Shown here one piece after another: positions 1-64,000 of a stretch of DNA of 64,000 nt. The notes beneath the pieces are model-generated. The model made no database searches and was not told the DNA's origin. It saw only the letters and a program-made list of their open reading frames with translations. The DNA comes from Geodermatophilus obscurus DSM 43160 (GTDB lineage Bacteria > Actinomycetota > Actinomycetes > Mycobacteriales > Geodermatophilaceae). The stretch lies in NCBI RefSeq assembly GCF_000025345.1, contig NC_013757.1, forward strand, positions 1,984,001-2,048,000, in the 5' to 3' direction. The first letter of the stretch is position 1. The number at the start of each line of letters is the position of its first letter. The translations under genes were made by a program, and so were the position numbers.

Positions 1-544
1 CGCCGGGGATCACCTCGCCGTGCGAGCTGGCCCAGCCGACCCGGCGGGCCACCTCGAGGGCCTCGCGGTCACCGGGGGCGGCGGCCTCGGGCATGAGGAG
101 GGCGAGGCCGGGCGCGCCTCGGTCGACCGGGTGCCGGATACCCGGCCGGTACACGACGTGCGCCGGTGAGTCGTGCGGCTCCACGCTGGAGACGGTCACC
201 GCCTCGTCGCCGGCGCGGACGACCAGGAACGCCGTCATGCGCAGCTCCGCGACCAGGGCGTCGAGCCGGGGGAGCGCGGCCGACTGGAGATCGGTCCGCA
301 CGCCCCGGGCCAGGCCGAGCAGTCCCAGCCCGAGCCGGTAGTGACCGGCGGGGTCCCGCTCGACCAGCTGGTGGTCCTCGAGGGTGCGCAGCAGGCGGTA
401 GGTGATCGACCGGTGCAGACCCAGTGTCTGGCCGATCTCGGCGATGGGCTGGGGTCGACCCACGGCGGCCAGGTGCTCGAGGACCCTCAGGCCGCGGTCC
501 AGCGTCTGCGACTGGGGCGTGCCCCCGCCGTTGCCCTCCACCAT
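1..544 (-). CDS. IclR-family transcriptional regulator (partial, C-terminus off the window)
   Basis: The visible 181 residues start with an ATG preceded by GGGAGG at good spacing. They read as the N-terminal winged helix-turn-helix of IclR regulators (about residues 18-75, with IAEIGQTLGLHRSITYRLLR as recognition unit), followed by the start of the effector-binding GAF-like domain (residues about 85 onward). The gene runs off the left edge, so the last roughly 70 residues of a typical 250-aa IclR protein are missing from view. It lies downstream of, and co-directional with, the homogentisate/aldehyde dehydrogenase operon but is separated from it by a strong terminator, so it is probably its own unit. 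IclR proteins often control aromatic catabolism, and control of the adjacent operon is an inference. A 13-bp palindrome just upstream of its start may be an autoregulatory site. Confidence 0.9.
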   Translation of the reverse strand, partial: MVEGNGGGTPQSQTLDRGLRVLEHLAAVGRPQPIAEIGQTLGLHRSITYRLLRTLEDHQLVERDPAGHYRLGLGLLGLARGVRTDLQSAALPRLDALVAELRMTAFLVVRAGDEAVTVSSVEPHDSPAHVVYRPGIRHPVDRGAPGLALLMPEAAAPGDREALEVARRVGWASSHGEVIPG

Positions 545-557
545 CGCCGTCCTCCCG

Positions 558-570
558 GTGCACTGTGCAC
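558..570. promoter_or_regulatory. Palindrome upstream of the IclR gene, candidate operator
   Basis: GTGCACTGTGCAC is a perfect inverted repeat with 6-bp arms around one base. It lies 14 bp upstream of the IclR start codon, where an autoregulatory operator would be expected. Binding is inferred only. Confidence 0.4.
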
Positions 571-623
571 TTCCACCCTACGGTCGCCCTCGGCGGGCGC
601 CGGGCCGGCCGGCGGCACGGGAG

Positions 624-653
624 GGCACCGCCCCGGCGATCCGGGGCGGTGCC
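624..653 (-). terminator. Hairpin terminator after the aldehyde dehydrogenase gene
   Basis: A perfect 13-bp GC stem (GGCACCGCCCCGG and its complement) with loop CGAT lies 17 bp beyond the stop of the upstream aldehyde dehydrogenase gene. It isolates the catabolic operon from the IclR gene. No U-tract is visible, as is usual in actinobacteria. Confidence 0.7.
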
Positions 654-669
654 GCGTCCTCGGTGGGGC

Positions 670-2118
670 TCAGCCGTTGATCACCTGGGGCACGGCCACC
701 GCCTTCAGGCCCTCGACGCCGAACTCCAGCCCGTATCCGGACTTCTTGACCCCGCCGAACGGGATCATGGGGTGCACGCCGCCGTGGGAGTTGATCCAGA
801 CGGTGCCGGCCTCCAGCCGGGCGGCCACCGCGCGGGCGGCGTCGCGGTCGCTGCTCCAGACCGATGCGCCCAGGCCGACGTCCAGGCCGTTGGCCATGGC
901 GACGGCCTGGTCGAGGTCGTCGTAGCGCACGACCGGCAGCGCGGGACCGAACTGCTCCTCGGCCACCAGGGGGTTGGCGTCCTCGACGTCGGCCACGATC
1001 GTGGTCGGGTAGAAGTGCCCGGCCGCATCGGGGTCGGGGTCCCCGCCGACCAGGATCTTCGCGCCCGCGTCACGGGCGGCGTCGACCAGCCGTGCGACAA
1101 TCTCGTACTGGGCGCGGTTCTGCAGCGGGCCGAGGACGTTCTGCTCGTCCAGGCCGCGGCCCATCGGCATGGCCTGCGCGACCTCGACCAGCGCCGCACA
1201 CACCTCGTCGTAGACGTCGGTGTGCACGTAGAGGCGCTTGAGCGCGGCGCAGGTCTGGCCGGTGTTGATGAAGGCACCCCAGAACAGGTCCTGGGCGATC
1301 GCGCGCGGATCGACGTCGGGCAGGACGATGCCGGCGTCGTTGCCGCCGAGCTCCAGGGTCAGCCGCTTCACGGTGTCCGCCGAGCTGCGGATGATGGCCT
1401 GCCCGGTGGCGGTGGACCCGGTGAACACCAGCTTGTCGACGCCGGGGTGGCTCGACAGCCGCGCGCCCACCTCGCGGCCGCCGGCCACCGCGGTGAGCAC
1501 GTCGGCGGGCAGCACGCTGGTGAGGACGTGCACCAGCGCCAGGACGCTCAGCGGGGTGTACTCCGAGGGCTTGACCACCACGGTGTTGCCCATCCGCAGG
1601 GCGGGGGCGACCTGCCAGACGGTGATCATCATCGGCCAGTTCCACGGCCCGATCGCGCCGACGACGCCGACCGGCCGGTAGTGCAGTTCGGCGTGGGTGT
1701 CCTCGTCGTCGACCACGGTGCCGCCGGGGAGCTCGGTGGCGGCGGTGGCGCGCAGCCAGGCGGCGCAGGCGCCGACCTCGAAGCGGGCGTTGGGGCCGTT
1801 GAGCGGCTTGCCCTGCTCACGCGACAGCAGCTCGGCGAGGGGCTCGGCCGCCGCCTCGACGGCGTCCGCTGCGCGCAGCAGCAGGCCGACGCGGTCGGCG
1901 TCGGAGCGGGCGGCCCAGGCCGGCTGCGCGGCACGGGCGGCGGCGACGGCACGGTCCAGGTCGTCGGCGGAGCGGTCGGCGACCCGGCCCACGACCTCGC
2001 CCGTCGCCGGGTCGAGCACCTCACGGCCACCGGGGTCGGTGATGCCCGCCAGCAGGCTGTCGTACGTCGGGGTCTCCGACGTGGAGGACACGGGGGTGGT
2101 CACGGTGGGCGTGGTCAA
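670..2118 (-). CDS. NAD(P)-dependent aldehyde dehydrogenase, last gene of the homogentisate operon
   Basis: This 482-aa protein has full-length ALDH-superfamily architecture. Motif positions are PWNWP (Asn160), the general-base Glu256 in LELGG, and nucleophile Cys290 in NTGQTCAAL. It oxidises an aldehyde to the carboxylic acid with NAD(P)+ in the cytoplasm. The start chosen is TTG with GGAG eight bases upstream; the N-terminal 20 residues are Thr/Ser-rich and could be trimmed by a later GTG start. It follows fumarylacetoacetase by 58 bp. Since a copper amine oxidase lies in the same island, its likely substrate is an arylacetaldehyde such as 4-hydroxyphenylacetaldehyde (a FeaB-like role). The substrate is inferred from context; the family assignment is secure. 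Confidence 0.9.
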   Translation of the reverse strand: MTTPTVTTPVSSTSETPTYDSLLAGITDPGGREVLDPATGEVVGRVADRSADDLDRAVAAARAAQPAWAARSDADRVGLLLRAADAVEAAAEPLAELLSREQGKPLNGPNARFEVGACAAWLRATAATELPGGTVVDDEDTHAELHYRPVGVVGAIGPWNWPMMITVWQVAPALRMGNTVVVKPSEYTPLSVLALVHVLTSVLPADVLTAVAGGREVGARLSSHPGVDKLVFTGSTATGQAIIRSSADTVKRLTLELGGNDAGIVLPDVDPRAIAQDLFWGAFINTGQTCAALKRLYVHTDVYDEVCAALVEVAQAMPMGRGLDEQNVLGPLQNRAQYEIVARLVDAARDAGAKILVGGDPDPDAAGHFYPTTIVADVEDANPLVAEEQFGPALPVVRYDDLDQAVAMANGLDVGLGASVWSSDRDAARAVAARLEAGTVWINSHGGVHPMIPFGGVKKSGYGLEFGVEGLKAVAVPQVING

Positions 2119-2176
2119 CGCGGTGCTCCGGTGGGTGAGAGGGGAGTGGTGTGGTGCGCAGGTGCAGCAGGCGAGC

Positions 2177-3370
2177 TCATGGCGCCGGCTCGACGCGGCC
2201 GGTCACCTCGCCGAGCGCGATGCGTCCGCCCGACGCCCCAGGTGCGGTGGCGGTGAGGGTGACGGTGTCGCCGTCGGTGAGGAAGGTGCGGGTGCTGCCG
2301 TCGGCGAGGGTGAGCGGCTCCGTGCCGCCCCAGGAGAGCTCGATGAACGAGCCGCGCTGGTCCTCGGCCGGGCCGGAGACGGTGCCGGAGGCGAACAGGT
2401 CGCCGGTGCGCAGGGACGCGCCGTTGGCGGTCATGTGGGCGAGCTGCTGGGCCGGGGTCCAGTACATGAGGTCGAACGGCGGGCAGGACACCAGCTGGCC
2501 GTTGAGGCGGACCTCGATGGCGATGTCGAGGCCCCACGGCTCGGCGTCGCTGTCGTCGAGGTAGGGCAGCAGCGGCACGTCGCGGGCCGGCGGGGCGACC
2601 CGGGCGGCCTGCAGCGCGGCCAGTGGCACCACCCACGGCGAGATCGAGGTGAGGAAGGACTTGCCGAGGAAGGGGCCCAGCGGCACGTACTCCCAGGACT
2701 GCAGGTCCCGGGCCGACCAGTCGTTGACCAGGCAGACGCCGAACACGTGCTCGTCGAAGGCGGCCAGCGGAACCGGGCGGCCGAGCTCTGAGGGGGTGCC
2801 GACGACGAAGCCGACCTCGGCCTCGATGTCCAGCCGCTGGGAGGGGCCGAAGGTGGGAGCGTCGTCGGTCGGCGCCTTGCGCTGACCGCTCGGCCGGACC
2901 ACCGGCGTCCCGGAGACCTGCACCGTGCCCGCGCGGCCGTGGTAGCCGATCGGCAGGTGCTTCCAGTTCTGCGTCAGCGGTGCCGAGTCCGGCCGGAACA
3001 TCCGCCCCAGGTTCTCCGCGTGGTGTCGGGAGCTGTAGAAGTCGACGTAGTCGGCGACCTCCACGGGCAGGTGCAGCGTCACCTCCGACCGCGGCACCAG
3101 GTGCGGTTCGACGGTGCTGCGGTGAGCTCCGCCGGTGAACCACTCGGTGAGCTGCGCGCGCAGGTCCGCCCAGGCCTGCGGCCCGCGGGCCATGAAGGCG
3201 TTGAGCGAGCCGGTGGCGTGCACGTCGTCGCCGGTGGCCGCGGCCAGGTCGAGGACGGAGTCGCCGATGGCGACGCCGGTGCGCGGCGCGGTGCCGGTGG
3301 TGGAGAAGACGCCGTAGGGCAGGTTGTCCAGCCCGAAGCCGGTGCCGGCGGGCAGGTCGAGCCACGTCAT
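2177..3370 (-). CDS. fahA: Fumarylacetoacetase
   Basis: This 397-aa protein hydrolyses 4-fumarylacetoacetate to fumarate and acetoacetate, the last step of the homogentisate pathway. It shows the N-terminal SH3-like FAH domain followed by the catalytic FAH fold. The conserved pieces include DFYSSRHHAENLGRMFRP (Asp110, His116/117), the metal-ligand region DIEAEVGF (Glu183/185), VNDWSARDLQ (Asp217) and GPFLGKSF. Length fits bacterial FAH (about 400-430 aa). Its ATG overlaps the stop of the upstream 276-aa gene (ATGA), so translation is coupled. Identification is secure from motifs. The presence of HGD and HPPD nearby confirms the pathway. Confidence 0.97.
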   Translation of the reverse strand: MTWLDLPAGTGFGLDNLPYGVFSTTGTAPRTGVAIGDSVLDLAAATGDDVHATGSLNAFMARGPQAWADLRAQLTEWFTGGAHRSTVEPHLVPRSEVTLHLPVEVADYVDFYSSRHHAENLGRMFRPDSAPLTQNWKHLPIGYHGRAGTVQVSGTPVVRPSGQRKAPTDDAPTFGPSQRLDIEAEVGFVVGTPSELGRPVPLAAFDEHVFGVCLVNDWSARDLQSWEYVPLGPFLGKSFLTSISPWVVPLAALQAARVAPPARDVPLLPYLDDSDAEPWGLDIAIEVRLNGQLVSCPPFDLMYWTPAQQLAHMTANGASLRTGDLFASGTVSGPAEDQRGSFIELSWGGTEPLTLADGSTRTFLTDGDTVTLTATAPGASGGRIALGEVTGRVEPAP

Positions 3371-4197
3371 GCGGGGGTCCGATCGAGGGAGGGCAGCAGG
3401 CCGAGGGCGATGAGGTCGTCGACCGGCTCGAGCACGCTGCAGGTGCCGAAGGAGGTGAAGACGGCGCGGGCGCGGGCGACGCGGTCGGGCGACCAGCCGC
3501 CGACGAGGGCTTCAGCGTCGTCCTGGCGCAGCCACCGCTCGGCCGCCGCGGCAGGTCCGCCTGCGGCGAGCGCGTCGCAGGCGGCGAGCAAGTTGAGGAA
3601 GCCGTGGTGCGCGAACCCGGTCGCCGGGTCGGTGTGCCGGACGGCGGAGTGGAGGCCCGCGGTGCACTTGAGCGCCACGCCGCGGACGACGCAGGCGCGC
3701 AGGGTGGCAGCGAGCTCCTCGGGAGGGGGGAACAGCGCTGCGCGCACCCCGCCGGTGCGCAGCTTGGCCCGGTGACCCGTGCCGGCCAGCACGTCGAGCA
3801 CCTCGTCGCGGGCCGCCGAGCGGGGCAGCTCGACCGCCGCGGGCACGCCGTCCGGCAGCACACCGTCGAGCACCCGGACCGCCTCGCGCGCCGTGGCGGC
3901 GTCGGTGGCGACCGGCACCTCCACGGCGGCGAGGACCAGGCCCGGGTGGGCGTCGACCCGGGCCGCGCCGGCCGGCAGGTCGCCGGCCGCCGCGATCACC
4001 GAGACGCCGACCGGCTCGCCGTCCCCCACGTGCTCGGCCAGCTCGCCGAGCCGGGCGGCCGGGACGACGAACGGCCCGACCAGATCGCCCAGCTGCGCCC
4101 GCAGGTGCCGGTGCGCGGGGACCGCGGTCGCCATCGGCGCGTCCCCGGGCGGGAACAGCGCCGCGTCGTCGAACAGACCGGAGAACAGCACCGTCAC
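3367..4197 (-). CDS. Conserved hypothetical protein embedded between hmgA and fahA
   Basis: This 276-aa protein starts at a GTG that overlaps the hmgA stop (GTGA) and ends in an ATGA overlap with fahA, so it is translationally coupled on both sides. The N-terminus has a distinctive LFDDAALFPPGDAP motif and the C-terminal half contains LKCTAGLHSAVRH and GFLNLLAACDAL. I recognise no domain; there is no signal peptide or membrane span. Its position between homogentisate dioxygenase and fumarylacetoacetase is exactly where maleylacetoacetate isomerase is usually needed. No glutathione-S-transferase-like isomerase is found in the window, and actinomycetes lack glutathione. A role at that step or as an accessory factor is a guess from context only. 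Confidence 0.85.
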   Translation of the reverse strand: MTVLFSGLFDDAALFPPGDAPMATAVPAHRHLRAQLGDLVGPFVVPAARLGELAEHVGDGEPVGVSVIAAAGDLPAGAARVDAHPGLVLAAVEVPVATDAATAREAVRVLDGVLPDGVPAAVELPRSAARDEVLDVLAGTGHRAKLRTGGVRAALFPPPEELAATLRACVVRGVALKCTAGLHSAVRHTDPATGFAHHGFLNLLAACDALAAGGPAAAAERWLRQDDAEALVGGWSPDRVARARAVFTSFGTCSVLEPVDDLIALGLLPSLDRTPA

Positions 4198-5399
4198 GCC
4201 GACGGGCCTCGTCCGGACCAGGTCCAGGCGTACTTCCCGTCGTCGACGGCGACGCCGGCCTCGCCCAGGTCCAGCGGGCGGAAGGTGTCGACCATGACGG
4301 CGAGCTCGTCGAAGTACTCCACGCCCAGGGAGCGCTCCACCGCGCCGGGCTGCGGGCCGTGGGAGTGCCCGCCGGGGTGCACCGAGATCGAGCCCTTGCC
4401 GATGCCCGACCCCTTGCGGGCCTCGTAGTCGCCGTCGACGTAGAACATGATCTCGTCGGAATCGACGTTGGAGTGGTAATAGGGCACCGGGACGGCCAGT
4501 GGGTGGTAGTCGACCTTCCGCGGCACGAAGTTGCAGATCACGAAGTTGTGACCCTCGAAGACCTGGTGGACCGGCGGGGGCTGGTGCACCCGGCCGGTGA
4601 TCGGCTCGTAGTCGGCGATGTTGAACGCGTAGGGGTAGAGGTGCCCGTCCCAGCCGACCACGTCGAACGGGTGCTCCGGGAGCACGTGCACCGTGCCGGC
4701 CAGCCCGCCGGGGCCGTTGCCGCGGTGCTTGACGTAGACCTCGACGTCGGTGCCCTCGACCAGCAGCGGCTCGGCGGGGGCACGGAGATCCCGCTCGCAG
4801 TACGGCGCGTGCTCGAGGAACTGCCCGTACCTCGACAGGTAGCGCTTGGGCGGGGCGATGTGGCTGTTGGCCTCGATCGCGTAGGTGCGCAGCGGCTCGG
4901 ACCCGGTCGGGATCCAGCGGTGCGTGGTGGTCCGCGGGATGACCACGTAGTCGCCCCGGCCGACGGTCAGCGCGCCGAACGTCGTCTCCACCGTGGCGGT
5001 GCCGCGCTCGACGTAGACGCACTCGTCGCCGGTGGCGTTGCGGTAGTACGGGCTCGGCAACGACGAGACCGCGTAGGAGATGCGCACGTCGCCGTTGCCG
5101 AGCACCAGCCGGCGGCCGGTCACCGCGTCGACGGCCTTGTGCTCCTCGCCGGGGAACAGGTCGTGCAGCTTCAGGTGCCGGGGCACCAGCGGCGCGTTCG
5201 GCGTCAGGCTCTGGTCGGGCAGCTCCCACGGCCGGGCGTCGACGATCGCCGACGGCACGCCACGGTGGTAGAGCAGAGCGGAGTCCGAGGAGAAGCCCTC
5301 CTCACCGACCAGCTCCTCGGAGTACAGGCCGCCGTCGGGACGACGGAACTGGGTGTGCCGCTTGGGTGGGACCTCGCCCACCTGCCGGTAGAACGCCAT
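4194..5399 (-). CDS. hmgA: Homogentisate 1,2-dioxygenase, short bacterial clade
   Basis: This 401-aa cupin-fold protein cleaves the ring of homogentisate to maleylacetoacetate with Fe(II) and O2. The C-terminal core carries the expected metal region: YYHSNVDSDE (His309, Asp315/Glu316) and HPGGHSHGPQ (His345/347). The N-terminus (MAFYRQVGEVPPKRHTQFR) is that of the shorter HGD-like clade, not the classical one of about 440 aa that begins with a PGFGNHF-type motif. In place of the classical HRNCMSE ligand string it has HSNVDSDE, so homogentisate is the likely but not proven substrate. AAGGAG lies nine bases before the ATG. It is the third gene of the operon, 15 bp after the FAD monooxygenase. 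Confidence 0.88.
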   Translation of the reverse strand: MAFYRQVGEVPPKRHTQFRRPDGGLYSEELVGEEGFSSDSALLYHRGVPSAIVDARPWELPDQSLTPNAPLVPRHLKLHDLFPGEEHKAVDAVTGRRLVLGNGDVRISYAVSSLPSPYYRNATGDECVYVERGTATVETTFGALTVGRGDYVVIPRTTTHRWIPTGSEPLRTYAIEANSHIAPPKRYLSRYGQFLEHAPYCERDLRAPAEPLLVEGTDVEVYVKHRGNGPGGLAGTVHVLPEHPFDVVGWDGHLYPYAFNIADYEPITGRVHQPPPVHQVFEGHNFVICNFVPRKVDYHPLAVPVPYYHSNVDSDEIMFYVDGDYEARKGSGIGKGSISVHPGGHSHGPQPGAVERSLGVEYFDELAVMVDTFRPLDLGEAGVAVDDGKYAWTWSGRGPSA

Positions 5400-5414
5400 G
5401 ACGAGACTCCTTCT

Positions 5415-7070
5415 TCAGGGAACCTGAGCGCGAGGCCCCCTCCAGGGGCCCACGCCGAGCTTGCGAGGGGTGGGGGGGAGGGGGTCCTTCTGGGAGCGGG
5501 CGAGCACCCGGGCCACCGCGGGGGCGACCTGGGCCGGGTCGGTGACCACGGCGGCGACGTGCCCGTCGGGCCGCAGCACCCAGATCTCGTCGGGCCGGGC
5601 GCCGAGCGCCTCGCGCAGGATCGGCGTCGGGTCCAGGTCGCGGATGCGGTGGACCGCGACGGGGAGGTCGCCGAACGCCGGCAGGACCGGGACCTCGGCG
5701 TCCCCGACGAGGACCGTGACCCCCTCGCGGGCGAGCTGCCTCAGCCGGACGACGTCCGGCCGGCCCGGCACGGTGACCGGGCAGTCGGGCACCAGTACGC
5801 CGGGCGCGGGGACCGGGACGTCGCCGCGCGCGGGCCGGCCCGGGAAGGGACGGCGCTCGTCCGGGGTGGTCAGCGGCGAGTCGACGTACCAGAAGGGCTC
5901 GGCCAGCCGGCCGGAGTCGACCTGCGCCCGGGCCTGCGGGTCGGTGGCGGCCCGCTGCAGGACGTCGTGACGGCGGCGGGCCTCCTCCTCGGTGCCGGGC
6001 ACCAGGAACCGCATGGTGGCGCCGGTGACCTCGATGTTCTCCAGGGCCGCGGCGTGCCGCTCGTCGTGGTAGCTGTCCAGCAGCGACTCCGCCGCCCACC
6101 CGCGGAGGACGAAGGCGACCTTCCAGGCCGCGTTCTCCGCGTCGAGCACCCCGGAGTTCAGGCCGCGGGCCCCGAAGGGGGAGACCAGGTGCGCCGCGTC
6201 GCCGGCGACCAGGACCCGGCTGACCCGCATGCGGTCGACGACGCGGGAGTGGAATCGGTAGACCGACTTCCACACGATCTCGTAGGGGCGGTCGCCGATG
6301 ACCTGCCGGATCCGCCGGTCCAGGCCGCCGGAGGCCTCCTCGGCGGCCAGGTCGAAGTCCGGCGGCACCTGCCAGTCGATCCGGAAGGTCGAGTCGGGGC
6401 AGGGGTGGATGAGCACCTGGCGGCCCGGGTTCCACTCCGGGTCGAAGTAGAACCGGCGTTCGGTCTCCCAGCCGGGCAGGTCGGTCCGGATGTCGCAGAT
6501 GAGGAAGTGGTCGTCGAAGGTCTCGCCGTCGAAGGTGAGCCCCAGGGCCGACCGCAGGGCATCACTGCGCGGCCCCGCGCAGGCGACGGCGTAGGACCCG
6601 CGCACCTCGACGTCGCCGTCCGCCGTCACGCAGGTGACCGTCACGCCCTCGTCGTCCTGCCCGATGCCGGTGACCAGGTGCCCCCAGCGGAGCTCGACCA
6701 GCGACTCGGCGGCGATGCGCTCGTCGAGCAGCCGCTCGGTCTCGCACTGCGAGATGTTGACGAACGGCGGGAACGGGGACTTCCCGCGGTCGGCGAACCG
6801 GAAGCTGAACAGTTCCGCGTCGCGGTGGAAGGTGCGGGCGGTGGTCCAGGTGACCCCGCGGCGGGCGACCTCCGCGCCGACGCCGACGGCGTCCCAGACG
6901 TCCAGGACGTCGCGCTGCTGGCAGATCGCCTTGCTGCCGATCACGTCCCGCTCCGGGCGGCCGTCGAAGACGACGACGCGCAGGCCCCAGCGGGCCAGCA
7001 GGAGCGCGGTGGTCTGACCGACCGGGCCGGCGCCCAGGACCAGCACGGGTGTCGTCATCGGGGGCCTCAT
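5415..7070 (-). CDS. FAD-dependent aromatic monooxygenase (MhpA/PheA-like), candidate arylacetate 1-hydroxylase
   Basis: This 551-aa class A flavoprotein monooxygenase has the N-terminal dinucleotide fold VLVLGAGPVGQTTALLLAR and the second FAD motif VLVAGDAAHLVSPFGARGLN. It also has the C-terminal thioredoxin-like region typical of phenol/3-(3-hydroxyphenyl)propionate hydroxylases. The ATG at 7070 overlaps the MBL gene stop (ATGA); a second in-frame ATG lies at 7058. In this operon the most economical role is hydroxylation of a hydroxyphenylacetate to homogentisate; an MhpA-type substrate is the alternative. Oddly, the last about 25 codons are supplied by a copy of a GC-rich hairpin repeat that elsewhere lies outside genes. 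The tail (SQKDPLPPTPRKLGVGPWRG) is therefore probably non-native read-through. Confidence 0.85.
   Translation of the reverse strand: MRPPMTTPVLVLGAGPVGQTTALLLARWGLRVVVFDGRPERDVIGSKAICQQRDVLDVWDAVGVGAEVARRGVTWTTARTFHRDAELFSFRFADRGKSPFPPFVNISQCETERLLDERIAAESLVELRWGHLVTGIGQDDEGVTVTCVTADGDVEVRGSYAVACAGPRSDALRSALGLTFDGETFDDHFLICDIRTDLPGWETERRFYFDPEWNPGRQVLIHPCPDSTFRIDWQVPPDFDLAAEEASGGLDRRIRQVIGDRPYEIVWKSVYRFHSRVVDRMRVSRVLVAGDAAHLVSPFGARGLNSGVLDAENAAWKVAFVLRGWAAESLLDSYHDERHAAALENIEVTGATMRFLVPGTEEEARRRHDVLQRAATDPQARAQVDSGRLAEPFWYVDSPLTTPDERRPFPGRPARGDVPVPAPGVLVPDCPVTVPGRPDVVRLRQLAREGVTVLVGDAEVPVLPAFGDLPVAVHRIRDLDPTPILREALGARPDEIWVLRPDGHVAAVVTDPAQVAPAVARVLARSQKDPLPPTPRKLGVGPWRGPRAQVP
5431..5489 (-). 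repeat. GC-rich hairpin repeat, copy 1, inside a gene's 3' end
   Basis: On the minus strand this reads AAGGACCCCCTCC, a pyrimidine run, CTCGCAAGCTCG, then a return arm GGAGGGGGCC. It is the same element found at 18834, 44516, 45736 and 52815. Its arms (CCCCCTCC/GGAGGGGG) form a strong hairpin. Unlike the other copies it lies inside the reading frame of the FAD monooxygenase. Confidence 0.7.
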
Positions 7071-8029
7071 CCCTGGAGCTCGTCCCAGACCTGGCGGTCG
7101 CGCTCGGCGGTCCAGATCACCGGGCGCTCGATGCCGGAGAACTCGTCCCACAGCCGCTGCACGTCGAAGGGCAGGCAGTGCTCGAAGATCGGCCACTTGC
7201 CGTACTTCGGGGCCAGCGCCTCGTGGGTGGCGGCGAAGGCGTCCTTGAGGGTGCCGCCGGAGCGGTGGGCCTCACCGACGGTGCGCTGCATGGTGAGCAG
7301 GAAGTCGCGGGTCTGCTCGATGGCGGCGTCGACCTGGTCGCGGCCGCGGGCGATGGCGCCGCGGCCGCCGATCAGCTGCTGCGCGCCCAGGGCCTTGACC
7401 CGGTCGAGGGTGCCGGCGGCCCAGTCGAGGTGGAAGGCGTCGCCGGTGTAGAGCGCGGCCTGGGACTCGACGAGGTCGCCGGCGAAGACGATCTCCTGCT
7501 TGGGCAGCCAGGCGACGATGTCACCCTCGGTGTGCCCGCGGCCGAGGAACTCGAGCACCAGCTCGCCGCGGTCGCCGCCGAGCTCGATGGTCAGCTTGTC
7601 GCGGAAGGTCATCGTCGGCCAGGTGAGGCCGGGGATGGACTCCGGCTCCTCGAACAGCCGCGGCATCCGGCCGTACTCGCTCTCCCAGTCCTGCTGGCCG
7701 CGCTCCTCGATGAGGTGCTTGGTCTGCTCGGAGCTGACGATCACCTCGGCGTCGAAGGCGCTGGCGCCCAGGACGCGGACGGCGTGGTAGTGGCTGAGCA
7801 CCAGGTAGCGGACGGGCTTGTCGGTGTGCTCGCGCAGCTTCGCCAGCCAGCGGCGGGCGGCCACGGGGGTGGCCAGCGCCTCGAAGCAGACGAGGAAGTC
7901 CTCGCCCTCGATGGCGCCGAGGTTCGGGTCGCCCTCCGCGGTCAGGGCGTAGACGCCGTCGGCGAGCACCTCGAGGGTCTGCTCCTTGACGCCCAGGTCG
8001 GCGGAGGAGGCGAAGGGCTTGGCTGCCAT
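7067..8029 (-). CDS. MBL-fold (metallo-beta-lactamase-like) protein with altered metal site
   Basis: This 320-aa protein heads the homogentisate operon. The ATG has GGAGA eight bases upstream. The beta-lactamase fold is recognisable from LVLSHYHAVRVLG (His80, His82), FLGRGHTEGDIVAWL and EIVFAGDLV. The canonical HxHxDH motif is replaced by HYHAVR, so the Asp and third His of site 2 are absent. The usual late His is also not evident (GGRGAIARG). Catalysis as an ordinary di-zinc hydrolase is therefore doubtful, and a one-metal or non-hydrolytic role is possible. It ends in an ATGA overlap with the FAD monooxygenase, suggesting a tightly stoichiometric partnership. I do not know its substrate. 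Confidence 0.85.
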   Translation of the reverse strand: MAAKPFASSADLGVKEQTLEVLADGVYALTAEGDPNLGAIEGEDFLVCFEALATPVAARRWLAKLREHTDKPVRYLVLSHYHAVRVLGASAFDAEVIVSSEQTKHLIEERGQQDWESEYGRMPRLFEEPESIPGLTWPTMTFRDKLTIELGGDRGELVLEFLGRGHTEGDIVAWLPKQEIVFAGDLVESQAALYTGDAFHLDWAAGTLDRVKALGAQQLIGGRGAIARGRDQVDAAIEQTRDFLLTMQRTVGEAHRSGGTLKDAFAATHEALAPKYGKWPIFEHCLPFDVQRLWDEFSGIERPVIWTAERDRQVWDELQG

Positions 8030-8065
8030 GGGGAGGTCTCCAGGTCGACTGCTGCTCGATAAACG

Positions 8066-8081
8066 AATGAAGCGTTCACTT
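8066..8081. promoter_or_regulatory. Candidate operator/promoter of the homogentisate operon
   Basis: The sequence AATGAAGCGTTCACTT has inverted arms TGAA/TTCA around GCG. It lies about 37 bp upstream of the first gene of the operon in an unusually AT-rich patch, with a TTTATC that could serve as a -10 on the minus strand. The adjacent TetR is the natural candidate to bind it. Inference only. Confidence 0.4.
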
Positions 8082-8133
8082 ACTGGTTCGAGGATAGGGT
8101 GCTGTGGCGCCCGGCACAAGGGGGTGCGGACGG

Positions 8134-8169
8134 CGACGCCCGGGCCGCCGGCAGGCGGCCCGGGCGTCG
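8134..8169 (-). terminator. Perfect 16-bp hairpin terminator after the TetR gene
   Basis: The arm CGACGCCCGGGCCGCC and its exact complement flank a four-base loop (GGCA), 14 bp beyond the TetR stop. It separates the amine oxidase-permease-TetR unit from the homogentisate operon. Confidence 0.8.
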
Positions 8170-8183
8170 GGGGACCGGCGAGG

Positions 8184-8777
8184 TCAGCGGCCGGCGAGAC
8201 CCGTGAGGTACGCGTCGAGCATGGCCAGCTGGGTGGTCGCCGGGGTGGGCGCGCCATGGGTCGTGGCCAGCACCTGCAGCCCCATGGCCATGGCGAGCAG
8301 CTGCTCGACCAGCACGTCGTCCGGCGTCGTCACCGTGACGTCGCCGTCCTCGCGGCCCTGCCGGAGCAGGTCGCCGAGCTCGTGGCGCCACTGCCGCATC
8401 GCCGCGTCGTTGAGCTCGGCGAAGCGCTCGTCGGCGACCGTCCGGCTCCAGAAGGGGAGGACGATGCGTGCCTCGAGTCGGGTCGTCTCCGTCGTGGGCA
8501 GGACCTCGACGAGGAAGGCCCGGAGTGCCGCGAGCCCGCGCAACCCCTCGGTCGCCTCGCGGATGCGGTCGTTCGTCCGGTCGAAGACGTACACGAAGGC
8601 CGCCTCGATCAGCGTCTCCTTGTTGGCGAAGTAGTACGCCAGCGCGCCGTTCGCGTAGCCGGCCTCCCGGGCGATCTCGCGCATGGTGGCCGCGTCCGCG
8701 CCCCGGGTGGCCATGAGCCGCCAGGTCACCTCGAGGATCTCGCGGCGCTTGGCGTCGTGGTCCACCAGTCTCGGCAC
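8184..8777 (-). CDS. TetR-family transcriptional regulator
   Basis: This 197-aa protein starts at GTG with GGGAG just upstream. Residues about 5-55 form the TetR helix-turn-helix (EIAREAGYANGALAYYFANK, a BetI-like recognition helix with YYF). The rest is the variable all-helical ligand-binding domain. It is the third gene of a minus-strand set (amine oxidase, permease, TetR) and lies directly before the homogentisate operon, so a local repressor responding to an amine or aromatic intermediate is likely. Candidate target palindromes are at 8066-8081 and 12284-12299. Confidence 0.92.
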   Translation of the reverse strand: MPRLVDHDAKRREILEVTWRLMATRGADAATMREIAREAGYANGALAYYFANKETLIEAAFVYVFDRTNDRIREATEGLRGLAALRAFLVEVLPTTETTRLEARIVLPFWSRTVADERFAELNDAAMRQWRHELGDLLRQGREDGDVTVTTPDDVLVEQLLAMAMGLQVLATTHGAPTPATTQLAMLDAYLTGLAGR

Positions 8778-8844
8778 CGGGCTCCCGTCCCCTCGTCCTG
8801 GTGTCCAGTCTGGCCGACGAGGGGACGGGAGCCCGGGCGGGGGA

Positions 8845-10302
8845 TCAGCCGCCACTCGACCGGGTCGGTGCCCTCCCCGGTGACCGGGTGAGCGCGACCA
8901 CGACCCCGACCCCGAACGCCGCGACGATGACGGCCAGCAGGACGGTGGCCAGGGCGGTGGACCCGCTGATCAGGGTGGTGAAGTTGGCCAGCACCAGCCC
9001 GACGACACCCAGCAGGCCCGCCGTGCCCAGCGCCGGCGCCACCCGCGTGTGCCAGATCCGGCGGTCCACCCGGCTGTGTGCGAAGAACGCCAGCACCGCC
9101 ACGCTGGTCAGCACCATGAGCAGCAGGATGCTCACGGTCGCCATGCCCGACATCCAGGTGAACAGTTGGAGCACCGGGTCCGAGCCGGCGGCGGCGAACA
9201 CGGCGACCACCACGAACGCGCTCGCGGTCTGGGCCAGGGAGCCCACGTGCGGGGAGGTGTGCCGCCCGTGCGTCCGGCCGAGTACCCCCGGGGCCATGCC
9301 CTGGCGGCCCAGCGCGAACAGGTACCGCGAGATGGCGTTGTGGAACGCCAGCAGGGCGGCGAAGAGACTGGTCAGCAGGAGGACCAGCATCACCTCGGCG
9401 ATGACCGGGCTGACGTACTCCGCGGCCGCCGTGAACACCAGCCCCGCGGTGTCGGCCCGTGCCGCCGCGACCACGCCGTCTGAGCCGAACGCGAGCACGA
9501 TCGCCCAGCTGGCGACTGCGTAGAAGGCGCCGATGAGGACGACCGCCGCGTAGGTGGCGAGGGGCACGGTCCGCCGCGGGTTGCGCGCCTCCTCGCCGTA
9601 GATCGCCGTGGCCTCGAAGCCGATGAACGACGCGACGGCGAACATGATGCTGATGCCCGGTGCGCCGGAGAAGAACTCCGACGGGGTGAAGGACCGCACG
9701 TCGATGCCGTCGGCGCCGCCCTGGGCGAGCACGGCCACGGCCACCACGGTGATGACCCCGATCTCCAGGGTCAGCACGATGCCGAGCACCTTGGCGCCCA
9801 CGTCGATGTTGCGGTAGCCGAGCAGCCCGACGGCGGCCATGAGGACCAGTGACCACACCCACCACGGCAGGTCCGGCCCGCCGTACTGGACGACCAGGCC
9901 TTGGGCCGTGGCGCCCGCGAGGCCGTAGATCGCGGCCTGGATGGCGGTGTAGGTGAGCAGGGCCAGGCCGGCGGCGCCGACCCCGACCGGCGTCCCGAGG
10001 CCCTTGCTGACGTAGGCGTAGAAGGCGCCGGCGTCGACCACGTGCCGGCTCATCGCCGCGTACCCGACGCTGAAGAGCAGCAGGACGACGGTGGCGACGA
10101 CGTACGCCATCGGGCTCCCAGCCCCGTTGCCGATCGCCAGCATGACCGGCAGGGCACCGCCGACAGCGGTGAGCGGCGCCGCCGCGGCGACGACCAGGAA
10201 CACGATGCCGACGACGCCGATCGAGCCGCGCAGCCCGCGGGCGGACGCGTCGCCGGTGGGTTCGGCCGCGCCCACCGGCGCGGTGGCGGAGAGCTCACTC
10301 AT
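8845..10302 (-). CDS. APC-family amino acid/amine permease
   Basis: This 485-aa integral membrane protein has about twelve hydrophobic segments. It begins with the APC-family signature [18 protein letters not shown] after a short Ala/Gly-rich cytoplasmic N-terminus and contains [20 protein letters not shown], typical of the APC superfamily. Its start overlaps the end of the amine oxidase gene by eight bases, so the two are co-translated. The likely job is uptake of the amine or aromatic amino acid oxidised by its partner. Exact substrate cannot be told from sequence. Confidence 0.92.
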
Positions 10303-12265
10303 GGCAGCACCCGTCCTGGTTCGCGGTGCCGTCGGCCGGGCTGGCCGCGCGGCTGCGGCAGTGGGTGCTGGCGTTCGGGGGGACGTCGAGCGTGGGGTTG
10401 CGGTCGAAGAAGCCGACCGGCTTGAGCCGGAAGCCGGTGTAGTCGACCGGCATGATCGGCCAGTCCTCGGGCCGGGGCACGTGGGTGAGGCCGAAGGTGT
10501 GCCACACGACGACGTCCGCTCCCTGGAGGTCGCGGTCGGCGGCGACGTACTTCGGCAGGCCGGCGCCGCCCTCGTGCTGGTTGACGAAGTCGCCGGCCGC
10601 GTAGCGCTCGGCGGGGTCGTAGGCGGTGACCCACAGGTGCTTCGTGGCGAAGGTGGCGCGCCGGGAGATGGAGCTGTCCGGGTCGGCCAGCAGGGCCGGC
10701 TGCCCCTCCGGCAGCAGCGCGTAGGCGACCGGCTCGCCGAGGCGGTTGCGGCTCTCCGGGTTGCTGATGTGCCAGATTCGCCCGACGGACTGGTCGGCCA
10801 TGCGCTGGGCCTCGGACTCCCGGCGCAGCGTCGTCCGCCGCTGGGCGAAGGCGTTGCCGCGCGGGTTGTCCGGTCCCATCGGGACCCGCACGAAGTCCAG
10901 CTCCTCGACGGTGTTGGTCGGGCCGTCGACGGCCATGTCCAGCCGGGCGCTGAACAGGTGCTGGTGGAACGGGGCCCCCAGCCCCGGGGCGATCTCGGAG
11001 GCGTACGGGTAGCCGTTCCCGGGGTGGGCGGAGGTGAAGACGATGCCGGTGGCCTTGACCTCGAACCCGATGGTGCCGTCGAGGTAGAGGTACCAGTAGA
11101 AGCCGTAGTCGTAGTTGCCGATCGTGGTGAAGAAGCTGATCACCATCCGGCGCTGCCGGCGGGTCTCCGAGGAGCCGGCCCACAGGTCGGTGTGCTTCCA
11201 GAGGACGCCGAAGTCCTCCTCGTGCATGCAGATGGCGTTGCGCAGCACCTGCGGGTTCCCGCGCTCGTCGGCGATGACGGCGTCCAGATAGGTGATGTCG
11301 CCGAGGCAGTCGCAGCCGAGCTCGAGGGCGTTGGCGTAGCGGCCGACCAGGTACTCGCCGGTGTCGAAGTAGTTCTGCCACGACCGGACCGGCGAGGGGT
11401 CGGCGTAGGGCACGACCATCTCGGCGATCGAGGCCCGGTGGACGATCGGCCGCAGCCGGCCGCCGTCGACGAAGCCGATCTGGTGCAGGGTCAGCCCCTC
11501 GCGGGCGTCGAACCCGACCCGCAGCTGCCAGCCCTCCCAGGTGAGCAGGTTGCCGTCGAGGGTGAAGCTCGGCCCCTCCGGCTGGGTGATCTCGATCGGC
11601 CGCTGCGTCGTCCGCAGCGGGCCGGTGAGCTCCGGGTCGGTGAAGTTGCCGTGCTCCTCGGGGATCGGCACCGGGCCCAGGTCGATGACCTGGTCGACGG
11701 TCCTGGCCATCACGTCGACGTAGGCGACCAGCCCGTCGATCGGGTGCGCCCAGGGGTGGTCCTCGGGGTGGTCCTGCCGGAAGGCCAGGCCGCGGAGGAT
11801 CCGCCGTCCCTCCTCCTCCGGGTACTCGAAGACGCCGGCGGAGAGGGGCGCCACGCGGACGTCGGCGACGTCGAGCCCGCGCGCCGCGAGCGCGGCGAGC
11901 CACCGCTCGTCGGTGCCGAGCACCTCCTCCACCAGCGCGAACTCCTCGTCCAGCACCGGCAGCTGGCCGTCGGTCGCGGCGTCGAGGGCGCCGTCGGAGA
12001 CGATCGTCCGCTCGGTGATCGAGACGACGACGTCGTGAGCGTTCGGCCGCTCGACGTCGTGCAGCAGGACGCGCACCCGGCGGTCCGGCGTCGGGCCGCC
12101 GTACAGCTCCGACTTCGGCGGCTCCTCGAGACCGACGTAGACGAACCGGGTCGACTCCGTGACCAGGCCGGCTGCGTCCAGGAGCTCACGCGCCGCGGTG
12201 ATGTCAGCGGCGCCGAGCTGGGCGAGGGGGTGGGTCACGGAGGGGGTGATGGTGTCCGCTGCCAT
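10295..12265 (-). CDS. Copper-containing primary-amine oxidase
   Basis: This 656-aa copper amine oxidase oxidatively deaminates primary amines to aldehydes, releasing NH3 and H2O2. The topaquinone motif is TIGNYDYG, with Tyr385 as the precursor; the catalytic base is Asp301 in [30 protein letters not shown] provides copper His ligands. Length matches bacterial phenylethylamine/histamine oxidases (about 640 aa). No signal peptide is visible, so it is cytoplasmic. ATG has GGGAG upstream. It overlaps the APC permease gene. Context with an aldehyde dehydrogenase and the homogentisate pathway suggests tyramine or phenethylamine as substrate. H2O2 production makes the nearby broken katG notable. 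Confidence 0.95.
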
Positions 12266-12283
12266 GGGGGCTCCCTGATTTGG

Positions 12284-12299
12284 TTCTACACGTGTAGAA
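12284..12299. promoter_or_regulatory. Perfect 16-bp palindrome upstream of the amine oxidase gene
   Basis: TTCTACACGTGTAGAA is a perfect palindrome 18 bp before the amine oxidase ATG, between two divergent genes and in a locally AT-rich stretch. It has the size and symmetry of a TetR- or GntR-type operator. The TetR encoded in the same operon is the natural candidate to bind it. Confidence 0.6.
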
Positions 12300-12306
12300 A
12301 AAACGC

Positions 12307-12755
12307 GTGACCGAAGTTACAAGCCGGGTCTCGATATGGGAAGCCCGTGTCTCACTTTCGAATGCGTCCCGCCTGCTCACCCTGGTGCGCTGGGGGACGG
12401 TCCTCGTGGCCCTGGGCTCAGCGGCAGTGCACGTGCCGGCCCTGGCGACCGGCGTCGAGCCGTCGTCCGTGCAGGTCGTGGCGCTGCTCCTGATGGGATG
12501 GCCTGCCTGCCGTGCGCCATGCACCTCGCGCTGCTGCCCCGTCGTCGGACGTGGGTGCAGACGGCCGCGGTGTCCGCGGCGATGCTGGTGGCCCACCCGG
12601 TGCTCCTGGACGGCGCGGGGCACCACGGGGCGGCCCACACCGGGGGAGCGGTGGTGGGTGTCGCGATGGTCGTCGTCCCCGCGTCGGTCCTGGTCCTCGC
12701 GCTCTCCGGCCTCGGACTCGAGGTCGTGCGGCATGCGAGGGCGACGGCGGGCTGA
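12307..12755 (+). pseudogene. Small membrane protein gene split by a frameshift
   Basis: Coding-type codons run in one frame to about 12495 (TLVRWGTVLVALGSAAVHVP, then SSVQVVALLLMG). They continue in a second frame to the stop at 12755 (CLPCAMHLALLPRRRTWVQT, VVGVAMVVVPASVLVLALSG). Both halves are hydrophobic with strong GC3, so together they look like one protein of about 120-140 aa with three to four membrane spans. The join is near ATGGGATGGCC. The true start is uncertain (GTG at 12385 possible). I do not recognise the family. It is a real frameshift or a one-base sequencing error. Confidence 0.6.
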
Positions 12756-14879
<2,124 letters not shown>

Positions 14880-14899
14880 CGACCTCTCGGGTGGCCGGG

Positions 14900-14930
14900 G
14901 CCGGTCGGCGTCGTCCGGGGCGCGACCGGC
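14900..14930. terminator. Hairpin between convergent hppD and thrE-like genes
   Basis: GCCGGTCG and CGACCGGC form an 8-bp stem with a 15-base loop in the 58-bp gap between the two convergent genes. It is a likely bidirectional terminator. Confidence 0.5.
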
Positions 14931-14937
14931 GGGGAGC

Positions 14938-16338
14938 TCACTCGGTGGTCATGGCCCGGCGGCGGACGCGCTCGTCGTAGCGGTCCCGCGCGCCACTGAC
15001 CGGTCTGCCGAGGTACTCGCCCAGCGTGACGCCGGCGGCGAGGGCGAGCCCGACGGCGGCGGCCCCGACCAGCGCGGTGAGCCCGCCTTCGATGTCGGCG
15101 TCGACGACGATCGCGAACAGGCCGTGGTAGATCGCCAGACCGGGCAGCAGGGGGACGATGCCGCAGACGGCGATGACCTGCGTGGGGACCCGCAGCCGGT
15201 CGGTCAGCACCTCGCCGCTGAACCCGAGGACGACGGCCGCGACCCCGCTGGCCAGCGCGGGACCCGCCCCCACGTCCGCGGTCGCCCAGAACGTCGTCCA
15301 GGCCAGCGCTCCGGCTCCTGCGGCGAGGACGACCGAGCGCGGGCGGGAGTGGCAGGCCAGGGACCAGAACCCGGCGATGCCGGCGGACGCGGCCAGCGCC
15401 ACGGCGAACGGCACGGGGGAGGACGAGGTGTCGACGACGGTCAGCGGGAGGCCGGCGCGCTGGGCCAGGTCGAGCACGCCGGCGATGCCCACGACGATGC
15501 CGGCGGTCAGCGTCACCACCTCGAAGGCCCGGGCGGCGGCGGTCACCGGGAAGCCGCTGATCGCGTCCTGGGCAGCACTCACCAGGGACAGTCCCGCCAG
15601 GAGCACGACGATGCCGGCGGCGACGACCAGTGAGGTCCGCACGTCGACGTCCCAGGCCAGCAGGAGGACGGCGACGCCCGTGGCGAGCGCGGCCCCGGCC
15701 ACCTGCTGGAAGAACGGCGGGAGGCTGTGCCGGCCGAGGGCACGCAGCACCTGCTCGATCAGCGCGGTGGTGAGCGCCGCGAGGAGGGCCTCCAGCCACC
15801 CCCCGCCGAGGACGAGCCCGAAGCAACCGGCGACGCCGGCCCAGCCCAGCGCGTTCACGGCCCTGCGGTAGGTGGCCGGTGCGGAGACCACGCGGTCCAG
15901 CCGCCGGTGTGCCTCCTCCACGTCGAGTCCGCCCGCGGCCACTGTTCGCGCCAGGTCGCTGATCCCCTGCAGCCGGGTGTAGTCGGTCCGGCTCGTGCGC
16001 ACGATCCGCACCGCGGTGAGTGGCACCGCGTCCTCGCGGTCGTAGCTGACCGTGATCGACGTGAAGGTGATGTCGACCTGGCAGCTGGTCAGCCCGTAGG
16101 CGGCCGCGACCCGCAGCACCGTCGCGGTCACGTCGGCCGCGGGCGCCCCGACGGACAGCATCGACTCCCCGATGCGCAGGGCCAGCTCCAGCGCGGCGTG
16201 CGCGGTGAGGTCGTCCATCCGGCTGGGCTGGGCCCGCAGGCCGATGGGCGCGGTCGGCGGGGAGTTCCCCGCGATGGCCCGCCATGCCCGCTCCGGGACA
16301 CGCGCGAACGGCCTGTGGGTCCGGAGCCAGGTGGGCAC
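14938..16338 (-). CDS. ThrE-family threonine/serine exporter-like protein
   Basis: This 466-aa protein matches the fused ThrE architecture. A cytoplasmic N-terminal DUF1212-type region (ALELALRIGESMLSVGAPAA, residues about 47-160) is followed by roughly ten membrane helices including the second small-domain repeat. It probably exports threonine/serine or related small molecules using the proton gradient. The GTG start at 16338 has only a weak SD. The first 40 residues (including PERAWRAIAGNSPPTAPI) are not needed for the family, and an almost identical copy lies at 24.4 kb outside any ThrE gene. Translation might really start at the internal ATG of MDDLTAH. Confidence 0.85.
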   Translation of the reverse strand: MPTWLRTHRPFARVPERAWRAIAGNSPPTAPIGLRAQPSRMDDLTAHAALELALRIGESMLSVGAPAADVTATVLRVAAAYGLTSCQVDITFTSITVSYDREDAVPLTAVRIVRTSRTDYTRLQGISDLARTVAAGGLDVEEAHRRLDRVVSAPATYRRAVNALGWAGVAGCFGLVLGGGWLEALLAALTTALIEQVLRALGRHSLPPFFQQVAGAALATGVAVLLLAWDVDVRTSLVVAAGIVVLLAGLSLVSAAQDAISGFPVTAAARAFEVVTLTAGIVVGIAGVLDLAQRAGLPLTVVDTSSSPVPFAVALAASAGIAGFWSLACHSRPRSVVLAAGAGALAWTTFWATADVGAGPALASGVAAVVLGFSGEVLTDRLRVPTQVIAVCGIVPLLPGLAIYHGLFAIVVDADIEGGLTALVGAAAVGLALAAGVTLGEYLGRPVSGARDRYDERVRRRAMTTE

Positions 16339-16528
16339 GTCTCAGGCTATGTCCCGGCGCGGCACCGGCCGGTCGTCACCCGGCCGTTCGTGCCATGACA
16401 GCCGCGACAGGCGAGCGCCGGGCACGGAACCGGAACCTCCGTCACGGGCGGGTCGGCCGCGGGAGGACGACGCGTCGTGCGGCGGGATCGTGTCGGCCTG
16501 CTGCGTCCGGGGTGGACCGGGCTCGGGG

Positions 16529-16876
16529 TCACTGCCCCGCGGCGTCAGCTCCGTTCGAGCCGTGCTCCTCGCCCTCGGGCTGCGCTCCCGGGGCCTGCGG
16601 GTCCGTGCGCTCGAGGCGTTGACGGATCGCCGCGACGTTGAGCGCCAGGTCCTCGAGCGCCTCGACGGCGCGCGTGGCGAGGGCGAACGTGAGGTTCTCG
16701 CGCTGTTCCTCGGCGCTGGGCTCGCGGGTGGCCCGCGAGACCTCGGCGCGCTCGCGCGGACGACGCGTCGCCTCTGCCCACGGGTCGTCCGCGCGCCGGG
16801 GATCGCCGAACAGCTCACGCAGCATCCGCTGCGCCAGCTCGAGAAACTCGCCTGGGTCAGGCCGGTCGGTCGCCAT
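16529..16876 (-). CDS. Hypothetical protein, 115 aa
   Basis: This small, highly charged helical protein (MATDRPDPGEFLELAQRMLR start) is rich in Arg, Glu and Ala, with an amphipathic central helix (NLTFALATRAVEALEDLALN) and a Gly/Glu tail. There is no membrane span or signal. A strong GGAGGGG precedes the ATG, which with codon bias supports a real gene. The central helix could be a coiled coil or dimerisation segment. I do not recognise a family. Confidence 0.7.
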   Translation of the reverse strand: MATDRPDPGEFLELAQRMLRELFGDPRRADDPWAEATRRPRERAEVSRATREPSAEEQRENLTFALATRAVEALEDLALNVAAIRQRLERTDPQAPGAQPEGEEHGSNGADAAGQ

Positions 16877-17435
16877 CCGTTCCCCTCCAGCTGGTGTCGA
16901 GCACGCCGCACGGACCGGGGAGAAGCCATCCGCGACGACGTGACCAACCTACGACCAAGAAGCCGCCCCAAGCAGCCGGGGAGTCCGCCCACTGCGCCGA
17001 CGTCCACGGCGGCGCCCGTGGCTCCCGAGCCGTGCGCGAGGCGTCCCCATCACTCGCGACTGCCCGGACGCCTCGAGCCGGGGGCACGTGAACCCACCGC
17101 GCCCGGCGTGGAGAGGTCCGCACCTCGGCCGGCGCAGGGCGCCGCGCTCACGACCGCCCGACTGCTCGTGCGGCCGACAGGGCAGGGCGACACGGTCGGT
17201 CGGGTGACAGTGAGCCGAGTCATCCGCAGACTCGAGTCATGCCGACGGCTACCGGACCGACCGCAGGGGGCAGGTCCGGCGCGCACCCCGCACCACCTCG
17301 GGGCGAGGACCGATCTCCTGACCCCAGGACGACTGCCCTTCGCGTGACGGGACGACGCGGTTCCGCCCGGCGTGACCGCGTGAGCATCTCCGGAGCCGTC
17401 CGACGCCTCCGATCCGACCTCACAAGGAGCCTGGG
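16877..17435. other. 559-bp non-coding stretch before the aminotransferase
   Basis: No frame shows convincing coding bias. Two direct GAGTCAT copies (17217-17223 and 17234-17240) about 200 bp upstream of the aminotransferase start may mark a regulatory region. Otherwise I see nothing. Confidence 0.5.
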
Positions 17436-18830
17436 ATGACCACCTCGATCGAGCAGCCTCCGGCCGGTGTACCGGACGCGACGGCTGCCCGCGCCGCGGA
17501 CCACCTCTGGATGCACTTCGCCCGCCAGGGCCGCCACCCGGAGACGCCCGTCCCGGTGATCACCCGCGGCGAGGGCGCCTACATCTGGGACAACCAGGGC
17601 CGGAAGATCCTCGACGGCCTGTCGGGGCTGTTCGTCGTCCAGGTCGGGCACGGGCGCCGGGTGCTGGCCGAGGCGGCTGCGAAGCAGGCCGCCGAGCTGG
17701 CCTACTTCCCGGTGTGGGGCTACACCACCCCGGTGCAGGCCGAGCTGGCCGAGCGGGTGGCCGACCTCGCGCCCGGCGACCTGAACCGCGTCTTCTTCAC
17801 CACGGGCGGCGGAGAGGCCGTGGAGTCGGCGTGGAAGGCCGCGAAGCAGTACTTCAAGCTGATCGGCAAGCCGCAGAAGCACAAGGTGATCAGCCGGGCG
17901 GTGGCCTACCACGGGACCCCGCATGGCGCACTGGCCATCACCGGGCTGCCCGCCATGAAGAAGGACTTCGAGCCGCTGGCCCCGGGCGGCTTCCGGGTGC
18001 CCAACACCAACCTCTACCGCCATCCCGAGTTCGCCGAGGACCCGAAGGCCTTCGGCCGCTGGGCCGCCGACCGGATCGAGGAGGCGATCCTCTTCGAGGG
18101 CGCCGACACCGTCGCCGCGGTGTTCCTGGAGCCGGTGCAGAACTCCGGCGGCTGCCTCACGCCGCCGCCGGGCTACTTCGACCGGGTCAGGGAGATCTGC
18201 GACAAGCACGACGTCCTGCTCGTCTCCGACGAGGTCATCTGCGCCTTCGGCCGGCACGGCGCGACGTTCGCCTGCGAGAAGTTCGGTTACACGCCCGACC
18301 TGATCACCTGCGCCAAGGGCATGAGCTCCGGCTACGGCCCGATCGGCGCGATGATCGCCTCGGAGAAGGTCGTCGAGCCCTTCCTGCTCCCTGACGTGGC
18401 GTTCCCGCACGGGTACACCTTCGGCGGCCACCCCGTGGCGGCGGCCGCTTCGCTGGCCAACCTCGACCTCATGGAGGACGAGGGGCTCAACCAGCGCGTG
18501 CTGGACAACGAGGCGGCGCTCGGTGCCACCCTGCGCAAGCTGCTCGACCTGCCGATCGTCGGCGACGTCCGCGGCGACGGCTACTTCTGGGCCGTCGAGC
18601 TCGTCAAGGACAAGGCCACCCGGGAGACGTTCGACGCCGCGGAGCGGGAACGGCTCGTCCGTGGCTTCCTGCCCGGCGCGCTGTTCGACAACGGCCTGTA
18701 CTGCCGCCCCGACGACCGCGGCGACGTGGTCGTCCAGGTCGCTCCGCCGCTCATCTGCGGCCAGGCGGAGTTCGACCAGATGGAGCAGATCCTGCGGCAC
18801 ACGCTGACCGAGGCCCAGGGCCTGGTCTGA
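17436..18830 (+). CDS. Class III (omega) aminotransferase
   Basis: This 464-aa PLP-dependent fold-type I enzyme has GEGAYIWDNQGRKILDGLSG near the N-terminus, FFTTGGGEAVESAWKAAKQY, YHGTPHGALAITG, DEVICAFGRHG and the PLP lysine in CAKGMSSGYGPIGAM. It transfers an amino group from an omega-amine or amino acid (beta-alanine, putrescine/GABA type) to pyruvate or another oxo-acid. AAGGAG lies seven bases before the ATG. The next genes are alanine dehydrogenase and, further on, an aldehyde dehydrogenase, which suggests pyruvate as acceptor. Exact donor cannot be deduced. Confidence 0.93.
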   Translation: MTTSIEQPPAGVPDATAARAADHLWMHFARQGRHPETPVPVITRGEGAYIWDNQGRKILDGLSGLFVVQVGHGRRVLAEAAAKQAAELAYFPVWGYTTPVQAELAERVADLAPGDLNRVFFTTGGGEAVESAWKAAKQYFKLIGKPQKHKVISRAVAYHGTPHGALAITGLPAMKKDFEPLAPGGFRVPNTNLYRHPEFAEDPKAFGRWAADRIEEAILFEGADTVAAVFLEPVQNSGGCLTPPPGYFDRVREICDKHDVLLVSDEVICAFGRHGATFACEKFGYTPDLITCAKGMSSGYGPIGAMIASEKVVEPFLLPDVAFPHGYTFGGHPVAAAASLANLDLMEDEGLNQRVLDNEAALGATLRKLLDLPIVGDVRGDGYFWAVELVKDKATRETFDAAERERLVRGFLPGALFDNGLYCRPDDRGDVVVQVAPPLICGQAEFDQMEQILRHTLTEAQGLV

Positions 18831-18833
18831 AGA

Positions 18834-18937
18834 AGGACCTCCCTGCCCCCCACCGGAGAAGGACCCCGTCCTCATCCCTCGCAGGCTCGGGACGAGCCTC
18901 CGGACGGGGTCGGCGGCGGGACCTGCAGGGAGGCCGC
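18834..18937 (+). repeat. GC-rich hairpin repeat, copy 2, with one element nested in another
   Basis: An outer stem CCTCCCTGC (18838-18846) pairs with GCAGGGAGG (18925-18933). Its loop contains a complete second element whose own arms GACCCCGTCC (18862-18871) and GGACGGGGTC (18902-18911) pair perfectly around CTCGCAGGCTCGG. Both begin with the same GAAGGACC lead. It starts four bases after the aminotransferase stop, so it probably also serves as its terminator. Confidence 0.75.
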
Positions 18938-19032
18938 CCGTCCCCACCGAGCCGCGACCGCACCCCGACGTCCCGACCCGCGACAACCGCTCCGGTGCCA
19001 CCGCACCGGTCGTCGACCGGAGGAGAATCGCC

Positions 19033-20163
19033 ATGAGCACGCTCGTCGTCGGAGCACCGACCGAGATCAAGGACAACGAGCGGCGGGTGGCACTCACCCC
19101 CGACGGTGTCGTGGAGCTGCTGCACGACGGTCACCAGGTCGTCGTGCAGGCCGGTGCCGGCGTCGGGTCCCGGTTCGCCGACGACGAGTACGCGGCGGCC
19201 GGCGCCAAGGTCGTGCCGACCGCCGAGGAGGTGTTCAACGCGGCCGACCTCATCGTCAAGGTCAAGGAGCCGGTGCCCGCGGAGTACGACCGCTTCCGCC
19301 GGGGCCAGCAGCTGTTCACCTACCTGCACCTCGCCGCCGACCGCGGGCTGACCGAGTTCCTGCTGAAGCGGCGGATCGACTCCATCGCCTACGAGACCGT
19401 GCAGACCGCTGATGGCAAGCTCCCGCTGCTGACCCCCATGAGCGAGGTCGCGGGCCGGATGGCCGTGCAGGCCGCCGCGCACCACCTGGAGAACCCGGCC
19501 GGTGGAGCGGGGATCCTGCTCGGCGGCGTCCCCGGCACCCCCGCGGCGAAGGTCCTCATCATCGGCGGCGGGGTGGCCGGCACGGAGGCGGCGAAGATCG
19601 CGCTGGGGATGCGGGCCATCGTCCGGGTCCTCGACACCAACCCGAGCCGACTGGCCTACCTGTCCGACATCTTCGGCGGGCGGCTGGACCTGGTGACGCC
19701 CAACCGCGCCCGGACGGCGGCCTACGTCGCCGAGGCCGACGTCGTGATCGGCGCGGTCCTCGTGCCCGGCGCCAGGGCACCCAAGCTCGTCAGCAGGGAC
19801 ATGATCGCCGCGATGCGCCCGGGCAGCGTGGTCGTCGACATCGCGATTGACCAGGGCGGCTGCTTCGAGACCAGCCGGCCGACCACCCACTCCGACCCCA
19901 CCTACGTCGAGGAGGGCGTCGTCCACTACTGCGTGGCCAACATCCCCGGGGCGGTGTCCCGTACCTCGACCCTGGCCCTGACCTCGGCCACGCTGCCGTA
20001 CCTGGTCCGGGTCGCGCAGCACGGCGTGGTCGGCGCGGCCCAGGCCGACCCCGCCCTGCGTCTCGGGCTCAGCACGCTCGACGGGCAGCTCGTCAACCAG
20101 CCGGTCGCCGAGGCCCACGAGCTGCCCTTCACCGACCCCGCCGAGCTCCTCGTCGCACGGTGA
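19033..20163 (+). CDS. ald: Alanine dehydrogenase
   Basis: This 376-aa enzyme reversibly converts L-alanine, NAD+ and water to pyruvate, ammonia and NADH. It shows the N-terminal substrate domain (EIKDNERRVALTPDGV, KVKEP with the catalytic Lys, YLHLAAD with the catalytic His) and the Rossmann domain (IIGGGVAGTEAAKIALGM). It ends with the conserved NIPGAVSRTSTLALTSATLP. Length and motifs match hexameric Ald exactly. GGAGGAGA precedes the ATG. Next to a transaminase, it would regenerate pyruvate from alanine and release the amino nitrogen. Confidence 0.98.
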   Translation: MSTLVVGAPTEIKDNERRVALTPDGVVELLHDGHQVVVQAGAGVGSRFADDEYAAAGAKVVPTAEEVFNAADLIVKVKEPVPAEYDRFRRGQQLFTYLHLAADRGLTEFLLKRRIDSIAYETVQTADGKLPLLTPMSEVAGRMAVQAAAHHLENPAGGAGILLGGVPGTPAAKVLIIGGGVAGTEAAKIALGMRAIVRVLDTNPSRLAYLSDIFGGRLDLVTPNRARTAAYVAEADVVIGAVLVPGARAPKLVSRDMIAAMRPGSVVVDIAIDQGGCFETSRPTTHSDPTYVEEGVVHYCVANIPGAVSRTSTLALTSATLPYLVRVAQHGVVGAAQADPALRLGLSTLDGQLVNQPVAEAHELPFTDPAELLVAR

Positions 20164-20209
20164 GACGTCGGGCGGGTACCCGGACCACGGTCGAGGAGAG
20201 ACGGAACGC

Positions 20210-20360
20210 ATGAGGATCCTGCTGGTCGGAGCGACGGGACGGCTCGGTGCCGCGGTGGGCGAGGCGCTCACCGGTCGGGGGCACGAGGTCGTCACGGTCG
20301 GCCGCACTGCCGGGGACGTCCAGGCAGACGTGGCCGACCCCGAGCAGACCGCCCGCGACA
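20210..20360 (+). pseudogene. N-terminal remnant of an SDR oxidoreductase
   Basis: An ATG opens a clear nucleotide-binding start, MRILLVGATGRLGAAVGEAL, continuing GRGHEVVTVGRTAGDVQADV. These are the first about 50 residues of an atypical short-chain dehydrogenase (GxTGxxG fold). Similarity then stops near ADPEQTARDI and the frame runs directly into an unrelated hot-dog-fold remnant. About 150 residues of the SDR are missing, so a deletion fused two genes. Confidence 0.65.
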
Positions 20361-20667
20361 TCGTCACCGAGGTCGCGATCACCACCGACGGCGACGGGGC
20401 CTCTTCGTCGGGTCCGACGAGGTCGAGTTCCTGGCACCGGTCCACACCGGCGACTTCCCCGAGGTCACCGGGCCCGTCACCCGGATCGGCACCACCAGCC
20501 GCACAGTGCAGCCGGAGGCCCGCGAGGTCAGCGCCTCCCGGTACGACGAGAACCCGTCCGGCGCCGACGTGCTGGCGGAGCCCGTCGTCGTCGTCCGGCA
20601 ACCGGGACCGTCGTCCCCGGAGGCACGCAGCCGCGGACCGCGCGGCGCAGGCCGACCGTCCTCCTGA
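20361..20667 (+). pseudogene. Remnant of a 3-aminobutyryl-CoA ammonia-lyase-like (Kal, hot-dog) gene
   Basis: In two frames this reads VTEVAITTDGDG, then after one missing base GLFVGSDEVEFLAPVHTGDF, TRIGTTSRTV and SGADVLAEPVVVVRQ. A further shift is needed to reach the ATGTVVP ending. This is the order of motifs in the small CoA hot-dog lyase Kal of the 3,5-diaminohexanoate lysine pathway; a thioesterase of the same fold is the alternative. The first about 35 residues are gone, replaced by the SDR fragment. None of the other pathway genes (kamA, kdd, kce) is present in the window. Confidence 0.6.
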
Positions 20668-20970
20668 CCCCGGGACCCCGCTCGTACGGTGGCCTCGTCC
20701 GATCGCCTTCCCGGCCGACCGCCCGGCGCCGCCGCGGGACGCGGCTGCGCCACCACGAGGCGGGCGAGGAGCAGGGGAAGGGCGTACTGACGACACGCAC
20801 TGCGGCTCACCGGGCAGGCACTGATCCACTGGCGGGGGCCCTGGAATTCCGGTAGGCCTGCCGCTGGCGGGAGACGATCCGTCGGGGAAGACACCACCGT
20901 GCACACGAGGAGCTGCTGGGCTAGGCGGGTTCCGACAGCCCCGGACGGCCCGGCATGAGGGGACGCTGCC
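20668..20970. other. 303-bp stretch without supported gene
   Basis: This lies between the Kal remnant and the NDH-2 gene. No frame shows protein-like composition. The SD of the NDH-2 gene (GAGGGGA) is at its right end. Confidence 0.45.
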
Positions 20971-22389
20971 ATGGGTCCGAGCGGCACCGGGAGTCACCGG
21001 GTCATCGTCGTGGGAGGCGGGTTCGGGGGGCTTAACGTCACCCGGGCCCTGGACGGTGCCGACGTCGACGTGACGCTGGTGGACCGGGCCAACCACCACC
21101 TCTTCCAGCCGCTGCTGTACCAGGTGGCGACCGGCATCCTGCCCCCCGGACTCATCGCCCCGGCGCTGCGCAGCGTGACGAAGAAGGAGAGGAACGCCCG
21201 CGTGCTGCTCGCGGACGTGCAGGATGTCGACCTGGACCGCCGGGTCGTCCGCGCCGGGGCACCGGACGGCAGGCAGCTCGAGCTGCCCTACGACACCCTG
21301 GTCGTCGCCGCCGGGGCGACGCACTCCTACTTCGGCAAGGGCCAGTTCGCGGAGTACGCCCCCGGCATGAAGACCATCGAGGACGCCCGCTACCTGCGCG
21401 ACGGGATCCTGGCCAAGTTCGAGATGGCGGAGATCGCCACCGACCCGGTCGAGCGCGCGGAGTGGCTGACGTTCGTCGTGGTCGGCGCCGGACCCACGGG
21501 CGTCGAACTCGCTGGGCAGATCGCGGAGCTGGCGCACACCGTCCTCCCCCAGGACTACCGCACCGCGGACACGCACCAGGCCCGCATCATCCTGCTGGAG
21601 GGCGCAGGGGCCGTCCTGCCGCCGTTCGCGCCCAAGCTGCAGGCCTACACCAAGAAGCGCCTGGAGGAGATGGGGATCGAGGTACGGCTGAACACCCTGG
21701 CCGTCGACATGGACCACCAGTCGATCACGGTCAAGGGCCCGGACGGGCTCGAGACGATCAGGGCCGGCACCCGCATCTGGGCCGCCGGCGTCCAGGCCTC
21801 CCCGCTGGCCCGGGTGCTGGCCGAGAAGGCCGGCGTCGAGACCGACCGGGCCGGCCGGATCCCGGTGGGTCCCGACTGCACGGTGCCGGGCCATCCCGAG
21901 GTCTTCGCCATCGGCGACATGGCGTCGCTCGACAAGCTGCCCGGCGTGGCCCAGCCGGCCATCCAGGAGGGCAAGTACGTCGGCCGGGTCATCAAGGACC
22001 GTCTCGCCGGCCGGCAGACGCCGCCCTTCAAGTACTTCGACAAGGGCACCATGGCCACGATCGGCTACCGCTCGGCCGTCGCCGACGCCTTCGGGGTGAA
22101 GGTGACCGGCTTCCTCGCCTACGTCATGTGGGTCTTCATCCACGTGATGTACCTGGTCGGCTGGGGCAATCGGCTCGGCACCCTCTACACCTGGGTCCGT
22201 GCGCTGTGGCTGTCCCACAACCGCGGGAACCGCATCATCGCGTTCGAGACGGCACAGCAGGAGGTGGCCGGGGGCAGCACCCCGGCGGCGCGACCTCCGA
22301 CGATCCTGCCCCGGACAGCGCCTCCGGCCGCTACCGATGCCGAGGAGGCCATCCCCGGAGCCCCTCGGGAGGCCGGCGGCGCCGGGTGA
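20971..22389 (+). CDS. ndh: Type II NADH dehydrogenase (NDH-2)
   Basis: This 472-aa single-subunit flavoprotein oxidises NADH and reduces menaquinone without pumping protons. It has the FAD-binding start VIVVGGGFGGLNVTRAL, the quinone-site region HHLFQPLLYQVATGIL, and the NADH-binding VVVGAGPTGVELAGQIAEL. EVFAIGDMASL and the AQPAIQEGKYVG motif typical of NDH-2 follow. The C-terminal helices (YVMWVFIHVMYLVGWGNRL) attach it to the membrane, followed by a Pro/Ala-rich tail. GAGGGGA precedes the ATG. Placed among NADH-producing dehydrogenases, it may reoxidise their NADH. Confidence 0.94.
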   Translation: MGPSGTGSHRVIVVGGGFGGLNVTRALDGADVDVTLVDRANHHLFQPLLYQVATGILPPGLIAPALRSVTKKERNARVLLADVQDVDLDRRVVRAGAPDGRQLELPYDTLVVAAGATHSYFGKGQFAEYAPGMKTIEDARYLRDGILAKFEMAEIATDPVERAEWLTFVVVGAGPTGVELAGQIAELAHTVLPQDYRTADTHQARIILLEGAGAVLPPFAPKLQAYTKKRLEEMGIEVRLNTLAVDMDHQSITVKGPDGLETIRAGTRIWAAGVQASPLARVLAEKAGVETDRAGRIPVGPDCTVPGHPEVFAIGDMASLDKLPGVAQPAIQEGKYVGRVIKDRLAGRQTPPFKYFDKGTMATIGYRSAVADAFGVKVTGFLAYVMWVFIHVMYLVGWGNRLGTLYTWVRALWLSHNRGNRIIAFETAQQEVAGGSTPAARPPTILPRTAPPAATDAEEAIPGAPREAGGAG

Positions 22390-22466
22390 ACCAGGGGCTT
22401 CCCAGCCGGGGCTGGGTCGGGCCCGGAGCACCGCGGCGGACGAGGGACACCGACCCCAGAGACATC

Positions 22467-22487
22467 CCCACGGTCGTCGACCGTGGG
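22467..22487. promoter_or_regulatory. Perfect inverted repeat with one-base spacer, candidate operator
   Basis: Ten-base arms CCCACGGTCG and CGACCGTGGG flank a single T, 86 bp upstream of the aldehyde dehydrogenase start. With no room for a loop it is not a hairpin terminator. A dimeric repressor site is the best reading. Confidence 0.5.
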
Positions 22488-22572
22488 TACGTGCGGACGA
22501 CCCGACGCACCGCACACCGAGCGGCCCGGCTCGGCCGGCCGACCCCGCACCACCTAGGCACTGGAGAAGTCC

Positions 22573-24102
22573 ATGTCCGAGCAGAGCGTCCTGAGCCCGC
22601 CCACCGGCGCGGCGTCCCCACCGACCCAGCTGATGCTGATCGGCGGGAACTGGGTGGAGGCCGCCGACGGCGAGTGGCGTGAGATCACCAGCCCGGGTCA
22701 CCGCGGCCACCTCCTCGCGCGCGTCCCGCGCGGCAACGCCACGGACGTCGACCGCGCCGTGATCGCCGCGCGGGAGGCCTTCCCTGCTTGGCGCGACCAG
22801 CACTTCAAGGAGCGCCAGCGGGTGCTGCTGAGGATCGCCGACGCCCTCGAGGGCCGCGCCGAGGAGCTCGCCCGGGTCACCGCCGCCGACACCGGGAACG
22901 CGCTGCGCACCCAGGCGCGGCCCGAGGCGGCGTTGCTGGTCGACCTGTTCCGCTACTTCGGCGGCGTGGCAGGGGAGGTGAAGGGCACGACCCTGCCGGC
23001 CGGGGCGACGCAGCTGCAGTACACCCGGCAGGAGCCGCTGGGGGTGGTCGGCGCGATCCTGCCGTGGAACTCGCCGCTGATGATCGCCGGCTTCAAGGTC
23101 CCGGCCGCACTGGCCGCGGGGAACACCATCGTCCTCAAGGCCGCCGAGGACGCTCCGCTGTCCATCCTGCTGATGGCCGAGATCTGCGAGGAGTTCCTGC
23201 CGCCCGGCGTGCTGAACGTGGTGACCGGTACCGGCCGGGCAGCGGGCAACGCCCTGGTCGAGCACCCCGGCGTGGACAAGATCTCCTTCACCGGCTCCAC
23301 CGAGGTCGGCCGGGGCATCGCCAGCAAGGCGGGGGAGCGGCTGGCCCACCTGTCCCTGGAGCTGGGCGGCAAGAACCCGTCGATCGTGTTCCCCGGTGCG
23401 GTGACCGACGAGCTGATCGAGGGGCTGGTGCTGTCCTCGCGGATCAGCCGGCAGGGCCAGAGCTGCACCGCCGGCTCGCGGCTGTACCTGCACCGCGACG
23501 TCCACGACGAGGTCCTCGCCCGGCTGGCGGAGCGTCTGGGGGCGATGAAGGTCGGTGATCCGCTGGACGAGAGCAGCGACATCGGCTCGGTCATCAACGA
23601 GACCCAGTTCGACTCCATCACCGAGTACCTGCAGGACGGGCTGGCCAATCCCGCGCTGCACGTCGAGGTCGGTGGGTTGCCGCCGACCAGCGGACCGCTG
23701 GCCGAGGGGTTCTTCCACGTGCCCACGTTGTTCTCCGGCGGCGACAACAGCTTCCGCCTCGCCCGCGAGGAGATCTTCGGGCCCGTGGTGGTCGCCATCG
23801 CCTGGGAGGACGTCGACGACGTCGTCCGCATGGCCAACGACACCGCGTACGGGCTGGGTGCCTACGTCTGGAGCTCCGACATCAACCTGGCGATCACCAC
23901 CGCGCACCGCCTCGAGGCCGGCTGGGTGCAGGTCAACCAGGGCGGGGGACAGGTCGTCGGCCAGTCCTACGGCGGCTACAAGCAGAGCGGCATCGGCCGC
24001 GAGGTGTCCCTCGAGGGCATGATCGCCGGCTTCACGCAGACCAAGCAGATCAACGTGCGCCTGGGCCACGGAGCGACCCCCGCGCCGCGCACGGGGCCCT
24101 GA
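22573..24102 (+). CDS. Aldehyde dehydrogenase (betaine-/aminoaldehyde-type)
   Basis: This 509-aa ALDH-superfamily enzyme has LPWNSPLM (transition-state Asn), the general base in LSLELGGKNPS, and the catalytic Cys in SRQGQSCTAGSRLYLH. It ends with the YGGYKQSGIGRE motif shared by class 9/10-like aldehyde and aminoaldehyde dehydrogenases. GGAGAA lies five bases before the ATG. In this neighbourhood (omega-aminotransferase, alanine dehydrogenase) oxidation of an aldehyde produced by transamination or amine oxidation is likely; the substrate is not deducible. Confidence 0.93.
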   Translation: MSEQSVLSPPTGAASPPTQLMLIGGNWVEAADGEWREITSPGHRGHLLARVPRGNATDVDRAVIAAREAFPAWRDQHFKERQRVLLRIADALEGRAEELARVTAADTGNALRTQARPEAALLVDLFRYFGGVAGEVKGTTLPAGATQLQYTRQEPLGVVGAILPWNSPLMIAGFKVPAALAAGNTIVLKAAEDAPLSILLMAEICEEFLPPGVLNVVTGTGRAAGNALVEHPGVDKISFTGSTEVGRGIASKAGERLAHLSLELGGKNPSIVFPGAVTDELIEGLVLSSRISRQGQSCTAGSRLYLHRDVHDEVLARLAERLGAMKVGDPLDESSDIGSVINETQFDSITEYLQDGLANPALHVEVGGLPPTSGPLAEGFFHVPTLFSGGDNSFRLAREEIFGPVVVAIAWEDVDDVVRMANDTAYGLGAYVWSSDINLAITTAHRLEAGWVQVNQGGGQVVGQSYGGYKQSGIGREVSLEGMIAGFTQTKQINVRLGHGATPAPRTGP

Positions 24103-24142
24103 CCGGGCGCCGCACCACCGTCGACCTGACCGTGGAGGACGG

Positions 24143-24322
24143 ATGGCCAGCTACACCGCGACCGCGATCTGCGAGGGCGACCACTGGGTCATCGACGTCC
24201 CGGGTGTCGGCACGACCCGGGCCGACAGCGTCGACGACATCGAGGAGATGGCTCTCGACCTGGTCGTCGCGATGACCCGCACCGCCCCCGAGGAGGTGCA
24301 CGTCCAGACGCGCATCGTCTGA
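24143..24322 (+). CDS. Small HicB-like/antitoxin-fold protein, 59 aa
   Basis: A short gene with GGAGG four bases before its ATG encodes MASYTATAICEGDHWVIDVP and continues GVGTTRADSVDDIEEMALDL. The pattern of an N-terminal strand pair followed by an amphipathic helix is that of the HicB-like partial RNase H fold common among actinobacterial orphan antitoxins. No partner HicA toxin is adjacent. Codon bias is strong, so the gene is likely real. Confidence 0.65.
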   Translation: MASYTATAICEGDHWVIDVPGVGTTRADSVDDIEEMALDLVVAMTRTAPEEVHVQTRIV

Positions 24323-24334
24323 CCCGGCTGTCCA

Positions 24335-24489
24335 CGGTCGTCCATCCGGCGGGGCCGGGCCCGCGGGCTGATCGGCGCGGTCGGCGGCGAGTTCCCCGCG
24401 ACGGCCCGCCAGGCACGCTCCGGAAGGCGCGCGTACGTCGAGCGAGGGGCCGGGGGACGGGCGGACACCTCGTCAGGCCAGGTCGGCAC
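24335..24489 (-). pseudogene. Duplicated 5'-end fragment resembling the thrE-like gene
   Basis: On the minus strand this begins GTG-CCG-ACC-TGG as the gene at 16338 does. It contains PERAWRAVAGNSPPTAPI, differing at one of 18 residues from the copy at 16.3 kb, and ends at RMDD. No ThrE body follows. It is either the stub of a deleted paralogue or a short repeat that also became the leader of the ThrE gene. Confidence 0.6.
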
Positions 24490-24656
24490 CTGCTCGATCC
24501 TGTCGGCCTCCTGCGCTCAGGGCACCGCCGCACGCGAGCGCCAGGAGTCCTGGTGCCAGGGCAACGACCGTCCGCCCTCCCGGGCTCCCTGCCGGCCGGC
24601 TGTCCGCGCAGACTCGGATCGCGGTCACGAGTGCGTGGATCGGAGGCCCGGCCGCC

Positions 24657-25821
24657 ATGACGGAGGACGTCCTCTCCCTGGTGGACGAGTGGGGACCGGA
24701 GAAGGTCGTGTGCGTGTCGGACCGACGGTCGGGCATGCGCGGCGTCCTGGTGCTGGACAACACCGCACGGGGGATGGGCAAGGGCGGCACCCGGATGAGC
24801 CCGACGCTGACCGTGCGCGAGGTCGCCCGGCTCGCCCGCACCATGACGTGGAAGTGGGCGGCGGTCGACATGTTCCACGGGGGCGCCAAGGCCGGGATCC
24901 TCGGCGACCCGACCGCGCCGGGCAAAGAGGAGGTCCTGCGGGCCTTCGCCCGGGCGCTGCGCAACGAGGTCCCGGCCGAGTACGTCTTCGGGCTCGACAT
25001 GGCCTGACCGAGCAGGACGCCGCCGTCCTCCTGGACGAGCTCGGCGACCGCGGCGCGGCCGTCGGCCTGCCGCGGGCGCTGGGCGGACTGCCCTACGACG
25101 AGCTGGGGGTCACCGGCTTCGGCGTCGCCGAGGCCGCCGACGCCGCAGCGGCCGAGTCGGGCTGGCGGCTGGCCGGCTCGCGCGTGGCGATCCAGGGTTT
25201 CGGTGCCGTCAGGCAGGTCGCCGCCCGGCAGTTCGTCGAGCTGGGCGCGGCCGTGGTCGCCGTCTCGACCTCGGCCGGCGCCGTCCACGACCCCGACGGC
25301 CTGGACGTCGCCCGGCTGTCCGGGCTGCGGGCCGAGCTGGGGGACGACTGCGTCCGGGGGTACGGCGGCGTCCGGCCGGCCGATACCGCGCTCACCGTGC
25401 CCACCGACGTCTCGTGCCCGCCGCCCGCGAGGACGTCGTCGACGACGGCATCGCCCTGGCGACCTCGGCCCGGCTGGTGGTCGAGGGCGCGAACCTGCCG
25501 ACCACGGGCACCGCCCTGGAGATCCTCGCCGAGCGCGGCATCCCCGTCGTCCCGGACTTCATCGCCAACGCCGGTGGGATCGTCGCCGCGGCGCACTCCA
25601 TGGACATGCGGTACTCGCCGTTCCGCGTGGACCCCGATGACGTCTTCGCGATGATCTCGACGAAGCTGCGGGCCAACGCGGCCGCCGTGCTGGCCGAGGC
25701 GGCGCGCACCGAGGACACCCCGCACACCGCCGCCCGGCGCCTCGCCCAGCAGCGGGTGCTCGCTGCCATGCGGCTGCGCGGGAAACTGCCCGTCGACACC
25801 ACCCCGGAGCCGCTGTCGTGA
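24657..25821 (+). pseudogene. Glu/Leu/Phe/Val dehydrogenase gene with two frameshifts
   Basis: Three consecutive frames together give an NAD-dependent amino acid dehydrogenase. The N-terminal domain has MGKGGTRMSPTLTVREVARL and the catalytic-lysine region KWAAVDMFHGGAKAG. A frame change follows at about 25005 (GLDM/GLTEQDAAVLL), then the Rossmann domain VAIQGFGAVRQVAARQFVEL. A second change near 25410 leads into VVEGANLPTTGTALEILAER and DFIANAGGIV. Adding one base at each junction restores 388 codons, the normal family length. A good SD precedes the ATG. The stop overlaps the next start (GTGA), showing it once headed an operon. Confidence 0.85.
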
Positions 25822-26274
25822 CCACCGTCGACACCACCGCGCTGCGGCCCGCTCTGCGCGGCGCCTCTCCGGGCCCGACGTGCTGCTGCGCCAGCCCTCC
25901 TTCCGCGCCCTCGCCGAGCCCCACCGGTTCCGCGAGGCCGATGGGCAGATCAGCCAGGGCGAGCTGCGGGTGCGCTCCGGCGAGGTGGGGGCGCGCGGCA
26001 TCGCCCTGACCCCCGGGGGCCGCGACCGGTACGACCGGCTCGTCGCCGAGGTGGACCGGCGCACGGCCGAGACTCCCCGGCCGGGCGCGGCAGGAGGTCG
26101 CCGCCGAGGGCGGCGCGCCCCGGGACGCCCGGTGGCTGTCCGAGGCGATCGGCCGTCCCCTCCGCACGCCCGAGCAGCTGTACGCCGAGCAGCGCGCGGC
26201 GTCGCTGGACCGGGCCGCGGCCGAGCTCGGCGTCGTCGGGGGGATCGACACCGAGCCGCGGTCCCCGGCCGCCC
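25818..26274 (+). pseudogene. Truncated DUF1338 (2-oxoadipate dioxygenase/decarboxylase-like) gene
   Basis: A GTG overlapping the preceding stop opens VTTVDTTALRPALR. After a frame change and a large internal deletion come PDVLLRQPSFRALAEPHRFR and GEVGARGIALTPGGRDRYD, recognisable as the mid-part of DUF1338/HglS enzymes, which convert 2-oxoadipate to 2-hydroxyglutarate in lysine catabolism. A further frame continues PRDARWLSEAIGRPLRTPEQ with coding-type bases but no match I can name. Roughly half to two thirds of the usual 400-450 residues are missing. Non-functional. Confidence 0.6.
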
Positions 26275-27190
26275 TCAGCCGTCCCGCCCGGTGGCCACGG
26301 CGGCCCGGACGGCGCCGACGACGGCACGCACCCCCGGCTGCGGTGCCGGGTCGCGGCGGTGCGCCAGCACGATCGTCCGCTCGAGCCGGTCGGTCAGGGG
26401 CACCGCCGTCAGGCCGTCGCGGCGCAGCGCGAGCATGAGCTCGGTGACCGGCGCGACGCCGAGGCCGGCGGCCACCAGGGACAGGGTCGAGGCGGTGTCG
26501 GTCACGGTGTGGTCCACCCGGGGCTCGAAGTCCGCCCGGCGGCAGGCCATCCGGATCGCCCGGCCGTAGGAGGTGTGCGCCGGGGGCAGGATCCACGGCT
26601 CGTCGGCGAAGTCGTGCAGCGCGGACGGGCCCTCCCGCGCCGGGCGCCCGGCAGGCGTCGCCATCGCGAACCGCTCGGTGGCCAGCACGAGCAGGGCGAC
26701 GTCCGCCGCCCGGGGGATGGGGGCCTGCGGGTAGTCCACGCCGAAGGCGAGGTCCACCCGCCCGGCGGCGACGACGGAGGTGGCGTCGTCCACGTCGACC
26801 TCGACCGACCGCAGGCTGACCCCGGGGCTCTGCACCCGCACCCGCACCAGCGCCTGAGGCAGCAGTGCCGCCCGCCGCGGTGCCGATGACGCCGATGAGC
26901 ACCCGCGCCTGCGGCCGCCCCGGCAGGCCCGCCAGCGCCTGCTCGGTCCGGCGGGCCAGCGACAGCAGCCCCACCGCGTGGTCGGCGAGCAGGTGTCCGG
27001 CGTCGGTGAGCTGCACGCGGCGTCCGACCTGGGTGACCAGCTCGGCCCTGACCGACCGCTCCAGCGCGGCCATCTGCTGGGACACCGCGCCGGTCGTGTA
27101 GCCGAGGGCGACCGCGGCCGCGGTCATGCTGCCCGTGTCGCGGATGGCGACCAGGGTCCGCAGCTCCACCAGGTCCAGGTCGACGTCCAT
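26275..27190 (-). pseudogene. LysR-family regulator gene with a frameshift
   Basis: The N-terminal helix-turn-helix is intact (LVELRTLVAIRDTGSMTAAA, LGYTTGAVSQQMAALERSV). The reading frame breaks near 26865, at GVIGTAA, where one extra G shifts it. The effector domain continues in another frame (VRVQSPGVSLRSVEVDVDDA to the stop at 26275). Joined, the product is about 304 aa, the normal LysTR length. It diverges from the FAD oxidoreductase gene and converges on the DUF1338 remnant, as expected for a regulator of this catabolic set. One-base sequencing error is the alternative. Confidence 0.75.
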
Positions 27191-27290
27191 GCAGCAGAGC
27201 CAAACGGAGCGGCTGCATGATCATCGATGGTGCTGCACGCTGTCGGGCTCCAGGATGGCGGCACGCCCCGCCCACCCCGGAGGACCCGCG

Positions 27291-28457
27291 ATGACCGCTC
27301 CTGGACGCCGGCTCCCGTCCTCGGCCTCCGTCGTCGTCATCGGTGGGGGAGTGGTGGGGCTGAGCTCGGCCCACTCCCTGGCGCGGGCGGGGGTCCGGGA
27401 CGTCGTCCTGCTGGACCGGGGTGCGCTCGGGTCCGGGTCGACCAGCCGGGCCGCCGGCGGCGTGCGGGCGCAGTTCTCCGACCCCGTCAACATCACACTC
27501 GGCGCGCGCAGCCTGGAGACGTTCCGTGATTTCGCCTCCCTGTTCGGCCAGGAGATCGACTTCCGCCAGGTCGGTTACCTGTTCCTGCTCAGCACCCCCG
27601 AGGCGGTCGCGGCCTTCGAGGCCAACGTCGCCCTGCAGAACGAGCTCGGCGTGCCGAGCCGGATGATCAGCGTGGCGGAGGCCGAGCGGCTGTCGCCGCT
27701 GACCGATCCCGGCGGGCTGCTCGGCGCCGCGTACTCGCCGACCGACGGGCACTGCACCCCCGAGTCGGTCGTGCTCGGCTACGCGTCCGCCGCGCGCCGG
27801 GCGGGGGCCACGCTGCTGCCGCACTGCGCGGCGACCGCGATCGACGTCCGCGACGGCCGGGTGGTCGGCGTGCGGACCGGGGCCGGCACGATCCGGACCG
27901 ACGCCGTGGTCTGCGCCGCCGGCCCCTGGTCGGCCGAGGTGGCGGCGTGGGCCGGGGTCGACCTGCCGGTCACGCCGCTGCGCCGGCAGATCCTGGTCAC
28001 CGAGCCGGTGCCCGGCCTGGACCCGCGCACGCCGTTCACCATCGACTTCGAGACCAGCTTCTACTTCCACGCCGAGGGGGAGGGCCTGCTGCTGGGCATG
28101 TCAGACCCCGACGAGACCCCCGGCTTCCGGCTCACCCGCTCGGACGCGTGGCTGCCGCGCCTCGGCGAGGCGATCGAGCGACGCGCACCCGCGCTGGCCG
28201 GCGTCGGCATCGCCGGGGGATGGGCCGGGCTGTACGAGATGACGCCGGACCACAACGCCCTCATCGGCCGGGCGGACACGGTCGAGGGCTTCCTGTACGC
28301 CACCGGCTTCTCGGGGCACGGTTTCCTGATGGGACCGGCCGTGGGCGAGGTGGTGCGCGACCTCCACCTCGGCGAGGAGCCCTTCGTCGACGTCACCGGC
28401 CTGAGTGCCGCACGCTTCGCGGGCGCGGACGCCCGCCCTGAACTCAACATCGTCTAG
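27291..28457 (+). CDS. FAD-dependent amine/amino-acid oxidoreductase (DAO family)
   Basis: This 388-aa protein has the N-terminal FAD fold VVVIGGGVVGLSSAHSLARA, the SRAAGGVRAQF loop and the D-amino-acid-oxidase/sarcosine-oxidase-type C-terminus (LYEMTPDHNALIGR, YATGFSGHGFLMGPAVG). It oxidises a secondary or primary amine to an imine. GGAGG is eight bases before the ATG. The next gene encodes an AmaB-like semialdehyde dehydrogenase, so a pipecolate- or lysine-related oxidase role (AmaA-like) is attractive. Sarcosine/glycine-type oxidase is the alternative. Confidence 0.88.
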   Translation: MTAPGRRLPSSASVVVIGGGVVGLSSAHSLARAGVRDVVLLDRGALGSGSTSRAAGGVRAQFSDPVNITLGARSLETFRDFASLFGQEIDFRQVGYLFLLSTPEAVAAFEANVALQNELGVPSRMISVAEAERLSPLTDPGGLLGAAYSPTDGHCTPESVVLGYASAARRAGATLLPHCAATAIDVRDGRVVGVRTGAGTIRTDAVVCAAGPWSAEVAAWAGVDLPVTPLRRQILVTEPVPGLDPRTPFTIDFETSFYFHAEGEGLLLGMSDPDETPGFRLTRSDAWLPRLGEAIERRAPALAGVGIAGGWAGLYEMTPDHNALIGRADTVEGFLYATGFSGHGFLMGPAVGEVVRDLHLGEEPFVDVTGLSAARFAGADARPELNIV

Positions 28458-28479
28458 ACAGCAGCCCGAGGAGATCCCC

Positions 28480-30012
28480 GTGACCACCACCCTGCCCACC
28501 GCCGACGACCTCCGTCAGCAGGCCCAGGACGCCGCCCGCCGCTGCGGTGTCGACCTCGACGCCCTCGCCGGCGACCACTTCGTGACCTCCCCCGTGAACG
28601 GGCAGCCGCTGTCCTCCGTCCGCTGGTCCACCGGGGCAGACGTCGATGGTGCGGTCGCCCGCGCGGTCGAGGCCTTCCGCTCGTGGCGGACCGTCCCCGC
28701 GCCGGTCCGCGGCGGGCTGGTGCGCCGCTTCGGGGAGCTGCTGCGGGAGCACAAGGCCGACCTCGGCACCCTCGTCAGCCTCGAGGTCGGCAAGATCACC
28801 TCCGAGGCCGAGGGCGAGGTCCAGGAGATGATCGACATCTGCGAGTTCGCCGTCGGCCTCTCCCGCCAGCTCTACGGGCGGACGATCAGCTCCGAGCGAC
28901 CCGGCCACCGGCTGATGGAGACCTGGCACCCGCTGGGCGTCGTCGGGGTCATCAGCGCCTTCAACTTCCCCGCGGCGGTCTGGTCGTGGAACACCGCGAT
29001 CGCCCTGGTCTGCGGTGACCCGGTGGTGTGGAAGCCCTCGGAGCTCGCTCCGCTGACCGCCGCGGCGAGCGCCGCGCTGCTGGACCGGGCCATCGCCGAG
29101 GAGGGCGCGCCGGAGGGCCTGAGCCAGGTCCTGATCGGCGGGCCGGACGTCGGCGAGGCCCTGGTCGACCACCCCGGCGTCGCGCTGCTGAGCGCCACCG
29201 GCTCGACCCGGATGGGCCGCGCGGTGGGGCCGCGGGTGGCCGACCGCTTCGGCCGCTCGCTGCTGGAGCTCGGCGGCAACAACGCCGCGATCGTGACGCC
29301 GTCGGCGGACCTGGACCTCACCACCCGCGGCATCGTGTTCTCCGCGGCCGGGACCGCCGGCCAGCGCTGCACCACCATGCGGCGGGTCATCGCCCACGTC
29401 GACGTCATCGACGAGCTCACCGAGCGGGTCGCCGCCGCCTACCGCCGGCTGCCCATCGGCTCGCCGGTCGCCGAGGGCACCCTCGTCGGGCCGCTCGTCC
29501 ACGGGGCGGCCTACAAGGCCATGCAGAACGCCCTGGAGGCCGCCGGCCAGCAGGGCGGCGAGCTGGTCGTGGGCGGGGGCCGCCGGTTCGAGGACGAGGC
29601 GCCCGACGCCTACTACGCCGAGCCGGCGATCGTGCGGATGCCCGAGCAGACCGACGTCGTGCGGCAGGAGACGTTCGCGCCGATCCTCTACGTGCTGCCC
29701 TACCGCACGCTGGAGGAGGCGATCGCGCTCAACAACGACGTCCCCCAGGGCCTGTCCTCGAGCATCTTCACCAGCGACCAGGCCGAGGCCGAGCGCTTCC
29801 TCGCCGCCGACGGCTCGGACTGCGGCATCGCCAACGTCAACATCGGCACCTCCGGCGCGGAGATCGGCGGGGCCTTCGGCGGGGAGAAGGAGACCGGCGG
29901 CGGCCGGGAGTCCGGCTCCGACGCCTGGCGCAGCTACATGCGGCGGGCCACGAACACGATCAACTACTCCGGTGAGCTGCCTCTCGCGCAGGGCGTGAAG
30001 TTCACCGTGTGA
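28480..30012 (+). CDS. amaB: ALDH7-type L-2-aminoadipate semialdehyde (piperideine-6-carboxylate) dehydrogenase
   Basis: This 510-aa protein belongs to the antiquitin/ALDH7 group. Marks are SAFNFPAAVWSWN, the catalytic Cys in TAGQRCTTMRR, and the group-specific C-terminal NVNIGTSGAEIGGAFGGEKE with GGGRESGSDAW. It oxidises alpha-aminoadipate semialdehyde to 2-aminoadipate in lysine/pipecolate degradation. GTG start with GAGGAG six bases upstream, 22 bp after the FAD oxidoreductase, so one operon. The downstream 2-oxoadipate step (DUF1338) is broken nearby, so the pathway may be incomplete here. Confidence 0.88.
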   Translation: MTTTLPTADDLRQQAQDAARRCGVDLDALAGDHFVTSPVNGQPLSSVRWSTGADVDGAVARAVEAFRSWRTVPAPVRGGLVRRFGELLREHKADLGTLVSLEVGKITSEAEGEVQEMIDICEFAVGLSRQLYGRTISSERPGHRLMETWHPLGVVGVISAFNFPAAVWSWNTAIALVCGDPVVWKPSELAPLTAAASAALLDRAIAEEGAPEGLSQVLIGGPDVGEALVDHPGVALLSATGSTRMGRAVGPRVADRFGRSLLELGGNNAAIVTPSADLDLTTRGIVFSAAGTAGQRCTTMRRVIAHVDVIDELTERVAAAYRRLPIGSPVAEGTLVGPLVHGAAYKAMQNALEAAGQQGGELVVGGGRRFEDEAPDAYYAEPAIVRMPEQTDVVRQETFAPILYVLPYRTLEEAIALNNDVPQGLSSSIFTSDQAEAERFLAADGSDCGIANVNIGTSGAEIGGAFGGEKETGGGRESGSDAWRSYMRRATNTINYSGELPLAQGVKFTV

Positions 30013-30017
30013 CCGGA

Positions 30018-30050
30018 CGGGCCGGCCTCCCCAGGACGGGGGCCGGCCCG
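30018..30050. terminator. Hairpin terminator between convergent genes
   Basis: CGGGCCGGCC and its exact complement flank a 13-base loop, starting five bases after the amaB stop and 22 bp before the end of the convergent toxin gene. It is probably bidirectional. Confidence 0.7.
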
Positions 30051-30071
30051 GCGACGGCGCGGAGGTTGCGG

Positions 30072-30347
30072 TCAGCCGTAGACGTCGGCGCGGTGCGAGA
30101 TGCGCACGACCCTGACGAGGACCTCGTTGTCGTGGATCGAGTAGATGACGCGGTACTGGCCTCGTCGCGCGGACCAGTAGCCCTCGAGGTCGAAGCGCAG
30201 CGGCTTCCCGACGCGGTACGGATCCGCAGCCAGCGGCCCGTAGAGGAAGTCGACGACCGCGACAGCCACCGGCTCCGGGAGGTCTCGCTCGATGGCCCGC
30301 TTGGCCGCCGCCGAGAGGACGACGGTGTGGCGACGAGGGCCGGTCAC
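30072..30347 (-). CDS. RelE/ParE-family toxin
   Basis: This 91-aa protein of the RelE/ParE fold has SAAAKRAIERDLPEPVAVAV, GKPLRFDLEGYWSARRGQYR and the final VRVVRISHRADVYG. It is a typical RelE toxin pattern with the basic surface for ribosome-dependent mRNA cleavage. Its GTG overlaps the antitoxin stop (GTGA), the usual antitoxin-first coupled order. The gene looks intact. Confidence 0.9.
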   Translation of the reverse strand: MTGPRRHTVVLSAAAKRAIERDLPEPVAVAVVDFLYGPLAADPYRVGKPLRFDLEGYWSARRGQYRVIYSIHDNEVLVRVVRISHRADVYG

Positions 30348-30619
30348 CGCCGGCGGGCCGCGAGTGCGGCCCGCACCTCGGCCTCGCCGTAGACCTCGCC
30401 GGCGGCCATCAATTCCTCGGCCTGTCTGATGTCCGACCGCGCTCGAGGATCGGACAGGATCTCCAAGGTCTCCATCAGGGACTCGTAGTCCTCGACGGCG
30501 AGGATGACCGCGACCGGGCTGCCGTTCTTGGTAACGGTGACGCGCTCGTGCGTGCCGGCGACCTCGTCGATCACCTGGCTGAAGTGCGCCTTGACCGCCG
30601 CCAGCGACTGCGTCGTCAT
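30344..30619 (-). CDS. RelB/Phd-YefM-family antitoxin
   Basis: This 91-aa antitoxin starts SLAAVKAHFSQVIDEVAGTH after an ATG and continues ERVTVTKNGSPVAVILAVED, the DNA-binding Phd/YefM N-terminal domain. An acidic C-terminal helix that would neutralise the toxin follows. An upstream in-frame ATG (30631) would add four residues. A 14-bp palindrome just upstream is the likely autoregulatory operator. It forms an operon with the overlapping RelE toxin. Confidence 0.9.
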   Translation of the reverse strand: MTTQSLAAVKAHFSQVIDEVAGTHERVTVTKNGSPVAVILAVEDYESLMETLEILSDPRARSDIRQAEELMAAGEVYGEAEVRAALAARRR

Positions 30620-30634
30620 GACCACAATCATGGT

Positions 30635-30648
30635 CAGCTGGCCAGCTG
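30635..30648. promoter_or_regulatory. Palindromic operator of the RelBE-type module
   Basis: CAGCTGGCCAGCTG is a perfect 14-bp palindrome 16 bp upstream of the antitoxin ATG, the expected place for conditional autoregulation by the toxin-antitoxin complex. Confidence 0.6.
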
Positions 30649-30775
30649 CGGTCAAGCAGCTCGGCCGGGGCTCCGTCACGGCCCGTGCCGGCCCGGGTGC
30701 CGGTGCATGTACCCGCTGGACGCGCGGACGGCCCGGCCCGCGGGATGCGAGCCGGGGCGTCCGGACAGGTGGTGT

Positions 30776-32988
<2,213 letters not shown>

Positions 32989-32992
<4 letters not shown>

Positions 32993-33140
32993 GGTGTCCC
33001 TCCCTGTGCTGTGGGGCGGTCGGGTGAGGCGGGAGGCTGGCCGGCAGCGCAGGACGGGCAGCGCCCCCAGTAGAAGACCTCGGCCTCGTCGATGACGAAC
33101 CCGCCGTCGTCGGAGGGGGTCAGGCAGGGCGCGGCACCGG
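32989..33140 (-). pseudogene. furA: C-terminal fragment of FurA
   Basis: Immediately upstream of katG and overlapping its start by GTGA, this encodes [20 protein letters not shown] then [10 protein letters not shown]. This is the exact end of FurA, the peroxide-sensing repressor that normally precedes katG in actinobacteria, with its second CxxC metal motif. The first about 100 residues, including the DNA-binding domain, are absent; upstream sequence is unrelated. The remaining piece cannot regulate anything. Confidence 0.8.
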
Positions 33141-33423
33141 GATCAGCGCCTCGGCGAGCGCTCACGATCTCGTCACTCATCAGCCGCGACGGCGGGAGAG
33201 ACGCCCACGACGACATGCGCCGCACCCTGCGCCGGCGCGTCAGGACGGGACAGAGCCCGAGGACCTACTCCTGGAGGGTCCTCTCGGAGTCCGAGGTCTC
33301 GGCTCTGGACCGCACCGACCGCTGGGAGGCCCGGGCCGCGCTGCGGAACGACCTGCACGGCGTGCTCCGGCGGCCGAGGACGACGGTGCGGTGGAACACG
33401 GCGGCTCGGCCGCGGGGGACCGC

Positions 33424-33725
33424 GCAGGCCTTGAGCAGCGCGGTGATCTCGTCGTCGGTGAGGATCGGCACCGGCTTCTCCGGTGGCGCGGGTATCTCGA
33501 TGCCGTCAGTCGGGGCGACCTCCAGTTCCCCTTCAGTGACCGGCCATCGACAGACCCGGCGCATCCCGCGCAGCCGCGTGCCGAGGGTGGAGGGCTCGGC
33601 GGTCTCGGCCGGCCGCGCGGCGACCGCGCGCCGGGTCGGTTCGTCGAGCACCGGCTGCCGGCCGCGGTCGGTCAGCCGGCGGGCAGCTCTTGGACGCTCT
33701 GGCTGTAGCGCCCGATCGTCCGGGT
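33424..33725 (-). pseudogene. Tyrosine integrase fragment (N-terminal SAM-like domain)
   Basis: Two frames give TIGRYSQSVQEL then VLDEPTRRAVAARPAETAEP, LGTRLRGMRRVCRWPVTEGE and VPILTDDEITALLKAC. That is the core-binding domain of a phage-type integrase up to the start of its catalytic domain. The catalytic domain (R-H-R-Y) is missing and at least one frameshift is present. It lies directly upstream of the truncated furA, so a past insertion or excision may have caused that truncation. Confidence 0.7.
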
Positions 33726-33843
33726 GCTTCGGGAGCGGCCCCAGCCGCCCGGAGGGGCGACCGGAGGACTACGCCAGATCCCCCTGCCGGACGTGGGTTG
33801 TCCGTCGAGTGAGCGCTGTGCTTCCCTGGCGTCGAGCGCCGGA

Positions 33844-34911
33844 TCATCCGTCCGCGCGGGTAGGACGCTTGGCCCTGCTCGGTTGGACCCGCATGGGCTC
33901 TCCCGGCATCTTCGGGTAGTCGGGGGGATAGGGCAGGTCACCGAGACCCTGGTCCTCCGCCTGACGCTCGGCCAGCTCCAGCAGCGGCTCGATGCCGAAC
34001 GCGTGGTCGGACAGCCCGGCGTGCTTGTCACCGACCTCGCGGAAGCGGGCCGGCATCGTCAGCACGTCGAAATCGGTCGGGTGGACGTCGAGCAGCTCGT
34101 CCCAGTCGACCGGCGCGGACACCGGCGCGTGCGGCTTGGGCCGGATGGAGTACGCCGAGGCGATCGTGCGGTCCCGGGCCATCTGGTTGTAGTCGATGAA
34201 GATTTTCTGGCCGCGCTCCTCCTTCCACCACGACATCGTCACGCGCTCGGGGATGCGCCGTTCCAGCTCGCGGCCGAAGGCGATGACCGCCCGGCGCACC
34301 TCGGGGAAGGTCCACCGCGGCTGGATCGGCACGTACACGTGCACGCCGCGCCCGCCCGAGGTCTTCGGCCAGCCCTCCATGCCCAGCTCGTGCAGCAGTT
34401 CGCGCACGTGCGGGGCGACCCAGACGGCGTCGGAGAAGTCGGTGCCCGGCTGCGGGTCGAGGTCGATGCGGATCTGGTCGGGCTGCTCGACGTCGGACTT
34501 CGACACCGGCCACGGGTGGAACGTCAGCGTGCCGAGGTTCGCGCACCAGGCGACGACGGCCACCGAGTCCGGCGCGATCTCGTCCGCCGTCCGCCCGCTG
34601 GGGAAGGTGATGTGCGCGGTCGGCACCCAGTCGGGGGCGTTCTTGGGCACCCGCTTCTGGTAGAAGGCGTCGCCGGTGTTGTCCGTGCGGGTGGACAGCC
34701 GCGCGCCCTCGAACACCCCGCCCGGCCAGCGCTCCAGCGTCGTCGGCCGGTCCCGCAGCGCGTGCAGGATCCCGTCGCCGACCGCGACGAAGTACTCGAC
34801 GACGTCGATCTTGCGGATGCCGCGCTCGGCGAAGTACGGCTTCTCCGGGCTGGACACGCGCACCTCGTGCCCGTCGACCTGCAGCAGGACGGCGTCCTTC
34901 GACGACGCCAT
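33844..34911 (-). CDS. ligD: LigD-type DNA polymerase/primase (stand-alone PolDom)
   Basis: This 355-aa archaeo-eukaryotic primase-fold polymerase is used in non-homologous end joining. It shows the catalytic aspartates in IRIDLDPQPG, the nucleotide-binding SGGRGVHVYVPI and YSIRPKPHAPVSAPVDWDEL. Nuclease and ligase domains of long LigD are absent, so this is a stand-alone PolDom. It adds (ribo)nucleotides and aligns broken ends. An ATP ligase of LigC type lies 1.8 kb upstream on the same strand, the expected partner; Ku is not in the window. Confidence 0.93.
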   Translation of the reverse strand: MASSKDAVLLQVDGHEVRVSSPEKPYFAERGIRKIDVVEYFVAVGDGILHALRDRPTTLERWPGGVFEGARLSTRTDNTGDAFYQKRVPKNAPDWVPTAHITFPSGRTADEIAPDSVAVVAWCANLGTLTFHPWPVSKSDVEQPDQIRIDLDPQPGTDFSDAVWVAPHVRELLHELGMEGWPKTSGGRGVHVYVPIQPRWTFPEVRRAVIAFGRELERRIPERVTMSWWKEERGQKIFIDYNQMARDRTIASAYSIRPKPHAPVSAPVDWDELLDVHPTDFDVLTMPARFREVGDKHAGLSDHAFGIEPLLELAERQAEDQGLGDLPYPPDYPKMPGEPMRVQPSRAKRPTRADG

Positions 34912-34962
34912 CAGCGACCCGACCCCGCAGTGGTGATCACCCGGCGCACCCTAGGCGAGCAG

Positions 34963-34985
34963 GCCGGGTCGTGTGCCGACCCGGC
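34963..34985 (-). terminator. Hairpin terminator after the TAP-like hydrolase gene
   Basis: GCCGGGTCG and CGACCCGGC form a perfect 9-bp stem with a five-base loop, 13 bp beyond the hydrolase stop. Confidence 0.7.
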
Positions 34986-34997
34986 GTGCCGCACCAC

Positions 34998-36554
34998 TCA
35001 GGCGGGGCAGGTCTGCCCGTCCTGCGGCACCGCCAGGTCGATGAGATAGGCGTTCACCGCACCGGTGACGCAGCCGGTGCGGGGGTAGGCCGTGTGGCCC
35101 TGCCCCTGCCAGGTCAGCAGGACGCCGGAGGCGAGGTCCTCGGCCATGTCGACCGCGCCGGGCAGGGGGGTCACCGGGTCGCCGGCGGTGCCGACGACCA
35201 GGATCGGCGCCGCGCCCTCGGCGTCCCGCTCGGGGATCGGGGTGCGCTCGGCCTCCCACACCGCGCAGCTGCGCAGCCCCACGGCCGCGCCCGCGCCGAA
35301 CAGCGGGAAGCGCTGCCCCCACTCGGTGGTGAGGGTGCGGACCTCATCCTCGGGCACCTCGGTCGCCGGGTCGGTGTCCGCGCAGTTGATCGCCAGGTTG
35401 GCGTCCATGGTGTTGGTGTAGGTGCCGTCCGCCATCCGGCTCCAGTAGGCGTCCGCCAGCGAGAACACCCCCGCCGCGTCGCCGTTCCGGGCGGCGGACA
35501 GGGCCTGCGTCAGCTGCGGCCAGCGGCCGGCGTCGTAGAGGGAGTACAGGACGGCGGTCATGACGATGCCGGGCGTCGCCTGGCGGGTCTCCCCTGGCCG
35601 CGCGCTGGGGATCGGCGCCGCCGCCGCCTGGTCCAGCAGCTCCTCCGTGGCGCGGCGCGGGTCCGGGCCGAGCGGGCAGCCGGCGACCAGGCCGACGCAG
35701 TTGGCGGCGTACGCGTCGAAGCTCGCCTCGAGCGAGGTGGCCTGCTGCTCGGCCTCGGCGCGCGGGTCGTCGTCGGGGTCGACGGCGGCGTCGAGCACCA
35801 GCGCCCGCACCCGGTCGGGGAACAGCTCGGCGTAGGTGGAGCCGAGGGTGGTGCCGTAGGAGTAGCCGAGGTAGGTCAGCCGCTCGTCGCCCAGGGACTG
35901 GCGCAGCAGGTCCATGTCCCGCGCGGTGTCGACGGTGTTGAAGGTGCCCAGCGCTTCGCCGTACTCCTCGGCGCAGCCGTCGGCGAGCTCCTGCTGCAGC
36001 GCGAACGCCTCGTCGACCTGCTCCGGCGTGGTCGGTCGCGGCTCGGCGGCGACCACCCGGTCCTTGACGTCGGGCGGGATGCACTCGACCGGCGTCGACA
36101 GCCCCACCCCGCGCGGGTCGAAGCCGACGACGTCGAAGCGGCGGAGCACGTCCTCGGGCAGCGTCAGCGCCTGACCGAGCGCGGCATCGGCGCCGGAGCC
36201 ACCGGGTCCGCCGGGGTTGATGACCAGCGACCCGATGCGGTCGGTCTGACCGGCCAGCCGCGCCCGGACGAGGAAGAGCGGCAGCGTGGCGCCCTGCGGC
36301 TCGTCGTAGCTGATCGGCACCTCGGTGCGGCCGCACTCGAAGGCGAGGTCCCGCTCGCTGCCCGGAAGGCCGGTCACCAGCTGCGAGAGGTCCGGGTCGC
36401 AGTCGGTCCAGGCGATCTCCGCCGCCTCCGGCTCGGCGGGCGCCGAGGACGCCGGGGCCGTCGACTCCGCCGCGCCGTCGTCGGAGGAGGTGCAGCCGGA
36501 GACCGCCACGAGCAGTCCGGTGGCAGCGGCGACCAGGCCGCGGGACACGCGCAT
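34998..36554 (-). CDS. Secreted lipoprotein alpha/beta-hydrolase with TAP-like C-terminus
   Basis: This 518-aa protein begins with a lipoprotein signal peptide (LVAAATGLLVAVSGC, lipobox AVSGC at about residue 21) followed by a Ser/Ala/Pro linker. The alpha/beta-hydrolase body has the oxyanion region NPGGPGGSG, the nucleophile elbow GYSYGT, the acid in VVGTAGDPVTP and the His in GQGHTAYP. This is the arrangement of Streptomyces tripeptidyl aminopeptidases and mycobacterial CaeA-type hydrolases. Expected to act on peptides or esters at the outer face of the membrane. Confidence 0.9.
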   Translation of the reverse strand: MRVSRGLVAAATGLLVAVSGCTSSDDGAAESTAPASSAPAEPEAAEIAWTDCDPDLSQLVTGLPGSERDLAFECGRTEVPISYDEPQGATLPLFLVRARLAGQTDRIGSLVINPGGPGGSGADAALGQALTLPEDVLRRFDVVGFDPRGVGLSTPVECIPPDVKDRVVAAEPRPTTPEQVDEAFALQQELADGCAEEYGEALGTFNTVDTARDMDLLRQSLGDERLTYLGYSYGTTLGSTYAELFPDRVRALVLDAAVDPDDDPRAEAEQQATSLEASFDAYAANCVGLVAGCPLGPDPRRATEELLDQAAAAPIPSARPGETRQATPGIVMTAVLYSLYDAGRWPQLTQALSAARNGDAAGVFSLADAYWSRMADGTYTNTMDANLAINCADTDPATEVPEDEVRTLTTEWGQRFPLFGAGAAVGLRSCAVWEAERTPIPERDAEGAAPILVVGTAGDPVTPLPGAVDMAEDLASGVLLTWQGQGHTAYPRTGCVTGAVNAYLIDLAVPQDGQTCPA

Positions 36555-36672
36555 GGGTCCCGAGGGTATGAGCTGGACCCGGCGGGTGCAGGCACGGGCC
36601 CCGCCCCGGTGACGGCGGTCCCCGCCATAGCCCCGCCTCGAGCTGGCGAGGTCAGTGAGGGCGGGTCCTGCC

Positions 36673-37752
36673 TCAGCCGTCGAAGACCTCCGCCAGGTCG
36701 TAGCGCACCGGCACCTCCAGCTGGTCGTAGGTGCAGCTGCGCGCCTCCCGGTCGGGGCGCCAGCGCAGGAACTGGCCGGTGTGCCGCAGCCGCCGTCCCT
36801 CCAGCTGGTCGTACTTGACCTCCACCACGAGCTCGGGGCGCATCGGCACCCAGGAGAGGTCCTTGCCGGCGTTCCAGCGGCTCTGCGCGCCGGGCATCCG
36901 GTGCTCGTCGCCGTTGCTGCCGTTGACGACCTGCGCGTTCGCCCAGTCCTGCCACGGGTGCCCGTCCAGCGCCTCGGCCCGGTAGGGCGCCAGCTCCTCG
37001 ACCAGCTCGGCCCGCCGGGCCATCGGGAACGACGCCGCGACGCCGATGTGCTGCAGGTCGCCGGAGTCGTCGTAGAGGCCCAGCAGCAGCGACCCGACGA
37101 TCGGCCCGCTCTTGTGCCAGCGGAACCCGGCCACCACGCAGTCCGCCGTGCGCACGTGCTTGACCTTGGTCATCAACCGCTGGTCGGGGCCGTACGGCAG
37201 GTCGGCGGGCTTGGCCACGACGCCGTCCAGACCGGCGCCCTCGAACTCCTGGAACCAGCGCTGTGCGGTGTCGGGGTCCTGGGTGATCGCGGTGACGTGC
37301 ACCGAGTCCGTGCCGGTCACGACCTCCTGCAGCCGGGCCCGCCGCTGCGCGAACGGGGTCTCCATCAGCGACTCGTCCCCGATCGCGAGCAGGTCGAAGG
37401 CGACGAAGGAGGCCGGCGTCTGCTCCGCGAGCAGCCGGATGCGGGACTCGGCCGGGTGGATGCGCTGCAGCAGCGCCTCGAAGTGCAGCCGGTCGCCGTT
37501 GGGGACGACGATCTCGCCGTCGACCACACAGCGCTCGGGCAGCGCCGCCTTGACCGCCTCGACCACCTCGGGGAAGTAGCGGGTCAGCGGGCGCTCGTTG
37601 CGGCTGCCCAGCTCCACCTCGTCGCCGTCCCGGAAGACGATGCACCGGAAGCCGTCCCACTTCGGCTCGTAGAACATGCCCTCGGCGGTGGGCACCTTGG
37701 TCACGGCCTTGGCCAGCATCGGCTTCACCGGCGGCAGCAGGGGCAGGTCCAT
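36673..37752 (-). CDS. ligC: ATP-dependent DNA ligase (LigC type)
   Basis: This 359-aa ligase has the adenylation motif EPKWDGFRC (Lys31 is the AMP acceptor), motif III FVAFDLLA, motif IV GLDGVVAKP and motif V near LMTKVKHVRTADC, followed by the OB-fold. Length and order match mycobacterial LigC. It seals nicks or breaks with ATP and can support end joining or excision repair. With the nearby PolDom gene it forms a split NHEJ toolkit, separated by the lipoprotein hydrolase. Confidence 0.93.
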   Translation of the reverse strand: MDLPLLPPVKPMLAKAVTKVPTAEGMFYEPKWDGFRCIVFRDGDEVELGSRNERPLTRYFPEVVEAVKAALPERCVVDGEIVVPNGDRLHFEALLQRIHPAESRIRLLAEQTPASFVAFDLLAIGDESLMETPFAQRRARLQEVVTGTDSVHVTAITQDPDTAQRWFQEFEGAGLDGVVAKPADLPYGPDQRLMTKVKHVRTADCVVAGFRWHKSGPIVGSLLLGLYDDSGDLQHIGVAASFPMARRAELVEELAPYRAEALDGHPWQDWANAQVVNGSNGDEHRMPGAQSRWNAGKDLSWVPMRPELVVEVKYDQLEGRRLRHTGQFLRWRPDREARSCTYDQLEVPVRYDLAEVFDG

Positions 37753-37851
37753 GCCGGTCAGTCAAGCAGCAGGCGACGACCACCGGAGCGCGCCGACCAC
37801 GGACGTCACCAGGTCGGGGCGCAGCGGACCGGCGGCACGAACCGCCACTAG

Positions 37852-37857
37852 TAGACT
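37852..37857 (+). promoter_or_regulatory. Probable -10 of a leaderless vapBC transcript
   Basis: TAGACT lies seven bases before the antitoxin ATG in a short AT-rich patch, so transcription would start at or next to the ATG. TGACTACGTCA just inside the gene is an inverted repeat that could be the VapBC operator. Confidence 0.5.
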
Positions 37858-37864
37858 AAGTCAC

Positions 37865-38101
37865 ATGACTACGTCAGTCGGGGTGCACGAGGCCAAGACG
37901 CACCTGTCGCGGCTGCTGGAGAGGGTTGCGGCGGGTGAGGAGGTCGAGATCACCAATCGCGGGAAGGTGGTCGCCCGGCTGGTGGGTCCCACCCGGCGAA
38001 CGCCGAACTTCGGGTTCGACCGTGGCAACGTGTGGATCGCCGACGACTTCGACGACGACCTGCCCGAGGACCTGCAGCGGGCGTTCGAGGGTGAGGAGTG
38101 A
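37865..38101 (+). CDS. vapB: VapB/Phd-type antitoxin
   Basis: This 78-aa antitoxin begins SVGVHEAKTHLSRLLERVAA, with the Phd/YefM DNA-binding fold continuing EITNRGKVVARLVGPT. An acidic C-terminal region (ADDFDDDLPEDLQRAFEGEE) wraps the toxin. No SD is visible and the gene is probably translated from a leaderless mRNA. Its stop overlaps the toxin start (GTGA). Confidence 0.92.
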   Translation: MTTSVGVHEAKTHLSRLLERVAAGEEVEITNRGKVVARLVGPTRRTPNFGFDRGNVWIADDFDDDLPEDLQRAFEGEE

Positions 38102-38484
38102 GGGTCCTCCTCGACACCCACGCGCTCGTCTGGGCCGCCACCACCCCCGAACGGCTCGGATCGGGCGCCGATGTGCTCGCGGACGCCGATGTGCGTCTCG
38201 TGTCGGCGGTGAGCATCTGGGAGCTGGCGATCAAGCAGCACCTCGGCAAGCTCTCCGTCGGGTCCGACGTCCGCGTCTGGACGCGACGGGTGACCAGTGA
38301 ACTCGTCCTCGACCACCTCCCGGTCACCGCTGACCACGCCGCCGCGGTCGAGCACCTGCCCGACGTCCACCGCGACCCGTTCGACCGGCTCCTCGTCGCC
38401 CAGGCCGTCGCCGAAGGGGCCGTGCTGCTGACCGCGGACGACCGGCTCACGGCGTACGGCGACGTCGTCCGTCTGGTCGGCTGA
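38098..38484 (+). CDS. vapC: VapC-type PIN-domain toxin
   Basis: This 128-aa PIN ribonuclease has the acidic metal-binding residues in LLDTHALVW, SIWELAIK, DPFDRLLVAQA and LLTADDRL, all intact. It cleaves tRNA or other RNA when free of its antitoxin. GTG start overlapping the vapB stop. Confidence 0.94.
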   Translation: MRVLLDTHALVWAATTPERLGSGADVLADADVRLVSAVSIWELAIKQHLGKLSVGSDVRVWTRRVTSELVLDHLPVTADHAAAVEHLPDVHRDPFDRLLVAQAVAEGAVLLTADDRLTAYGDVVRLVG

Positions 38485-38488
38485 CCCC

Positions 38489-38890
38489 GTGGCCCGCCCG
38501 ACGACGGACGACGCGGCAGCGTGGGCGCTGACCGCGCTCATGGTGGTCAGCGGGGTCTCCCACTTCACCTCGCCCGGCTACTTCCGCGAGCTGGTGCCAT
38601 CGTGGCTGCCGGCGCGCTCGGCGGTGGTCGCGGTCAGCGGGGCAGCCGACATCGCGGTCGGAGTCCTCGTCGCGGTGCCGGCGACGCGGCGGACCGGCGC
38701 GCGGGCGACCGCCGCGCTGATCACCGCCTACCTGCCGGCACACCTGGAACCGCTGCGGCACCGGCGCACGGCGCAGCGGGCGTTCGACCGGCCGATCGGG
38801 ATCGCGGCCCGGGTCGTCGTCAACCTGGCCTACGTCGCCTGGGCCGCGGCGGTCGCCCGGCGCGCTACCGGTCGACCGCGTACCGGGTGA
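38489..38890 (+). CDS. DoxX-like small membrane protein
   Basis: This 133-aa protein has three to four hydrophobic segments (WALTALMVVSGVSHFTSP, VAVSGAADIAVGVLVAVP, VVVNLAYVAWAAAVARR). GVSHFTSPGYFRELVPSWLP is the DoxX/DUF4267-like membrane family N-terminus. The GTG start follows vapC by four bases with no SD of its own, so it may be translated by coupling. Its 3' end overlaps the convergent reductase gene by 26 bp. Function unknown. Confidence 0.75.
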   Translation: MARPTTDDAAAWALTALMVVSGVSHFTSPGYFRELVPSWLPARSAVVAVSGAADIAVGVLVAVPATRRTGARATAALITAYLPAHLEPLRHRRTAQRAFDRPIGIAARVVVNLAYVAWAAAVARRATGRPRTG

Positions 38891-39587
38891 ACAGCACGCC
38901 GTCCTCCTCGAGCACCTGCAGCAGCCGGGGGCGGACGACGTCCGGCAACGGGCCGGCCAGCAGCCGGTCCGGACCGCCGACCAGCGCCGGCGCGATCGTC
39001 AGGTCCAGCTCGTCGACCACCCCGGCCGCCAGCGCCGCCGTCAGCAGGGCCGGCCCGCCCTCGCAGACCAGCTGCTCCAGCCCCCGCTCGGCGAGCGCGT
39101 CCAGCGCCGTCGGCAGGTCGACGTCGTCGTCCCCGCACACCAGCACCGTGACCCCTTCGTCGCCCAGTGCCGCCCGCCGGTCCGGGTCGGCCGCCGCGCA
39201 CGTCACCAGGACCGTCGGCGCGACCGCCAGCCGGTCCCCCGGGGCGAGCGAGGCCCGCCGCGAGACGACGACGACCGGTGCGGACACCGGCCTGCCCAGC
39301 GCCGCCCGCAGCCGCCCCACCGCCGAGTCGGCGGCCACCGGCCGGTAGCCCTCAGCCGCCGCGGTCCCGTGCCCGACCAGCACGGCGTCGGCGAGGGTGC
39401 GCAGCACCCGGAACACCCGCTTGTCGCCCGGCGAGCCCAAGCCGGCGCTCCTCCCCTCGACCGTGACGGCGCCGTCGAGGGAGGCGACGAAGTCCACCCG
39501 CAGCGACCGGCCGGTCGGCGACCGGTAGGCCTCGACGAGCGCGTCGTCGTCGAGGTCGGGGGAGGGGGCGGGCAGCAGCCGCCGCAC
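38865..39587 (-). CDS. RibD C-terminal-domain (pyrimidine reductase-like) oxidoreductase
   Basis: This 240-aa protein has the dihydrofolate-reductase-like RibD-C fold: LRVDFVASLDGAVTVEGRSA, a DAVLVGHGTAAAEGYRP loop for NADPH/substrate, and VCEGGPALLTAALAAG. There is no deaminase domain, so it resembles the stand-alone RibD-like reductases of actinobacteria (which can also reduce folate analogues) and is not a full riboflavin RibDG. GTG start one base after the treZ stop, so it is co-transcribed downstream of treZ. Confidence 0.9.
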   Translation of the reverse strand: MRRLLPAPSPDLDDDALVEAYRSPTGRSLRVDFVASLDGAVTVEGRSAGLGSPGDKRVFRVLRTLADAVLVGHGTAAAEGYRPVAADSAVGRLRAALGRPVSAPVVVVSRRASLAPGDRLAVAPTVLVTCAAADPDRRAALGDEGVTVLVCGDDDVDLPTALDALAERGLEQLVCEGGPALLTAALAAGVVDELDLTIAPALVGGPDRLLAGPLPDVVRPRLLQVLEEDGVLFTRYAVDR

Positions 39588-39588
39588 G

Positions 39589-41343
39589 TCAGGCGGTGGT
39601 CAGCACGGCCGCGCTCTCGGCCGGCACGGTCACCGTCCGCCCGTCGAGGTGCGGCAGCTCTCCGGTGGCGAACAGCACCTCCGCCACCGGGCCGTCCAGA
39701 TCGATCTCGCGGGGGACGTCGGCGAGGTTCGCCACCACCCGCAGGGAGCCGCGGTGCACGACCAGCCAGCGGTCGGCGTCGTCCCAGGAGACGTGCACCC
39801 GCGACAGGTCCGGGTCGACCAGGTCGGGGTGCTGGTGCCGGAGTCGCAGCAGCGCCCGGGTGGCGGCGAGCAGCGTCCGGTGCGGCTCGCGCTCGGGCTC
39901 GCTCCAGTCCAGCTTCGAGCGGGTGAAGGTCTCCGGGTCCTGCGGGTCGGGCACCTCGTCGGCGTCCCACCCGTGCTCGGCGAACTCGCCCTTGCGCCCC
40001 TCCGCCGTCGCCCGGCCGATCTCCGGGTCGGTGTGGCTGGTGAAGAACTGCCACGGCGTCGCGGCACCCCACTCCTCGCCCATGAACAGCATCGGGGTGA
40101 ACGGGCTGGTGAGCACCAGGGTCGCGCCGACGGCGAGCAGGCCGGGGGAGAGGGACGCCGAGATGCGGTCGCCGACCGCGCGGTTGCCGATCTGGTCGTG
40201 GTCCTGCAGGTAGCCGAGGAACTTCCAGCCCGGCAGCAGCGCGGTGTCGACCGGCCGGCCGTGGTGCCGGCGGCGGAAGCTCGACCAGGCGCCGTCGTGG
40301 AAGTACGCGCCGGTCAGCGTCCTGGCCAGCCCGGCGAGGCCCGCCGCGGCGAAGTCGCCGTAGTAGCCCTGGCCCTCACCGGTGAGCACCGAGTGCAGCG
40401 CGTGGTGGAAGTCGTCGCTCCACTGGGCGGAGATGCCCAGGCCGCCTGCCACCCGGGGGGTGACCATGCGCGGGTCGTTGAGGTCGCTCTCGGCGATGAG
40501 GGTCAGCGGCCGGCCCTCGGCGACCGACAGCCGGTCGACCTCCTGGGCCATCTCCTCGAGCACGTGGATGGCCCGCTCGTCGACCAGCGCGTGGACGGCG
40601 TCCAGCCGCAGCCCGTCGACGTGCATGTCGTGCAGCCACATCAGCGCGTTGTCGATGATGTAGCGGCGCACCTCGTCGGAGTCCGGCCCGGAGAGGTTCA
40701 CCGAGCTGCCCCAGGTGTTGGCGCCGCCCTCGCTGAAGATCGGCATGAACAGCGGCAGATAGTTCCCGGACGGACCGAGGTGGTTGTAGACGACGTCCTG
40801 CAGAACGCCCAGGCCGCGCTGGTGGCAGGCGTCGACGAAGCGCTGGTAGGCCGCGGGACCGCCGTAGCTCTCCTGCACCGTGTACCAGAGGACGCCGTCG
40901 TACCCCCAGTTGTGCGTGCCGTCGAAGCCGTTGACCGGCAGCAGCTCGACGAAGTCCACGCCGAGGTCGACGAGGTGGTCCAGCCGGGCGACCGCGGCGT
41001 CCAGCGTGCCCTCGGGCGTGAAGGTGCCGACGTGCATCTCGTAGACCACGCCCCCGGCCAGCGGCCGGCCGGTCCAGGCCCGGTCGCCCCACTGGTACGA
41101 GGCGGGATCGTGGCGGCGGGACAGCCCGTGCACGCCCTCGGGCTGGCGGCGCGAGCGCGGGTCGGGACGGGGCGTGTCGTCGTCGCCGAGCAGGAAGCCG
41201 TAGTCGGCCTCGGGACCGGCCTCGACCTCGGCGCGCCACCAGCCGCCCTCCTCCCGGCGCATCTCGTGCACCGACCCGTCGACCTGCACCCGGACCCGTT
41301 CCGGGACCGGCGCCCAGACGGCGAACTCGACGGCAGCGGACAT
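39589..41343 (-). CDS. treZ: Malto-oligosyltrehalose trehalohydrolase
   Basis: This 584-aa GH13 enzyme releases trehalose from maltooligosyl-trehalose. An N-terminal CBM48/E-set domain (FAVWAPVPERVRVQVDG) precedes the catalytic barrel with VYEMHVGTFTPEGT, DVVYNHLGPSGNYL, nucleophile DGLRLDAVHAL, acid LIAESDLNDPR and LQDHDQIGNRAVG, all TreZ-specific. ATG with GGAGG nine bases upstream. Its partners treY and glgX lie 4.5 kb away on the same strand, separated by an efflux operon and the Rpf gene. Confidence 0.97.
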   Translation of the reverse strand: MSAAVEFAVWAPVPERVRVQVDGSVHEMRREEGGWWRAEVEAGPEADYGFLLGDDDTPRPDPRSRRQPEGVHGLSRRHDPASYQWGDRAWTGRPLAGGVVYEMHVGTFTPEGTLDAAVARLDHLVDLGVDFVELLPVNGFDGTHNWGYDGVLWYTVQESYGGPAAYQRFVDACHQRGLGVLQDVVYNHLGPSGNYLPLFMPIFSEGGANTWGSSVNLSGPDSDEVRRYIIDNALMWLHDMHVDGLRLDAVHALVDERAIHVLEEMAQEVDRLSVAEGRPLTLIAESDLNDPRMVTPRVAGGLGISAQWSDDFHHALHSVLTGEGQGYYGDFAAAGLAGLARTLTGAYFHDGAWSSFRRRHHGRPVDTALLPGWKFLGYLQDHDQIGNRAVGDRISASLSPGLLAVGATLVLTSPFTPMLFMGEEWGAATPWQFFTSHTDPEIGRATAEGRKGEFAEHGWDADEVPDPQDPETFTRSKLDWSEPEREPHRTLLAATRALLRLRHQHPDLVDPDLSRVHVSWDDADRWLVVHRGSLRVVANLADVPREIDLDGPVAEVLFATGELPHLDGRTVTVPAESAAVLTTA

Positions 41344-41526
41344 GCAGGGGCCTCCAGGGGAGAACGGGGTCGTCGTGCGGCGGTCCGGGGGGTTGTGCCC
41401 GGGCGGACGGTCTCCAACCACCGTTCGCGGCGTGCCGCGCGCCATCGGGCTTCCAGAGCGTCCCGGTGTCGTTACCGTGCGCTCCCACCGGTGCAGGGGA
41501 GCACCACCCCGCCTCCGAGGAGCGCC

Positions 41527-42561
41527 ATGCACACGGTTCGCACCGTCGTCTTCCCGGCACTCCGTCTGCTGGTGTGGATCGTCATCGCGGTCGCCCTCGT
41601 GGTGCTCGCCTTCCGCGGCGGCAGCGGTGAGGCGGCGCCGGTGTCCGCCGGGGCGCCACCGGTCGACCTCACCTCCCCGGTGGTTCCGGTCGCGCGCGGC
41701 ACGGTCGCCAACACCGTCACCGCCCAGGGCACGGTCGTCGCCGACGCCACGGTCCCGGTCAAGGCCACCAAGGCGGGCACGGTCCGCCGGGTGCTGGTCG
41801 GGGACGGCGACGTCGTCGAGGAGGGCGACGCCGTCGTCGAGGTCCGCTGGGAGGAGGAGCGCGAGCCGGTCCCCGGTACCGACGCCGAGGGCAACCCCAC
41901 CAGCACGCCCCGCGCGCCGCTCGTGCGGACGGCGACCGTCCCCGCCTCCACGGCCGGCACCGTCACCGCCGTCGACGTGCTGGTCGACCAGGTCGTCGCG
42001 GTCGGGGACCGGGTCGCCGGCATCTCCCCGGGCTTGCTGTCGGTCACCGCGACGCTGAGCCAGGACGACCAGTTCCGGTTACTGGCCCCGCCATCCACCG
42101 CGCAGGTCGAGGTGCAGGGCGGGTCGGCGCCGTTCACCTGCACCGACCTCACGCTCGGCGCGCCGGCCGCCGCGGGGAGCGGCAGCGGCGACCAGACCTT
42201 CGCCGGGGTGGACCCGGCCGCCACCGGGACGGCGCAGGGCGGCACCGCCGCCCGCTGCCGGGTCCCCGCCGGGACGACGGTGTTCGCCGGCATGGCCGCC
42301 ACGGTGGTCGTGGACGCCGGGGTCGCGGAGGACGTGCTGGTCGTCCCGGTGACGGCGGTGCAGGGGTCGGTGCAGCAGGGCAACGTCTGGGTGGTCGGGG
42401 CCGACGGCGCCCAGGAGGAGCGCGCGGTGGTCCTCGGGCTCACCGACGGCGACCAGGTCGAGGTCCGCGAGGGCCTGGCCGAGAGCGACTCGGTGCTGCT
42501 GTTCGTGCCGGTGCCCGACGACACACCGCAGGGCCCGGAGATGGCTGGGCCGTTCGGATGA
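41527..42561 (+). CDS. HlyD/RND-type membrane-fusion (adaptor) protein
   Basis: This 344-aa protein has an N-terminal membrane anchor (LRLLVWIVIAVALVVLAF) and then a biotinyl-lipoyl-like barrel (VTAQGTVVADATVPVKATKA, VLVGDGDVVEEGDAVVEVRW). The C-terminal beta domain is VLVVPVTAVQGSVQQGNVWV. It would span the cell envelope outside the membrane and couple to the MacB-type ABC pair encoded next. GAGGAG precedes the ATG; the stop overlaps the ATPase ATG (ATGA). Confidence 0.9.
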   Translation: MHTVRTVVFPALRLLVWIVIAVALVVLAFRGGSGEAAPVSAGAPPVDLTSPVVPVARGTVANTVTAQGTVVADATVPVKATKAGTVRRVLVGDGDVVEEGDAVVEVRWEEEREPVPGTDAEGNPTSTPRAPLVRTATVPASTAGTVTAVDVLVDQVVAVGDRVAGISPGLLSVTATLSQDDQFRLLAPPSTAQVEVQGGSAPFTCTDLTLGAPAAAGSGSGDQTFAGVDPAATGTAQGGTAARCRVPAGTTVFAGMAATVVVDAGVAEDVLVVPVTAVQGSVQQGNVWVVGADGAQEERAVVLGLTDGDQVEVREGLAESDSVLLFVPVPDDTPQGPEMAGPFG

Positions 42562-43298
42562 CGCTGCTGACACTGCGCGGTGTCAGCCGCGAGGTCGCGC
42601 TGCCCGACGGTGGCGTGCTACCGATCCTCACCGGGGTCGACCTGGAGGTGGCGCCCGGCGAGCACGTGGCGGTCGTCGGCCGGTCGGGGTCGGGCAAGTC
42701 GACGCTGCTCAACCTCCTCGGCCTGCTCGACACCCCGACCGGCGGGGAGTACCTGCTCGACGGGGAGCCGACCGACGCGCTGGGGGCCCGCCGTCGCGCG
42801 CGGCTCCGCGGCGAGGTGTTCGGCTTCGTCTTCCAGCAGTTCAACCTGCTGCCCCGGCGCACCGCGGAGGAGAACGTGGCCGCGCCGCTGCTCTACGCCC
42901 GCGGCCGGGACTACCTGCGCCGCCGGCGGACGGCGCGCGAGCTGCTCGACCGGGTCGGCCTGGGCGCCCGCGCCGACACCGTCCCCGAGCGGCTCTCCGG
43001 CGGTGAGCAGCAGCGGGTCGCGATCGCGCGGGCGCTGGTGCGCTCGCCGCGGGTCGTCCTGGCCGACGAGCCCACCGGCGCGCTCGACGTCGAGACCGGT
43101 GCGCAGGTCATGGCGCTGCTGGCCGAGGCCGCCGCGGAGGGGGGCGCCGCGCTGGTCACCATCACCCACGACCTGAACGTCGCCGGGCTGGCCGACCGCC
43201 GCTACCGGCTGGACGCCGGCCGGCTCACGCCGCTGCCCGACCCGGCGCCGACCCTGCCCTCGCCCGCTGCCGCACCCCTCGAGGGAGCGGTCCCGTGA
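42558..43298 (+). CDS. ABC transporter ATPase (MacB/LolD type)
   Basis: This 246-aa nucleotide-binding subunit has Walker A GRSGSGKST, Q-loop FQQFNLLPRRTAEEN, signature LSGGEQQRVAIARAL, Walker B VVLADEPTGALD and the H-loop TITHD. It belongs to the MacB/LolD/FtsE-like group that works with FtsX-fold permeases. It is coupled to both neighbours by ATGA/GTGA overlaps. Confidence 0.97.
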   Translation: MTLLTLRGVSREVALPDGGVLPILTGVDLEVAPGEHVAVVGRSGSGKSTLLNLLGLLDTPTGGEYLLDGEPTDALGARRRARLRGEVFGFVFQQFNLLPRRTAEENVAAPLLYARGRDYLRRRRTARELLDRVGLGARADTVPERLSGGEQQRVAIARALVRSPRVVLADEPTGALDVETGAQVMALLAEAAAEGGAALVTITHDLNVAGLADRRYRLDAGRLTPLPDPAPTLPSPAAAPLEGAVP

Positions 43299-44515
43299 TC
43301 CCCGTGCTGGCCACCCTCGCCGAGGCGTGGAGCGAGGTGCGGGTGCACCGGGCGCGCGTGGTGCTCTCCCTCGTCGGCGTGTTCCTCGCCGTCTTCGCCA
43401 TGACCACGGTGACCGCGCTCGGCCTGCTCGTCGCCCAGGTGCAGCAGGAGCAGGGGGAGCGCATGGGCGGCCGGCCGGCCACCATCGGCGTCACCGTCTA
43501 CGACCCGCAGACCGGGATGCCGCCGGACCCGCGGGAGTGGGACGCCGCCGTCGCCGACCTCACCGAGCGGTACGGGATCACCGCCACGGCCAGCATCGGG
43601 TACGAGGAGGCCCGCTTCCGGCTGCCCGGCGGTACCCAGGCGGTGCAGACCAAGCGCGTCTCGCCGTCCTACGGGCAGCTGCACCGCATCGAGCCGGTCG
43701 AGGGCCGGTGGCTGCGCGAGGGCGACCGGGACAGCCTGGCGCCGGCCGTCGTCGTCAACGAGGCGTTCCTCGGCGCGCTCGGCGTCCCGGACCTGTCGGG
43801 CCGGCCCACCGTCGTGATCGGCGGGGACAGCCCGGTGCGGGCCGCGATCGTCGGCGTCGTCCGCGAGGGCTACGGCGACGAGCTGCTCGCCTACCGGGTG
43901 GACCGCTCGGCCGGCCCCTGGGACGAGCCGGCTCCCGCGACCCCGTCGGCGATGGCGTTCGGGCCGGCCACGCTGGAGCTGTGGGTGCCGCCGGAGCAGG
44001 CCGACGAGGTCATGGCGGTCGTCACGAACGACCTCGGGCTGGCGCTCGGCGGGGTCCAGGTCGACGCGTACCGGCAGGACTCGCAGGGCCTGGAGGAGAC
44101 CCTCGGCATGCTGCGGCTGGCCATCCGCGGCGCCGGCGTCGTCGTGCTCGTCCTCGGCGGGCTCGGCGTGCTCAACATCGGGCTGGTCACGGTCCGCCAG
44201 CGGATCCGGGAGATCGGCGTCCGGCGCAGCTTCGGCGCGACCTCGTCGCGGGTGTTCTCCGCGATCATGCTGGAGAGCGTCTGCGCCACGTTCCTCGCCG
44301 GGCTCACCGCGGTCGCACTGTCGGTCGTCCTGGTGCGCAACCTGCCGCTGGAGTCGCTGCTCAACAGCGGGGTCCCGCTGGCCGAGACCCCGGCCTTCCC
44401 GGTGGCCGCCGCGGTGGAGGGCCTGGTGGCGGCCACGGCGGTCGGCGCACTGGCCGGGCTGCTGCCCGCGGTCATCGCCGTCCGGGCGAAGGTGATCGAC
44501 GCCATCCGCTTCTGA
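43295..44515 (+). CDS. ABC transporter permease (MacB/FtsX fold)
   Basis: This 406-aa permease has one N-terminal membrane helix, a large periplasmic MacB-core domain (residues about 50-270) and three C-terminal helices containing the conserved RQRIREIGVRRSFGATSSRV coupling loop. Together with the adaptor and ATPase it forms a tripartite efflux or envelope-lipid/peptide exporter. Substrate unknown. GTG start overlaps the ATPase stop. Confidence 0.94.
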   Translation: MIPVLATLAEAWSEVRVHRARVVLSLVGVFLAVFAMTTVTALGLLVAQVQQEQGERMGGRPATIGVTVYDPQTGMPPDPREWDAAVADLTERYGITATASIGYEEARFRLPGGTQAVQTKRVSPSYGQLHRIEPVEGRWLREGDRDSLAPAVVVNEAFLGALGVPDLSGRPTVVIGGDSPVRAAIVGVVREGYGDELLAYRVDRSAGPWDEPAPATPSAMAFGPATLELWVPPEQADEVMAVVTNDLGLALGGVQVDAYRQDSQGLEETLGMLRLAIRGAGVVVLVLGGLGVLNIGLVTVRQRIREIGVRRSFGATSSRVFSAIMLESVCATFLAGLTAVALSVVLVRNLPLESLLNSGVPLAETPAFPVAAAVEGLVAATAVGALAGLLPAVIAVRAKVIDAIRF

Positions 44516-44570
44516 AGGACCCCGCTGCCCCCCACCGCTCGCAGGCTCGTGGCGGGATCCTGCAGCGGGG
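44516..44570 (+). repeat. GC-rich hairpin repeat, copy 3 (terminator of the efflux operon)
   Basis: It begins at the base after the permease stop: AAGGACCCCGCTGC, a pyrimidine stretch, CTCGCAGGCTCG, then GCAGCGGGG. The arms CCCCGCTGC (44520-44528) and GCAGCGGGG (44562-44570) pair perfectly. Confidence 0.75.
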
Positions 44571-44686
44571 CCGTTCCAGCCCGTCGCCAGGCTGGCGGCG
44601 GGACCCTGCAGCGGGGCCGTTCCAGCCCGTCGCCAGGCTGGCGGCGGGACCCTGCAGCGGGGCCGTTCCGGTCCGTCACCGGGCAC
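44549..44686. repeat. Three tandem 46-bp units
   Basis: Units at 44549-44594, 44595-44640 and 44641-44686 share GCGGCGGGACCCTGCAGCGG and GGCCGTTCCAGCCCGTCGCC. Unit 1 has two differences and the end of unit 3 diverges. Each unit repeats the right arm of the preceding hairpin, so the single left arm has three possible partners. Confidence 0.85.
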
Positions 44687-44727
44687 CCGGCGGCCGGGGG
44701 AGCGCGTCCCCCGGCCGCCGGCGCGCC

Positions 44728-45792
<1,065 letters not shown>

Positions 45793-45794
45793 TC

Positions 45795-48130
45795 TCAGTC
45801 GCGGACGAGCAGCGCGACCGGGAGCCGCTCGAGCAGCCCGGCCACCGGCAGCCCCTCGGCGTCGGAGACGAACCGGCCGCCGGTGAGCAGGTCGCGCCAG
45901 GCCCCGGTCGGCAGCCGCAGCGCGGTGTCGTCCCAGCCGGCGATCGACAGGCCGACCGGCAGCCGGGTCGCCACGGCCACCACGCCACCACGGTCGAAGG
46001 CGACCACGTGGTCGGCCGCGACGCCGGTCGCCTGCACCGGCTCGTACCGGGCGAACCACTCCGGGTGCTCCCGCCGCGCCCGCAGCACGCGGGAAACGAC
46101 GAGCAGCTTGGCCGCGCCGGTCTCGTCGACCGGGGGGACCTCGCCGGCGTCCAGCTGCGCCAGCAGCCGGCGGCGCTGCTCGTAGTCGACCGGACGGCGG
46201 TTGTCCGGGTCGACCAGCGAGAGGTCCCACAGCTCGGTGCCCTGGTACACGTCCGGGACGCCGGGCATCGTCAGCTGCAGCAGCTTCTGCGCCAGCGAGT
46301 TGGACCGGCCGAACGGCGCGATGCGGGCGACGAACCGCTCGATCCCGGCGCTGGTCCGCTCGTCGTCGTAGGCCGCGTCGACCATCTCGTGCAGCGCCGT
46401 CTCGAACTCCTCGTCGACGTCGGTCCACGTCGTCGACGTCCCCGCCTCGCGGGCCGCCTTCTCCGCGTAGCCGTGCGCCCGCTCGCGGGACAGCGGCCAG
46501 GCGCCGACCAGGTTCTGCCACACCAGGTGCGCCAGCGGTCGGTCGGGCAGCGGGTGCCGGGTCAGCAGCCCGCGGACCAGGTCGGCCCACTCGGCCCCCA
46601 GCTCGGCCAGCACGGCCAGCCGGGCGCGGGTGTCCTCGCTGCGCTTGGTGTCGTGGGTCGACAGCGCGGTCATCGACTCGGGCTTGCGCTCCACGCGGCG
46701 CTGCTGGGCCTCGTGGAACTCCTCGACGGTGCCGCCGAAGCGCGCCGGGTCGCCGCCGACCTCGTTGAGCATGACGAACCGCGCCCACCGGTAGTAGGCG
46801 CTGTCCTCGACGCCCTTGGCCATGACCGGGCCGCTGGTCTGCTCGAAGCGGGTCGCCGCCTCGGTCCCGGCCTGGGAGAGCACCGGGTGCAGCGCGTCCA
46901 GCGCCGCGGTGAGGTCGGGACGGCGCTCGCGCACGGCGGTCACGGTGGCGTCGAGGTGCTCCCGGCCGTCGGGCAGGTAGGAGCGGTAGACCGGGAAGCT
47001 GGCCAGCAGCTCGGCCAGCGCCTCGGTCTGCTGCTCACGAGCAACGCCGGGCAGCTCGCCGATGACCCGCACCAGCCGGGCCACCTCCGAGCCGAGGATC
47101 CCGTCGGTCACCTCGCGCTTGCAGTCGTGCACCAGCTGCGCGTAGTCGACCGGGGCGCCCGAGAGCTCGGTGTCCAGCGCGCTGAGCACCGCCTCGCCGT
47201 CCGGGTCGACCAGCACGTCGTCGACCTCGGCGAGGGCGTCGTAACCCGTCGTCCCGGCGGTCCGCCACGACTCGGGCAGGTCCTCCCCGGGCTCGAGGAT
47301 CTTCTCGACCACCGTCCACCGGCCGCCGGAGGCCTCGGCCAGCCGGTCCAGGTAGCCCTTGGGGTCGGCCAGGCCGTCGGGGTGGTCGACCCGCAGCCCG
47401 TCGACCGCGCCGGACTCGACCAGCCGCAGCACCAGGTCGTGCGTGGCGCGGAAGACCTCCGGGTCCTCCGCGCGCAGCCCGGCGAGGGTGTTGATCGCGA
47501 AGAACCGGCGGTAGTTGAGGTCGCGGTCGGCGCGCCGCCAGTCGACCAGCTCGTAGTGCTGCCGGTCGTGCACCTCCGGCGGGGTGCCGTCACCGGTGCC
47601 CGGTGCGATGGGGAAGCGGTTGTCGTAGTAGCGCAGCTCCCCGTCGACCACCTCGAGCTTCTGGACGTCGTCCGCAGACCCCAGCACCGGGATGCGCACC
47701 CGGCCGCCACCGAAGTCCCAGTCGATGTCGAAGGCGCCGGCGTGGGCGCTGTCCCGGCCGTGCTGCAGCACGTCCCACCACCAGGGCGCCTCGGCCGGGT
47801 CGGCGACGCCCATGTGGTTGGGCACCAGGTCGAGCACCAGGCCGAGCCCGCGCTCGTGCAGCGCCGCGACGAGCCGGTCGAAGCCGGCCCGGCCGCCGCG
47901 CGACTCGTCGATGTGCGCGTGGTCGACGGTGTCGTAGCCGTGCGTGCTGCCCGACGCCGACCGCAGCAGCGGCGAGGCGTAGGCGTGGCTGACCCCGAGG
48001 TCGGCGAGGTAGCCGGCCAGGGACGCGGCGTCGTCCAGGGTGAAGTCGGCGGTGACCTGCAGCCGGTAGGTCCCGGTGGGGACGTCGCGACGTCGGTTCT
48101 CGCTCAACGGCTCGCTCACGACCGGCCCGC

Positions 48131-48134
<4 letters not shown>
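45795..48134 (-). CDS. treY: Malto-oligosyltrehalose synthase
   Basis: This 779-aa GH13 enzyme converts the reducing-end linkage of malto-oligosaccharides to alpha,alpha-1,1, forming maltooligosyl-trehalose. Marks are [46 protein letters not shown], nucleophile [14 protein letters not shown] and the TreY-specific [20 protein letters not shown] and [23 protein letters not shown] start overlaps the glgX stop (GTGA), so both come from one mRNA. Confidence 0.98.
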
Positions 48135-50245
<2,111 letters not shown>

Positions 50246-50432
50246 GGACGAGGTCCTCCTGTGCTGGCGCCCCCGGGACGCCGGGGGCCGGTGGCCTCCC
50301 CGCCGCGGGGCGTGCGTGGGGAGGTCGGCGCACGTGGTGCTCCGCGGTTGCCGTTGCCCGCACTCGTGGCCCTCCAACCCTCTGGAGGGTGACAGTCGCG
50401 GAGACCTCGCTCACGCGGCCGTCCCGGGGACG

Positions 50433-50470
50433 ACGACGCCCCCCGCGGAGGTCTCCGTGGGGGGCGTCGT
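50433..50470. terminator. Long hairpin in the glgX-uvrB intergenic region
   Basis: An 18-bp stem with one G-U wobble and loop GT (ACGACGCCCCCCGCGGAG on the left arm). It sits between two divergent genes, so it is not an ordinary gene-end terminator. It may insulate the two promoters or attenuate the glgX leader. The 450-bp gap (50246-50697) otherwise shows no supported gene. Confidence 0.5.
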
Positions 50471-50667
50471 GCGCAGGTCCGGCCGGGGCAGCGACACCGG
50501 GTCCGACCTCGTCCGGGGCGCAGGACCCCGGGTGGCACTGGTCCTCGGCGGTGACCGCTCCTGCGACCGGGGACGCTAGGCGGCGACCCCAGCACGTGCA
50601 AGCACCGGACGCCAGTGCCGTCGCCCCGCCCGTCCCGCCCGTTCGCTCAGGGCTCACGGACGTCGTC

Positions 50668-50690
50668 CTGTCACTGGCTGGTCGTACCGT
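50668..50690 (+). promoter_or_regulatory. PafBC/RecA-NDp-like DNA-damage promoter of uvrB
   Basis: CTGTCACTG, eight bases, then TACCGT matches the actinobacterial damage-inducible consensus TTGTCRGTG-N8-TANNNT at seven of nine positions plus the -10. The -10 ends seven bases before the GTG, predicting a leaderless uvrB mRNA. Confidence 0.65.
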
Positions 50691-50697
50691 CGATCCC

Positions 50698-52812
<2,115 letters not shown>

Positions 52813-52814
52813 GG

Positions 52815-52869
52815 GAGGACCCCGTCCGCCCCGCCCTCCGCAAGCTCGGGGCGGTGTCCTGGACGGGGC
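52815..52869 (+). repeat. GC-rich hairpin repeat, copy 5 (terminator of uvrB)
   Basis: It begins two bases after the uvrB stop: GAGGACCCCGTCC, CCGCCCCG, CGCAAGCTCGGGGCGG, GGACGGGG. Outer (CCCCGTCC/GGACGGGG) and inner (CCGCCCCG/CGGGGCGG) stems both pair perfectly. Confidence 0.75.
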
Positions 52870-52880
52870 GCGGCGAGCCT

Positions 52881-53209
52881 CTAGCCGGGGCCGGGACGGG
52901 CCGCGGCGGGACCCTGCAGGCTCACCGGGTCACAGCTCCCAGTGGCAGTACGGGGGCGGTGGTCGTCGGCGGTCGCCGCACGCGCCAGGTCTTCAACCGG
53001 TGGGGTTCCCATGAGCACGGTCGGCTCCCGGCCCCGTGTCGTGAACCCCGGCCAGGCGGGGCCGAGCTCCACGGTCACCGGCTCCCGGCGGAACAGGCCG
53101 GTGCAGCGGGTCCCCGTGACGGCCGGCGGAATTGACCACCGGGCCGGGCCGCCGCGGCCGCGGCGTCGCCATCCCCGGGGGCGGCGAAGTAGGTGTGATC
53201 GATCGCCAC
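52881..53209 (-). pseudogene. Possible gene remnant downstream of uvrB
   Basis: On the minus strand a GTG at 53209 opens VAIDHTYFAAPGDGDAAAAA with protein-like codon use. After a frame change it continues RCTGLFRREPVTVELGPAWP and VEDLARAATADDH. I do not recognise a family. The frame change and short length suggest a decayed gene; a spurious frame in GC-rich DNA is possible. Confidence 0.3.
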
Positions 53210-53254
53210 GCCTCCACTCTGCCGTGGCCAAGCGGCGTGGCCCGCGTCACGTCC

Positions 53255-53274
53255 GGATGAGGTTGTTCTCATCC
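53255..53274. promoter_or_regulatory. Inverted repeat upstream of the first TerC riboswitch
   Basis: GGATGAG and CTCATCC flank a six-base spacer about 100 bp upstream of the riboswitch, in a locally AT-rich promoter-like stretch with a possible -10 TAGCGT downstream. A metalloregulator site is possible but unproven. Confidence 0.4.
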
Positions 53275-53359
53275 TGGGAACAGTGCGCATCCCGGTAGCG
53301 TCACTGGGGAAGTGATCCGCTCGACGGCGGCCCCGCAGAGGGGTCGGCGTCGGCGGTCA

Positions 53360-53463
53360 CGTGGAGGGGAGTATCCCCCGCGGCGGTGTCGTCAGTACGG
53401 GGTCCCGATGGACCCCCGGCGCCGTCGGCCACCTCGAGTGCGAGGGGGCGGGAGAGACCTCAG
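53360..53463 (+). promoter_or_regulatory. yybP-ykoY (Mn2+) riboswitch, copy 1
   Basis: It has the conserved GGAGGGGAGTATCCCC at the 5' side and GGGCGGGAGAGACCTC at the 3' side, closed by GAGG/CCTC. These are the two L1/L3 motifs of the yybP-ykoY manganese-sensing class. It lies about 50 bp ahead of a TerC-family gene, its commonest actinobacterial target. Confidence 0.85.
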
Positions 53464-53514
53464 GTCCGACACCGCGGCGCCGTGCGCGCCGCCGAGTCAC
53501 CGGAGGTACCTGCC

Positions 53515-54678
53515 TTGGACGTGCCCTTCTGGGTGTGGGCTCTGACGATCGCCGCGATCGTCGGGATGCTCCTGTTCGACTTCGTCGGTCACGTGCGCAC
53601 GCCGCACGCGCCGACACTGCGTGAATCGGCCATCTGGTCGGCGGTCTACGTCGGCATCGCCGTGGTCTTCGGCCTGCTGGTCCTGTGGTTCTCCGGCGGT
53701 CAGTACGCCGGTGAGTACTTCGCCGGATACATCACCGAGAAGAGCCTCTCGGTGGACAACCTGTTCGTCTTCGTGTTGATCATGGCCAGCTTCGCGGTGC
53801 CGCGTGAGCTGCAGCAGAAGGTGCTGCTGTTCGGCATCGCCTTCGCCCTGGTGCTGCGGACGATCTTCATCTTCGTCGGCGCCGCGGCCATCGAGCAGTT
53901 CAGCTGGATCTTCTACGTCTTCGGTGGCTTCCTCATCTGGACCGCCTGGGCGCAGGCCAGGAGTGGCGGCCACTCCCACGACGAGGAGTTCAAGGAGAAC
54001 GTCGCGCTGCGGCTGGCCCGCAAGGTCTTCCCGACCACGGACGAGTACCACTCGGACCGGATGGTCACCACGATCAGGGGCAAGCGCTACATCACCCCGC
54101 TGGCCATCGCCCTGGTCGCCATCGCCAGTGCCGACATCCTCTTCGCGGTCGACTCGATCCCGGCGATCTTCGGGCTGACCCAGGAGACCTACCTGGTCTT
54201 CACCGCCAACGCCTTCGCGCTGCTGGGCCTACGGCAGCTCTTCTTCCTCATCGACGGACTGCTCGACCGGCTGGTCTACCTGTCCTACGGCCTGGCCGTC
54301 ATCCTCGGCTTCATCGGGGTGAAGCTGCTCATCCACGCCCTGCACGAGAACGAGCTGCCGTTCATCAACGGCGGTGAGCACGTGACCGTGGTCCCCGAGG
54401 TGCCCACGTGGCTGTCCCTGACGGTCATCCTGGCCACCCTGGTGGTGACGACGGTGGCGAGCCTGGCCAAGAACCGTCGGGACCGGGCTCGCGGCTTCGA
54501 GTCGCCGACCGGCGCGGGCGACGAGGCAGCCGGCCGCGAGGGGCTCGTCGCGCAGGGCCCCGGCGACCATGACCCGCACGCCACCGGCCCGGAGCAGGCG
54601 CCGCCCTCGCCGCACGACGCTGCGGTGACCGACGCAGCCGAGCACGCGGCCAGCGGCTCCACGCGCCACCGCGGCTGA
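53515..54678 (+). CDS. TerC-family membrane protein 1 (likely Mn2+ exporter)
   Basis: This 387-aa integral membrane protein has about eight to nine helices. It carries the TerC/Alx motifs EKSLSVDNLFVFVLIM, ADILFAVDSIPAIFGLTQE and FTANAFALLGLRQLFFL, whose acidic residues in the membrane bind metal. A long hydrophilic His/Pro-rich tail follows. The TTG start is chosen because GGAGG lies eight bases upstream. It likely exports Mn2+, possibly loading secreted metalloproteins. Confidence 0.93.
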   Translation: MDVPFWVWALTIAAIVGMLLFDFVGHVRTPHAPTLRESAIWSAVYVGIAVVFGLLVLWFSGGQYAGEYFAGYITEKSLSVDNLFVFVLIMASFAVPRELQQKVLLFGIAFALVLRTIFIFVGAAAIEQFSWIFYVFGGFLIWTAWAQARSGGHSHDEEFKENVALRLARKVFPTTDEYHSDRMVTTIRGKRYITPLAIALVAIASADILFAVDSIPAIFGLTQETYLVFTANAFALLGLRQLFFLIDGLLDRLVYLSYGLAVILGFIGVKLLIHALHENELPFINGGEHVTVVPEVPTWLSLTVILATLVVTTVASLAKNRRDRARGFESPTGAGDEAAGREGLVAQGPGDHDPHATGPEQAPPSPHDAAVTDAAEHAASGSTRHRG

Positions 54679-54695
54679 CCGGCTCCGCACTCCCA

Positions 54696-54730
54696 CACCG
54701 GGCCCGTCCTCCCCGAGGGCGGGCCCGGTG
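54696..54730 (+). terminator. Terminator between the two TerC genes
   Basis: A 16-bp stem (left arm CACCGGGCCCGTCCTC, one wobble) with a CCC loop, 17 bp after the first TerC stop. It makes the two TerC genes separate units. Confidence 0.8.
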
Positions 54731-54881
54731 CCGCGCGCGGCCGGGCCGGCGGCGGCGGAGCCGGAAACACTAAGAACACTTGAGACGTCGCGTCGAAGGA
54801 CGACCGGCGGGCAGGTACGGTGAGCGCCGCGGCACCAGCAGGCCGCAGCCACTGACGGCTGCGCCGGTCCGGGGCCGTTCG

Positions 54882-54987
54882 GTGGAGGGGAGTATCCCCC
54901 CGCGGCAGTGTCGTCATCACGAGGTCCCATGGCCTCCGGTGCTGCCGATCGTCGGCCCTCCGGGTCGGCGGTGGGAGAGACCTCCGG
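54882..54987 (+). promoter_or_regulatory. yybP-ykoY (Mn2+) riboswitch, copy 2
   Basis: GGTGGAGGGGAGTATCCCCC and GTGGGAGAGACCTCC reproduce the two conserved motifs, closed by GGAGG/CCTCC. The intervening GTGTCGTCA is nearly identical to copy 1. It lies 37 bp before the second TerC gene. Confidence 0.87.
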
Positions 54988-55023
54988 TGTTGACACCTGC
55001 CTGTCCCCGGAGGAAATGGCCGC

Positions 55024-56133
55024 ATGGAACTCCCCGTCTGGTTCGAGGTGGCGACGTTCGTGGGACTCACCGTCCTGCTGCTCGCCGACCTCGCCATCGT
55101 CGCTCGCCGCCCGCACGAGCCCTCCGTGAAGGAGGCCAGCATCTGGGTGAGCTTCTACGTGACGCTCGCCCTGCTGTTCGGGCTTCTGCTGCTGAGCTTC
55201 ACCAACGGCACCTATGCGACGGAGTTCTACGCCGGCTGGCTGACCGAGTACTCGCTGTCGGTCGACAACCTGTTCGTCTTCGTGATCATCATGGCCCGCT
55301 TCCGGGTGCCCCGGCACCTGCAGCAGGAGGCCCTGATGGTCGGCATCATCATCGCCCTGGTCCTGCGCGGGATCTTCATCCTGCTCGGTGCCGCGGTGAT
55401 CGAGCGGTTCATCTGGGTCTTCTACATCTTCGGCGCCTTCCTCGTGTACACCGCGATCAACCTGGTCCGGCACCGCGGCGACGACGAGGACTACGAGGAG
55501 AACGCCTTCATCCGGCGGATGCGCAGGGTCCTGCCGATGACCGACGACTTCCAGGGCGCGAAGGTCCGGGTCACGCAGAACGGCAAGAAGCTCTGGACGC
55601 CGATGGTCATCGTCTTCCTCGCCCTGGGGACGACGGACCTGCTCTTCGCGCTGGACAGCATCCCGGCGATCTTCGGCCTCACCCGCGAGCCGTTCATCGT
55701 CTTCACCGCCAACGTCTTCGCCCTCATGGGGCTCCGGCAGCTGTACTTCCTGCTCGGCGGCCTGCTCAAGCGGCTGGTCTACCTCTCGCTGGGCCTCGCC
55801 GTCATCCTCGCCTTCATCGGCGTGAAGCTGATCCTCGAGGCGCTGCACGAGAACAACCTGCCGTTCATCAACGGCGGCGAGCACGTGGACGCCGTCCCGA
55901 CGATCCCGATCTGGCTGTCGCTGTCGATCATCCTCGGCGTCCTGCTCGTCGCCACGGTCGCCAGCCTGCTGAAGACCCGGGGCCAGCTGCCGGAGGAGGA
56001 GTCGTCCCTGGGCGCTCCCGACGTCGCGCCGGAGACCGCCGAGTCCGTCGCCACGGGTGGCCCGGCGGCTGCAGCCAAGGCCGAGGCGCGCCTCGCGACG
56101 GAGGCCGACGAGGAGGAGACCCGCCGCTCCTGA
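55024..56133 (+). CDS. TerC-family membrane protein 2
   Basis: This 369-aa paralogue of the preceding TerC has the same signature positions: EYSLSVDNLFVFVIIM, TTDLLFALDSIPAIFGLTRE, NVFALMGLRQLYFLLGG and ALHENNLPFINGGEHV. The N-terminus differs (MELPVWFEVATFVGLTVLLL) and the hydrophilic tail is shorter and Glu/Ala-rich. GGAGG precedes the ATG by ten bases. Same presumed role in Mn2+ export under its own riboswitch, possibly with different affinity. Confidence 0.93.
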   Translation: MELPVWFEVATFVGLTVLLLADLAIVARRPHEPSVKEASIWVSFYVTLALLFGLLLLSFTNGTYATEFYAGWLTEYSLSVDNLFVFVIIMARFRVPRHLQQEALMVGIIIALVLRGIFILLGAAVIERFIWVFYIFGAFLVYTAINLVRHRGDDEDYEENAFIRRMRRVLPMTDDFQGAKVRVTQNGKKLWTPMVIVFLALGTTDLLFALDSIPAIFGLTREPFIVFTANVFALMGLRQLYFLLGGLLKRLVYLSLGLAVILAFIGVKLILEALHENNLPFINGGEHVDAVPTIPIWLSLSIILGVLLVATVASLLKTRGQLPEEESSLGAPDVAPETAESVATGGPAAAAKAEARLATEADEEETRRS

Positions 56134-56160
56134 GCGGCGCGTCGGCCGACCGCGACGACC

Positions 56161-58170
56161 GTGCGTCCTGACGACCTGGCACTGCTGCGCACCCCCGGCG
56201 TCCCCACGGTCTCCCCGGACGCGCGCATGGCCGTCGTCGCGGTCGGCCGCCCCGACCTCGGGGACGACGCCGAACGCAGCCGGCTGTGGGCCGTGCCCAC
56301 CGACGGCTCGGCGCCGCCCCGCCTGCTGACCTCCGGGTGGTGCGACACCGACCCGGTGTTCTCCCCAGACGGCCGGTGGCTGGCCTACCGGGGCGCCGAG
56401 CGCGGCGGCCCGCCGCAGCTGCACCTGCTGCCCACGGCCGGCGGCGCGCCGCGGCAGCTCCCCGGCCACCCGCTGGGCGCGGGCCGGCCGGTCTGGTCAC
56501 CGGACGCCCGCCGGCTCGCCTACACCGCCCGCGTCCCCGAGGTGCACCGCTCCAGCGCCGACCGCGCCGGGCAGCCGCCCTGGCTGGTCACCACGCTGCG
56601 CTGGCAGGTCGACGGCGTCGGGGTCGTCACCGACCGGCACAGCCACGTCTTCGTCCTCGACCTGCCGCCCGACACCGACGACGACCGGGCTCCGCTGCCG
56701 CGGCCCCGGCAGGTCACCGACGGCGCCGCCGACGACGCCGACGTCACCTGGAGCCCGGACGGCGCCGAGCTGGCCTTCGTCTCCGCCCGGCACGCGCGCG
56801 CCGACCGCGACCTGGTGCACGACGTCTACGCCGTCCCGGCCACGGGCGGGGCGCTGCGCCGGGTCACCGACGGCCGCGCCGACTGCTCGCTGCCCGCCTA
56901 CGACCCCTCCGGCGGCTGGATCTGGCTGACCGCCCGCCTGGACCTGGGCCCCGACGGGCTGGACGTCGCGGGTCGCGGCGCCACGCTGTGCCGCGTGCCG
57001 GTCGCCGGCGGCGCGCCCGAGCCGGTGCTCGACCCCGCGTCCACCGACCGCGGCGACGGGACGCCGGCGACCGTGCTGGCCGGGGGGGCCGCCCACCTCG
57101 GCGTGCAGCGGCGCGGCGCCGTCGAGCTGCTGCGCGTGCCGCTGGCCGGCGGGCCGCCGGAAGCGCTGGTCGACGGGCCGTTCACCGTGCACGGGCTGGC
57201 CGCGGCGGGCGGGGTCGTCGTCGCCACCGTCGGGCACGACCGCTCGGCCGGCGAGCTGATCGCCGTCACGCCGGGCCGGCGGCGGCTGCTCACCGCCTTC
57301 GGTCGTGGCCTGGCCGGCACGGGGGCGCTGCGCCGGTCCGAGGAGCGCACCGCTCCCGCGCCCGACGGCGTCGAGGTGCACGGGCGGGTCACCCTCCCGG
57401 ACGGCCCCGGACCCCACCCGGTGCTGCTGTCGCTGCACGACGGGCCGCACCGCCAGGACGGCTGGTCGCTGTCGGTGGACACCCAGACGCTGGTGTCCGC
57501 CGGCTACGCCGTCGTCCGCTGCGACCCGCGGGGGTCCGCGGGCTACGGGCAGGCGCACGCCCGAGCGGTCCGCGGCGCGGGCGGCACCGTGGACGCCGAC
57601 GACGTCCTCGCCCTCCTCGACGCCGTCCTGGCCGACCCGGCACTCGACCCGGAACGGGTCGGGGTGATGGGCGCCGGCTACGGCGGCTGGCTGGCGACCG
57701 TGCTGACCGGGCGGACGACGCTGTTCGCCGCCGCCGTCGTCGAGGGGGCGCTCACCGACCCCGCCGGTCTGGTCGGCTCCTCGGACGTCGGCTGGTGGTT
57801 CGTCGACCAGTACCTCGGTGCGGACCCGCCGGCCCGGGCCGCGGACCTCACCACGCCGACCCTGGTGGTGCACGGCGAGGACGACCGGCGGTTCCCGGCC
57901 GAACAGGGCGTGCGGCTGTACGCCGAGCTCAAGCGCCGCGGCGTGCCGGCGGAGCTGCTGCTGTTCCCCGGGGAGGGCTCCGACCTGGGCCGCACCGGCC
58001 GGCCCCGGCACCGGCAGGCCCGGCTGGAGCACCTGCTGCGCTGGTGGGCGCGCTGGCTGCCGGTCACCCCGGACGAGGACCTGCCGGGTGAGGTCGTGGA
58101 CGCCGCAGCGGCGCCGGGCGGTGACGACGGCCGGGAGCCGCTCACCGTGCGGGCGACCCGGCTGGACTGA
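56161..58170 (+). CDS. S9 prolyl-oligopeptidase homologue lacking catalytic Ser and His
   Basis: This 669-aa protein has an N-terminal beta-propeller with WD40-like repeats (VFSPDGRWLAYRG, VTWSPDGAELAFVS) and a C-terminal alpha/beta-hydrolase domain of the acyl-aminoacyl-peptidase type (RCDPRGSAGYGQAHA). The nucleophile elbow GxSYGG reads GAGYGG (Gly506 in place of Ser). The usual FPGEGH near the C-terminus reads FPGEGS (Ser607 in place of His). The acid region VHGEDDRRFP is kept. The reading frame is otherwise intact and well biased, so this looks like a conserved pseudo-enzyme, not decay. It would be expected to bind but not cleave peptides. Confidence 0.88.
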   Translation: MRPDDLALLRTPGVPTVSPDARMAVVAVGRPDLGDDAERSRLWAVPTDGSAPPRLLTSGWCDTDPVFSPDGRWLAYRGAERGGPPQLHLLPTAGGAPRQLPGHPLGAGRPVWSPDARRLAYTARVPEVHRSSADRAGQPPWLVTTLRWQVDGVGVVTDRHSHVFVLDLPPDTDDDRAPLPRPRQVTDGAADDADVTWSPDGAELAFVSARHARADRDLVHDVYAVPATGGALRRVTDGRADCSLPAYDPSGGWIWLTARLDLGPDGLDVAGRGATLCRVPVAGGAPEPVLDPASTDRGDGTPATVLAGGAAHLGVQRRGAVELLRVPLAGGPPEALVDGPFTVHGLAAAGGVVVATVGHDRSAGELIAVTPGRRRLLTAFGRGLAGTGALRRSEERTAPAPDGVEVHGRVTLPDGPGPHPVLLSLHDGPHRQDGWSLSVDTQTLVSAGYAVVRCDPRGSAGYGQAHARAVRGAGGTVDADDVLALLDAVLADPALDPERVGVMGAGYGGWLATVLTGRTTLFAAAVVEGALTDPAGLVGSSDVGWWFVDQYLGADPPARAADLTTPTLVVHGEDDRRFPAEQGVRLYAELKRRGVPAELLLFPGEGSDLGRTGRPRHRQARLEHLLRWWARWLPVTPDEDLPGEVVDAAAAPGGDDGREPLTVRATRLD

Positions 58171-58222
58171 GCAGACGGTCGCCCGCGTTGCCGCCCCTGG
58201 CCGCGCGTCCCTAGGGTGCGCC

Positions 58223-59236
58223 ATGGACGTCGTCGAGGTCACGCCCACGTTCGAGCAGTACGCCTTCACCTTCGGCGGGGTCGCCCCGTTGCTGCGGATC
58301 AGGCCGGGGACGGCGCTGCGGGTGTGGTCCGACGACGCGTTCTGCGGCGCGCTGCGGAAGACCTCCGACCTCTCCAGCGAGAAGGTCGACCTCCGCTTCG
58401 TCAACCCGCAGACCGGCCCGTTCTGGGTGGAGGGTGCCGAGCCCGGCGACACGCTGGCCCTGCACTTCGTCGCGATGGAGCCGGCGCGGGACTGGGGCGC
58501 GTCGGCCGCCATCCCGTTCTTCGGCGGGCTGACCAGCACCGACCGCGTCGCCACCCTGCAGGACCCGCTGCCGGACACGACCTGGATCTACGAGCTCGAC
58601 CGGGCGGCCAACACGGTGACCTTCGCCGCCCAGCACACCGACCTGGAGATCGCCCTGCCCGTCGAGCCGATGCTGGGCACGGTCGGTGTCGCGCCGCCCG
58701 GCGGCGAGGTGCGCAGCTCGCTGGTCCCCGAGCGGTTCGGCGGCAACATGGACACCCCGCAGATGCGGCCCGGGACCACCTGCTTCCTGGGGGTCAACGT
58801 CGAGGGCGCGCTCTTCTCCATCGGCGACGGGCACTACCGCCAGGGCGAGGGGGAGGCCTGCGGCACCGCCGTCGAGGGGGCGATGACCACCACGGTCGTC
58901 GTCGAGCTGGTCAAGGGCGGCGCACCGACAGCGTTCCCGACATGGCCGCGCCTCGAGGACGACACGCACTGGATGACCGTCGGCTCCAGCCGCCCGCTCG
59001 AGGACGCCTGGCGGATCGGGCAGGTCGAGCTGGTGCGCTGGTTCGGCGAGCTCTACGGCCTGCACCCGATGGACGCCTACCAGCTGCTCTCCCAGATCAG
59101 CGAGGTGCCGATCGCCAACGTCGTCGACGCGAACTACAGCACCGTGGTGAAGGCCCGGAAGTCGCTGCTGCCCCGGGTCGCCGCCTACGGCGGGCTCCAC
59201 GACGACCTCCGCCGCCGCGCGGCGACCCTGCGCTGA
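58223..59236 (+). CDS. Acetamidase/formamidase-family protein
   Basis: This 337-aa member of the FmdA_AmdA family has the PFWVEGAEPGDTLALHF strand, GTVGVAPPGG, FGGNMDTPQMRPGTTCFLGV and GDGHYRQGEGEACGTAVEGA, the family's metal/active-site segments. It would hydrolyse formamide, acetamide or a similar short amide to acid and ammonia. ATG with AGGG upstream. The following SDR gene starts 18 bp later, so they are probably co-transcribed. Substrate not deducible. Confidence 0.88.
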   Translation: MDVVEVTPTFEQYAFTFGGVAPLLRIRPGTALRVWSDDAFCGALRKTSDLSSEKVDLRFVNPQTGPFWVEGAEPGDTLALHFVAMEPARDWGASAAIPFFGGLTSTDRVATLQDPLPDTTWIYELDRAANTVTFAAQHTDLEIALPVEPMLGTVGVAPPGGEVRSSLVPERFGGNMDTPQMRPGTTCFLGVNVEGALFSIGDGHYRQGEGEACGTAVEGAMTTTVVVELVKGGAPTAFPTWPRLEDDTHWMTVGSSRPLEDAWRIGQVELVRWFGELYGLHPMDAYQLLSQISEVPIANVVDANYSTVVKARKSLLPRVAAYGGLHDDLRRRAATLR

Positions 59237-59254
59237 GACCCCTGGAGGAACCCT

Positions 59255-60016
59255 GTGGACCTGCAGCTCACCGGCTCCCGCGTGCTCGTCACCGGTGGCA
59301 CCCGCGGCATCGGCCGGGCCATCGTCGAGGCCTTCGTCGACGAGGGCGCCGTCGTGGAGTTCTGCGCCCGCGACGCCGTCGAGATCGAGGCGACGGAGAA
59401 GGCCATCGCCGAGCGGGGCGGCCGCGCGGCCGGCGAGCGGCTCGACGTGCGGGACGGGCCCGCCCTGACCGGCTGGGTCGCCGCCGCCGCCGGCCGGCTC
59501 GGCGGTCTGGACGCCGTGGTGGCCAACGTCAGCGCCCTGGCCGCGGGCCCGGGGGAGGAGAACTGGTACACCTCCTTCGAGGTCGACCTGATGGGCACGG
59601 TGCGCCTGGCCACGGCCGCGCTGCCGCACCTGGAGGCCAGCGGGCGCGGCTCGATCGTCGCGGTCTCCAGCGTCTCCGGGCGGGAGGCCGACTTCGCCGC
59701 CGGCCCCTACGGGACGATGAAGACCGCCATCGTCGGGTACGTCTCGGGGCTGGCGTTCCAGCTGGCCGGCCGGGGCGTGCGCGCCAACGTCGTCTCCCCG
59801 GGCAACACCTACTTCGCGGGCGGCTTCTGGCAGGGCATCGAGAACGGCGACCCCGGGCTGTTCGCCGACTCCCTGGCGCTGAACCCGACCGGCCGGATGG
59901 GGACGGCGGAGGAGATGGCCAGGGCCGTCGTCTTCCTCTCCAGCCCGGTCTCCAGCTTCACGACCGGTACCAACCTCGTGGTCGACGGCGCCCTCACCCG
60001 CGGCATCCAACTCTGA
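59255..60016 (+). CDS. SDR-family NAD(P)-dependent oxidoreductase
   Basis: This 253-aa classical short-chain dehydrogenase has cofactor motif VTGGTRGIGRAIVEAF, NVSALAAG near the NNAG position, Ser in SSVSG and catalytic Tyr/Lys in YGTMK. Length and the C-terminal TGTNLVVDGALTRGI fit FabG-like SDRs. GTG with GGAGG six bases upstream. Substrate unknown. Confidence 0.92.
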   Translation: MDLQLTGSRVLVTGGTRGIGRAIVEAFVDEGAVVEFCARDAVEIEATEKAIAERGGRAAGERLDVRDGPALTGWVAAAAGRLGGLDAVVANVSALAAGPGEENWYTSFEVDLMGTVRLATAALPHLEASGRGSIVAVSSVSGREADFAAGPYGTMKTAIVGYVSGLAFQLAGRGVRANVVSPGNTYFAGGFWQGIENGDPGLFADSLALNPTGRMGTAEEMARAVVFLSSPVSSFTTGTNLVVDGALTRGIQL

Positions 60017-60041
60017 TCGGGCGACTCTAGGAGGCTGAGCC

Positions 60042-60320
60042 ATGGCGCTCATCTACCCCGTCCAGGCCGACTCCCCGGAACCCGAGGACGGCACCGACCC
60101 GGACTTCGCCGAGCTGGCCGCGGACCTCTCCGACACCTGGCTGGTCGAGGTCGCGCTCAGCGACGACGGGGACGACGCGTGCTTCGGTCCGCTGACGGCC
60201 CGCGCCGCCTGGGACCTCGCGATCGGCATCGACGAGCGCCGTCCCGGGTGGACGGTCTCCGTCGTCCCGCTGCACGTGGCCGGCACCCCCGACGAGCTGG
60301 TCTCGCTCTTCGAGGACTGA
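60042..60320 (+). CDS. Hypothetical acidic protein, 92 aa
   Basis: GGAGG precedes the ATG. The product is strongly acidic (PEPEDGTDPDFAELAADLSD at the N-terminus) and ends with a compact VSVVPLHVAGTPDELVSLFE segment. No membrane or signal sequence. It follows the SDR gene by 25 bp. I do not recognise a family. Confidence 0.7.
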   Translation: MALIYPVQADSPEPEDGTDPDFAELAADLSDTWLVEVALSDDGDDACFGPLTARAAWDLAIGIDERRPGWTVSVVPLHVAGTPDELVSLFED

Positions 60321-60344
60321 CCGGGTCCAGGGCCGCCGGCGCGC

Positions 60345-61586
60345 CTACGCGGTCGCCAGCACCCGCACCGTCCCGTCGCCGTGGGTAACCAGGACGCGGC
60401 TCCCGTCGGGGAGCACCGCGACGCTGGTCGGCGTGGGCCCGGTGGGGACCCGGGCGGTCACCGACCCGGTCGCGGTGTCGACCACCGACACCGTGCCGTC
60501 GCCGGCGTCGGCCGTGTAGAGGTGCCGCCCGTCCGGTGCGTAGGCGACGTGCTGCGGGCTGGCGCCCACTCCCGGCACCGTGGTGACGACCGTCTGCGTG
60601 GCGGTGTCGATCAGGGAGACGTCCTCGCCGGCCTGGCCGACCACCGCGACCCGGGTGCCGTCGGGGGACGCCGCGAGGGCGTGGGGGCCGCTGCCGACCG
60701 GGATCGTGGCCGCCACATCGCCGGTCGCCACGTCGAGGACTGAGACGACGGAGGCGACGGGGTCGGCGACGTAGGCCAGGCGGCCGTCGGCGCCGAGCAC
60801 CACGGCGCGCGGGTTGGGCGTCGTGTCCAGGTGCCCCACCTGGACACCGGTCCGCGCGTCGAGGACGTCGAGGTGGCCGCCGAGGGACACCGGCACGTAG
60901 ACCCGCTCCCCGTCGGCGCTGACGGCAGCGGTGTGCGGACCCCGGCCGGTCCGGATCGCGTCGACGACGGTGCCGGAGGCGACGTCGAGGACCACGACGG
61001 CGTTCACGCCGGCGCCGGCGTCGTGGACCGACACGAAGGCGCGCTGCCCGTCCGGCGTGACGGCGATCTGCTGCGGCGGCCCCTCGGCGATCGGGACGGT
61101 GCCGACCACCGCGCCGGAGGCGGTGTCGACGACGACCACCGCGCGGCCGGCGGGGTCGGCGACGTAGGCGGTGCGCCCGTCGGGGCTGACCGCGACGTGG
61201 CTCGGTTCCCCTCCGACGGGGACGGACGCGCCCGGGACGGGCATGGCGGGGCTCGGTGCTGGCGGAGCGGCCGGGACGGCCTCAGCGGGAACCGTCTCCG
61301 GCGGCGCGGCGGCGGCCGAGGGAGTCGCTTCCCGGCCGGTGCCGTCCCCGTCCGGCCACAGGACGACGGCCAGGACGGCGAGCGCCAGACCGACGAGGAG
61401 GGCGAGGGCCGGCCGGCGGTGCCGCCTCCTTCGGTGCCGCGCCCGGTGCGGGTGCACCCGTCTCCGCTCGTGCCCTGCGGAGTCGAGCTGCCGGACACCG
61501 GGGAGGTCCGTGCCCCAGTGGCCGGGGCCGGGACCGCTCTCGTGCGGGGGCCGGGTCGCAGCTCGGCCTGCCGGGGGCTGTGCCAT
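60345..61586 (-). CDS. Membrane-anchored YVTN/YncE-type beta-propeller protein
   Basis: This 413-aa protein has a basic cytoplasmic N-terminus, one membrane helix (LALLVGLALAVLAVVLW, residues about 60-78), an Ala/Pro linker and then seven YVTN-type blades (ISPDG/VSPDGRTAYVAD, VVVVDTASGAVVGTVP and so on). It forms an extracytoplasmic beta-propeller, likely for binding proteins or ligands. The ATG lacks a close SD, so a start further in (GTG before RQLDSAGH) is possible. Confidence 0.85.
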   Translation of the reverse strand: MAQPPAGRAATRPPHESGPGPGHWGTDLPGVRQLDSAGHERRRVHPHRARHRRRRHRRPALALLVGLALAVLAVVLWPDGDGTGREATPSAAAAPPETVPAEAVPAAPPAPSPAMPVPGASVPVGGEPSHVAVSPDGRTAYVADPAGRAVVVVDTASGAVVGTVPIAEGPPQQIAVTPDGQRAFVSVHDAGAGVNAVVVLDVASGTVVDAIRTGRGPHTAAVSADGERVYVPVSLGGHLDVLDARTGVQVGHLDTTPNPRAVVLGADGRLAYVADPVASVVSVLDVATGDVAATIPVGSGPHALAASPDGTRVAVVGQAGEDVSLIDTATQTVVTTVPGVGASPQHVAYAPDGRHLYTADAGDGTVSVVDTATGSVTARVPTGPTPTSVAVLPDGSRVLVTHGDGTVRVLATA

Positions 61587-62087
61587 GCGCCCGGATGATG
61601 CTCCGCCGGCGCCCGCTGGGGGCCTGATCCGCTCGCGGCGTCCGGGTCCCGGGGCGCGGCCCTCACCGACGGCGGACCGCCACCTCAGGTACGGGTGGCC
61701 GTCCGGGCCGGTGCACGGGTCGTGGACGCCGGGACGTCACCCGCTGGCGACGTCCCTGGGCGTCGAGCCGTGCCGTCGCTGCCCTGATCCCTCCAGGAGA
61801 GGGCGAGGGACCTCGAGCGAGGCAGCGAGACCGATGGCCGGGATGACGACGCCGACCGTCGGAGGGTCGTCCGCGGTGACTGCGCGTGCCGGCACGTGGG
61901 CGGAGGCCACCGTCGACGAGGCCACGGACACGCGGTAGCCCGGACCCGTCCCCACCCGATCACCACTCCCTCGTCCGGCCACGCGGCACCACCGGCCCGG
62001 CGACGTGGTCGGGGCCGGACTCCGGTCCGGGGCCGACCACGTCGCCGGGCGGGATTCCGGTGAGCGCGCCCGGGTACCCGATGCTCC
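61587..62087. other. 501-bp intergenic region with one large hairpin
   Basis: Between divergent genes I see no convincing frame. The notable feature is a perfect 17-bp inverted repeat (CCCGGCGACGTGGTCGG, 61996-62012, and its complement at 62033-62049) with a partly self-complementary 20-base loop. It lies about 40 bp before the next gene and could be a leader hairpin or the terminator of a small undetected transcript. Confidence 0.55.
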
Positions 62088-63029
62088 GTGCAACTTCTCC
62101 TCACCGGCGCGTCCGGGTTCGTGGGCGGCCGGCTCGCGCCGGCCCTGGTGAAGGCGGGCTACGACGTGCGCGCCATGACCCGCCGTCCGGACGACTACGA
62201 CGGCGCCGGCACGCCGGTGGCCGGTGACGTCACCGACGAAGCCTCGCTGCGGCGGGCGCTGCGCGGCTGTGATGCCGCCTACTACCTGGTGCACTCACTC
62301 GGTGATGCCGAGTTCCAGCGCAAGGACGCCGAGGCCGCGCGGACCTTCGCCTGCGCCGCCGCCGACGCCGGGGTCGAGCGGGTCGTGTACCTCGGTGGCC
62401 TGGGCCGCGACGGCGACGAGCTCTCCCCGCACCTGCGCAGCCGCCGTCAGGTGGAGCGGCTGCTCGCCTCGACCGGCGTCCCGGTCACGACCTTGCGCGC
62501 GGGCATCGTCGTCGGGCACGGCGGCGTCTCCTGGGAGATCACCCGCCAGCTCGTGGCGCACCTGCCGGCGATGGTCACCCCGCGCTGGGTGCACACCCGC
62601 ACGCAGCCGATCGCCGTCGCAGACGTCGTCCGCTACCTGGTCGGCGTCCTCGAGGCGCCCGACGCCGGGGGCCGGGTGTTCGAGGTCGGTGGCCCGGAGG
62701 TGCTCACCTACCTCCAGATGCTCAGCCGGGTCGCCGACATCCAGGGCAGGCACCTGTTCGTCGTCCCCGTGCCGCTGCTGACGCCGAGCCTGTCTTCGCG
62801 CTGGCTGGCGCTGGTCACCGACGTCGACGTGACCACCGGTCGTTCACTGGTCGACTCGATGATCAACGAGGTGGTCGTCGCCGACGACGCGATCCGCACG
62901 ATGGTGCCCTTCGAGCCGATGGGTTACGACGAGATGGTGCTGGTGGCACTGGGCGAGCGGGCGGCCGACCGCCGCCGCGCGGCCCGCGTCCGCCGCGCGG
63001 GCCTGCTCGCCCGCGGCGCCCGCTCGTGA
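62088..63029 (+). CDS. Atypical SDR / NmrA-like NAD(P)-binding protein
   Basis: This 313-aa protein has the Rossmann start MQLLLTGASGFVGGRLAPAL, AYYLVHSLG and RVVYLGGLG. It resembles the NAD(P)H-binding atypical-SDR group often annotated as DUF2867/NmrA-like or complex I-associated proteins. The catalytic Tyr-Lys pair is not conserved in the usual place. GTG start without a clear SD. Its stop overlaps the CPBP protease gene (GTGA), indicating joint translation. Confidence 0.85.
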   Translation: MQLLLTGASGFVGGRLAPALVKAGYDVRAMTRRPDDYDGAGTPVAGDVTDEASLRRALRGCDAAYYLVHSLGDAEFQRKDAEAARTFACAAADAGVERVVYLGGLGRDGDELSPHLRSRRQVERLLASTGVPVTTLRAGIVVGHGGVSWEITRQLVAHLPAMVTPRWVHTRTQPIAVADVVRYLVGVLEAPDAGGRVFEVGGPEVLTYLQMLSRVADIQGRHLFVVPVPLLTPSLSSRWLALVTDVDVTTGRSLVDSMINEVVVADDAIRTMVPFEPMGYDEMVLVALGERAADRRRAARVRRAGLLARGARS

Positions 63030-63790
63030 GCCGACGGCGCAGCGGCCTGCTGACACGAGCGGCCGACCAGCTGCCGGACTGGTTGGTAGCGCCGGTCCCG
63101 CGCAACCACCGCGAGACCGACGGGGCCTTCCGCCGTCGTCGGAGGGTGACCGCGGGGGTGGCAGTGGGGGGTGCGGGGCTGCTCGGGGTCTCGCTGTCGA
63201 CGAGGCCCGGCTCGCCGACCTTCTACGGTCTCACGATGGCTGTTGCCGGCACCTGGGTCGCCGGTGGCCTGGCCTCGGGTCCGCTGCACCTGGGCTGGAT
63301 GCTCACCCCCGACCACCAGCTGCGCCGCCCCGTGGTGACGCCGGTGATCACCGGGGTCGGCGCCTTCTACGCCTTCTACGGCGCGGCCCTGGTGGCCCGC
63401 CGGATCCCCGTCCTCGACCGGGCGGTCACCCGGGTGCTGCGCTACGCGCAGCAGGGCTCGACCCCCCTGGTGGCGACGACGGCGCTGGCCAACGGCGTGG
63501 CCGAGGAGGTCTTCTTCCGCGGCGCGCTGTACGCCGCCATCGGCGTCGACCGTCCGGTGATCGTCTCGACCGCGGTCTACGGTCTGGCCACCGCGGCCAC
63601 CCGCAACCCTGCTCTGCTGCTCGCCTCACTGGTCATGGGGGCGCTCTTCGGGATGCAGCGGCGGGTCACCGGCGGCATCCAGGCCTCGGTGCTCACCCAC
63701 GTCACCTGGTCGGCGCTGATGCTGCGTTTCCTGCCGCCGCTGTTCGCCGACCGCGCCGACGTGCACGACCCGCGCTCCGTGGCCGCCTGA
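63026..63790 (+). CDS. CPBP-family intramembrane glutamic protease
   Basis: This 254-aa membrane protein has about six hydrophobic segments and the CAAX/Abi signature VAEEVFFRGALYA (EExxxR), followed by the conserved distal histidine region SVLTHVTWSALMLRF. Such proteins cleave within membranes or process peptides. GTG start overlapping the upstream stop. Confidence 0.9.
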   Translation: MSRRRSGLLTRAADQLPDWLVAPVPRNHRETDGAFRRRRRVTAGVAVGGAGLLGVSLSTRPGSPTFYGLTMAVAGTWVAGGLASGPLHLGWMLTPDHQLRRPVVTPVITGVGAFYAFYGAALVARRIPVLDRAVTRVLRYAQQGSTPLVATTALANGVAEEVFFRGALYAAIGVDRPVIVSTAVYGLATAATRNPALLLASLVMGALFGMQRRVTGGIQASVLTHVTWSALMLRFLPPLFADRADVHDPRSVAA

Positions 63791-63805
63791 GGCTGCCCGG
63801 ACCGC

Positions 63806-64000
63806 TCAGCTCGTCGCTGTACCCCGGATGGCTCGTCCTCGTCGGAGGACCACCGCGATGCCGAACAGCAGGGCGCCGGCCAGCGCAGTCTCGACGGAGC
63901 GCGCCCGGCCGCTGGCCCGCAGGATGCCGAGCGTGTCGGGCTGGGCCTGCCGGGTGCCGAGCAGCAAGCCACCGAGCGCGGAGTCGACCCCCGCGCCGAC
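63806..64000 (-). CDS. Hypothetical membrane protein, partial (C-terminal 64 residues)
   Basis: The frame runs in from the right edge and ends at a TGA at 63808-63806. The visible part has LGGLLLGTRQAQPDTLGILR followed by one hydrophobic helix (SVETALAGALLFGIAVVL) and a short basic tail. I do not recognise it. Too little is present to classify. Confidence 0.6.
   Translation of the reverse strand, partial: VGAGVDSALGGLLLGTRQAQPDTLGILRASGRARSVETALAGALLFGIAVVLRRGRAIRGTATS

Follow-up and report, generated by a model that had tools for sequence, protein, structure and literature searches.

A predicted TIM-barrel protein encoded between homogentisate dioxygenase and fumarylacetoacetase is a candidate thiol-independent maleylacetoacetate isomerase of actinobacteria

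Actinobacteria have mycothiol in place of glutathione, and the window analysed here (the whole 64,000-nucleotide stretch of Geodermatophilus obscurus DSM 43160 DNA) raises the question of which protein carries out the maleylacetoacetate isomerase step in their homogentisate catabolism. A gene for a 276-aa protein, called X here (3367..4197, minus strand), lies in the window between the genes for homogentisate 1,2-dioxygenase (HGD) and fumarylacetoacetase (FAH), and a first-pass annotation had proposed it as a candidate glutathione-independent isomerase. The isomerase step of actinobacterial tyrosine breakdown looks like a gap in knowledge, and none of the matches listed in a search of open-licence papers (titles and the starts of abstracts) deals with the X gene. 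In Rhodococcus ruber NBRC 15591 a relative of X is also found between HGD and FAH. Rhodococcus ruber Chol-4 is described, in the excerpted text of PMC6498646, as growing on homogentisate and not on L-tyrosine; that excerpt speaks of hmgABC, and its gene key has hmgA and hmgB and no pathway isomerase.

X is read from the minus strand; its frame runs uninterrupted through 276 aa, and LFDDAALFPPGDAP stands near the N-terminus. Reading the window DNA confirms that it overlaps both neighbours: plus-strand TCAC at 4194-4197 is minus-strand GTGA, where the GTG start of X overlaps the HGD stop, and plus-strand TCAT at 3367-3370 is minus-strand ATGA, where the ATG of FAH overlaps the stop of X. The FAH gene (2177..3370, minus strand, 397 aa) matches TIGR01266 with 443.2 bits, against a cut-off of 375.3. 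The HGD (‘hmgA’; 4194..5399, minus strand, 401 aa) is of a divergent type, with Pfam HgmA_N and HgmA_C above their cut-offs and TIGR01015 at 61.8 bits, far below the cut-off of 510.75; a relative of it is named just ‘cupin domain-containing protein’ in one plasmid record. Its HGD label is supported by a 4-hydroxyphenylpyruvate dioxygenase (HPPD) gene in the same window (about 13671..14879 with an approximate start, plus strand; TIGR01263, 417.1 bits, above 277), because HPPD is the tyrosine-pathway enzyme which produces homogentisate, making homogentisate a natural substrate.

Upstream on the same strand lie a FAD-dependent monooxygenase of the PRK08132 type (5415..7058, with a chosen start codon; NF006002, 472.8 bits, above 416), which is perhaps a ring hydroxylase feeding homogentisate, and a metallo-beta-lactamase-fold hydrolase (7067..8035, approximate start; PF00753). 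These two genes recur together beside X at 11 of the 80 loci described below, with one further weak and distant match, and in one genome (G279) X is near such a pair on a contig separate from both HGD and FAH. Also on the minus strand is a TetR-family regulator (8184..8855; PF00440, PF13977). The operon is flanked by an aldehyde dehydrogenase downstream of FAH (670..2118, minus strand; PF00171, 469.6 bits) and by a copper-dependent primary-amine oxidase (10295..12265, minus strand; NF008559, 935.4 bits, above 651; PF01179), possibly a peripheral step; together they suggest a route from phenethylamine or tyramine to homogentisate.

X belongs to a widespread actinobacterial family. When one genome per species was scanned with two sequence patterns, at least 561 stretches encoding relatives came to light (one gene may count twice), of which the best 80 loci were analysed; from the organism names we take all 80 to be actinobacterial. 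FAH is nearby on the same strand as X at 75 of these best 80, and HGD is near X at 71 (55 on the same strand and 16 divergent), which ties X to FAH and the homogentisate operon. The five loci without FAH comprise one at which the contig ends just past X (L049), three whose fetched flanks contain no FAH and no HGD (L023, L024, L032), and L094. Six others have X and FAH and neither of the HGD types searched for, and in genome G086 X lies between FAH and another HGD type; X therefore tracks the FAH step. The junction of X and FAH is a 4-base overlap at 45 of the 71 measurable loci (4 of the 75 being without a usable start), and over 60 loci (20 of the 80 were left out because a gene was absent or too short) the distances between X sequences correlate with those between FAH sequences at r = 0.86, or 0.74 as a partial correlation given HGD; the r for X and HGD is 0.74.

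Plasmids carry X too, in 17 of 72,556 records, from Streptomyces, Pseudonocardia, Rhodococcus, Tsukamurella and Nonomuraea, and it is annotated ‘hypothetical protein’ in all 15 plasmid records listed. Five of the plasmid loci were read: fahA follows X in every one, and in three of them X itself comes after HGD or the cupin protein that matches it. A CoA transferase pair lies behind fahA on the Streptomyces sp. Alt3 plasmid.

Pfam and NCBIfam searches with X gave nothing above any cut-off, a PDB sequence search yielded no family, and a PDB search with a 69-member X profile reached a best E of 0.36, all in keeping with the first impression of a protein without a known domain. Pfam searches with the 69 members of alignment A2 (the window X and 68 of the 80 loci) brought weak, scattered matches, the best of them to CbiZ (E 0.003, 6 members). 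Among 101 distinct X sequences, the window's included, 99 or more agree at each of 21 positions. This conservation, taken with the frequent 4-base overlap with FAH, argues that X is not a chance reading frame.

To what extent X and FAH occur together was also seen across 296 Actinomycetota genomes. The X profile matched 17, of which 16 were confirmed; the match in G247, a marginal fragment away from FAH which later searches failed to confirm, was set aside. FAH is above cut-off in 29 of the 296 genomes and in 15 of the 16 confirmed X carriers (Fisher p ~2e-16; 16 of 17 and p ~1e-17 if G247 is counted; genomes counted regardless of relatedness in both cases), and the exception, G269, has just a fragment of X, which lies 1.8 kb away from HGD and at the edge of a contig. 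X adjoins FAH in 14 of the 15 genomes having both. The converse does not hold: 14 of the 29 FAH genomes are without confirmed X, 8 of them in a single genus, and X is thus not present wherever FAH works without another recognised isomerase. In G235 and G031 HGD and FAH are side by side with nothing between them and no X, as they are in G214 and G272, where FAH scores below the cut-off. Six loci (L117, L118, L120, L121, L129, L133) have HGD beside FAH, no X, and no isomerase recognised by the checks that were run; a Pfam search of ten neighbours from four X-negative HGD-FAH loci likewise found no isomerase, two of the ten being familyless and perhaps mis-framed.

Could a known kind of isomerase do this work instead? 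The zeta-class glutathione S-transferase (GST) isomerases (MaiA/HmgC/GSTZ, TIGR01262) share with X the proposed reaction and the place between HGD and FAH, but X is predicted to be a TIM barrel and cannot be counted as a member, having no NCBIfam match at E 1. Not one of the 296 genomes has a TIGR01262 match above the cut-off of 171 bits; weaker GST-type matches occur in 52, among which G121 is the only X carrier, and this genome has no match at E 0.001, in agreement with the earlier statement that no classical isomerase is visible in the operon. The mycothiol-dependent maleylpyruvate isomerases (NCgl2918/GenC/NagL, PF11716) catalyse an analogous cis-trans step in the actinobacterial gentisate pathway; X, by contrast, does not match PF11716 (MDMPI_N) at E 1, nor does any of the 69 A2 members, and its proposed nucleophile is an internal cysteine. 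The operon also lacks such an enzyme, as the annotation had said, the nearest of the 17 MDMPI_N matches in this genome being more than 180 kb away.

The likeliest alternative, though one we judge improbable, is that an MDMPI/DinB-type isomerase elsewhere, or mycothiol alone, isomerises maleylacetoacetate and that X serves the operon in some other way, for example by tautomerising reactive diketone by-products or removing them. It draws on the fact that so many FAH genomes manage without X, and on this genome having both MDMPI_N proteins and the mycothiol-synthesis gene MshC (645 bits). In mice, a thiol can reportedly bypass maleylacetoacetate isomerase. On two of the five plasmids read, both from Streptomyces (L200, L203), an MDMPI-type gene stands some 3-4 kb away from X-fahA, beyond a VWA-domain gene; it may encode a second isomerase or be there by coincidence. 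In Rhodococcus an MDMPI-type enzyme acts in the analogous gentisate pathway, but according to the excerpted text of PMC3937715 it clusters there with its pathway, unlike here. A home-made MDMPI profile (24 training sequences, E 0.001), run over 115 stretches, found nothing adjoining X or FAH and only three weak hits at least 3 kb off, and X itself is tightly tied to FAH. A mycothiol isomerase elsewhere in the genome, which the annotation had named as fatal to its idea, is thus allowed for by the presence of MshC and of 17 MDMPI_N matches and disfavoured by the absence of any such MDMPI_N match near the operon.

The distribution of MshC bears on this and on a further alternative. MshC searches gave matches in all 35 genomes tested, 16 of them above cut-off, and in 8 of the 35 the only full-length match scored 313 bits or less and was CysS-like. 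We called a genome MshC-negative when its best score was at most 313 bits with no other full-length match, MshC-like matches scoring at least 357; CysS-like proteins also match MshC in all 35 genomes and in all 14 controls, their CysS identity being our interpretation. Three FAH-positive, X-negative genomes (G017 and G200, whose loci are L120 and L121 among those above, and G175) seem to be without MshC as well as X, so that another route must exist, and X is not the sole actinobacterial answer, given these and the other FAH genomes without it. Among X carriers 14 of 17 have an MshC-like match (6 above cut-off), and three, G045, G057 and G121, have just the CysS-like match and are seemingly MshC-negative; in G057 the X copy is degenerate.

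It is a rather improbable reading that X is an isomerase using mycothiol or another small thiol as nucleophile, with the barrel serving just to bind the substrate and activate it. Both the zeta-class and the MDMPI isomerases do use a thiol cofactor, and most X carriers have the MshC-like match just mentioned; however, G045 and G121 carry X without one, which favours thiol independence of X, and 98 of 101 sequences retain a cysteine of the protein, C253, which two copies have lost jointly with two other residues, K145 and H183. These residues are best considered on the predicted structure.

Profile search and structure prediction, the checks which the annotation had proposed, gave no sequence family and a confident fold. 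AlphaFold2 (with 69 sequences) predicts an eight-stranded TIM barrel with mean pLDDT 96.2 and pTM 0.92, the strands being residues 9-11, 40-46, 63-68, 87-94, 120-123, 143-147, 176-179 and 247-252. In VIA-align 2, ranks 1-42 (Z 13.3-15.2, rmsd 3.2-3.9) are taken by deoxyribose-phosphate aldolases (DERA; DeoC, TIGR00126), by KE70 designs, which are DERA-derived, by two or three entries titled only ‘aldolase’ and by one untitled structural-genomics protein; the best match is a DERA (Z 15.2, rmsd 3.6, 214 aligned residues, 15% identity), with homocitrate synthase next after this group at Z 13.2, 2 Z units under the best DERA. Foldseek with the X model returned nothing at E 0.001 or better, its top matches being a transaldolase, dihydropyrimidine dehydrogenase and aldo-keto reductases, with the first DERA at rank 10. 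A (beta/alpha)8 barrel nearest to DERA is therefore what VIA-align indicates, while Foldseek alone does not single out DERA.

In the motif order of DERA, X has lysines on strands 6 and 7 and the sequence FGTCS (FGxCS) at strand 8: K145 lies in predicted strand 143-147 (strand 6) and K177 in 176-179 (strand 7), a placement by predicted strand. The DERAs of L190-L195 and L197 have KTSTG, [VL]K-x-[AS]GG and [FY]GASS in this order, with a serine where X has its cysteine. X differs further from DERA in its link to FAH, and 10 of the 12 X carriers tested have an ordinary DeoC as well. An hhalign comparison of X with DERAs paired all three motifs at a probability of 0.4%, but among 60 column shuffles and one reversed DERA profile used as controls, 8 shuffles and the reversed profile scored equally high (one shuffle stood at an odd 136), and X has no DeoC profile match in Pfam or NCBIfam, nor do the A2 members in their Pfam search. 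Because homology to DERA at the sequence level is not significant, we claim the likeness for the fold only.

The conserved polar residues of X are on the predicted barrel strands or in the loops after them. Among the 101 sequences D10 is kept in all; R147 and H198 in 100; E123, K177 and T179 in 99; and E93, K145, H183 and C253 in 98 (for C253, one of the three exceptions is a fragment). Two divergent copies beside FAH have lost several of these together: that of G057 (L014) has K145A, H183D and C253R, and that of G258 (L113) has K145R, K177T, H183A and, aligned by eye, P for C253; both have lost K145, H183 and C253 jointly and retain D10, R147 and H198. They could be natural inactive variants or proteins of changed function.

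Operon coupling, phylogenetic association, predicted fold and residue conservation together lead us to read X as probably the missing maleylacetoacetate isomerase of actinobacterial homogentisate catabolism, needing no thiol cofactor; we infer its substrate, its reaction, its thiol independence and the role of each residue. X would convert the cis ring-cleavage product of HGD to fumarylacetoacetate for FAH, being neither a zeta-class GST nor an MDMPI-type mycothiol enzyme. The isomerase idea of the first-pass annotation thus becomes a strong genomic hypothesis: the association with FAH and a plausible predicted site speak for it, and the FAH genomes without X limit how widely it can apply.

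More tentatively, we suggest how a DERA-like barrel could act as a cofactor-free cis-trans isomerase, with a lysine iminium and an internal cysteine replacing the thiol of glutathione or mycothiol. The two-lysine, one-cysteine site is plausible on the predicted model. K145, on strand 6, where DERA carries its Schiff-base lysine, might condense with the C4 ketone of maleylacetoacetate to give an iminium, and K177 would tune the pKa of this lysine; the thiol of C253, just past strand 8, would then attack the activated enedione, making C2-C3 a single bond, and after rotation the cysteine would leave and the iminium be hydrolysed, freeing the trans isomer. D10, R147, H183 and H198 may serve in carboxylate binding and proton transfer. 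A precedent is found in DERA itself, where, in the excerpted text of PMC6244999, Lys167 binds crotonaldehyde as a Schiff base and Cys47 attacks the C-beta of the crotonaldehyde, and where Lys201 probably perturbs the pKa of Lys167; were such an iminium and thiol reaction reversible on maleylacetoacetate, isomerisation without a thiol cofactor could follow.

The same DERA-like fold and lysines on strands 6 and 7 would also suit an aldolase-, lyase- or hydrolase-type X acting by direct cleavage of maleylacetoacetate or of a side product, making isomerisation unneeded. We consider this quite improbable: FAH, beside X at nearly all of the best loci, would have no work left were the cis compound cleaved by X, and no maleate-use gene is annotated in the five plasmid stretches (from an incomplete gene table). 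The gene context points away from aldol chemistry on a phosphorylated deoxysugar. The 4-base overlap and the correlated divergence might suggest that X assists FAH as a partner or chaperone without catalysing anything itself; this is highly improbable, since the near-invariant polar residues of X, on barrel strands or in the loops following them, are arranged as in an enzyme.

Maleate isomerase, of the Asp/Glu racemase superfamily, uses a cysteine and no thiol cofactor to isomerise a related diacid from cis to trans, but its fold is other than the TIM barrel predicted for X; X has no Pfam match to that superfamily. If X does work by a lysine iminium and an internal cysteine, aromatic catabolism would, to our knowledge, have a third way, independent of the other two, of isomerising maleyl to fumaryl compounds.

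At least 561 stretches in public genomes encode this candidate (one gene may account for several of them), which makes the isomerase gap directly testable. If our reading of X is right, a family annotated ‘hypothetical protein’ in the 15 plasmid records listed would gain a function; if the more tentative mechanism holds as well, a new enzyme family would be recognised in which a DERA-like aldolase barrel serves as a cofactor-free isomerase. X would also provide a natural, productive form of the iminium-plus-thiol chemistry which, in the excerpt of PMC6244999, is described in DERA as inactivation.
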